From positions 1 through 35,017 of IMG/VR virus record IMGVR_UViG_3300021375_000090: a DNA stretch of 35,017 nt, one strand, 5' to 3'. The notes under the pieces were generated by a model that was given only the letters and a program-made list of their open reading frames with translations, was not told the origin of the DNA and ran no database searches. The position numbers and the translations under genes were made by a program. Origin of the DNA: a virus. Positions 1-35,017 of the stretch are shown here, in pieces (the stretch's first letter is position 1; each line of letters starts with the position of its first letter).

Positions 1-451
1 CTGTGCCATCAATGTCATTGAATGCAGTATCTAAATAGTGAAGGTGTACTGCTATCTGTGGACTTGCTGTTGCATATTTTTTACCGTATTCTAAATGTTT
101 CTTGTCTTTGAAGAAATCATATAATTCAATTTGTGTAACATGAAGTTCGATGTTTTCTCTATCGGTAAGCATTTTAGCAGTCATTACATCGTCAGAATTA
201 ATAGGTGCACCTTGCCAAGTAGTAAGGTAGGTGTGTGCTGTTATAGGTACATCTAATTGTTGTAAAACTCTTAAAGCAAACTGACTATCGCCGCCACCGC
301 TTAGACAAATGTGTGCTTTTTCGATATGCGACAGTTGTTCTTTTATTAAATCCAACAAGGAACTGTTGCCTGATGGCTTCTTGATTGTAATACTGAGAAA
401 CTTTTCTTCCTCGTAATACTGCAATGCTGGCGGATTTCCAAATTCTATCAT
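1..451 (-). CDS. PP-loop ATP pyrophosphatase, 5' part (runs off left edge)
   Basis: Reading the minus strand from an ATG at 451 gives 150 codons with no stop, so the C-terminus lies outside the window. Residues 51-56 are SGGGDS, which fits the SGGxDS pyrophosphate-binding loop of N-type ATP pyrophosphatases (asparagine synthase, QueC, TilS and relatives), preceded by a hydrophobic beta strand (AHICL). Members of this superfamily activate a substrate by adenylation with release of pyrophosphate. The visible part does not identify the substrate. There is no glutaminase domain before the PP-loop, unlike full-length asparagine synthase B. The gene is divergent from the protease gene at 547 across a 95-nt gap. 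I see no strong ribosome site (only AGAG upstream) and no convincing minus-strand promoter. Confidence 0.75.
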   Translation of the reverse strand, partial: MIEFGNPPALQYYEEEKFLSITIKKPSGNSSLLDLIKEQLSHIEKAHICLSGGGDSQFALRVLQQLDVPITAHTYLTTWQGAPINSDDVMTAKMLTDRENIELHVTQIELYDFFKDKKHLEYGKKYATASPQIAVHLHYLDTAFNDIDGT

Positions 452-477
452 AAATGATCTCTATCTTTGCAAAAGAT

Positions 478-485
478 GATAAATA
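478..485 (+). promoter_or_regulatory. T4-type late promoter (GATAAATA)
   Basis: GATAAATA matches the T4 late promoter element TATAAATA except at the first base. It lies about 60 nt upstream of the protease ATG at 547, which also has GGAG at 533-536 as ribosome site. It predicts late expression of the protease. Confidence 0.6.
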
Positions 486-546
486 TACTTAATACATACT
501 TATGGAGCTAAACCGAATACAAATTCGTTTTTTGGAGCAAAACTAA

Positions 547-2178
547 ATGGCAAACTTTATTATATCACTAGACTCGTCAACTTATGCAAACGCAGGGGCG
601 GCAGAGCTGGCAATTACAAACGCAGGATTAGCAATAACGAAGACTTATTCTTTCCCACTTACATACGGAGTTTCAGGAACAACAGGCCAAGTCTCAGGAC
701 TAGCAGGAGTAACCGAATCATCTGAAAACGGCGAAGCACTTAACGTTGCACTTGAAGCATTTACTGAAGCAAGTGACGAACAAGATTCTGAGCATTTATC
801 AACTACAGCAATTAACCCTAACTACCAGTATTACTGGCATCCACTAGACGGCACATTTGGTGCAACACAAACTGTCTACTTAATGGATACTGGTTTTGAT
901 CCGTATCACCAAGAGTTTGGCGAAACACCATTAGTAACTGATTTACACAGTTGCCCAGATGCAACTGGTTTTGGTGACACTGACGGTCACGGAACTAAAA
1001 TGGCATCACTTATAATTGGTCAGTCAATTGGTAGTGCTAAAGGTACAACTATACAAAATGTTAAGATGTTCGACGATGCTACAGGTACAATTACAGCAGG
1101 CGATGTTATTGATGCATTAGAAGCAGTATTAATACACCATAGAGCTAACGATGCGTCTAAGCCTAAAGTTGTATTGATGGCTTGGTCTATGACTAAGAAC
1201 GCATTAATTGATGCTAAACTTAACCAGATGTTAGCAGAAAACTTAATGCTAGTTGCAGCGGCAGGTAACGCAGGTTGTGGTGTTGATGTTGATACAATTA
1301 CACCAGGTGGTTTGGATACTATTACAACTGTTGGTTCACACAGCCAAACATTCCATGTATCAACTTTCAGTCAAATGCCATTGATTGATTATGTTGATGA
1401 CGAAACAACTCCAGTTCGTAGAGGTTTAGTACAAAGTGCAGCCAAGATTGATATATTCGCAATTGGTGAAGAAGTATGTGTAGTAGACTTAGCAAACACT
1501 AGTAACTATGTACCAGCTCAGGGAACATCAGTATCATCTGCTATGGTAGCAGGTTGTGCTACGCACTTCATGAACTTATATCCAAGTGCATCAGCAGAAA
1601 CAATTAAATCATACATGGTAACACGTGGTAACGAAATGGCTCGTTTACCTAGATCAACATCTACTGCTGACAACTACCAAACAATTCTTAGTTATGATAA
1701 CTTATCTTACCCAGCAGGTAAGACTGCAGAATACAATAAAGTAAGTTTATCAATACTTTCATTACCGATGACATCAGATGTAACATTTACACAGATTCCA
1801 TCAGGTAGGTTAAAAAACATACAACATGGACAAACAGCAACAGTCGATATTGGTTTACATGCAGATGTAACTAATGTCGCAGTGTTAGACTTTAGTCCTT
1901 TAGCGCCATGGATGGCTTTTGATACAGCAACTGGTATTGTTACAATTACTGCAACTGTTGCAGGTGGCTGTGCAGAAAGTTTAGCACCAGGTGTTTATCA
2001 CTTTGCTGTTAAAGGCACAATGGGTGACAAAGTTTATGTTGAAGAGTATTCAATTGGTGTGTATGCAACTTCAGAAATAGAGTTAAATACATCAACAGAG
2101 TATTACTATAACGATGACGATAGCGATTACGAAGAAGTAATTCAATACTCAGCATCTATTAATAACCAGATCAAATAA
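547..2178 (+). CDS. Subtilisin-like serine protease (S8 family)
   Basis: The 543-aa product carries the subtilase triad in the right order and context: Asp114 in LMDTG, His148 in GHGT, the oxyanion Asn241 in AAGNAG, and Ser328 in GTSVSSAMVAG (compare GTSMAAPHVAG of subtilisins). Residues 1-90 precede the catalytic domain and may be an I9-type inhibitor propeptide or a virion-anchoring domain; this is inference. Residues from about 400 to 543 look beta-rich and end in an acidic Asp/Tyr/Glu tail. No signal peptide is visible, so the protein is probably used in the infected cell or on the particle rather than secreted. A late promoter precedes the gene, a ribosome site GGAG is at 533-536, and a terminator follows at 2197-2227. 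The triad is complete, so the enzyme is probably active. Confidence 0.9.
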   Translation: MANFIISLDSSTYANAGAAELAITNAGLAITKTYSFPLTYGVSGTTGQVSGLAGVTESSENGEALNVALEAFTEASDEQDSEHLSTTAINPNYQYYWHPLDGTFGATQTVYLMDTGFDPYHQEFGETPLVTDLHSCPDATGFGDTDGHGTKMASLIIGQSIGSAKGTTIQNVKMFDDATGTITAGDVIDALEAVLIHHRANDASKPKVVLMAWSMTKNALIDAKLNQMLAENLMLVAAAGNAGCGVDVDTITPGGLDTITTVGSHSQTFHVSTFSQMPLIDYVDDETTPVRRGLVQSAAKIDIFAIGEEVCVVDLANTSNYVPAQGTSVSSAMVAGCATHFMNLYPSASAETIKSYMVTRGNEMARLPRSTSTADNYQTILSYDNLSYPAGKTAEYNKVSLSILSLPMTSDVTFTQIPSGRLKNIQHGQTATVDIGLHADVTNVAVLDFSPLAPWMAFDTATGIVTITATVAGGCAESLAPGVYHFAVKGTMGDKVYVEEYSIGVYATSEIELNTSTEYYYNDDDSDYEEVIQYSASINNQIK

Positions 2179-2196
2179 CTTAGACTTAGTTAAAAG

Positions 2197-2227
2197 AAGG
2201 TACTAAATACAATTGGTACCTTTTTTT
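2197..2227 (+). terminator. Rho-independent terminator after the protease gene
   Basis: AAGGTAC (2197-2203) pairs with GTACCTT (2216-2222) around a 12-nt loop and is followed by TTTTT up to 2227. The next gene's ATG starts at 2228, directly after the T-run. Confidence 0.7.
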
Positions 2228-3223
2228 ATGACTATAGAAAACTTACGAGTAGATACAACAACACACAGTCGCGTTTTTAATCCACTAAGCGCCGCTGGTC
2301 AGTGGCTTTGTTCTGTGTTTAAGCATAGATCAATAGGCGACATAGAAGCCTCATATCCCACCTTAGTTGAAATCACTCAAGACTTACCAGATTTAAAATC
2401 TATTACAATGGATAACGAATACGGTGATGCATTAGAGTGGAGTAAACTTGCACCGTTTGTGCGTGTTATGACTATACAAGGTGTATACATTATGGTTAAC
2501 ACCTACGGAATGGCTGAGAATAAGGCAGTAAAAAGTATAGTAGATGCTAGTTGTTTATACAAAGAGCAAGATGCAAGTATAAACATTATCTTTAATATTG
2601 ACGGCATATACGAACAATGTGGTAAAGTATTCTTAGGTGCTGAATGGAATCATATTAAAGAAAACATAATAACTGTAGGTAACAAAGCACACATAAAATT
2701 TTACAAATTTAAGCACAATGCTCATCAACAACCTGCAATAGAACATTTTTGTAGAGCTATAGGTGCTACATTTGAAGTACTAGAAGATCCGTTGTTTGGT
2801 AACAAATGCTTTAGTGTAATATCTAAACAAGGTAAATGGTTATACGATATTCATCCTGTTGGTTCAAATCAACCAACATTGGCACAAACAGCAATAGGAT
2901 GGAACTTATTAAAAACAAAAGTTAGAAGTATTAAAGGAACACCAATCGACGAACTAGAAAAATTACCTGTACCAATAACAGCAAAAGACTTAGACACAGA
3001 TGATATTATTAATATCACTATCAAAGGACATGTTATCAAAGGTTCGGGTATTGCTCAAATATTTAGTTACGCATTATGCGGTGATTGGGATTATTACGAA
3101 GTAGATACAAGTAATGCATACAACCTATCAGTAATGCAAGAACTTGCTAAGTTTGTAAGAATAGATTTATCTACTATAAACATATACAATAATAGTATTA
3201 CTGATATATTAGAAGTTGTTTAA
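2228..3223 (+). CDS. Radical-SAM-like protein lacking the cluster cysteines
   Basis: I place the start at the ATG at 2228 rather than the in-frame TTG at 2213, which lies inside the terminator stem; this gives 331 aa. The pattern of strands and helices resembles a radical SAM barrel: VMTIQGVYIMVNTYG looks like the strand ending in TNG, INIIFNIDG like the strand ending in SIDG, and a later FYKFKHNAHQQ plus IGATFE segment matches the next repeats. However, the CxxxCxxC motif for the 4Fe-4S cluster is absent; the six cysteines are scattered. The protein is therefore at best a degenerate, non-radical member. The fold assignment is from motif rhythm only and is uncertain. No clear ribosome site is visible. 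The 3' end overlaps the convergent PAAR gene by four bases. Confidence 0.45.
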   Translation: MTIENLRVDTTTHSRVFNPLSAAGQWLCSVFKHRSIGDIEASYPTLVEITQDLPDLKSITMDNEYGDALEWSKLAPFVRVMTIQGVYIMVNTYGMAENKAVKSIVDASCLYKEQDASINIIFNIDGIYEQCGKVFLGAEWNHIKENIITVGNKAHIKFYKFKHNAHQQPAIEHFCRAIGATFEVLEDPLFGNKCFSVISKQGKWLYDIHPVGSNQPTLAQTAIGWNLLKTKVRSIKGTPIDELEKLPVPITAKDLDTDDIINITIKGHVIKGSGIAQIFSYALCGDWDYYEVDTSNAYNLSVMQELAKFVRIDLSTINIYNNSITDILEVV

Positions 3224-3489
3224 CTTACTTCAACAGTTGGCGAACCGCTACTAACATTATGTCCACATGTAGCAGTACTTCCTTGTTTAGCAGGAATACC
3301 GCCGTCTGCTAACACTGTAGTTGCGCCATTTGACACTAGTGTAGGTGCAGTATGTGGTGCTTTGCCATGAGGAGCAACCTTATCTCCTATTAAAGAAACT
3401 TTTTTATTATCAGCAAATACTGTTGATGCTCCAGGTCCTAGTATAACACCTTTTGCAGTATCTGTTTTTACTCTTGCTATCTTTGCCAT
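3220..3489 (-). CDS. PAAR-repeat spike-tip protein (gp5.4-like)
   Basis: The 89-aa product has the PAAR pattern: H41 and H46 in PHGKAPHTAP, then a Gly-rich TTVLADGGIPAKQGS stretch, and CGH at 75-77 followed by SSGSPTVEV. In the family, His and Cys residues bind a metal at the tip of the beta-helical spike, and PAAR proteins cap the contractile tail needle (gp5.4 in T4, VgrG in type VI secretion). The length is typical. The ATG at 3489 is preceded with a 5-nt gap by a perfect late promoter element, with no ribosome site between. The gene is the last of the late cluster that also contains the micro-genes at 3498-4077. Confidence 0.9.
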   Translation of the reverse strand: MAKIARVKTDTAKGVILGPGASTVFADNKKVSLIGDKVAPHGKAPHTAPTLVSNGATTVLADGGIPAKQGSTATCGHNVSSGSPTVEVS

Positions 3490-3494
3490 ACTAC

Positions 3495-3502
3495 TATTTA
3501 TA
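3495..3502 (-). promoter_or_regulatory. Late promoter TATAAATA, 5 nt before the PAAR ATG
   Basis: On the minus strand TATAAATA is followed by GTAGT and then the ATG. If T4 spacing holds, transcription would begin at or next to the A of the start codon, giving a leaderless mRNA. It overlaps the stop codon region of the micro-gene at 3498-3659. Confidence 0.6.
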
Positions 3503-3659
3503 TGATTATACTCGCCATTATTAGCAGTAACGATATAGAGCCTAAGAATGCAAAGCCTAATGCTATTGCTGTTATAAGAATTTGAAAAGGTGATGCAGTG
3601 TTATGTTCTGACTTACCGACACCTACTAGTAGTCTAAATGTGTTTCTAAAATAGGACAC
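3498..3659 (-). CDS. Micro-protein with a membrane segment (53 aa)
   Basis: A GTG start at 3659 gives 53 aa. Residues about 26-53 form one long hydrophobic stretch (ILITAIALGFAFLG, then SISLLLIMAS), which predicts a single transmembrane helix or hairpin at the C-terminus. The start lies inside the end of the preceding micro-gene (3646-3819), the overlap style seen in the rest of this genome. No ribosome site is obvious, so translation may be coupled. It is too short for family recognition. A small holin, antiholin or membrane modifier is possible but not shown. Confidence 0.5.
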   Translation of the reverse strand: MSYFRNTFRLLVGVGKSEHNTASPFQILITAIALGFAFLGSISLLLIMASIII

Positions 3660-3819
3660 TATTTAATTTAAATACTGCTAACATAGAAAAGAATACTACT
3701 ATTTGTATAACTGCTGGTATAACCACAAACAATTGCATAGCACTAAAATCGCCTTTCATGAAATAGTCTGTTTTAAACCATTCTGCTTGTTCTTCGGGTG
3801 TTGCGTCTCTAACGATCAT
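3646..3819 (-). CDS. Micro-protein with one membrane helix (57 aa)
   Basis: An ATG at 3819 gives 57 aa. The N-terminal half is polar and acidic (RDATPEEQAEWFK). Residues about 28-50 (AMQLFVVIPAVIQIVVFFSM) form a clear transmembrane helix, followed by a short polar tail. The start codon overlaps the end of the previous micro-gene by 11 nt, and its own end overlaps the next one by 14 nt. This linked order, together with the membrane segments, supports a real operon rather than chance reading frames. Function not recognised. Confidence 0.55.
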   Translation of the reverse strand: MIVRDATPEEQAEWFKTDYFMKGDFSAMQLFVVIPAVIQIVVFFSMLAVFKLNSVLF

Positions 3820-3937
3820 TTTTTGGTTCCAGGTAGTAAATATTATTGTCTACATCACGCAATCCACGCATTATGCCTGCTATACTATCTGTATTGGCAG
3901 CAAAGAGTAATATCATGTAACACATTGCATGTTTCAT
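3809..3937 (-). CDS. Micro-protein, hydrophobic N-terminus (42 aa)
   Basis: An ATG at 3937 gives 42 aa beginning MKHAMCYMILLFAA, a short hydrophobic stretch that could be a signal or membrane anchor, followed by a charged tail ending EPKNDR. The start overlaps the stop of the preceding micro-gene as TAATG, the classic coupled arrangement. Function not recognised. Confidence 0.45.
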   Translation of the reverse strand: MKHAMCYMILLFAANTDSIAGIMRGLRDVDNNIYYLEPKNDR

Positions 3938-4077
3938 TATAATGCTGGAGTTAACGCAAGTATAGAGAATAAGAAAATACTGGACAGTGTGAATATTTCT
4001 AAGTCTTCGACTAACCTAGGAAAGTTGTTGTTGTATCTTTTTTTCATGTCGTCTGCGTGTTGAGGGTTAACATGCAT
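3937..4077 (-). CDS. Micro-protein with C-terminal membrane segment (46 aa)
   Basis: An ATG at 4077 gives 46 aa. The N-terminal half is polar (MHVNPQHADDMKKRYNNN) and residues about 27-46 are hydrophobic (EIFTLSSIFLFSILALTPAL). It is the first gene behind a late promoter at 4109-4116. The leader has no strong Shine-Dalgarno sequence. It is the head of a four-gene chain of overlapping micro-genes that ends at the PAAR gene. Function not recognised. Confidence 0.5.
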   Translation of the reverse strand: MHVNPQHADDMKKRYNNNFPRLVEDLEIFTLSSIFLFSILALTPAL

Positions 4078-4108
4078 ATATAATTAACTTATATACACTT
4101 ATAAAGAG

Positions 4109-4116
4109 TATTTATA
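4109..4116 (-). promoter_or_regulatory. Late promoter TATAAATA for the micro-gene cluster
   Basis: Perfect TATAAATAC on the minus strand, 31 nt upstream of the first micro-gene ATG at 4077. It lies in the 87-nt gap after the Sm-like gene. Confidence 0.65.
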
Positions 4117-4164
4117 CAACAATTTAAATCAGCAGGACATATACGGTTGTAATGCCCTATAATG

Positions 4165-4473
4165 CTATTCTTCTTCGAAAATGCCTATGTCTGCTTCTTG
4201 TTCATTAAGAGCTTCATAGTCTGCAATACTGTCTTCACTTGCTTTACAGACGCTTAGAATTGCTGACATGGGCATTGTAACCTCGTCAGTTGGTCCTGTA
4301 AAGATATAAGGAATTAGTGCAAGATCAGCACCGTTAATAACAACAATCTTTGGTTCACCAACTGTAAACAGTTTGTTGTCCTCATCTACTCCTAGCAGTT
4401 GTGCTAGTACTTCGATGCCGCTCATAAGTTTTAAGGTGATAACTTCACCTGAGAGTTCTTCTAATTTATACAT
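4165..4473 (-). CDS. Sm-like (LSm/Hfq-fold) small protein
   Basis: The 102-aa product starts with a five-strand pattern typical of Sm folds: GEVITLKLMSGIEVLAQLLG (Sm1-like, strands 1-2), then LFTVGEPKIVVI, then LALIPYIFTG and EVTMPMSAILSV, followed by a very acidic tail (ASEDSIADYEALNEQEADIG). Sm-fold proteins form rings that bind RNA or proteins. No RNA-binding residues can be asserted from sequence alone. A ribosome site AGAGGAA precedes the ATG and a late promoter is at 4496-4503, so this is a late gene. Virion assembly use is as possible as RNA binding. Confidence 0.55.
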   Translation of the reverse strand: MYKLEELSGEVITLKLMSGIEVLAQLLGVDEDNKLFTVGEPKIVVINGADLALIPYIFTGPTDEVTMPMSAILSVCKASEDSIADYEALNEQEADIGIFEEE

Positions 4474-4495
4474 GTGTGTTTCCTCTGTGTGTGAT

Positions 4496-4503
4496 TATTT
4501 ATA
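4496..4503 (-). promoter_or_regulatory. Late promoter TATAAATA for the Sm-like gene
   Basis: TATAAATA on the minus strand, 22 nt upstream of the ATG at 4473 and followed by the ribosome site AGAGGAA. It abuts the stop codon of the SGNH gene (4504-4506). Confidence 0.65.
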
Positions 4504-5274
4504 TCATAACCTGGTCTGCATGGGTCGATTCCAGAATCCTATAGTATCATCTAAAGAACTGCACTTTAGTAGTGCTTTATTATAGTATCTTGCAAAGCCT
4601 GTCATTTTGTCATTACAAGTATAAAAACTTTCTAAGTATTTTAGATAATTTAGTGTAGTAGGGTGATAGTCTGCTGTTTGCCCTTTATTGCCCCAACCTG
4701 CTATCTCAAGTGACTCCCATTCGTTGTTATATATTACTTTGTGAATACTAGGCTTAACTTTTTCTGTTGTGGTATGGTAAAGGTTTAAAACATCTGGATT
4801 ACTTTCGTTATATTCAGGCGAGTCTTTGCCTCCGGATGTATCTTCGAATTCGACCATTTTAAGCATATCAAAATCACAAGGCAAACTTTTTAGATATGCA
4901 TGAGACTGTTCTATAATTGCTAAGTCTCTTATAAGATAAAATCTATTATCTGCCCAATTTTCAACAAACTCTTTTGGTTCAAATACACCGTCGGAATAAA
5001 TGTTTCCTGGAGTTGACCAAAAACCGTTTCTATAACGATCTTCTCTGCATATACTAGACCACATAACCATAATTAAATCGTTTTTGGTAAAATTGTGCCT
5101 AAGATTTGCTTCTACTATGCTATTGGATATGAATAGATTACCAGCGCCACTTTGTGCATAATTGTAGTATTCTGGAGTTACATGTCCTATAATGTCTGCC
5201 CATGTGGGCCAATGATATCTTGTGAAACTACAACCAAAAGCAAAAAATCTTTTGTATTGATCAAAAGGTCTCAA
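4504..5274 (-). CDS. SGNH/GDSL-like hydrolase
   Basis: The 256-aa product shows the SGNH blocks: block I FGCSFT with nucleophile Ser16, block II YAQSGAGN with Gly43 and Asn46, and block V ADYHP with Asp202 and His204. The block III Asn is not obvious; the VMWSS segment near 70-74 sits where it would be expected. The family cleaves ester bonds, often removing acetyl groups from sugars or lipids. The start is a TTG at 5274 that overlaps the nrdB stop (TTGA). No ATG is available upstream of block I, and AAGG lies just upstream, so translational coupling to nrdB is likely. Its place in an early nucleotide-metabolism operon is odd. The enzyme could modify the host envelope or virion glycans. Confidence 0.65.
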   Translation of the reverse strand: MRPFDQYKRFFAFGCSFTRYHWPTWADIIGHVTPEYYNYAQSGAGNLFISNSIVEANLRHNFTKNDLIMVMWSSICREDRYRNGFWSTPGNIYSDGVFEPKEFVENWADNRFYLIRDLAIIEQSHAYLKSLPCDFDMLKMVEFEDTSGGKDSPEYNESNPDVLNLYHTTTEKVKPSIHKVIYNNEWESLEIAGWGNKGQTADYHPTTLNYLKYLESFYTCNDKMTGFARYYNKALLKCSSLDDTIGFWNRPMQTRL

Positions 5275-6371
5275 AGGGTTAAACCTTTAAAGGTTTCCTC
5301 CGTAACATCTTGTTTTGTACCACCAATTACATACGAACTAATCTCTGTCTCTTGTGGTGCTACTTGTACATCACTACCGCCTATCCACTTTTGTGTCCAC
5401 GGTAATGGGTGTGTTCCTGCAGTGTAAACTTTTTCTAAGCCGATGTTAGTCATTCGCTTAGCCGCAATGTATTCTACATACTGCTTTAATAGCTCTGCGT
5501 TTAGTCCAATAATACTTCCATTTTTGAACAAGTATTCAGCCCATGCTTTTTCTTGCTCAACTGCTTCGATAAACATTTGCTTTGATTCTTCTCTAGTTTC
5601 TTCTGCAATTTTTGCAAAGTCTTCATCTTCTTTAGGTAATAATTTCAACATGTGCTGTGTACTTGCTAAGTGAACATTTTCATCTCTAGCAATTAACTTA
5701 ATAATTTTAGCATTACCTTCCATCTTTTTAACTTCAGCAAATGCCCAACTACATGCAAACGATACATAAAAACGCACACCTTCTAGTATGTTTACACTCA
5801 TTAAACATTTCCATAGTTTCTTTTTATGCTCGTATAAACTATACTTTGCTGCACCTTTACGCATTAAGTCATTGTAGTCATAAAGATCATTATAGCATTG
5901 TGTAATGCTGTCAGCACAGTCTACAATTTCTTCGATGCTTGTCATCTCATCAAAAACTTTGCTCGGGTCAGGATATACATTTCTAATGATATGTGTATAA
6001 CTTCTGCTGTGAATAGTTTCACTAAATGCCCAAGTCTCTATCCAGGTTTCTAATTCTGGTAGACTAACAATAGGCAAGAACACTAAGTTAGGTGAACGCC
6101 CTTGAACACTGTCCAAGAGTATTTGTCTTTTTAAGTTTGATGTAAAGATATGTTGCTCGTGTGCCTCTAAGTCTTTGAAGTCTTTTGAGTCTTTGGCAAT
6201 ATCAACCTCTTCTGGCCTCCAGAAGAATCCCAATTGTTTGTCGGTGAGTTTTTCAAACTGACGATACTTAATTGTATCATACCGTTGCATACACACACCG
6301 CCATTAGGGTCTAGGAACATTTTTGCTTCCATGTGATTATATTTTTTATTTGTATTTAAAACTGATTTCAT
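5271..6371 (-). CDS. nrdB: Ribonucleotide reductase class Ia small subunit
   Basis: I start at the ATG at 6371, which overlaps the nrdA stop as ATGA, giving 366 aa; a longer frame to 6389 is possible but lies inside nrdA. The di-iron ligands and radical tyrosine are in place: Asp87 in LLDSVQGRSP, Glu118 and His121 in SETIHSRSY, radical Tyr125 in the same motif, and a second Glu/His pair in RDENVHLAS. NrdB houses the tyrosyl radical used by NrdA to reduce ribonucleoside diphosphates to deoxy forms for phage DNA synthesis. Length is normal. The gene is the second in nrdA-nrdB-SGNH, transcribed from the sigma70 promoter at 8713-8741. Confidence 0.96.
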   Translation of the reverse strand: MKSVLNTNKKYNHMEAKMFLDPNGGVCMQRYDTIKYRQFEKLTDKQLGFFWRPEEVDIAKDSKDFKDLEAHEQHIFTSNLKRQILLDSVQGRSPNLVFLPIVSLPELETWIETWAFSETIHSRSYTHIIRNVYPDPSKVFDEMTSIEEIVDCADSITQCYNDLYDYNDLMRKGAAKYSLYEHKKKLWKCLMSVNILEGVRFYVSFACSWAFAEVKKMEGNAKIIKLIARDENVHLASTQHMLKLLPKEDEDFAKIAEETREESKQMFIEAVEQEKAWAEYLFKNGSIIGLNAELLKQYVEYIAAKRMTNIGLEKVYTAGTHPLPWTQKWIGGSDVQVAPQETEISSYVIGGTKQDVTEETFKGLTL

Positions 6372-8650
6372 ATTTTGCACGATTCGCAATCATCCTCTTC
6401 TACTTCGGTAATTTCTAATGCTTCTAGTTTTTGTTCTGTATCTAACTCGCCTTGTCCGTCGTTAGTATTATTATAGTACAATTGCTTACCGCCGTATTTG
6501 TAAAATGTAATTATATCTTTAATGAGAACGCTCATTGGCACTTTCTCATCTTCGTAGTGTTCTGGATTGTAAGATGTATTTACCGAAATACCTTGGTCTA
6601 TGTACTTTTGTAATACAGCCATTATTTTTAAATAGCCTTGCGGAGACTTTTGATCCCACAATAAGTCATACTTATTTTTAAGTCTTGGGTAACCCGGCAC
6701 TACTTGTTTTAATACACCGTGCTTACTTTGTTTAACACTGATGTAACTGCGTGGTGGTTCAATACCATTTGTGCTGTTACTAATCTGTGCTGATGTTTCT
6801 GCTGGCATAAGTGCCATCAGTGTTGAATTACGGATACCAGTCTCTGCTAACTGCTTACGCAATCCTTTCCAATCTTGTCTTTCTTGATGCTTAACTAGCT
6901 CGTCAACTTCTTTCTTGTATGTTTGATTAGGTGTTAATCCTCTACCGTACTTAGTTTCGACTGTTCCTGGGCACTCGCCTTTCTCAACTGCTAAATCTGC
7001 ACTTGCCTTAATTAAGAAATAACTCCATGCTTCAGCCCATTCGTCAATTAACTCTAAGTTAGGATCTTGATATGTTGAGTCATTCTTTGCTAACCAATAT
7101 GCAAAGTTAATAATACCGATACCTAACGGTCTGCGTTTCATTGTGCTTAACTGTGCTGCAAGTACTGGGTAACTTTGGTAGTCTAAGAGTGCGTCTAAGC
7201 CTCTTACAGCAAGGTTACATACTCGTTGCATCTGTTTGAAGTCTTTAATAACACCCCAATTGATAGCACTTAAAGTACATAAACTAATTTCACCTTCTGC
7301 ATCATCAACACTTGTTAATGGCTTAGTTGGTAAGTTAATCTCGCAGCATAAATTACTTTGCTTAATAGGTGCTACATCCTCTACAAATGCTCCATGTGTG
7401 TTAGCATGATCAACATTCATTAAGTATATTCTACCTGTGTCTTTGCGTTCTGTTGCGAACGCAGAAAATAAATCCATTGCCTTAACAGATCTCTTTTTAA
7501 TACGAGTGTTTCTTTCTGCTGTTTCGTATAGTTCTTTAAACTTATCTTGATCAGCAAAGAAAGCATCATATAAGCCAGGCACATCATGCGGTGAAAACAA
7601 TGTAATGTCTCCACCTGTTAATAATCTTTCGTACATTAACTTATTAAATTGTACACCATAGTCCATGTGCCTTACACGATTTTCTTCTGTGCCTTTGTTG
7701 TTCTTTAACACCAGCATGTCTTCAATTTCTGTGTGCCAAATAGGATAGTATAGTGTGGCTGCTCCACCTCTTACACCGCCCTGTGAACATGACTTAACTG
7801 CTGATTGAAAAAGTTTATAGAAGGGGATAACTCCTGTATGAGTTGCATCTCCACTCCTAATAGGTGAGCCGATTGCTCTAATACTACCTGCGCCAATACC
7901 AATGCCGGCCTTTTGACTTACATACTTAACTACAGCACTTGTAGTTGCATTAATGCTGTCTAAACTGTCATCAGTTTCAATTAGTACACAACTACTAAAC
8001 TGTCTTTGTGGTGTACGCACACCTGCCATAACTGGTGTAGGCAAACTTATTTCAAATGTACTAATTGCATCGTAGTATGCTTTAACATAGTCAAGTCTTG
8101 TTTCTTTGTCGTACTTACTAAACAATGTCATAGCAATAAGCATATAACACACTTGTGGTGTTTCGTATATTTCGCCTGTTGCTCTGTTCTGCACAAGATA
8201 CTTGCCACGGAATTGTTCCATAGCCGCATAAGTTAAATACTCATCTCTACTGTGATTGATGTAATTGCTCAGTGTATCAACTTCGTCCTTTGTGTATGCA
8301 ATTAAAATTTCTCTATCGTAAAATCCTTGCTTGATATTTTTGTCTATGATATCACATAAACACGGTGGCTGAAACTCACCATACACTGCTTTACGCAAAT
8401 GATAGTTGATTAGCCTTCCTGCTACATATTGATAATTTGGTGATTCTTCGCTAATTAAATCAGCGGCACTTTTGATAAGTGTCTCTTGTATATCAGTACT
8501 TGTAATTCCGTTGTACAATTGTATCTGACTGTTAATCTCTACTTCACTTGGTGCAACACCAGTAATGCCCTCGCAGGCATATTGTACTACCTTGTGCAAC
8601 TTGTCTATGTTGATATCTTCGAGTTGCCCAGATCGTTTTTGTACTTGCAT
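6368..8650 (-). CDS. nrdA: Ribonucleotide reductase class Ia large subunit
   Basis: The 760-aa product begins with an ATP-cone (VQKRSGQLEDINIDKLHKVV, roughly residues 3-90), so dATP feedback may be retained. The active-site cysteines match the E. coli order: FSSC (Cys225 equivalent), SNLCCEINLP (Cys439 and Glu441 equivalents) and GEISLCTLS (Cys462 equivalent). The C-terminus DCESCKI keeps the redox pair that reloads the active site, spaced CxxC rather than the wider spacing of E. coli. No intein or split is present. The enzyme supplies dNDPs for phage replication. A leader of about 55 nt separates the ATG from a near-consensus sigma70 promoter, so this is an early gene. Confidence 0.97.
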   Translation of the reverse strand: MQVQKRSGQLEDINIDKLHKVVQYACEGITGVAPSEVEINSQIQLYNGITSTDIQETLIKSAADLISEESPNYQYVAGRLINYHLRKAVYGEFQPPCLCDIIDKNIKQGFYDREILIAYTKDEVDTLSNYINHSRDEYLTYAAMEQFRGKYLVQNRATGEIYETPQVCYMLIAMTLFSKYDKETRLDYVKAYYDAISTFEISLPTPVMAGVRTPQRQFSSCVLIETDDSLDSINATTSAVVKYVSQKAGIGIGAGSIRAIGSPIRSGDATHTGVIPFYKLFQSAVKSCSQGGVRGGAATLYYPIWHTEIEDMLVLKNNKGTEENRVRHMDYGVQFNKLMYERLLTGGDITLFSPHDVPGLYDAFFADQDKFKELYETAERNTRIKKRSVKAMDLFSAFATERKDTGRIYLMNVDHANTHGAFVEDVAPIKQSNLCCEINLPTKPLTSVDDAEGEISLCTLSAINWGVIKDFKQMQRVCNLAVRGLDALLDYQSYPVLAAQLSTMKRRPLGIGIINFAYWLAKNDSTYQDPNLELIDEWAEAWSYFLIKASADLAVEKGECPGTVETKYGRGLTPNQTYKKEVDELVKHQERQDWKGLRKQLAETGIRNSTLMALMPAETSAQISNSTNGIEPPRSYISVKQSKHGVLKQVVPGYPRLKNKYDLLWDQKSPQGYLKIMAVLQKYIDQGISVNTSYNPEHYEDEKVPMSVLIKDIITFYKYGGKQLYYNNTNDGQGELDTEQKLEALEITEVEEDDCESCKI

Positions 8651-8712
8651 GTGTTTATCCGTTGTCTGTTTGTTTCTAATTAAGTTTTTAGTGTATTATT
8701 TACCAGAAGCAA

Positions 8713-8741
8713 ATTGTACAATAAAACGGTGTAAATGTCAA
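8713..8741 (-). promoter_or_regulatory. Sigma70-type early promoter for nrdA-nrdB
   Basis: On the minus strand: TTGACA (8736-8741), a 17-nt spacer, and TACAAT (8713-8718). This differs from consensus at one base. It overlaps the 3' end of the gene at 8738-9169 and points into nrdA. Confidence 0.85.
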
Positions 8742-9169
8742 GAAAAAAGTGCGGATGTTTTAATTTTATGGGAATTAAATCGAGTGCTATTGTCTATTAC
8801 TTCTTGCATACTAACTGTCTTTCCTGGTATAAAATTGTATGCTAAGTTATCATGTATTAGCACCAGTCCATCATTTCCATTTATATGATTACTTATCACT
8901 TCAAAGTACAATTCTTCATCGGAAATGAATCCTTTATTGTGTAGTGTAGCCGCTAATATTAGAGTGATTCCAGACTGGCAAAAGTATCCTTCAGATACTA
9001 TTTCAAACACATTAGGCCAGTCACGAGGAGTGTAGTAGTCTATATACCTAGGTATAGGTTTGATAGGCGCAAACGCTTCTAGCAAAGGTTCTACTGTTTT
9101 GTATTCTTGCTGTCTTACTGTACGCCATGCATTCAAACGCTCTGATGACGTTTGGTGTTTGTTGAACAT
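8738..9169 (-). CDS. Uncharacterised protein (143 aa)
   Basis: The 143-aa product is not recognised. It has a charged N-terminus (MFNKHQTSSERLNAWRTVRQ), a Pro-rich segment (FAPIKPIPRYIDYYTPRDWP) and a mixed C-terminal half. No membrane segment or known motif is visible. The ATG at 9169 has no clear ribosome site. It lies 14 nt after the stop of the fibre-like gene at 9184 and probably shares its transcript. Its last bases contain the -35 element of the nrdA promoter. Confidence 0.7.
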   Translation of the reverse strand: MFNKHQTSSERLNAWRTVRQQEYKTVEPLLEAFAPIKPIPRYIDYYTPRDWPNVFEIVSEGYFCQSGITLILAATLHNKGFISDEELYFEVISNHINGNDGLVLIHDNLAYNFIPGKTVSMQEVIDNSTRFNSHKIKTSALFS

Positions 9170-9183
9170 AAATTAAACTTGTA

Positions 9184-11709
9184 TTAGTCTGGCCATCTAC
9201 GTGCAATATATCTAACTTGCACCGAACAGGCAGGACTTAATGTGTTATTAGTTTTTATAAATCCAGTTGTACCTGTTACACCACCAACAAAGTCTACATT
9301 ACCTGTTAGTGTACCTGAACGAGCATCTGTGTAGTTATCTGTTAATACAACATCGTTAATTGTTGTATCACCGGAATACATTAGTGTACCTACACGGCGA
9401 TAATTGCCTGAACTAGTTGTGGCATGCATAGCATATTCTACAAATACAGTATTTAATTGTCCTTCACCTGGTGACATTGAAATGTCTAATTCGTTAACAG
9501 GATTGTTTGTTCCTGTTGGCAATGTTAACTGCTCTGGTGTAGGGAAATCTGTTGTTGCTTGTCCTGCCGCTAGTGCCTCTGCTGTTAAGAACTCAATGTT
9601 TGTTTTGATATTCATTAATCCTCTTATATCAGGATTAGTTGATTCAAAGTATAAGTTGTTTAATATTTTTGCAAAGTCTCGAGCTTCTGTTCTTTCTTCA
9701 AAATTCATCTCACCAATTGAACTGTTTAAGTTTAATGGCCAATCGGTAAACACAGGATTACCACCTGCTGCTGTGGAGTTAAATTCTGCATTTACATATA
9801 CATCTTTAAATATGTTAACAGTAGGATCGGTTAATGTTTCGTTTAACCAATCTTCAAGTTTTGCTTTAACAGTTGCAGTTGGTCTATCGTATTCGTCGGC
9901 TTTAAGTCCTATTGCTGTTACTGTGCTTGATGTATCTTCGTGTAACGCAAAAGTAAATGGTGTTTTCTGTACTGATTCAGCATGTGTAATATACATCTTG
10001 TCAGCTGCACCAGGTATACTATTAATTCTAGGCCATAAGTTTGCACCATTAACAAGTGTTTGTACATCTGCAGGGGTTGATGCTGAGGCTAAGTTCATTG
10101 AAACAACCGGTGTCGCTTCAACTGTAGCACTAGATATAACTGGAGTAAATGTTAAGTTTGTTACATTACCAGTTATGTTTGAACCAGTGTTTAGAATAAA
10201 TGTGTTATCAGTAACAGCGGCAACTGTTTTAGTACCTGTTGGATTTGCTGCTTCATTGTTTGTTAATGTTACAGAACCACCAACTGGATTACCATGTCTT
10301 TCACTGTTTACAACAACATTGGAAGCATCTTTATTCTTGTATGTTATATAAACTAAGTTAGCAGGGTCTGTGGCCATTGCAGAGTTAAATGCTATATCCA
10401 AACTGATAGTTTTACTTACTGTACTAACCGCACCTGCTCCAATTGCTGTGTCAACATTTACTACAGTACCATCTAAGCCTGATACATTAGTACCACTTAA
10501 ATCTATAAATTTAACACTATCAACAATTTGTGTATTCTCAACATTCTCAACTGTTATTCTTAACTTACTTCCAACACCAGCATCAGCGCCTGTTACTTGT
10601 CTTGTTAAACTTGCTGCATTACTTGGTATTGTAGCAGTAACTTCACCTGACGATAAATCATAGTCTGAAATAGATAATACCTTACCGTCTGCTAGCCAAT
10701 CAGTACCACCTTTAATATATGTATGGTTATAAACTCCATTAGGATCATAATCCTCATTAGAGTCTAATGAATAACTTCCAGCAAGTATGTTTGCTGATAA
10801 AGTAATATCAGATGCTGTTGCAACTGCTGTAACATTTTCTCTTACAGTGTCGTTCTTTGTTAAAAGTAATGTACCTAATGTCTGCGAAAAGTCTGCTGAG
10901 TTAGGTGCATACTTTACATCTGTTGCTACTTGTATGTGCTTAAATTGCATACCAATAAAGCCAATACCAATACCTTCTGCAACTCTAATATTATTGGTGT
11001 CTAATTCTCTGTAAGATGTAATACCTTTTGAAGCATAAAAACCAGGCTGACTTGTTAAACCAATGTTAGCACTAGTTACTGCATTAATTACTGCGGCATT
11101 ACTGTAATAAGAGATTGAAACTGCATCTGCTCCTGACGGAGGCGATCTAAATGTAAGTGTATGAGAGTGAGTAGAAACACTTTGACCTGTAGCAGATTGT
11201 TCAAAGAAGTAATCTTCTCCTGAACTAATTGATGCTACCTTAGATGGTACAGTAACAGTACCATTTTTAACTACTTGTAAATCAGTAGGAACAAAGGCTG
11301 AACCTGTTATGTTGTTTACAAAACTTGCACCAGCATTAATATTACCAAATACTTTTCCTTCTCTACCAACTGTTGTGCCACTTGACGCAACTACTGTTGC
11401 TGGAGTCCAACTAACAACATTTGCAACGCCGTCGAATTCACCTTTATCATAAATTTTATGAGGCACTGTAAATTTGACCATTTGTATATTAGCAAGACTT
11501 GCAGTTATACTTTGGGCACTTGCTGTTTTTTCAAATATACCTGTTTTATTGTATATATCTGAAACTGGATCTGTTGTGTCGGCGCCAATGTACAACTGTC
11601 TACTATCTGTTGCGAATCCAAGTTCTCCTGGACGCAACGGCTTAGGGAGGTCTTGTTTCTGACCTCTGCGTTGTTGCATTCGTACGATTTTTGTTGTTTC
11701 TTCTGCCAC
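9184..11709 (-). CDS. Large fibre/whisker-like structural protein
   Basis: The 841-aa product starts from GTG at 11709 with a ribosome site GAGAGG about 7-12 nt upstream. Residues about 12-43 (RRGQKQDLPKPLRPGELGF then ATDSRQLYIG) match the N-terminal motif common in phage fibres and the major tropism determinant family, where it anchors a beta-rich fibre to the particle. The rest is Thr, Asn, Val and Ser rich with few charged residues and ends in a compact SVQVRYIARRWPD. This fits a trimeric fibre or decoration, likely for host or surface binding. The late promoter at 11741-11748 supports a virion role. No chaperone or tail fibre adhesin neighbour is seen, so the exact position on the particle is unknown. 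Confidence 0.75.
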   Translation of the reverse strand: MAEETTKIVRMQQRRGQKQDLPKPLRPGELGFATDSRQLYIGADTTDPVSDIYNKTGIFEKTASAQSITASLANIQMVKFTVPHKIYDKGEFDGVANVVSWTPATVVASSGTTVGREGKVFGNINAGASFVNNITGSAFVPTDLQVVKNGTVTVPSKVASISSGEDYFFEQSATGQSVSTHSHTLTFRSPPSGADAVSISYYSNAAVINAVTSANIGLTSQPGFYASKGITSYRELDTNNIRVAEGIGIGFIGMQFKHIQVATDVKYAPNSADFSQTLGTLLLTKNDTVRENVTAVATASDITLSANILAGSYSLDSNEDYDPNGVYNHTYIKGGTDWLADGKVLSISDYDLSSGEVTATIPSNAASLTRQVTGADAGVGSKLRITVENVENTQIVDSVKFIDLSGTNVSGLDGTVVNVDTAIGAGAVSTVSKTISLDIAFNSAMATDPANLVYITYKNKDASNVVVNSERHGNPVGGSVTLTNNEAANPTGTKTVAAVTDNTFILNTGSNITGNVTNLTFTPVISSATVEATPVVSMNLASASTPADVQTLVNGANLWPRINSIPGAADKMYITHAESVQKTPFTFALHEDTSSTVTAIGLKADEYDRPTATVKAKLEDWLNETLTDPTVNIFKDVYVNAEFNSTAAGGNPVFTDWPLNLNSSIGEMNFEERTEARDFAKILNNLYFESTNPDIRGLMNIKTNIEFLTAEALAAGQATTDFPTPEQLTLPTGTNNPVNELDISMSPGEGQLNTVFVEYAMHATTSSGNYRRVGTLMYSGDTTINDVVLTDNYTDARSGTLTGNVDFVGGVTGTTGFIKTNNTLSPACSVQVRYIARRWPD

Positions 11710-11740
11710 TGTTAAGCCTCTCTAATTACTTACTTAACAG

Positions 11741-11748
11741 TATTTATC
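11741..11748 (-). promoter_or_regulatory. Late promoter GATAAATA for the fibre gene
   Basis: GATAAATACT on the minus strand, about 31 nt upstream of the GTG at 11709. A small hairpin (TCACT-CAA-AGTGA) overlaps its upstream edge. Confidence 0.7.
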
Positions 11749-11780
11749 ACTTTGAGTGACTAAACTTTATTATAATAGTC

Positions 11781-12239
11781 TTACCATACAAGCACCAACA
11801 CATGCCTATATCCTTTAGTAAGTTTTGTTACACCGTGCAATCTACCTTTGGGATGAAAAATATGGTCGCCTGATTTCATGTCAATAATTTCAAACTTATC
11901 TGTTTTTATACAAGTTTCTCCGCCTTGTAAGTCGCTAGATGAATCTAATAAAATAATACTGGTTCCATAAGTACAGTCATCGTAGTGCATGTCGGCTTTT
12001 GCGCCAGCATTATATTTTAATAGTTTTATAACTGGCTGATGATTATCAGGTATATCCTCTGCAGGCTTTGTCACCAGTGATAGTATTTTGCTGTATAATG
12101 AATCTGTTTTGTCTATGTAGCATTTTAGAACACCAGTAAGATATTCTCTACTTATGGGGCCGGTTTTTTCACCTTTTACACCTGCGTAGAAATCGCCGGA
12201 TTCAATTAAAGGTGTACATAATGTTAATAGTTTGTTCAT
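11781..12239 (-). CDS. 2OG-Fe(II) oxygenase (prolyl-hydroxylase-like)
   Basis: I choose the ATG at 12239, which overlaps the exonuclease stop as ATGA, giving 152 aa. The iron ligands are His85 and Asp87 in MHYDDCTYG and His135 in RLHGV, and Arg145 in GYRHVLVLVW can bind the 2-oxoglutarate carboxylate. GGETCI and a GDHIFHP segment fit the double-stranded beta-helix core. Such enzymes hydroxylate proteins, nucleic acids or small molecules using oxygen and 2-oxoglutarate. They are frequent in marine T4-like phages, usually with unknown target. It is co-transcribed with the exonuclease from the sigma70 promoter at 12938-12966, so it acts early. Confidence 0.88.
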   Translation of the reverse strand: MNKLLTLCTPLIESGDFYAGVKGEKTGPISREYLTGVLKCYIDKTDSLYSKILSLVTKPAEDIPDNHQPVIKLLKYNAGAKADMHYDDCTYGTSIILLDSSSDLQGGETCIKTDKFEIIDMKSGDHIFHPKGRLHGVTKLTKGYRHVLVLVW

Positions 12240-12910
12240 TGCAATGAGTAATAGTCTGCTAATCTCATTGCCCATTTATTGCAGTATTCTTCAAATTCGT
12301 CACCATTAATAACAAAGTCAGCGTATTTGCCTTCTCTGTCGATCATTAAAATAGCAACTTGTTTGATGTTTGTACCAAACATTTCATTGTGTGCTAGTGC
12401 GTATGCACAGCCTTGCATGAAGTAATCTTCAATCCATTCACGCTTTTTAATCTTTTTAGCAGTCTTAAAGTCTATAATACTTTCAACACCGTTAAACATA
12501 CCCACTGCATCGCTTGTACCTGCGTATAATCCTTGAGCTATTAGTGCTACTTCAACACCCCATATCTCATCTACTTGGCTTAAACCTTTGTCGATCATTT
12601 CATCAACCATGTTTTTAGCCATAATACTTATGTGGTTATTACCTTTGATTTCGTACTCTTCAAGTAATACATATTTTTCTAAAGCATTATGTACTTTGGT
12701 ACCTAAGCCTGCACTTTCTTGACTAATTCTGTTTGCTTCAGCATCGCCTACTCGCTTACGCCAGTTAATAAGTGCTGTCTTATCACCAGTATCAGAAAGT
12801 ACTGTTGTGACACTTGGCACTGGTTGATCATCATCACCTGTGTATTGGCGTTGTCCGTTTTTTGCTGTTACCCTTTTGAGAGTTGGGTAAGTGAATTTTT
12901 CTACAAGCAT
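12236..12910 (-). CDS. PD-(D/E)XK exonuclease (RecB/Cas4-like)
   Basis: The 224-aa product has the motif set of RecB-type nucleases: His74 in GTKVHN, Glu120 before the strand, Asp134 in GTSDAVG, Asp147 and Lys149 in IIDFKT, and Gln166 in YFMQGCAYA. PSVTTVL near residue 32 is typical of the N-terminal part of this family. It probably degrades or processes DNA ends in recombination or host DNA breakdown. The ATG at 12910 has AAAGG upstream and is about 20 nt from the predicted transcription start. It is the first gene of an early two-gene operon with the oxygenase. Confidence 0.88.
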   Translation of the reverse strand: MLVEKFTYPTLKRVTAKNGQRQYTGDDDQPVPSVTTVLSDTGDKTALINWRKRVGDAEANRISQESAGLGTKVHNALEKYVLLEEYEIKGNNHISIMAKNMVDEMIDKGLSQVDEIWGVEVALIAQGLYAGTSDAVGMFNGVESIIDFKTAKKIKKREWIEDYFMQGCAYALAHNEMFGTNIKQVAILMIDREGKYADFVINGDEFEEYCNKWAMRLADYYSLQ

Positions 12911-12937
12911 TAAGTATACCTTTATTAGTTAAGATGT

Positions 12938-12966
12938 ATTATAACATGTGATGGATGTTGTGTCAA
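12938..12966 (-). promoter_or_regulatory. Consensus sigma70 early promoter
   Basis: On the minus strand: TTGACA (12961-12966), a 17-nt spacer and TATAAT (12938-12943), a full match to the bacterial consensus. It drives the exonuclease-oxygenase pair. It lies just after a terminator that isolates it from the late gene upstream. Confidence 0.92.
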
Positions 12967-12970
12967 TAAA

Positions 12971-12992
12971 AAAGGCACTTAAAAATGCCTTT
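12971..12992 (-). terminator. Rho-independent terminator after the 105-aa gene
   Basis: AAAGGCA (12971-12977) pairs with TGCCTTT (12986-12992) around 8 nt. In the minus direction it ends in a run of T. It separates late transcription from the early promoter at 12938. Confidence 0.85.
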
Positions 12993-13013
12993 CTTTTCAA
13001 TAACTTATAGGTA

Positions 13014-13331
13014 TTACCAACTAATATTCCACTGTAATGCTGTTGCATCGTTTGGATTTGTAATAATACTAACACCGTATCCTAACTTAGTAAAGTAGTT
13101 TTTTACATAGTTAAGTTGATCTAATTTAGTTGGATCTGTTGTAATGTTGTTCCATACATAGTAGTACACATTACTGTTAGTCATTGTAGAATTGTTTACA
13201 TTTGCGTAAAGTACACCAGCATCAACGTTAGCATATACTGCGTTCTCAATAGCAGTTACTTCGTTGTGAATTACAGTATTATTTCTAGTACTGCTTCGTG
13301 CTGTTTTAGCATTTATAAATATGCCTGGCAT
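13014..13331 (-). CDS. Uncharacterised late protein (105 aa)
   Basis: The 105-aa product (MPGIFINAKTARSSTRNN...) is rich in Asn, Thr, Val and Tyr and is probably compact with beta structure. No catalytic motif or membrane segment is visible. The composition and the terminator directly behind it recall the small late genes at 23071-24097, so a virion surface or neck part is possible; this is inference. The ATG follows the stop of the 112-aa gene by 3 nt, with GGAG inside the end of that gene as ribosome site. It is the last gene of the late block running from 15025. Confidence 0.7.
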   Translation of the reverse strand: MPGIFINAKTARSSTRNNTVIHNEVTAIENAVYANVDAGVLYANVNNSTMTNSNVYYYVWNNITTDPTKLDQLNYVKNYFTKLGYGVSIITNPNDATALQWNISW

Positions 13332-13333
13332 TG

Positions 13334-13672
13334 CTACGCTATCTCCGTGTTCATTGCAGTACTTGCTGCACCTTGAGCTAAGTCAGATACTGTGTCTGCA
13401 GCTTCTTCGCCGCCATCTGTGCTTACTTCGTCAGGTAATTGATTCTTAGTTTTAATGACTTCTCTGTTTACACTACTAGCATGTCCGCTCTTATCAATTG
13501 CTGCAATAAGTTCGTCTGTGGTAGTAACAAATCCTTGCTTGGCTAGAAGTGCTCTAAATTGTTCAGTAGGAATATCCGTCTCACCTTTTGCTCCTACTTT
13601 TGCAAGTAGATCTTGAACAGTAAGAATTAAATCGGAAAAATATCCCTCTGATATCACTTCTCTAATTAGCAT
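13334..13672 (-). CDS. Putative capsid-internal protein with targeting-like leader (112 aa)
   Basis: The 112-aa product begins MLIREVISE followed by Gly. This matches the (I/L)-x-E/G cut site of the T4 prohead protease and the style of T4 internal-protein leaders (FIAE/A). Residues about 36-75 (TEQFRALLAKQGFVTTTDEL, then a second helix pair) look like a small helical domain, followed by an acidic Ala-rich tail. No known domain is recognised. The gene starts one base after the 435-aa gene and belongs to the same late transcript. Confidence 0.65.
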   Translation of the reverse strand: MLIREVISEGYFSDLILTVQDLLAKVGAKGETDIPTEQFRALLAKQGFVTTTDELIAAIDKSGHASSVNREVIKTKNQLPDEVSTDGGEEAADTVSDLAQGAASTAMNTEIA

Positions 13673-13673
13673 G

Positions 13674-14981
13674 TTAAACCTCTACAGGTGTTCTGCCTAA
13701 TGGTTCTTCTTCTGGCCCTGCCGCTGCTGGTTCGTTAACATCCATTGCTGGCTCTTCTAATCCTACTTCAGGTTCTGCAGGTGCGCCTAAGTCAGCAGTA
13801 TCACCTAAACCCATATCGTCTGTGTTTACAATTGTGCCTGCGCCGATTAAACCTGCTATAGCATTATCGATACCATCTTTAGCAAGTTTTGAATTTTCTA
13901 AGTATCCGCCTAGTAAACCATTAACACTGTCTGCAAAAGTAGCTGCTGCTTGAGCACCCATTTCGCCACGCATTTGATCTGCAATTGCAGGAAGACTTTC
14001 ATTCATCATACGACCAATTTCTTCTACATGTCCTTGTATGTCGTCTGCTAATGCTCTTACTGCCATTACAACTTCTGCTTCTTCGATACTAGTACCTTCA
14101 ACTTCTTCATTAATCATGTCGTCTACTAGACTGTCAAACATTGTGCTTTCGTTTTTCTTTTCGTCTTCAGTGTCGCCTGTTACTTCGTACTCTTCGCCGT
14201 CTACTGTAAATTTCTTTTCGCCTTTAGCAATAGCGTCTTTTCTTGCGCCTGTGAATTTGTTTTGCTCTGCTACTTTAGCACCAAACATTTTAATACCGTT
14301 TGCAACTGCATCTTCATCTAAACCGTTTAAGAAACCAACAACTGCATCTCTGCTTTTTTCTGTTACTTTAGCAAAAGATTCTAACTTCTCTTCAATTGCG
14401 TCTAGGCTTTCTGTACCTGTTAATTCAACACCACACTCTTTAGCAAGTTCTCTAAGCAAAGAATCGTTAAGGTCTGTTTCTGGGATATACTCGCCTTCTT
14501 CTTCGATGCTTTCGTGCTTCATACCACATGCTTCCATGTAGTTTTTTGCTGCTGAAAGGATAATTGGCATAACATGTTCATCATCATATGCAAAACGAGA
14601 GTCCATTCTGTACTGATTCATACATTCGCCACAAGCCTCGTCTACAGTGTAGCCGCTGTCCATTAAACTACAAACACTAGCATTGATCATTTCTTTCATC
14701 TCACCATGTGCTGGTGATTCTGCGTACATGCCTTCGCTAATCATAGTTGTAAGAACATCTTTGATGCCTAAAAACTTTGCGTAATCAGGATCTTGTTGAA
14801 ACTTAGTTTTACCGCTTTTGATTAAAGCAATACTTTTGTTAGCAGTTTCTAGTAAACTGTCTAATTTTGCTTTCTTAGGAAATCCGGAGGTCTTCAATGA
14901 AACTCCAAACTCTTCCTTTAGCATTTTGTTAACTTTAGCGATTTTCTTTACGCCTTTTTGATTGAATTCTTTTAAAAACAT
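13674..14981 (-). CDS. Acidic putative head-internal protein (435 aa)
   Basis: The 435-aa product is acidic and mostly helical, with a long C-terminal tail of Ala, Pro and Glu. It contains a prohead-protease-like site at residues 81-84 (ISE/G) and a conserved-looking Cys-containing segment (SVCSLMDSG, EACGECMNQY at about 102-126). The composition and potential cut site suggest a head core or internal protein. I do not recognise a catalytic domain. The ATG at 14981 follows a late promoter at 15018-15025 with a 36-nt leader. Its N-terminus (MFLKEFNQKG) does not have the E at position 9 that most neighbours have. Confidence 0.65.
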   Translation of the reverse strand: MFLKEFNQKGVKKIAKVNKMLKEEFGVSLKTSGFPKKAKLDSLLETANKSIALIKSGKTKFQQDPDYAKFLGIKDVLTTMISEGMYAESPAHGEMKEMINASVCSLMDSGYTVDEACGECMNQYRMDSRFAYDDEHVMPIILSAAKNYMEACGMKHESIEEEGEYIPETDLNDSLLRELAKECGVELTGTESLDAIEEKLESFAKVTEKSRDAVVGFLNGLDEDAVANGIKMFGAKVAEQNKFTGARKDAIAKGEKKFTVDGEEYEVTGDTEDEKKNESTMFDSLVDDMINEEVEGTSIEEAEVVMAVRALADDIQGHVEEIGRMMNESLPAIADQMRGEMGAQAAATFADSVNGLLGGYLENSKLAKDGIDNAIAGLIGAGTIVNTDDMGLGDTADLGAPAEPEVGLEEPAMDVNEPAAAGPEEEPLGRTPVEV

Positions 14982-15017
14982 TTTTATAATCCCAGGTATT
15001 AAATTCTCTATTACTGT

Positions 15018-15025
15018 TATTTATC
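15018..15025 (-). promoter_or_regulatory. Late promoter GATAAATA
   Basis: GATAAATAAC on the minus strand, 36 nt upstream of the ATG at 14981. It starts the late transcript for the 435-, 112- and 105-aa genes, which ends at the terminator at 12971-12992. Confidence 0.7.
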
Positions 15026-15040
15026 ATCTTTGTGAACAAT

Positions 15041-15430
15041 TTAATTAAACCGTTTCAATTCATCCTTGGTAAAATTGAATTTACATATGGTGTCAAACAG
15101 TCTTGCTTCAACTGCCTGGCTTAGATTAAAATCTTTTGTATTTTTAATAGTGTGTCTATAGTACATAATGTCATTTTTACATCTATAATACTGCGAAATT
15201 AAACCATCCATTTTTCTTTTATTGTTAATAGTAGGCTCTTGTCCTTTATTACGCAACTTACAAATGTATGAAGCAATACACTTCATCGGTAGTTCTTTTG
15301 CTATAATTGACTTCGAAACATGTTCTTGCACTATAAATGCATCATCTTGTTTGCTTACAACATAGATACCTTTTTTAGCAACATTGGTTGCTATAGTGTC
15401 TAACTGTTTGGAGAGTCTTTTCTTGTTCAT
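15041..15430 (-). CDS. Uncharacterised basic protein (129 aa)
   Basis: I start at the ATG at 15430 (MNKKRLSKQL), because the longer frame to 15490 would overlap the preceding gene by 36 nt and the ATG at 15430 sits exactly 5 nt after a late promoter element. The product is Lys-rich and probably helical with a central beta part (KGIYVVSKQDDAFIVQEHVS). No known motif is visible. The stretch RNKGQEPTINNKRKMDGLIS and the following Tyr/Arg helix could bind nucleic acid; this is only a composition guess. Confidence 0.6.
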   Translation of the reverse strand: MNKKRLSKQLDTIATNVAKKGIYVVSKQDDAFIVQEHVSKSIIAKELPMKCIASYICKLRNKGQEPTINNKRKMDGLISQYYRCKNDIMYYRHTIKNTKDFNLSQAVEARLFDTICKFNFTKDELKRFN

Positions 15431-15435
15431 ATAGG

Positions 15436-15443
15436 TATTTATG
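15436..15443 (-). promoter_or_regulatory. Late promoter variant CATAAATA, 5 nt before ATG
   Basis: CATAAATA on the minus strand followed by CCTAT and the ATG at 15430. The spacing is the same as at the PAAR gene and at 16379, and no ribosome site lies between. Confidence 0.5.
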
Positions 15444-15453
15444 AACTGGTGTT

Positions 15454-15675
15454 CTATAATTTTTGTTTTGCTGAGTATATAATGTAGCACTCACACCCAT
15501 TTTTGTTTACTTTATTGAAAATATTTTTTTGATGCATTACATCACAGAGATGTGCATCACGCTCAGACAGTTCATTTAATTTTAAGCCGCCGAACAATTC
15601 AGCCTGATCATATAGTTGTGTTTCAAACTTGTTAATTAGACTTAAAATATTATCTTTACCTTTTACTGCTTTCAT
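15454..15675 (-). CDS. Uncharacterised protein (73 aa)
   Basis: The 73-aa product begins MKAVKGKDNILSLINKFE and has a helical N-terminal half and two cysteines near the end (NGCECYIIYS). The ATG overlaps the stop of the 235-aa gene as ATGA, which argues for coupled translation. No motif or family is recognised. Confidence 0.65.
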   Translation of the reverse strand: MKAVKGKDNILSLINKFETQLYDQAELFGGLKLNELSERDAHLCDVMHQKNIFNKVNKNGCECYIIYSAKQKL

Positions 15676-16379
15676 ATCTTTTGCTGATGCCTTGACTTTT
15701 TAGGCTTGCCGTATCCGCCTGTTTGCAGAGTAGCCTCGGCATGCATTGCTGCCATATGTTTTTTGTACTTCTTAGTACCTTTTTTATGTGGACTTTTACC
15801 TTCAGGCATAGTATCTGCTTCTTTTAATCTTGCTGAATGTTGCATTGCTGCTTTCTCAGAATCAAATGTACCGTGGTCTTTGCCATTAATTTTTAAATGA
15901 AATTTTGGCTTCATTGAATCACCGGATTTAGTAAGTACAATTTCCTTACCATCGCGATTCATAATCATTGGATTTGCTTTACCTTCATCTATTATTTTTG
16001 GTGTAAACTCTTGCATTACATCTACAATACTGCCAGTACCACTATCGTATTCATTACCTTGTGGGTCTAACACTATCCAAGCATTGTCATCGGCACTTGC
16101 ACCTTCTTCGTAAGCATTTATAACATAGCCATTGCTGAGTTCAATTGGTGTATCACCGTATTCCCATGCACTAATGGCCATCAACACTTCTTGATGTGGT
16201 AACTGAGGAACGTCTGCTTGGCCTCCAAAGTTGCCTGATACAACATCTTCAGTTTTCTTTTTCTTGTTTTTAGAAAAGACACTTGGATTAGGTCTTTTTT
16301 GCATAGCACCCAAAGGAGCTGCAACGGTAGCAATACCACCTGCACTAGTTGTTTCTTGTATAATGTCGTTGATTTTCAT
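15672..16379 (-). CDS. Putative internal protein with targeting-like leader (235 aa)
   Basis: The ATG at 16379 is preferred over a frame to 16427 that would overlap the ParB-like gene; it gives 235 aa. The start MKINDIIQE followed by TTSAGG is one of the clearest examples of the shared leader in this block: basic residue 2, hydrophobic 3, acidic 5, I-I-x-E at 6-9. A globular part follows (SAWEYGDTPIELSNGYVINA and a Gly-rich turn), then a Lys/His-rich tail (SPHKKGTKKYKKHMAAMHAE). The basic tail could bind DNA. A GGTAAATA late-promoter variant is 5 nt before the ATG. Function unknown. Confidence 0.65.
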   Translation of the reverse strand: MKINDIIQETTSAGGIATVAAPLGAMQKRPNPSVFSKNKKKKTEDVVSGNFGGQADVPQLPHQEVLMAISAWEYGDTPIELSNGYVINAYEEGASADDNAWIVLDPQGNEYDSGTGSIVDVMQEFTPKIIDEGKANPMIMNRDGKEIVLTKSGDSMKPKFHLKINGKDHGTFDSEKAAMQHSARLKEADTMPEGKSPHKKGTKKYKKHMAAMHAEATLQTGGYGKPKKSRHQQKI

Positions 16380-16384
16380 ATTAG

Positions 16385-16392
16385 TATTTACC
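16385..16392 (-). promoter_or_regulatory. Late promoter variant GGTAAATA, 5 nt before ATG
   Basis: GGTAAATA on the minus strand followed by CTAAT and the ATG at 16379. It deviates from TATAAATA at the first two bases, so this is the weakest of the three close-spaced cases. Confidence 0.4.
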
Positions 16393-16393
16393 G

Positions 16394-16942
16394 TTATTTC
16401 TTTTTGCCGCCTTTCATGTTGGCACACCAGTGATACATTTTGCCTCGCTCACCTGAATACTTTTTGGCTTTTGCTCTCAGACTACTTACCGAACCTTTGC
16501 AACTGGCTCCTGCTTTTTTGACTCTGCCTGGGCGACTCTTGCCTTTCACTTTGCCATCAGCAAAGTTTTCGTATGTCTCTTCGTCTCTGGCTTTACTACT
16601 GTAATGTTTTATTAATTCTTCTATAGTAGCATCGACTCTAATTGCTTTAACTTTATCTAAGTCTAATTCTAATGCTACATCATATCTATGATGTCCGTTG
16701 ACAATAAAATTATTTTTGTCTATAATTATAGGTCGTATACTACCGTCATCAAAGCCACGCTTTGCTTTGTCCTTTAATCCTTTTACACGTTGCTTTTGCA
16801 CAGACTTTAAATTAGACACTGATATGTTTCCTAATTTATATGAGAAAGGGCCGTCGTCTAGATCAGGTTGCCTAATTTGAGGCATAATCTTTCGAGGAAA
16901 GTTTTTTTCTTGCTCCGGCCTATCTAACTCTGCAAGTCTCAT
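16394..16942 (-). CDS. ParB/Srx-like protein with conserved basic C-terminus
   Basis: The 182-aa product has a ParB-type core: SIRPIIIDKNNFIVNGHHRY at residues 68-87, where NGHHR corresponds to the DGHHR nucleotide-binding or catalytic box of ParB/sulfiredoxin folds. Members bind CTP or act as nucleases or ADP-ribosyl or phosphoryl enzymes, so function cannot be fixed. The C-terminal part (SRPGRVKKAGASCKGSVSSL then KKYSGERGKMYHWCANMKGG) has two Cys and many basic residues and looks like a separate DNA- or protein-binding element. The N-terminus MRLAEL resembles the leader of its neighbours but lacks I-x-E. The ATG overlaps the preceding stop as TAATG. Confidence 0.75.
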   Translation of the reverse strand: MRLAELDRPEQEKNFPRKIMPQIRQPDLDDGPFSYKLGNISVSNLKSVQKQRVKGLKDKAKRGFDDGSIRPIIIDKNNFIVNGHHRYDVALELDLDKVKAIRVDATIEELIKHYSSKARDEETYENFADGKVKGKSRPGRVKKAGASCKGSVSSLRAKAKKYSGERGKMYHWCANMKGGKKK

Positions 16943-19900
16943 TATCTCATTGATACCTGTACTGCTGGTCCGTTCATTTTGTCACCCCAATCTAATGAAC
17001 CTAATTTAAACTTGTCTAGGTGATTTTTATAATTGTCAACCTGGAATGCTAAACTTTTCTTACCACCAAGTTTTAAGAATAAGAACATATCAAACTGTTT
17101 TGCCTTAAGAATGTTTGCATAACTACTATAAGATATCTCGCCTGCTAATGTACTCGATTCTGCACGATCCATACTAGCATAATTCTTAACTATATATGCT
17201 ATCATAGATTTGTCCCCATTTATAAATGTTTTTTCAAACAATTCTTTTATATAGGCTTGTCCTGCTCCTGCTGCAAGTGTATCTAATTGAGTAGCAATAT
17301 CCAAGAAGTGTGTTCCTGCTCTACTACCTGCGTTACCACTTGGTAAACGTTGTGGTCTATCTTCTGGTGCAATTTTAAACTTGTCGTAAACTGCATCTAA
17401 TTGAGGCTGTCCGTAGTCGGCGTTACTATTTTTAAGTCTGCCACCACCACTTGACTTCTCACCTTTAACTTCAACTTCCACGCCATCAATTTTTAAATCA
17501 CCTACACTAGCAAATGTAATGTTAGGTGCTAACAGTGCAAGACCGACTTCGCCTGGTCCTCTATTAGAGCCTTCAATATTGAGTGCAATGTTAAACATGT
17601 TATCATATAGTTCTGTTATAAATGCTGTACTAACTCCTTCGGCACCTTTTAGCCATTGATCCCATGTTGATGCACCGTCGGCCATTAAAACTTTAGTATC
17701 AACATAGCTCACTTGTCCGTATGTGGAAAGAAAGTTTTCGATGTCGTCAAAATCACCCTTAGTATTCATAATTGCTTTTACGAACTCTGGTAGTACACCT
17801 TTATAACTGTAGTCTGCTTCAGGTGCTGTTTTATCTGGCTTTAAGAAATCTTCAGGGTGTACTCTTTCATGGTTTTCAGCATCTGTTCTCATAAAACGAT
17901 ATACTCGTTGTACGAATGCTGGATTGTCTTTTAATTTATCTATAATAAAATTAAATCTTTCTTTATCTCTGTCTAAGTCATCCTCTGACAATATGCTTTC
18001 TTTAAGTCCTGCTTTTTGTTTAATAGTAGGATGTACTTTGTTTTGCACAAAGCCTTTGAATATAGAACGCAAATCAGTATCTGGTCCTGCACCACTAGCG
18101 GCTTCTCTGAAAGCTCTAATCATACTAGGATCAGGTACTACAAAATATGCTTCCATTTGTGCTTTTAAATCACTAGCAAGTAACGGAACATTTAGTAACT
18201 CTCGTATCTTCTTTTCTGGTGAGTTGTCTGGTACTGCACCCTCTCCCATTGCTGTTCTATAAGAGTTTTTGTTTGTACTAAATCTATCGCCTATTACTTT
18301 ATGCCCTTCACCACTTAACAGTAGGTCCCACATCATTTTGACTACTCCGTCTTTGGATTGTAGTCTTTCTAAAGCACCGGAAAACCATGCAACTTTTTTT
18401 GGTTCCATTGGTCTAGTGCTTTCTTTATTGGAAATTAACTTCAAAGCATATTTTTTAATTTTGTCTAAATCATCCATACTTTGCAATTTATACAAGTCGT
18501 CTGTAGTAAAATTAAAATCTTTTTTACCTTCTACATACTTAACTTTATTACCAGACTTGTTAGGGTGTTCAAAACCTTTGCCTTTCTTTTTCTTGGATAC
18601 TTTTAATGCTTCGTTTATCTTTGTAGCATCTACTTTACTTAACACTGATAATTGTTCTTTTAATGTTAACTGATTAAACTTTGTAAACATGTTATTACTC
18701 TCTTCTATATTACTAAACCTAATATTCATTTCTTGGCTCATGTATTGTCTTTCTGACGCATCAACTTCGTGGTGTGTTCCAATTATGTATGGAGTCTTTT
18801 CTCCTGAAGCAGGAGCTGGATTGAAATCACGTTCTCTGTAAGGCAAGAATCCATACTTCTTACTAAAAGCATCTATCTTTATTTTAGCCTCTACTGTCTG
18901 TTCTTGGTATCTTTCGGCTTTTTGTTTTCTGTGAACTATTAAATCTTTTATTCTTTCTATTTTTTCTGCTTTTGCAGTATCCTCTGCACTTTCATTAGTA
19001 TCAACTCCGCCTGCTTTGTATGCCGATACCATTGATGATATTTCATCCCACTGTACAGGATTGCCACCGTTTTCCTTGTTGTACACTAATGCATTTAGAA
19101 CATCTTGTTTTGCATTATTACTTGTTTCTAAGTTGTTAATCCATCTTGCTAGTTTTACAGCATTAACTCTTGGATTGTCCATGAAGTGACCGAATCCAGT
19201 GAACCACATTTTTTTATAGAGAGGAAAATCATTTTCCGCCATCTCGATTGCTGCTTGATTACTAAAAGTAGATGGGTCATTATCACTGGCATCTGAGCTA
19301 CCTGTTGCACCTAGTTCTTTTAGTTCTTGTTCGTAGTCAGCAACCATTTTAAGTTCGCCCTGGGCATCAATCATTCCTTCATTATAATTGTATAATTCTC
19401 TATATACTTCACTATGTTCATCGCGATCAATAACTTTAAAATCTTCTGCTTTAAACTTTTTACCAGGAGGCGTCTTTATTGGAGCATCTGACATAAGTTT
19501 GTTGCCCATTTCTGTTTGTAGCCAATTGTAGTATGGTACTGGTAAGTACATAATGTCAACCGCGTTGTCATACTTAACAGTAAAGTCCGGTACCGGTGCT
19601 TTTCCTACTTTAACTTTAAATGTACTATTAAATGCATCAGCAAACTTTTTCATGCCGTCATGGTAATTTGACCCGCCTCTCTGTAAAAAAGGCACATACT
19701 GTTTACTTGCTAAAAATTCTTTATAAAGAGAATCAGGTGTAAATCCAAAATCTTTCATTGCTTGTCTAAAGGCACCTATTTGTTGTACTTTAACAGGATT
19801 ACGATTCTTGCCTGTTGCTATAGAACTTAATAGATAACCAAAAGCAGTAAGACTATAATTTCGTGCTCTGTCATTCCAGCTCTCTTCTTCTTCTTTAATA

Positions 19901-21978
19901 ATACTTTCTTCTGCATTCTCTCTTTTAGATCTTGCAAGAGCATTGTATGCTATAGCAAGAGCGTCTATAGCATCAATGTAATGTTGTTTGCTTAATATTG
20001 ACTTGAATGCATCCACTACTTTTTTATCAGTGTGTTCTGGGTCTATTCTGCTAGATGCTCTTTCGTCTTCTTCTGGGTCAATAGCATCTAACTTATTAAC
20101 AAAACGAAATAATGCTTTAATATAGTCTTCTCTAAAAACATTTTCATCATGTCCTGCCAGCATTGTGGCTGCATATCGTATTGTTGTTTTAGCAACCTTG
20201 TCGAAGTTTCTATGGTAACTATCACCACCTGCTATACGAAATTCAATTAATCCGTTGCCATCGTTGTTAGTTGCATCTTTAAAGTTAATGCTACTAAACT
20301 TACCAGCACTAATGCCGTCTTTGAGCATATCCTCTAGTGCTGAAAGAGATTTTTGATCTTTGTAATTAGCACTTAAATTTTGCATGTATTGTTGTATTTC
20401 TTTTACTTGTGACTTAGTATAACTGTTACCATCTCTGTTAAACTGTTGTAACAAATATTTGTCACCAAGTAATAATGCAATCTTTAATTTGTTTACTGGT
20501 TCTACATCGCCCGCCATACTCATTGTAACATGTAAACCAGTAGATCTATTTGTATCTACATTTCTGTCACTCCAATGAGAAAATAAACTTTTCATTTCGG
20601 CAAGCATTTCTGTTGGGGTGTCGTACACTGGCGAAATAATTTCAGCACCCATGCCGTCACCATCGATACTGCTGTCGTCTTCTACTCGCCAGTAATCATT
20701 GTCAACTTGTATACCGCTGTGATAATCTCCTGCTTCGACGTGGTCTGATATACTTGAGTTAACGGCCCAGTCCCGAATCTGATCTGCAACTTCTTCCATG
20801 CTACCTTGGCTGTTACTGTAAAGAAATATGTCTAAGTCGCCGAGTAACGATTGCCAGTTGCCGTTGTATTCTTCGTTACACCAATCATCTTCATCAATGT
20901 TGCTTAATGCTCTATCCCAGGCTTCGTCCCACTGCTCGCCATTGTCTCTGATATCGTCTGCTAACCATTCTAAGTAAGCATCTTCACGTTCAGCCTCAAC
21001 AAATTCTCTGGCCCATGCGTCTTCTTCCCAGTCGCTTCGTTCTTCTATTTCTTCCTGTGCTTGACGATCATCTTGATCTTCTAAGCCCTGTAGTACCATT
21101 TCTTTGTACTCAGTTACATCATCCATGTTAACTTCGTATGAAACATAATTATCTAAATAGTCAGGATCTTCTTTGCGTTCGTCCACTAGCTCTGCTATTA
21201 CATCACTTTCATACTCATAAAACTTGTCTGACTCTTGTAGCCATTCTCTGAATGCTTCACTCACATGATCAACACTTCTGGAGCCTTCTTGATCATATAT
21301 TAGATCTTGTACTCCGTTCCAGTTTTCGCCATATAAGAAATCTTCATCGTCGCTTTCACTTGAAAAACCTTCCCATACTGTTTCTGCTTCAAAACCACAT
21401 CTAATGTTTGCGTTTAATGAATCTTTTGCAACCTTAGGACTATTGAAATTTATTTCAAATATTGGATCACCTTGTTGGATATATTTTTGTGCTCTGATTA
21501 ATCTTTTGATTTTACTTTTAATTTTTTGTTTACGCTTTAGACCTTTGTTGAGATCTGATTTTTCTGTTACTGCTTGTTCTTCGCCTGGTAGTGTGATATC
21601 ATCTTCAGGATCTAATGTATAAAATTCTTTGTTTTTTTGATTTTGTACAACAACTGCATCTTTGTTTAGGCCAGTGTTTACAGGACTCATTACTTTAACA
21701 GTATCGCCTTTTTCATCTTGGTATTCAAAGTCTTGAGCTAACTCTTTTGCTTTTGATATAATTGGTTCTGGGGTTGTTGGCTCTTGGGTATTGCTTTTAT
21801 TTTGCTGGCTGCTAGGACTAACTTGTGGCTTGTTTACACCTGACTTAGGTGGCTTAGATGCCGCTGTTGCTTTAGCAGTTGAGCCTGTTTTTTGTTGTGA
21901 TGTAGGTGTACTAGCACCACTATTCATGCCGTATTCGGTGATTAAAGATCTAATAGTTCGTATATCTTTTGCTTTCAT
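16942..21978 (-). CDS. Giant polyvalent protein: amidoligase-like plus nuclease-like domains
   Basis: The 1678-aa product starts MKAKDIRTIRSLITE (possible cut after Glu15), then a Ser/Thr/Pro/Gln linker to about residue 75. Residues about 190-605 fit an amidoligase (COOH-NH2 ligase, glutamine-synthetase fold): GFEAE with Glu197 and Glu199, VEDDSSIDG around Asp435, EIISP at 446-450, GLHV at 481-484 and IEFR at 578-581. A highly acidic helical insert (about 205-400) splits the domain. The middle is helical and unrecognised. Residues about 1474-1510 fit a PD-(D/E)XK nuclease core: Glu1477 in GPGE, Asp1494 in GDLKIDG, Glu1503 and Lys1505 in VEVEVKG. One polypeptide with such mixed enzymes resembles injected polyvalent phage proteins. 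No ribosome site is obvious. Confidence 0.75.
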   Translation of the reverse strand: MKAKDIRTIRSLITEYGMNSGASTPTSQQKTGSTAKATAASKPPKSGVNKPQVSPSSQQNKSNTQEPTTPEPIISKAKELAQDFEYQDEKGDTVKVMSPVNTGLNKDAVVVQNQKNKEFYTLDPEDDITLPGEEQAVTEKSDLNKGLKRKQKIKSKIKRLIRAQKYIQQGDPIFEINFNSPKVAKDSLNANIRCGFEAETVWEGFSSESDDEDFLYGENWNGVQDLIYDQEGSRSVDHVSEAFREWLQESDKFYEYESDVIAELVDERKEDPDYLDNYVSYEVNMDDVTEYKEMVLQGLEDQDDRQAQEEIEERSDWEEDAWAREFVEAEREDAYLEWLADDIRDNGEQWDEAWDRALSNIDEDDWCNEEYNGNWQSLLGDLDIFLYSNSQGSMEEVADQIRDWAVNSSISDHVEAGDYHSGIQVDNDYWRVEDDSSIDGDGMGAEIISPVYDTPTEMLAEMKSLFSHWSDRNVDTNRSTGLHVTMSMAGDVEPVNKLKIALLLGDKYLLQQFNRDGNSYTKSQVKEIQQYMQNLSANYKDQKSLSALEDMLKDGISAGKFSSINFKDATNNDGNGLIEFRIAGGDSYHRNFDKVAKTTIRYAATMLAGHDENVFREDYIKALFRFVNKLDAIDPEEDERASSRIDPEHTDKKVVDAFKSILSKQHYIDAIDALAIAYNALARSKRENAEESIIKEEEESWNDRARNYSLTAFGYLLSSIATGKNRNPVKVQQIGAFRQAMKDFGFTPDSLYKEFLASKQYVPFLQRGGSNYHDGMKKFADAFNSTFKVKVGKAPVPDFTVKYDNAVDIMYLPVPYYNWLQTEMGNKLMSDAPIKTPPGKKFKAEDFKVIDRDEHSEVYRELYNYNEGMIDAQGELKMVADYEQELKELGATGSSDASDNDPSTFSNQAAIEMAENDFPLYKKMWFTGFGHFMDNPRVNAVKLARWINNLETSNNAKQDVLNALVYNKENGGNPVQWDEISSMVSAYKAGGVDTNESAEDTAKAEKIERIKDLIVHRKQKAERYQEQTVEAKIKIDAFSKKYGFLPYRERDFNPAPASGEKTPYIIGTHHEVDASERQYMSQEMNIRFSNIEESNNMFTKFNQLTLKEQLSVLSKVDATKINEALKVSKKKKGKGFEHPNKSGNKVKYVEGKKDFNFTTDDLYKLQSMDDLDKIKKYALKLISNKESTRPMEPKKVAWFSGALERLQSKDGVVKMMWDLLLSGEGHKVIGDRFSTNKNSYRTAMGEGAVPDNSPEKKIRELLNVPLLASDLKAQMEAYFVVPDPSMIRAFREAASGAGPDTDLRSIFKGFVQNKVHPTIKQKAGLKESILSEDDLDRDKERFNFIIDKLKDNPAFVQRVYRFMRTDAENHERVHPEDFLKPDKTAPEADYSYKGVLPEFVKAIMNTKGDFDDIENFLSTYGQVSYVDTKVLMADGASTWDQWLKGAEGVSTAFITELYDNMFNIALNIEGSNRGPGEVGLALLAPNITFASVGDLKIDGVEVEVKGEKSSGGGRLKNSNADYGQPQLDAVYDKFKIAPEDRPQRLPSGNAGSRAGTHFLDIATQLDTLAAGAGQAYIKELFEKTFINGDKSMIAYIVKNYASMDRAESSTLAGEISYSSYANILKAKQFDMFLFLKLGGKKSLAFQVDNYKNHLDKFKLGSLDWGDKMNGPAVQVSMR

Positions 21979-21989
21979 AATTATCTATT

Positions 21990-22274
21990 CTAACGTCTTT
22001 TGTTAAGAGTCTTCAACCTCTTTGCTGTAGGATTAAATCTTTTAGTTCTACGAGCTTTACGAATCATTCTCTTGCCCATTTTGGCTTTTGTTCTTCTCAG
22101 CGTCATACGCTTTTTGAGATCAATTGGCTTTGCACATTGACTTGGATTAGCAACAACTCTGCCTGCTCGTGGACCGCTTGTACAACGGACAGCACGTTTA
22201 ATCTTGTTGCCCATACGGCGCCAAACCATACGAGCTTCGAGGATTTCTCCCTCTACTATTTCATCAAGTCTCAT
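21990..22274 (-). CDS. Very basic internal/DNA-binding protein (94 aa)
   Basis: I start at the ATG at 22274, which overlaps the previous stop as ATGA, giving 94 aa. The leader MRLDEIVE/G and a second site EILE/A at residues 10-14 both fit the prohead-protease rule (I/L)-x-E. After residue 14 the protein is strongly basic, with a C-terminus made mostly of Lys and Arg (KKRMTLRRTKAKMGKRMIRK). Cys42 and Cys53 (equivalents in VRCTSGPRAG and PSQCAKP) flank a conserved-looking loop. This composition suggests a histone-like capsid-internal protein that neutralises packaged DNA; the role is inferred. Confidence 0.75.
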   Translation of the reverse strand: MRLDEIVEGEILEARMVWRRMGNKIKRAVRCTSGPRAGRVVANPSQCAKPIDLKKRMTLRRTKAKMGKRMIRKARRTKRFNPTAKRLKTLNKRR

Positions 22275-22522
22275 CCTAATAAGCTCTCTAATAATATTGC
22301 TATTGTACCCAGCAATGAAGTAACAGTAACAGCAACTATGCCAATAATCCATCCTTCCATTTTATTTAATCTTTGCTTAGTATCATCTTTAAATTCACGC
22401 AACTCAGTTGTTATTGCTTCAATACGAAGCATGTCAGCAATGATGTGTGCTTCAATGTTTCCTGAGTATGCCGGTAGTGATTCAGCAGCTTGATCTAACT
22501 CTGGTTTTGTTTTCTTTGGCAT
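22271..22522 (-). CDS. Coiled coil plus C-terminal membrane helix (XhlA-like)
   Basis: The 83-aa product has a helical, charged middle (residues about 30-55, ADMLRIEAITTELREFKDDT and following) and one transmembrane helix near the end (WIIGIVAVTVTSLLGTIAIL, about 58-77). This layout is that of XhlA-type holin accessory proteins: a coiled coil followed by a single C-terminal helix. The match is in layout and size, not in a diagnostic motif. The start follows the preceding stop by one base, and the end overlaps the basic-protein ATG. A lysis or membrane-anchoring role is possible. Confidence 0.55.
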   Translation of the reverse strand: MPKKTKPELDQAAESLPAYSGNIEAHIIADMLRIEAITTELREFKDDTKQRLNKMEGWIIGIVAVTVTSLLGTIAILLESLLG

Positions 22523-22523
22523 G

Positions 22524-22928
22524 TTATAATAAATCCTGTTTTGTGAATTCCATGTTTACTGAATTCTTTGTATCTATTGTGCCTGCATTTAATACAATAC
22601 CGTCTAGTTCATTTGATAATGTATCAATACTATGCACACTCTCACGCTCAAAAGCAAATTTAAAAATCCAGCCAGCACCTGTCATAGTTGGTGCTCCATA
22701 TCCTTCTAGTACATTAGCACCTACTCCGCTTAATGCAACTGGCTTGTTCATGATAATTGGCATAGCTCTTAAGCCAATAACTTGAACAACACTTTCAAAA
22801 TCTTTTTGCGTATCGTCTGTAAAATCACCAGTATGTGTAATGTCTAATGATGTATATAATGTGTAAAATTCTATGTTTCCTGTTACGACTTCTTGGCTGT
22901 TCATTGCGCCTGATCTATTTAATGTCAT
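22524..22928 (-). CDS. Uncharacterised late protein (134 aa)
   Basis: The 134-aa product (MTLNRSGAMNSQEVV...) is of mixed alpha/beta composition with no visible motif or membrane segment. It starts from ATG at 22928 with the ribosome site CGGAGA and a late promoter at 22950-22957, and heads the transcript that continues through the membrane protein, the basic protein and probably the 1678-aa gene. The content (many Val, Gly, Asn) fits a virion component. Not recognised. Confidence 0.7.
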   Translation of the reverse strand: MTLNRSGAMNSQEVVTGNIEFYTLYTSLDITHTGDFTDDTQKDFESVVQVIGLRAMPIIMNKPVALSGVGANVLEGYGAPTMTGAGWIFKFAFERESVHSIDTLSNELDGIVLNAGTIDTKNSVNMEFTKQDLL

Positions 22929-22949
22929 GTGTGTCTCCGTATATTGTAC

Positions 22950-22957
22950 TATTTATC
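22950..22957 (-). promoter_or_regulatory. Late promoter GATAAATA
   Basis: GATAAATAG on the minus strand, 21 nt upstream of the ATG at 22928. It lies between this gene and the terminator at 23001-23025. Confidence 0.7.
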
Positions 22958-23000
22958 ATCAAACCGTTGACAGGTATCTAAAAATTTTTGCTGGTCAAAA

Positions 23001-23025
23001 AAAAGCACTCCGAAGAGTGCTTTTT
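23001..23025 (-). terminator. Rho-independent terminator after the 97-aa gene
   Basis: AAAAGCACTC pairs with GAGTGCTTTT around a CGAA tetraloop, with T-runs on both sides, so it may work in both directions. Very stable for this AT-rich genome. Confidence 0.9.
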
Positions 23026-23070
23026 AATGTGACGCCTTGCAACATCACGTTCCTAAGGTAGTAAGGAATT

Positions 23071-23364
23071 CTAGCCGGAAAAGGAAGTTACCCCAGCCCA
23101 TGCACAGCCAGTAACACCAAATGCGTTAGTAGCGTCATCAGCAATTGCTGGGCCACCTTCGTATGCAATGTATATTGCTGTAGTTGCATCTACTGAGAAA
23201 CCTTCAATACCAGTAATAGTGTAGTTTTGTACAGTTATTGCTTGTATTAAAGCATCCATTTTCTCTTGGGTCATGTTTGTTGAAACTGTTGCAGTTGCAA
23301 TATGTATTATTCTACCGAAACCATTTAAGTCTTCGGTGAAACCATTTACTCTTGTTTGTGCCAT
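23071..23364 (-). CDS. Small late monocistronic protein A (97 aa)
   Basis: The 97-aa product begins MAQTRVNGFTEDLNGFGRII and has alternating hydrophobic stretches (IIHIATATVS, YTITGIEGFSVD, TAIYIAYEGG) that suggest a small beta or alpha/beta domain. It shares the MAQ start, size and a central VEG/IEG turn with the two following genes, so the three may be diverged paralogs. It has its own late promoter (23410-23417), the ribosome site CGGAGT and its own terminator. That arrangement predicts high expression; a capsid or tail decoration protein is a reasonable guess. Not recognised. Confidence 0.7.
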   Translation of the reverse strand: MAQTRVNGFTEDLNGFGRIIHIATATVSTNMTQEKMDALIQAITVQNYTITGIEGFSVDATTAIYIAYEGGPAIADDATNAFGVTGCAWAGVTSFSG

Positions 23365-23409
23365 TTTGTTACTCCGATTTGAACGGGCTTACCTGTTGCC
23401 CTATGCAAA

Positions 23410-23417
23410 TATTTATC
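23410..23417 (-). promoter_or_regulatory. Late promoter GATAAATA for small protein A
   Basis: GATAAATAT on the minus strand, 45 nt upstream of the ATG at 23364 and just after the terminator at 23431-23459. Confidence 0.7.
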
Positions 23418-23430
23418 TTATTATAGCCAA

Positions 23431-23459
23431 AAAAAATCCCCACAAAGTGAGGATTTTTT
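23431..23459 (-). terminator. Rho-independent terminator after the 80-aa gene
   Basis: A-run plus ATCC and CAC pair with GTG and GGAT plus a T-run around a 3-nt loop with one internal mismatch. Located 20 nt after the stop of the 80-aa gene. Confidence 0.8.
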
Positions 23460-23478
23460 AAACATAAATGTTTGGATA

Positions 23479-23721
23479 TTAACCGAATGTTGCGATTAAT
23501 GTAGTACCTGTGATTGAAGGTGTTGCCGCCGCGCCTTGTACAGCGATGTGACTACCACTTACTAATCCTTCAACTGCTACAACTACAAAGCCTTCTACTT
23601 GTGCTTCTGCACATGCCGCTTCAACTGTTACTGCTGTTACGTCATCTACTTCTAAGATGTGAGTTGTACCTACGAATCCGTTTGCTGCTCTTACAGCTGC
23701 ATTTGGGTTTGCTTGTGCCAT
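23479..23721 (-). CDS. Small late monocistronic protein B (80 aa)
   Basis: The 80-aa product (MAQANPNAAVRAANGFVGTT...) is Ala, Val and Thr rich with almost no basic residues. Hydrophobic strands (VTAVTVEAACAEA, GFVVVAVEGLVSG) point to a compact domain that could self-assemble. It shares start, size and the VEG-loop with its neighbours A and C. The ribosome site TAGGAGA is near consensus, the late promoter is at 23771-23778 and a terminator follows. Length and expression signals resemble decoration proteins such as T4 Soc, but no sequence similarity can be claimed. Confidence 0.7.
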   Translation of the reverse strand: MAQANPNAAVRAANGFVGTTHILEVDDVTAVTVEAACAEAQVEGFVVVAVEGLVSGSHIAVQGAAATPSITGTTLIATFG

Positions 23722-23770
23722 TGTTGTTCTCCTAAATATAATGTAGAGCTAATTCTTTACTCTATGTACT

Positions 23771-23778
23771 TATTTATC
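23771..23778 (-). promoter_or_regulatory. Late promoter GATAAATA for small protein B
   Basis: GATAAATAAG on the minus strand, 49 nt upstream of the ATG at 23721. Confidence 0.7.
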
Positions 23779-23792
23779 AATCTAGTCATAAA

Positions 23793-23815
23793 AAAAGGCA
23801 GTTAAACTGCCTTTT
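23793..23815 (-). terminator. Rho-independent terminator after the 86-aa gene
   Basis: AAAAGGCAG pairs with CTGCCTTTT around TTAAA, with a T-run on the minus strand. It separates the transcripts of proteins C and B. Confidence 0.85.
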
Positions 23816-23836
23816 AATATCTAAAGTTAGTTAAAC

Positions 23837-24097
23837 TTAGAATGATACATCAGCAATAACGTGTGCTGCAATGTCACCGTTTGCTAAGTTATCTGCACCT
23901 TCAACTATCATTTTAACTGTATCGCCTGATACTGCGCCAACTTTAAGTACTGAAAGGTTTAAGTTTTGAACAGAGCTAACTAATGCTGTTAATTGAGTTG
24001 CTGAAATGTTTCCTGCTTGTTGTTGAAAACTTTTAAGAAATACATCTTTACCAATAAACTCGCCTGCTGCTGCTGATCTTCTATCTGTTTGTGCCAT
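23837..24097 (-). CDS. Small late monocistronic protein C (86 aa)
   Basis: The 86-aa product (MAQTDRRSAAAGEFIGKDVF...) has an N-terminal basic patch, a helix (SATQLTALVSSVQNLNLSVL) and a C-terminal part ending AAHVIADVSF. It shares the MAQ start, size and a VEG-type turn (MIVEGADN) with proteins A and B. The ribosome site CAGGAGA, late promoter 24128-24135 and terminator 23793-23815 frame it as a single-gene transcript. No family recognised. Confidence 0.7.
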   Translation of the reverse strand: MAQTDRRSAAAGEFIGKDVFLKSFQQQAGNISATQLTALVSSVQNLNLSVLKVGAVSGDTVKMIVEGADNLANGDIAAHVIADVSF

Positions 24098-24127
24098 GTT
24101 AATTCTCCTGAATTGAATATATGCTAT

Positions 24128-24135
24128 TATTTATC
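24128..24135 (-). promoter_or_regulatory. Late promoter GATAAATA for small protein C
   Basis: GATAAATAAT on the minus strand, 30 nt upstream of the ATG at 24097. It lies between this gene and the stop of the gene at 24139. Confidence 0.7.
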
Positions 24136-24138
24136 AAT

Positions 24139-24699
24139 TTATGCTTTAAAATCCGATTTATTTATACTAAGAGCGTCTAAGTTTCTGGCTTGTGATTTTG
24201 CTTTTCCTAATGCTGAAGTAAATGTTGTTCCAAGATCTGTTGTGTTTAGACCTGCTGTTGGATTTAATTTCTTCAATATTCTTTGTCTTGTGCTGCCATC
24301 ACCGGGAGTATAATCTTTGACTGCATTCTGGTTACCTACTTGGGCACCTCGTTTTTTCTTAGGCTCCGCTGACAGTTTAACTTGAGAATCAGTATTTGTT
24401 GCACGATCAGATTTCTTTTTAGATTTTTTGTCTTTTGTTTGTTTCTTACCAGTTACATACTCATTGTCTGGGTACATATCTTGTACTGCTGCTTTGATTG
24501 CTGTTCCTGCATTATAATTTGGCTTATTATAATATTGTAAAGCCTTCATAACAACTGAAGCCCTATGGAATTGCATTGCCCACTGATACTTGTTTCCGTT
24601 AGGATCTAAAAACTCGCCATCAAATTCTTGTTGAAGTAATTCAAGTGAATCTTGTGACCCTAGCATTTCACGCTCTGCTATAATTTCATCAATTCTCAT
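24139..24699 (-). CDS. Putative capsid-internal protein, Lys-rich (186 aa)
   Basis: The 186-aa product opens MRIDEIIAE, strikingly close to the T4 internal-protein leader (MKTYQEFIAE). A helical segment follows (SLELLQQEFDGEFLDPNGNK) and then a Lys-rich region (GKKQTKDKKSKKKSDRA) that could contact DNA. The C-terminal part contains RQRILKKLNPTAGLN. No enzyme motif is visible. The ATG overlaps the end of the 268-aa gene by four bases with GGAAG as ribosome site, so it belongs to the transcript that starts at 29872. Confidence 0.7.
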   Translation of the reverse strand: MRIDEIIAEREMLGSQDSLELLQQEFDGEFLDPNGNKYQWAMQFHRASVVMKALQYYNKPNYNAGTAIKAAVQDMYPDNEYVTGKKQTKDKKSKKKSDRATNTDSQVKLSAEPKKKRGAQVGNQNAVKDYTPGDGSTRQRILKKLNPTAGLNTTDLGTTFTSALGKAKSQARNLDALSINKSDFKA

Positions 24700-25502
24700 G
24701 TTTGTTTCTTCCTTCTACCAGCTGCCCAATAACCTGCTATAGCACCAATACCTGTACCTGCTTTTTTAACTGTATCAGGTTTTTCTTTAGCAAGTTTTGT
24801 TAATTTCTTAGCGGCATACCTACCTGCGGCTGCACCAATTGCTGCACCTGCAACTTTTTGTGCAAAACTAGTTCTCGGTACATCATATGCTGGTTCTGTG
24901 CTATACTTCCTATATTTAACCATAGTAGACATAGGTGTAAGTAATTCACTTCCTCTTCCTATGCTACGCATTGTTTGTAATATTTTTGTTACTACTAGTT
25001 GTCTACTTGAATACTTTAAATTACCCCAATCAGTAATAAATCTACGGTATTGTTTATACTTAGAATCTGTAATTTGTAGTTGTGCTTCTAGTCTAAAGAA
25101 GTAACTAACTGCTTCATTTTTTCTATCAGAGCCGTTTGCAATTTTTTTCATAAACATAAAATGCTTTCTAGCATCAAAGTTTATATTTTGTAAAAAAGAA
25201 GTACTTGCTACTCTGTTCTTTAATGTTATTTTATTACTCTTAGGATTTGCAATTGTAAAACATAGCATGTATAAGTCAGTGGCACTAGTTCTAAATGTAG
25301 TATATCCACCATACTGGGAGGTTTGCTTTGCATAATTTGCTGCATAGCCATGTTGTACATCATCCTGTACCATCATGTAAAGTGCAATGGTATTTAAATA
25401 AGTTAGATTAGCAACATCTCTACCAGTGAGCTGACGCATATTGCCAGAAGATCTGTATAATCTACTTTCAGATATTTCTTGATCTATAAATTCTAATTCC
25501 AT
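24696..25502 (-). CDS. Putative internal protein with Gly/Ala C-terminus (268 aa)
   Basis: The 268-aa product starts MELEFIDQEISE followed by Ser, giving an (I/L)-x-E/S site at residues 10-13. Residues 20-200 are helical and basic with aromatic residues. The C-terminus has two Ala/Gly-rich segments (VAGAAIGAAAGRYAA at about 218-232, GTGIGAIAGYWAAG at about 249-262) that look like glycine-zipper membrane insertion or pore motifs. A membrane-active injected protein is a possibility, not shown. The start overlaps the preceding stop as TAATG. Confidence 0.65.
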   Translation of the reverse strand: MELEFIDQEISESRLYRSSGNMRQLTGRDVANLTYLNTIALYMMVQDDVQHGYAANYAKQTSQYGGYTTFRTSATDLYMLCFTIANPKSNKITLKNRVASTSFLQNINFDARKHFMFMKKIANGSDRKNEAVSYFFRLEAQLQITDSKYKQYRRFITDWGNLKYSSRQLVVTKILQTMRSIGRGSELLTPMSTMVKYRKYSTEPAYDVPRTSFAQKVAGAAIGAAAGRYAAKKLTKLAKEKPDTVKKAGTGIGAIAGYWAAGRRKKQT

Positions 25503-26791
25503 TATCCTGTTGGCTTCCCTGTTCCAAAGTTTAATCTACTGAATTCCATTCTGTCAACTAGTTTGAGAGCATTACCAATTCGATCAATAGCAACAAAACC
25601 TTCTCCGCTTGTGGCTTTGAATCCTTCGCCATCTGCAGCAAACGTTTGTGTACTTTGTAATTTTCCTAACTTGTCTATGATAACTAGTTTTGCTTTAATA
25701 AGCATCAAATACAAATCATACACTGCTGTTATTTCTTTAGCATGTTGTTTAATGAATGCTACAGTTTTAACCATGCTATCTGTTTTGGCATCTTTAGTTT
25801 TTTGCATTTTAACTTTATCAATTTCTTTTGTAGACTTATCAATCCACTTTACAACAAATTCTTTTGCTAAACTCTCAGGGGAGCCAAAGTCTCCTGCTCT
25901 AATCTTATTATTCACTGTGGCTTTTAGTTGTTGTAAGAAATCTTTACCTACTAAGTCGTTGCCTTTCTCTAACCAGTTAAATACATCTTTACTAATTTGC
26001 TTAGTGTAAGTGTCAGCGGCTTTGATAGTTGCTAATACTTCTGCTGATTCTTTAGCAGTCATTGTTACTGTACCTGATACATCCTTGATGTTTGCATCTG
26101 TTTGCCAAACACTAGATGTACTGCCTAATCTATTTGAATCGAATCCAAATGTTGCTGTTGTATCTGCTAGTGTTGGTCCGCCTGCGTACTCTGTGTGCCA
26201 CACTATACCTAAATCAGCACTTAACATTTCTTGTGCTAGTTCGCTGTCCTTTGGTAAAGCATAAGCCAGTGTATTAGGCTTAAAATATATTAAGGCTTCT
26301 CCATCATGATTCAATTCTTTGATGTCGCCTTTTTGAAACATCATGTCGCCTTGTGCAACTGTGTCCCAATTTAATTTGCTTAAATGTTTTAAACAATTTT
26401 TTAATTTGATTCGTAAACCACTACCGTCTTTGTCGCCTCGGTCTGCGTGGTAGTTGTCAATGTCTTCATCAGTAAAGTTTAGTTTTGCTTTTCCTGCAAA
26501 CACACCCTTAGTACCTACAAAGAATTTGCCAGTTGCTGGATCTTTACCGGCTACAATTGCTGGTGAACCGTCCCACTTCACAGTCATATCAAATGCACCT
26601 TTTGCTGAGCCTTCTAACATTTGATGTAAACTGTATAAGTAGTCTACTGCTTCTTTGGCTCCTTGGTATCCTTTGTTAAAGATATTATCTTCAAGGTGTT
26701 CCATGTGAGTGTTCTTGCCGTCTGCTTCTAACAACAAGCTCTCATTGATTACTCTAGTTACTAGAGGTTTTGATATCTCTATAAAACGCAT
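25502..26791 (-). CDS. KxDG nucleotidyltransferase/ligase-like protein (429 aa)
   Basis: The 429-aa product has VKWDGSPAIV with Lys72, Asp74 and Gly75, the motif I signature (KxDG) of covalent nucleotidyltransferases such as DNA and RNA ligases. GTKG at 93-96 fits motif Ia, VAQGDMMF at 145-152 motif III and EALIYFKP at 165-172 motif IV or V. The C-terminal half is helical and unassigned. The N-terminus carries INE/S at 15-18 and LLE/A at 20-23, both prohead-protease-like sites. An injected ligase-like enzyme would be unusual. The family may include inactive members, and the later motifs are weak, so the enzymatic call is tentative. The gene starts directly after the 930-aa gene's stop with AGCAGG upstream. 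Confidence 0.55.
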   Translation of the reverse strand: MRFIEISKPLVTRVINESLLLEADGKNTHMEHLEDNIFNKGYQGAKEAVDYLYSLHQMLEGSAKGAFDMTVKWDGSPAIVAGKDPATGKFFVGTKGVFAGKAKLNFTDEDIDNYHADRGDKDGSGLRIKLKNCLKHLSKLNWDTVAQGDMMFQKGDIKELNHDGEALIYFKPNTLAYALPKDSELAQEMLSADLGIVWHTEYAGGPTLADTTATFGFDSNRLGSTSSVWQTDANIKDVSGTVTMTAKESAEVLATIKAADTYTKQISKDVFNWLEKGNDLVGKDFLQQLKATVNNKIRAGDFGSPESLAKEFVVKWIDKSTKEIDKVKMQKTKDAKTDSMVKTVAFIKQHAKEITAVYDLYLMLIKAKLVIIDKLGKLQSTQTFAADGEGFKATSGEGFVAIDRIGNALKLVDRMEFSRLNFGTGKPTG

Positions 26792-29584
26792 TTAGATACC
26801 TGCTAACTTTTTCATTTCTGACATTTGTACAATATCAGTTGGTATTAGCATAACATGTGATGTTACACTTTCTGAAATTAATACTTCGTAACCTATGTCT
26901 GCCCAAGTAAGTCCTGCATGTTCTAGTATAGCACACATGTGTTCGTATGCTTCTGCTCTCATGCTTCTTGCCATTTTAACAAAAGTTGCGTATGCTTGTG
27001 GATCTGATTTTGCTAAGCCACCTTTCTTCATTACTGGAGCTGCCGCTTGTATGAATTTATCTGCATCGTATCCTTTGGATTTTAGTTCACTTAATTTAGC
27101 AACTAATGCTTTTGCAGATGCTAAGTCACCCTGTAGTGTTTTAGACTGTAACATTTTTAACTCTGCTGTAGTAGGACCTGGTACTGCTTTAGGAGCACCC
27201 TGTGCTGGTTGTTGTGCTTGTGGCTGTGCTTGTTGTCCTTGTGGCTGTGCTGGTTCCCCAGGTTGTGCCGGTTGCTCTGGTTGCTCCGGTGTTCCTGGTT
27301 CTGCTTGTTGTCCACCACCGGACTTACCAAACATTCCGCCAATTGCTGCTCCTGCCATGCCTGCTAATTTTTTTCCAGTACTCGCCTTTGGATCTAATCT
27401 TGTTTTTTGTGCTAAGCCTGGTGTTTTACCAGACATATAATCTTTTGCTCTTTGTATTAAACCGGGATTCTTTAATGGAGTACCGTCACCGTTTCTACCA
27501 TACTTTGCCATTAAGTCTTGTTGCATTGCACCTTGTGCAGATCTACCTTGTGGGTCTTTCCAGCCTGTGCCATCCCATGTAAATTTAATTTTATTAATTG
27601 TTTCGCTCTTGCCCGGTGTTAGTTCTGGTAAATCTGGTTCTTCAGTGTCGCCACTTTGTGCTTGTTGTACACCTTTGCCTATTGCGCCGCTACCACCTGC
27701 AGAACCCCCTGTAGGACCGCTTGTAGTGCCCTGTGCGCCACTTTGTTGCCCTTGGGTACCTTGTGCACCACCTTGAGGTTGTTCTGGCTGTGCGCCACCC
27801 TGTGGTTGCTCTGGTTGTCCACCTTGTGGTTGCTCTGGTTGTCCACCTTGTGGTTGTTCTGGTTGTGTGCCGCCTTGTGGTTGTTCTTCTGGCTCTGGCT
27901 TTGCTGTAGGTGCAGTTGGTGCTGGTAACTCAGGACCTGCTGTTGCAATATCCTCTGGTTCCATACCACCTTGTGCTAATATGTTTGCAATTGATTGGGA
28001 ATCAGTTGGCTTCTTGGCCTTGTTCCATAATGCTGTAAGTTTTTTAACAGTAATGCTGTTACCTAACTCTTTACCTGTTTCTTTTGCTTTACCTACTAAT
28101 GCTCCGCCTGCTTTCTTAGCGGCTCCGCCAACTACTGCGGCTGCTTTAGCGGCTCCACGTTTAATATCTGCTAGTCCAATTTCATTTACTAGTTGTTGTT
28201 CTGCTTCATTTAGTGGGATGCCTGCAAGGTGCTTAGTGTAAAGCAGTTGATAATCAATACTTTCTGCTTTAGGTTTTTCTTCTGCTTCTGGTTCTGCTTT
28301 CTTTCCAGGTATTGTTGCGGCTGTTGCAGCACCTTGACCTAATGCTGATGCTATGTCAGTAATTTTTGCCATCTTAGCAATATCTTTTGCAGCGTCACCT
28401 GTTAAGGCTGATATTTCTGCTTGTAGTCCAGGATCTTCTAACGCTGCCTGACCTGCGTCGAAGATAGCATTAGATGCTTTTATACCTGCGTCTTTGATTT
28501 GCATTAGCGTTGCTTGATCAGTAGTTGCTTTAATTTGTTCAATATAGTTATATGCTTTTGCTGTTTGCTGTACTGCTTCATCACTAAATGATTTAAACTG
28601 CGATGCTGCATCTTTTAATGCATTGTATTGTTCATACTGATCGTTGGTCATTATAACATTGCCACTAAAATAATTTCCTGTAGTACCTGTAGTCGATACA
28701 GACATGTCTACTGAACCGTCTGGGAATGTTTGATTCCATAATTCTTTTGCTGGGCCGCCTTGTGCTATAGCTTCTTTAGTGTACTCATCTACTGTTGCAT
28801 CCTGTAATGATTGAGTAGCAGTCGCTAAATCTGATTCGACACCACTAGAGAACATATCTTTTAGTTCTCCTCCTAGGAATTCAAATGCCTTACCTGCTAA
28901 GAAACCAGCAACTGCTGTCTTGGCACCTTTGCCTACTGCTGTTGAAAGTTTATCACCTGCTAGTAAATCATTACCTAACCTTAAAACAAAACCTGCTGCG
29001 GCACCACCCGCAGGGCCGGCACTAAATGCTGCTGCTGTTGTTAGCAGTGCTATTAAGAATTTTGTTTTACCTGGGTTGTCCTTTGCTGCTTCTGCCATCT
29101 TAGCAATGGCTTTGTTAACTTTAGAATCTTTACCGCCTAGTTTAGTGTTTAAATCTAGTTTTGCTTTTTCAAATGCTTGGTCTAGACCTTGAACTGGTGC
29201 AGTGTCTTGTATTACTTTGCCTAACTCATTAACTTTATTGTTAATTTGTTTCATAACATCAGCGGCAATCTTAACACCACCAACAACTGCTTTACCTGCA
29301 TCTTGTGCTGCAAGTCCTGCTTGGCCTAATTTCGTTTTGTACTTACCGGAGTCAACTGCAATTTTTTCTGCATTACCAAAGATTGCTGTAATCTGGTCTA
29401 CTGTGAGTTCAGCTTCTGATAAACTCTGATATTCTTCTAGTAAAGGCCAAAGTTCTTTTTCCCATCTATTAACATAAGATTTAGTATCTTCGTCGAGTTG
29501 ACGCCATACACCTTCGGATAATATCTGGTGACTTTTGCTTTCGTATAGGTTTAATTTGGTGTTAAGTGAATCACGTAATATCAT
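26792..29584 (-). CDS. Large Ala/Gln/Gly-rich repeat protein (930 aa)
   Basis: The 930-aa product has a leader ending ILSE/G at residues 21-25. Residues about 170-240 are Ala/Gly-rich and hydrophobic (FLIALLTTAAAFSAGPAGGA) and could insert in membranes. A Pro/Gln/Gly region near residues 565-635 contains about five tandem QPEQPQGG units, and a second low-complexity stretch lies near residues 760-800. The C-terminus is helical. No enzyme motif is seen. Size, leader and disorder suggest a head-internal or injected structural protein rather than a tape measure. The start lies inside the 90-aa gene by 14 nt. Confidence 0.65.
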   Translation of the reverse strand: MILRDSLNTKLNLYESKSHQILSEGVWRQLDEDTKSYVNRWEKELWPLLEEYQSLSEAELTVDQITAIFGNAEKIAVDSGKYKTKLGQAGLAAQDAGKAVVGGVKIAADVMKQINNKVNELGKVIQDTAPVQGLDQAFEKAKLDLNTKLGGKDSKVNKAIAKMAEAAKDNPGKTKFLIALLTTAAAFSAGPAGGAAAGFVLRLGNDLLAGDKLSTAVGKGAKTAVAGFLAGKAFEFLGGELKDMFSSGVESDLATATQSLQDATVDEYTKEAIAQGGPAKELWNQTFPDGSVDMSVSTTGTTGNYFSGNVIMTNDQYEQYNALKDAASQFKSFSDEAVQQTAKAYNYIEQIKATTDQATLMQIKDAGIKASNAIFDAGQAALEDPGLQAEISALTGDAAKDIAKMAKITDIASALGQGAATAATIPGKKAEPEAEEKPKAESIDYQLLYTKHLAGIPLNEAEQQLVNEIGLADIKRGAAKAAAVVGGAAKKAGGALVGKAKETGKELGNSITVKKLTALWNKAKKPTDSQSIANILAQGGMEPEDIATAGPELPAPTAPTAKPEPEEQPQGGTQPEQPQGGQPEQPQGGQPEQPQGGAQPEQPQGGAQGTQGQQSGAQGTTSGPTGGSAGGSGAIGKGVQQAQSGDTEEPDLPELTPGKSETINKIKFTWDGTGWKDPQGRSAQGAMQQDLMAKYGRNGDGTPLKNPGLIQRAKDYMSGKTPGLAQKTRLDPKASTGKKLAGMAGAAIGGMFGKSGGGQQAEPGTPEQPEQPAQPGEPAQPQGQQAQPQAQQPAQGAPKAVPGPTTAELKMLQSKTLQGDLASAKALVAKLSELKSKGYDADKFIQAAAPVMKKGGLAKSDPQAYATFVKMARSMRAEAYEHMCAILEHAGLTWADIGYEVLISESVTSHVMLIPTDIVQMSEMKKLAGI
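27767..27892 (-). repeat. In-frame tandem 24-27-nt repeats (QPEQPQGG units)
   Basis: About five consecutive units encode QPEQPQGG with one-residue variations, inside the 930-aa gene. The units are in frame, and the third codon position varies little, so expansion or contraction by recombination is likely. It is not a CRISPR array; there are no spacers. Confidence 0.8.
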
Positions 29585-29843
29585 TGTTTTCTTCCCGCTG
29601 GCTCTCTTTTATTACTTTTTTGATGCCTCGGGAGAATTTAGAAGAATCTTTAGCACGAATGCTATTGACTATACGATTGGTTAAATCCTTTGCTTGATCT
29701 TCGCTGTAATGTGCTTCAATACGCTCAATTAAATGTATTATACTTTCAATAAGGTGCTCGCCACGGTTTTCAACCGCATGATTTCTGTCTCTGTCTACAG
29801 AAATAAGATTTAATTCTTCTATTATACTGCGAGTTTTACGCAC
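29571..29843 (-). CDS. Small helical protein, possible leader (90 aa)
   Basis: The start is GTG at 29843 with AGGAG 6-11 nt upstream; the product has 90 aa. The start MRKTRSIIEE puts I-I-E at 7-9, so it partly fits the shared leader, though Glu follows. The rest is helical and charged (HLIESIIHLIERIEAHYSED) with a basic end. It is the first gene of the long late transcript from the promoter at 29872-29879. No family recognised. Confidence 0.65.
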   Translation of the reverse strand: MRKTRSIIEELNLISVDRDRNHAVENRGEHLIESIIHLIERIEAHYSEDQAKDLTNRIVNSIRAKDSSKFSRGIKKVIKESQREENNDIT

Positions 29844-29871
29844 ATTACGCTCCTGTTAATAGGCTTAACAC

Positions 29872-29879
29872 TATTTATC
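29872..29879 (-). promoter_or_regulatory. Late promoter GATAAATA
   Basis: GATAAATAG on the minus strand, 28 nt upstream of the GTG at 29843. It separates the early helicase gene from the late block. Confidence 0.7.
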
Positions 29880-29881
29880 AA

Positions 29882-31264
29882 TTAGAAGTCGTCATTCTTG
29901 CGTAAAAAGTCGACCATGTTTAGTGCTTGTCCTACTGTGTTCTGTGTTTCAGGTTCATCTGCTTTAATACTACTGTTTCTTTTTAGTTGATCAACTAAAC
30001 TGTTAGTACTCATTGTTAGAGAATCTTCATCACCTTCTTCTAAATCTTCAATTCTTAACGTGTCTGTGTTAAATTTTAAATCAACTTTGCTACCAACACC
30101 TGCACTACTACGAGTTTTCATAAATTGTATTTGATATCTGCCTCTTTCTCGCATAGCATTACTTGTAAATATACCAATAACATTATCTGCTGTATTAACT
30201 TTACTGATACCACCTGCAATATGACTGTGATCATATTCTACTTCTTCTACAGCACTTCTTCCTAACTGCGATGCTGTTGCATGTAGTATATCACGCTCTA
30301 CTGCTAAGTTACGCAACTCCTCAGATATGTATTTGTCTTTAACAAATAAGTTTTCTGCTGATATTTTAGCACTAATAGGCATCATTAAGTCTAAGTAATC
30401 TACTAACAAGCAATCTACTTTTTCTCCACACTCAATTTCATATTCTCGTAAAAATACTCTAACATCATTTGCATTTACACCACTTGGCATCTGCTTAACT
30501 CTGAGATTACCAGCACCTTTTGCTTTCATACGCACTCGCAAATCAACATCGTCGATGTTTTTCATAACATCTCTTGTGCCATAACCACTAACCATTGCAT
30601 CTAAACGCATACTAATAAGTTGTTCACTTAGCTCTAAACTGATATAAACTACATTTAATCCAGCCATTACCCAATTAACTGCTAAGTTCTGTAAGAATAA
30701 ACTCTTACCACCACCACTTGGAGCAGCAAATATGTTAATCTCGCCTCTATTCATGCCACCATACAACTTTTGATCGATTCCTTTCCAGCCTGTACTAGTT
30801 GCACCTGCTTGTTGCTTAATCCATTCTAGCCTTTCTTTAGGGTTTTCAAAATAATCTAAGCCTAGATCTTTTACAAGACCAGTTTGTACCGCCGCTTTAA
30901 TTTTATTTTCTACTGTGCCGTAGTCTTGTTTTTCAAGTAAGTCTGTGCTTTCAATGATTGCTGCTTCAAGTGCCTTGTGTCTACAAAATGTTTCAAACTC
31001 ACGCAAGAACCAGTTGTGATGATCTGGTGTTATATTTTCAATTGGAAGTAATTCGATACCTCCTACTGCTTGTATTTGATCCAGTGTGGGAATAGAATTA
31101 AATTCAGTGCTGTGGTTTTGTAATAATTCAACCGAAGGACGAAACTTTCTATTAAAGTATCCAGGGTCAACAATGTTTTGACATCTTGAGAACAATGTAG
31201 GATCACTGATCAAGAACCTCAAAAACATTTCCTGTACTTCTTCGTTGTAATCTTTTATATCCAT
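29882..31264 (-). CDS. Replicative DNA helicase, DnaB family (gp41-like)
   Basis: The 460-aa product has a DnaB N-terminal helical domain (about 1-130) and a RecA-type motor: Walker A APSGGGKS at 181-188 (Lys187), a catalytic Glu211 in SLELSE, Walker B LLVDYLDLM with Asp289, and a later GGISKVNTADNVIGIF segment with an arginine finger region behind it. It unwinds DNA ahead of the phage fork and works with the primase encoded next to it. The ATG overlaps the primase stop as TAATG, so the two proteins are translated together. Length is normal for T4 gp41-type helicases. Confidence 0.93.
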   Translation of the reverse strand: MDIKDYNEEVQEMFLRFLISDPTLFSRCQNIVDPGYFNRKFRPSVELLQNHSTEFNSIPTLDQIQAVGGIELLPIENITPDHHNWFLREFETFCRHKALEAAIIESTDLLEKQDYGTVENKIKAAVQTGLVKDLGLDYFENPKERLEWIKQQAGATSTGWKGIDQKLYGGMNRGEINIFAAPSGGGKSLFLQNLAVNWVMAGLNVVYISLELSEQLISMRLDAMVSGYGTRDVMKNIDDVDLRVRMKAKGAGNLRVKQMPSGVNANDVRVFLREYEIECGEKVDCLLVDYLDLMMPISAKISAENLFVKDKYISEELRNLAVERDILHATASQLGRSAVEEVEYDHSHIAGGISKVNTADNVIGIFTSNAMRERGRYQIQFMKTRSSAGVGSKVDLKFNTDTLRIEDLEEGDEDSLTMSTNSLVDQLKRNSSIKADEPETQNTVGQALNMVDFLRKNDDF

Positions 31265-32241
31265 TATAGCATTCTCATCTTTACTTGTGATTTAATCTTA
31301 TTATCGGTTGCGTATTTAATTATACTCGCAACGGTTAAAAGTCTGCCATATTTGGCGACTGCATCTGCGGCATCTTTTACATCAACATGCCAAGGTGGGA
31401 AACTTATTTCCCAATTAAGTTCGAGAGCTTGTTCAATTAGCTCTTTACCTGCTGTATCTCTGTCAGGACATACAATAACTCGTTTACCTAATCTATCAAT
31501 TAAGTGTGCCTGTTCTGGTGTTATGCTGTTACCAAGTATACTAACACCGTCAACTAGTATAGCATCAAACACGCCTTCTGTGACTATAACAATTTCTCGC
31601 TCACTGTCGGCAAATGTATCAACATTAAACACATATCCTGGTTGTAGTTTATGCAAATACTTTGGTGTTTGCTTGTCTGGTGGGGCAATATGTCTTCCTG
31701 TCCAGCCTACAATTTCTCCATTATATGTAAATGGCACAATAACTCTTTTCTTGTTTGCTATATCGTTAAAATGTAGCAAAGGGTATATGCCTAGTAGCCC
31801 TCGCTCTCTGGCATATTCTTTTAGAGCATTACCATCTGCTAAACTATCAATTGTTTGTACATCTTCTGGCAATTCTACTGTGTCAAACTTGCTTAAATTA
31901 TAAACATAGTTAGTACCTTCTGACTCTTGTAAGTCGTCACTGTACTTTAACATTTCAACTTGCACTGCATGTATGTCACTTGTAGTAGCACCCATTTTCA
32001 TTGCTAAGTCTTTATACTTCTTACCCATGTAAGGATTAGGAGACCAGCCTGTTTTGTGTCCACAGTTAAAGCAATTAAAACTAATTTTAGCACCATTAGA
32101 AATAACACCTGCACGTTTACGGTTATCACTGCACACAGGACAATCAAATGTAGTCCAGCCACTAGGTGTCCTTGTACTACGCACTGGGAGATTGTCTATT
32201 AACAATCTATGTATTTGCTCTATTACAGAATCCACACTCAT
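31264..32241 (-). CDS. DNA primase, zinc-ribbon plus TOPRIM (gp61-like)
   Basis: Residues are numbered from the longer start at 32247. Cys36, Cys39, Cys59 and Cys62 form a zinc ribbon (CPVC, CFNC). The TOPRIM core has Glu224 in VTEGVFDA, Asp262 and Asp264 in PDRDTAG, and a KDAADAV segment near 291. It makes RNA primers for lagging-strand synthesis. I prefer the second ATG at 32241, because the sigma70 -10 element (32248-32253) touches the first ATG and would start transcription at about 32241. That makes the message leaderless. The gene is directly upstream of the helicase. Confidence 0.92.
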   Translation of the reverse strand: MSVDSVIEQIHRLLIDNLPVRSTRTPSGWTTFDCPVCSDNRKRAGVISNGAKISFNCFNCGHKTGWSPNPYMGKKYKDLAMKMGATTSDIHAVQVEMLKYSDDLQESEGTNYVYNLSKFDTVELPEDVQTIDSLADGNALKEYARERGLLGIYPLLHFNDIANKKRVIVPFTYNGEIVGWTGRHIAPPDKQTPKYLHKLQPGYVFNVDTFADSEREIVIVTEGVFDAILVDGVSILGNSITPEQAHLIDRLGKRVIVCPDRDTAGKELIEQALELNWEISFPPWHVDVKDAADAVAKYGRLLTVASIIKYATDNKIKSQVKMRML

Positions 32242-32247
32242 AGGCAT

Positions 32248-32276
32248 ATTATAGCAGAGTTAAATATCAAAGTCAA
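32248..32276 (-). promoter_or_regulatory. Sigma70-type early promoter for primase-helicase
   Basis: On the minus strand: TTGACT (32271-32276), a 17-nt spacer and TATAAT (32248-32253). The -10 element is followed by 6 nt and then the ATG at 32241, so the expected start of transcription is the start codon itself. Confidence 0.88.
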
Positions 32277-32283
32277 ATAGAAT

Positions 32284-33072
32284 TTAGTTTCTAACGTGAA
32301 TATTGGAAATAGTACTATTGGCATCGTCCGGGTAACTTATAACTCTTACCCAGTTGCAGTTGACGGAAAATGATTTGTGTAGGATATCAGTGGTACCAGA
32401 AATAGCTACATTGCTTATTACATCAAACCAATCTGAATGTGCATCGTCGGCATCGGGTGTTGTATGCAAACAACTTGCTTGTATTTTTATATTTCCTGTA
32501 TAGGTTGAATGATACACTGCTACACTGTGTTGGGCATTTTGGAAGTTACTATCCAAGTTACCAAAGAACGCACTCGAAACAAAAACATTGTTTGTTGGTT
32601 CTAACATTGTAGTATTAAACTGTGTAGGGATTGGTTCGAGAACTGCTTGTTCTGATATTTCAATGTCTAATGCAACATCATTATTTTGATTTGAATACAT
32701 TGGCAAGTCTACACCGTTTTCGTTTGTTCTAGTAATATACATTCTATATAGACCTGGATTAATATTTTGTAAATCGCCTTCTGTGAGATGTAACTTTACC
32801 ATTCCTGTATCGCTAGTAACTTCAATTCTTTTAGTAAGTAGTCTAGTTCTCGATGCTGGATTCACAATGTATGCAACAACATCATCTGTGAATACAGGTT
32901 GTAGTTTTCTATCGCGGTTTCTAATATTAAAGTTGATTGTATTAGTTAACCCTTTGTGTGCTATTAGTGATTTATTGTTCATTGGTTTGTTATCCACATG
33001 TAAGTTGTTGGCCTCAATTACGAGATCTACTGAATTCTCGTACAAATATAGTCTGTTATTGGCATGATTCAT
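32284..33072 (-). CDS. Late virion structural protein (262 aa)
   Basis: The 262-aa product is beta-rich with an N-terminal segment (NRLYLYENSVDLVIEANNLH) and a region (DDVVAYIVNPASRTRLLTKR then TGMVKLHLTEGDL) that has the rhythm of an immunoglobulin-like or BppU N-terminal fold of tail or baseplate proteins. The C-terminal half is Asn/Thr/Ser rich. No catalytic motif is visible. The late promoter at 33097-33104 and AAAGG upstream of the ATG support a virion role. The family match is by composition only. Confidence 0.65.
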   Translation of the reverse strand: MNHANNRLYLYENSVDLVIEANNLHVDNKPMNNKSLIAHKGLTNTINFNIRNRDRKLQPVFTDDVVAYIVNPASRTRLLTKRIEVTSDTGMVKLHLTEGDLQNINPGLYRMYITRTNENGVDLPMYSNQNNDVALDIEISEQAVLEPIPTQFNTTMLEPTNNVFVSSAFFGNLDSNFQNAQHSVAVYHSTYTGNIKIQASCLHTTPDADDAHSDWFDVISNVAISGTTDILHKSFSVNCNWVRVISYPDDANSTISNIHVRN

Positions 33073-33096
33073 ATAATATATACCTTTCTATTACAG

Positions 33097-33104
33097 TATT
33101 TATC
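33097..33104 (-). promoter_or_regulatory. Late promoter GATAAATA
   Basis: GATAAATACTG on the minus strand, 24 nt upstream of the ATG at 33072. It lies in the divergent gap to the plus-strand gene at 33127. Confidence 0.7.
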
Positions 33105-33126
33105 TATTACTAAGGTAAATATCGTT

Positions 33127-33498
33127 ATGCAAGAAATTGATCAAGAGCGGTTTCCGTTCATTACTGGAATTACCTATGCTAGTTCCGAGTATTACGGGAT
33201 AGTAGTTAATTATGATAACACTATACTAACAATGTACGACCTAGCAAAAATGCCAGACTTGGAAACTAGAACTTCGTTTGTTACCATGGGTGAAACTTGG
33301 TGGTGGGAATCTAATCGACTTTTACCAATTGATGTGTTTTTGCATCACGAAATGAAACCTTACCAAAAATACTTAACCACAATGGTTATGAAAGATGTAG
33401 ATCATATGTTTGGTCCAATGACTACCTTACAGAATATGTTAAAGAAGCGTATTAAGAGGAGAGGTATTCAGTTACAAAATGTTAGGCGAACAGACTAA
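33127..33498 (+). CDS. Uncharacterised protein on the plus strand (123 aa)
   Basis: I start at the ATG at 33127 (MQEIDQERFPF), because the longer frame to 33064 crosses the divergent promoter region and overlaps the start of the neighbour. The product has a beta-rich N-terminal half (YYGIVVNYDNTILTMYD), an aromatic stretch (GETWWWESNRLL) and a basic C-terminus (KKRIKRRGIQ). No family recognised. TAAGG 11 nt upstream may serve as ribosome site; no clear plus-strand promoter is seen. It overlaps the convergent mini-DnaE gene by four bases. Confidence 0.65.
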   Translation: MQEIDQERFPFITGITYASSEYYGIVVNYDNTILTMYDLAKMPDLETRTSFVTMGETWWWESNRLLPIDVFLHHEMKPYQKYLTTMVMKDVDHMFGPMTTLQNMLKKRIKRRGIQLQNVRRTD

Positions 33499-34064
33499 CC
33501 TTCACAAATCCTATTTAACTGTACCACAATTGCTGTAGCAAATGCAATAGCATGGGCTTTCTTAAAATAGTATTCACCTGATTCAGGTTTTACCCAAACA
33601 GTTTTCTCTATCTCTTCAAAAGATTTGCCTTGTAAATGTTTTTTACCTGGACGAATAATAGCAAGTATCATTGCTAGTTCTTCAACACTAGTAGGTTTGT
33701 ATTCTTGCAATACATTTAAATAATTATTTACATGATACAACTGAGATACTACTTCGTTATGTAATAAGAGTTCCCACAATGGTTCAGTGTTAAGCAATTT
33801 ATTTAAGTGTGCTTCGTCTTTGATATTTGCATACACACTGTTATTAAGATAGTCGACTTTAAACCAACCCTCTTCTTCTGCTTGTTTGTGATCTATTGTG
33901 CTGTATCCTTCTAATGGAAACTTAGGAATGTTCTGAAAGTAGACACCAGTATTGTGTTTGGTAAACTTACCGTCCTTCTCAATACTTGCAGGTGTATGCT
34001 TAATAAGGTCGAGAAAGTTATCTCGATTAGCCATATCAATATCTACATCAAAATTAATCTTCAC
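33495..34064 (-). CDS. Miniature DnaE-like (C-family polymerase core) protein
   Basis: The 189-aa product starts from GTG at 34064, overlapping mazG by 11 nt. Its first residues NFDVDIDMANRD align with the E. coli DnaE palm motif FDVDFCMEKRD that holds two catalytic Asp residues (Asp6 and Asp8 here). FKVDYL with Asp71 fits the third (KFDFLG). HNTGVYF at 37-43 fits HAAGVV, LAMILAIIRPG fits the ALYRPG segment and YYFKKAHAIAFA fits FNKSHAAAYA. The order is the same as in DnaE, but PHP, most of fingers, beta-binding and OB regions are missing. It may be a cut-down enzyme, an inhibitor or decoy, or a clamp-loader partner. Function is not known to me. Confidence 0.6.
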   Translation of the reverse strand: MKINFDVDIDMANRDNFLDLIKHTPASIEKDGKFTKHNTGVYFQNIPKFPLEGYSTIDHKQAEEEGWFKVDYLNNSVYANIKDEAHLNKLLNTEPLWELLLHNEVVSQLYHVNNYLNVLQEYKPTSVEELAMILAIIRPGKKHLQGKSFEEIEKTVWVKPESGEYYFKKAHAIAFATAIVVQLNRICEG

Positions 34065-34305
34065 TGAACAATAAACTCCACTTCATTAGTTTTTCTTTTT
34101 TAACTTTTATTCTATCTGCTATTTGTTTATCACTTACGAGGCCACCATCACGCAAAATTTCGATCATACACATAACATCACCAATTTCTTCTTGTAGTTG
34201 TGTGTAGTCACTGTCCTCTCCAAAACGCAACATCTTGCTACATGCTTGTATTAGCTCTCCACATTCTTCCATTGTGATTACTAACATTTCTTCTTTCTTT
34301 TTCAT
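34054..34305 (-). CDS. mazG: MazG-like NTP pyrophosphohydrolase
   Basis: I start at the ATG at 34305 with GGAAAG upstream, giving 83 aa; the longer frame overlaps the previous gene. EECGE at about 13-17 and EEIGDVM at about 39-45 form the ExxE...ExxD metal site of all-alpha NTP pyrophosphohydrolases. The enzyme hydrolyses non-canonical or regulatory nucleotides; in marine phages MazG may alter (p)ppGpp or clean nucleotide pools. It is the middle gene of a three-gene operon with the FG-GAP protein and the mini-DnaE protein. The product is short, as is usual for phage MazG. Confidence 0.85.
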   Translation of the reverse strand: MKKKEEMLVITMEECGELIQACSKMLRFGEDSDYTQLQEEIGDVMCMIEILRDGGLVSDKQIADRIKVKKEKLMKWSLLFSED

Positions 34306-34306
34306 A

Positions 34307-35017
34307 TTACTTTCCATACCAAATATTAATATAACCTGACTTATTTTCAAATGCTGTACCATCGTTTACCCATTCTGGTAAGTTAGGAACCTGTGTACCT
34401 GTGTGGTACTGTATTAGGTCTGTGATACCATCGCCATTTAAGTCTCCAAGTACACCTTCGGGTGTTGATACAATACAGTTGTTATCTGCATCGCAGATAT
34501 CTTGCTGTGGTAAAGGTGGCAGTTGATTTCGTTGATGAAATACTAAGTTACCTTCTTTGTCATTGATGTAAATATAAGGTTCGCCTTCTTGACCGTAACC
34601 ACCTGATGACCAGTAGTCCATGTAACCATCACCATTTAAATCAACAGTTTGCTTATGCACACCAGCACCAGTAATAAACTTTTCTGGGAATGGGTTATCT
34701 TGCATTACAAGTCTGTTACCTTCCATAGCAAAAAGTATTCTAACTGTACCGCCTTCGAGTTGTGTGTTACAGTCATACTCAGTATTCTCATTGTATTGCT
34801 GGCCGTTAGCAAGACGTTGTACAGCCGCAAATGCCAACAGCATTGGCTCGCTGTCTGGTGTTGGCCACCAAAGTTCAAAATGGTCCCATGCAAGTCCACC
34901 AAAATAATGTTCGCCGTTTACTGCTACAATTTCGTTACGAGCACACCAAGTTGATACTTGCGGATCTCCCCATTCGAGACATCCTAATTCATCACATGTA
35001 TCGTACACCAATGTTTC
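34307..35017 (-). CDS. FG-GAP/EF-hand-like calcium-binding protein, 5' end cut
   Basis: The reading frame stays open to the right window edge (a TTG at 35011 is not a convincing start), so the N-terminus is missing. The visible 236 residues contain two DxNxDGxxD calcium loops, DLNGDGYMDYW and DLNGDGITDLI, as in FG-GAP or dockerin-like repeats. Several cysteines (CDELGC, WCARN, DCNT, DICDADNNC) suggest disulphides and an extracytoplasmic or virion-surface location. Trp-rich segments (HFELWWPTPDSE) could bind sugar. It ends 1 nt before the mazG ATG. A surface-binding role is inferred. Confidence 0.6.
   Translation of the reverse strand, partial: ETLVYDTCDELGCLEWGDPQVSTWCARNEIVAVNGEHYFGGLAWDHFELWWPTPDSEPMLLAFAAVQRLANGQQYNENTEYDCNTQLEGGTVRILFAMEGNRLVMQDNPFPEKFITGAGVHKQTVDLNGDGYMDYWSSGGYGQEGEPYIYINDKEGNLVFHQRNQLPPLPQQDICDADNNCIVSTPEGVLGDLNGDGITDLIQYHTGTQVPNLPEWVNDGTAFENKSGYINIWYGK

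Follow-up and report, generated by a model that had tools for sequence, protein, structure and literature searches.

The closest described class to the protein presented here is that of the polyvalent proteins, and we take our protein to be a variant of them. In the sections of PMC5512222 devoted to the class (e.g., to P1 DdrB), polyvalent proteins are very large, join unlike enzymes and are probably packed into the head and injected, as we propose here. A ParB-like DNase adjoins them, as in our locus, and ParB DNases are stated in those sections to occur without other accompanying DNases (PMC5512222). The class is recognised by disparate enzymatic domains in one chain, and our protein carries two, an amidoligase and a nuclease-like tail; the main text of PMC5512222 names no amidoligase among polyvalent proteins. 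What distinguishes our protein from the class is that its tip is swapped and that motifs of the prohead-protease type lie at its joints.

The second related group comprises the T4 internal proteins together with Alt. They have a short basic N-terminus ending with L/I-x-E, and a T4-type protease and capsid protein accompany them, as in the carriers of our gene. T4 internal proteins are small, or are cut near the N-terminus. Unlike them, our protein family has several conserved sites between modules and a chain of 1500-2200 aa, and its packaging is proposed from the features described below. T4 gp21 cleaves past L/I-X-E, and ten N-terminal residues of IPIII are enough for head targeting (PMC9026906).

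The window, i.e., the whole stretch of DNA that was analysed (35,017 nucleotides), is a 35-kb IMG/VR viral fragment from an uncultured T4-like virus of bacteria. Among its translations, read by eye, were the T4-like DnaB-like helicase, primase and ribonucleotide reductase. The initial annotation had described a 1678-aa reading frame that joins an amidoligase-like and a PD-(D/E)XK-like domain. The frame is confirmed, on the minus strand, which that annotation had missed. It had also overlooked that the architecture is a mosaic, that tails are swapped and that [ILV]xE motifs recur. The whole protein gave no match in Pfam, PHROG, NCBIfam or PDB sequence searches. Its parts and its neighbours are as follows (a slash stands after the glutamate of a motif).

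16942..21978, minus: gene of the 1678-aa mosaic protein; one open frame with an ATG start, and near full-length relatives in IMG/VR
21934..21978, minus: capsid-targeting-like N-terminus MKAKDIRTIRSLITE/YGM, residues 1-15, with the [ILV]xE of the family N-termini
20059..21471, minus: glutamine-synthetase-like amidoligase domain, residues 170-640 (AlphaFold model, structural matches, PF12224 in family members)
20755..21321, minus: acidic all-helical insert within the amidoligase domain, residues ~220-408 (secondary structure of the model)
18604..20058, minus: variable middle, residues 641-1125, with a KINE/A motif (E1123) at its end (identity to relatives)
18235..18519, minus: module of residues ~1154-1248, present in the window protein and missing from relatives L001 and L002 (alignment)
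17998..18231, minus: conserved anchor module, residues 1250-1327, with an LKE/S motif (E1327) at its end (conservation across tail types)
16945..17982, minus: exchangeable PD-(D/E)XK-like tail of type A, residues 1333-1678 (motif conservation, weak fold matches, swaps)
17464..17559, minus: putative catalytic motif GPGE...GDLKIDG...VEVK, residues 1474-1505 (sequence and tail alignments)
16394..16942, minus: ParB-like neighbour (PHROG ParB-like, E 5.7e-10)
15672..16379, minus: neighbour with N-terminus MKINDIIQE/TTS (translation from an internal ATG)
13334..13672, minus: neighbour with N-terminus MLIREVISE/GYF (translation)
21990..22274, minus: small basic neighbour with N-terminus MRLDEIVEGEILE/ARM (translation from an internal ATG; relative L008 has PVVE/ARM)
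24139..26791, minus: three neighbours with N-termini MRIDEIIAE, MELEFIDQEISE/SRLYR and MRFIEISKPLVTRVINE/SLL (translations)

The amidoligase domain

Amidoligases resembling glutamine synthetase (GS) were reportedly described by Iyer et al. in 2009 as having the GS fold with GFExE, D, GxE, GxH and ExR residues. The window protein carried such motifs where the initial annotation had placed them, namely GFEAE at residues 195-199, D435, EIISP at 446-450, GLHV at 481-484 and IEFR at 578-581. The very acidic insert between GFEAE and D435 was likewise real, and all helical by prediction. Among 24 full-length members, E197, E199, E433, D435, E446, H483, E579 and R581 were invariant. Since the mean column identity was 28%, the conservation of these eight residues is more than chance. 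Their order is presumably that of the metal ligands and the phosphate-binding arginine of glutamine synthetase.

An AlphaFold2 model of window residues 130-700, built from an alignment of 36 sequences, reached a pLDDT of 82. All 50 structural matches listed by VIA-align were glutamine synthetases, the best among them with Z 11.7 over 198 residues and an rmsd of 4.3 (VIA-align), so the fold that the amidoligase reading calls for was found. In profile searches the window protein itself stayed below the Pfam Amidoligase_2 (PF12224) threshold, which more distant relatives (L083, L085 and L073) exceeded, as did AUZ94978.1 of Agrobacterium phage Atu_ph07 (30.7 bits vs the cut-off of 22). The latter shares 29% identity with window residues 387-634 (E 4e-18). 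At E ≤ 0.1, PF12224 was matched by 17 of the 24 full-length members. Together with the fold and the conserved putative active-site residues, these relatives bear out the amidoligase reading. Residues 170-640 are thus modelled as a GS-fold amidoligase, for which ATP-dependent ligation is predicted. The domain has the fold and conserved residues of Amidoligase_2 and other GS-like amidoligases, and differs from them in its large helical acidic insert, its sub-threshold Pfam score and its fusion to a nuclease tip.

A scan with the amidoligase-domain alignment yielded 75 related viral loci. In the same kind of scan over one genome per species (84,980 bacterial and archaeal species), no relative was confirmed, and the amidoligase therefore looks phage-specific at the sensitivity of that sequence scan. 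Profile searches of the amidoligase and tail domains against PDB sequences gave chance matches only.

The nuclease-like tail and its exchange

The nuclease motifs were also located as first described, i.e., GPGE with E1477, GDL with D1494 and VEVK with E1503 and K1505. These four residues were conserved across 17 tails, down to 21% identity to the window tail; in a second tail alignment, the Asp of L021 was one column out of register. The model of residues 1250-1678 was of middling quality (pLDDT 72). Restriction-type nucleases made up the main group (7 of 21) of its weak matches to solved structures, headed by HinP1I (two entries, Z 4.4 and 3.9), HhaI (3.8) and NaeI (3.8), with I-Ssp6803I (Z 3.1), PvuII (2.5) and HincII (2.1) scoring lower. 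HinP1I, HhaI and NaeI have the E...D...ExK core in common with the tail, with Z of only 3.8-4.4; the tail has no sequence similarity to them and no identified methylase partner. Foldseek searches of the tail model gave nothing significant in the PDB, and only two matches among viral models, both uncharacterised proteins of uncultured phages. The PD-(D/E)XK reading is supported by the residues conserved in the 17 tails and weakly favoured by the fold (HinP1I Z 4.4, Foldseek not significant). We consider it likely that the window tail is a PD-(D/E)XK nuclease. Types E, E2 and H have no GPGE, and assigning their tails to the same fold was set aside as a guess.

A stand-alone tail homologue of 361 aa occurs in viral contigs. 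Flavobacterium phage immuto also encodes a stand-alone homologue (25% identity), near its terminase, portal and prohead protease genes; this phage was reached through the stand-alone homologue L100. No tail of type A or B was found in isolated phages by tblastn.

The full-length relatives of the main family range from 1457 to 2221 aa and follow one order of parts: N-terminal motif, amidoligase, variable middle, a conserved anchor of ~70 residues (consensus 'GAVPDN...PLLASDLKAQM.AY..PDPSMI..FR...'), and then a tail or none. The anchor is kept in all tail types and in tail-less members, except in types such as that of L022. The tails were sorted by eye into nine types (A, B, C, D, E, E2, F, G and H) plus 'none'; most of the contigs are fragments, and for L030, whose contig is truncated, we used the type of its close relative L031.

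Two relatives illustrate the exchange. L018 resembles the window protein in the N-terminus (85% identity), amidoligase (88%), middle (83%) and anchor (88%), whereas its tail is only 23% identical, with the identity collapsing directly past the joint (GLKES or GITES). L031 shows the reverse pattern, with 51% in the amidoligase, 27% in the middle, 100% in the anchor and 93% in the tail. The middle region is likewise 83% identical to that of L001 and 25-31% identical to those of L026, L029, L031 and L048. On the amidoligase-domain tree (29 rows) we counted 18 changes of tail type, compared with an average of 19.2 for shuffled labels; 26% of the shuffles gave 18 or fewer. Tail type therefore keeps little if any trace of amidoligase descent. 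The signal of exchange is strong and holds whatever function is assigned.

A conserved N-terminal delivery part with an exchangeable C-terminal warhead is also the layout of polymorphic toxins. Unlike in those toxins, no cognate immunity gene was found behind each tip (downstream genes vary within types B, C and E), and delivery here would be by the virion. In consequence, we did not file the protein as a polymorphic toxin, even though warhead exchange is evident. A constant ParB-like neighbour was seen only with the type A tip; ParB-like genes are also found behind members that carry another tip or none. The absence of tip-specific partner genes fits a nuclease that acts on foreign DNA or is inactive in the head. 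No self-avoided recognition site was found. No 4-mer was absent, and avoidance of AGCT was common to carriers of different tips and is uninformative on tip specificity.

Prohead-protease-type motifs and head genes

All 40 distinct N-termini of the family contained [ILV]xE, with the glutamate anywhere from position 7 to position 23, following the shifts of the N-terminus; this count is to be read against a 43% occurrence in random 34-mers from family proteins, and the 40 N-termini are homologues and not independent. The motif is short, and acidic proteins often contain it. At the joint between anchor and tail, [IL]xE[SGAWNK] was found in 19 of the 20 tailed members and in 2 of the 6 that lack a tail, against a background of 9%. 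This joint is a low-confidence linker in the model (model residues 79-88 under 50). The KINE/A motif upstream of the anchor is also seen in close relatives and in the consensus of the family. Lysine runs, counted over the family and its neighbours, were followed by [ILV]xE within 30 residues in 13 of 14 cases, eleven of these being [IV]YE.

Such motifs bear on the first alternative, in which the effector is injected whole, the N-terminal peptide alone is removed, the modules act as one and the internal [LI]xE are incidental. It has a precedent in the N4 virion RNA polymerase, a multidomain protein that, in the relevant section of PMC5512222, is injected after being packaged unprocessed. The internal motifs away from the anchor/tail joint are also less uniform, as only 19 of 26 members have one upstream of the anchor. 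The frequency of the joint motif in tailed members, far above background, and the recurrence of [IV]YE behind lysine runs in neighbouring mosaics argue against it, and we regard whole injection as unlikely, though the best placed of the alternatives.

The neighbours of the gene resemble it in their N-termini. In the 340-kb carrier G004, N-terminal M[KR]...[IL]xE was concentrated around the gene (6/21 vs 12/331), with a count that allowed for start choice and a cluster picked for holding the gene, which makes the p value optimistic. The looser N-terminal [IL]xE showed no genome-wide excess in the 340-kb relative (72 of 352 genes vs a background of 19.5%). In relatives, the counterpart of the ParB-like neighbour is longer and itself a mosaic, whose joints carry polylysine plus [IV]YE, and the window neighbour with the MRFIEISKPLVTRVINE/SLL N-terminus matches the uncharacterised phrog_455 (E 6.8e-92).

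No capsid or protease gene was identified in the window, which is a 35-kb fragment only. The long T4-like carriers G004, G005 and G009 encode a gp21-type protease and gp23. In Atu_ph07, the homologue AUZ94978.1 lies near the portal gene. The sections of PMC6102473 on the virion of that phage report 131 virion proteins detected by mass spectrometry, most of them in three gene clusters (PMC6102473). In our own protein numbering, the homologue falls within one of these clusters, CDS 170-215, probably as gp196, counting from the portal (gp198) and a core protein (gp204). The initial annotation had suggested that the protein is capsid-borne. The N-terminal [IL]xE, the neighbours with like motifs, and the gp21-type protease and gp23 of the long relatives support this indirectly.

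Proximity to head genes also suits a protein of head assembly, whose amidoligase would modify or cross-link the capsid or core and whose nuclease would serve DNA packaging or clean-up, with no host takeover; homologues in both Atu_ph07 and phage immuto have portal, terminase and prohead protease genes in their vicinity. Free tail exchange, complete tail loss and a patchy spread suit an accessory weapon better, and we consider a head-assembly role improbable. Least probable of all is a non-packaged late or defence protein acting in the infected cell against rival phages or plasmids, which the swapped nuclease tips would suit as a means of exclusion, but which explains neither the N-terminal motif kept throughout the family despite its shifting position nor its presence in the surrounding genes.

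Proposed role of the protein

The explanation that we favour, with a probability of about 0.52, is a polyvalent effector that is packaged in the head, processed by a protease and fitted with exchangeable nuclease tips. Its packaging, cleavage, activities and targets we infer from what the computation shows, namely the domains with their conserved residues, the exchange within the mosaic, the placing of the motifs and the T4-type head genes of relatives. The gene product would be a polyprotein housed inside the head of a T4-like phage, with its first 15 residues acting as a capsid-targeting sequence that brings the protein into the prohead core. A gp21-type prohead protease would then cut past [LI]xE and strip the targeting peptide. 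The linkers before and after the anchor may also be cut, which would free an amidoligase piece and a nuclease piece in the head, and both pieces would enter the new host along with the DNA. There, the amidoligase is predicted to couple an amine or an amino acid, at the expense of ATP, to a carboxylate on a host protein or some other target, while host or rival DNA would be cut by the PD-(D/E)XK tip. The tip would be traded between phages as a cassette at the LxES joint, comparable to the warheads of polymorphic toxins.

An active nuclease beside phage DNA in the head would need an off-switch, which weighs against this explanation, as do the short and common motif, the missing genome-wide excess of the looser [IL]xE, the weak fold match of the tail and the lack of an identified capsid or protease gene in the window. 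It may be kept silent there through lack of Mg2+ or through DNA modification. By analogy, a nuclease cargo in the T4 head is feasible, since a targeted staphylococcal nuclease was packaged in T4 heads and digested DNA once calcium was added (PMC3012670).

We must also note that describing the protein as a new kind of early-takeover effector, as the initial annotation did, is an overstatement; multidomain effectors packaged in the head are already known, under the name of polyvalent proteins, from the sections of PMC5512222 cited above. The features that look new are the combination of domains, the nuclease tip that can be exchanged and the occurrence of prohead-protease-type motifs at the joints.

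A broader proposal, which we put forward tentatively and hold somewhat less probable than the favoured explanation itself, is that T4-like phages encode capsid polyproteins, i.e., long precursors that enter the prohead and are cut there at [LI]xE by the prohead protease into several independent, injected enzymes. In this case, the enzymes would be the amidoligase and the nuclease, to which neighbouring genes would add a ParB-like DNase and a Cu/Zn superoxide dismutase. Phages would also recombine at these joints and so reshuffle the injected arsenal among themselves, the nuclease tip in particular.

If the favoured explanation is true, the phage head carries a modular, protease-processed enzyme kit, whose nuclease tip is traded independently of the rest, and virion biology would be linked to the logic of polymorphic toxins. 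The family would be a source of new nucleases of the PD-(D/E)XK-like kind and of a phage amidoligase whose targets in host takeover could be sought, and it would point to a probable role for the very large hypothetical proteins that T4-like and jumbo phages encode.

A giant amidoligase protein and other genes

The amidoligase domain also occurs in a 2845-aa protein of a 338-kb T4-like phage record (L083), where it scored 52.8 bits, above the Pfam cut-off. The N-terminus of this protein resembled NMN-adenylyltransferase by eye, and a weak HiPIP-like match was found (E 0.0014). Two genes of the window were also read by eye.

L083:1950-10487, 2845-aa protein with amidoligase domain
Window 547-2178 (+), subtilisin-like protease (HGT...SLI, GTSVSSAMVAG)
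Window 3220-3489 (-), PAAR-like spike-tip protein

Upstream of the amidoligase gene, the related loci L018 and L011 carry a small gene that looked methyltransferase-like by eye (MSIELSDTIPGFSNKNYPWDEI...), inserted between two genes whose N-termini bear the [IL]xE motif.

Tail types E and E2, and AGCT depletion

Tail types E and E2 (loci L022, L045, L053, L059 and L060) share GE(I/Y)(M/L)GP.AL ... VDS ... G(I/V)SSK, and possibly represent a divergent nuclease with a D...SxK motif; they matched nothing in any library searched.

AGCT was rarer than expected in the window (41 observed vs 126 expected), and was likewise depleted in L018, L055, L092 and the 340-kb record G004, carriers that differ in tip type. 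The deficit perhaps reflects avoidance of a host restriction system.

A mosaic neighbour with superoxide dismutase

In relatives, the gene adjoining the amidoligase gene is also a mosaic, with parts comprising Cu/Zn superoxide dismutase, a ParB-like domain, [IV]YE joints, and polylysine and Gly-rich linkers.

L069:13609-16473, Cu/Zn superoxide dismutase (PF00080, E 4e-44)
L055:13931-14476, Cu/Zn superoxide dismutase (PF00080, E 4e-44)
L042:10007-11527, Cu/Zn superoxide dismutase, read by eye
L045:13841-14968, Cu/Zn superoxide dismutase, read by eye

Since superoxide dismutase lies in this mosaic neighbour, the enzyme may be carried in the phage head.
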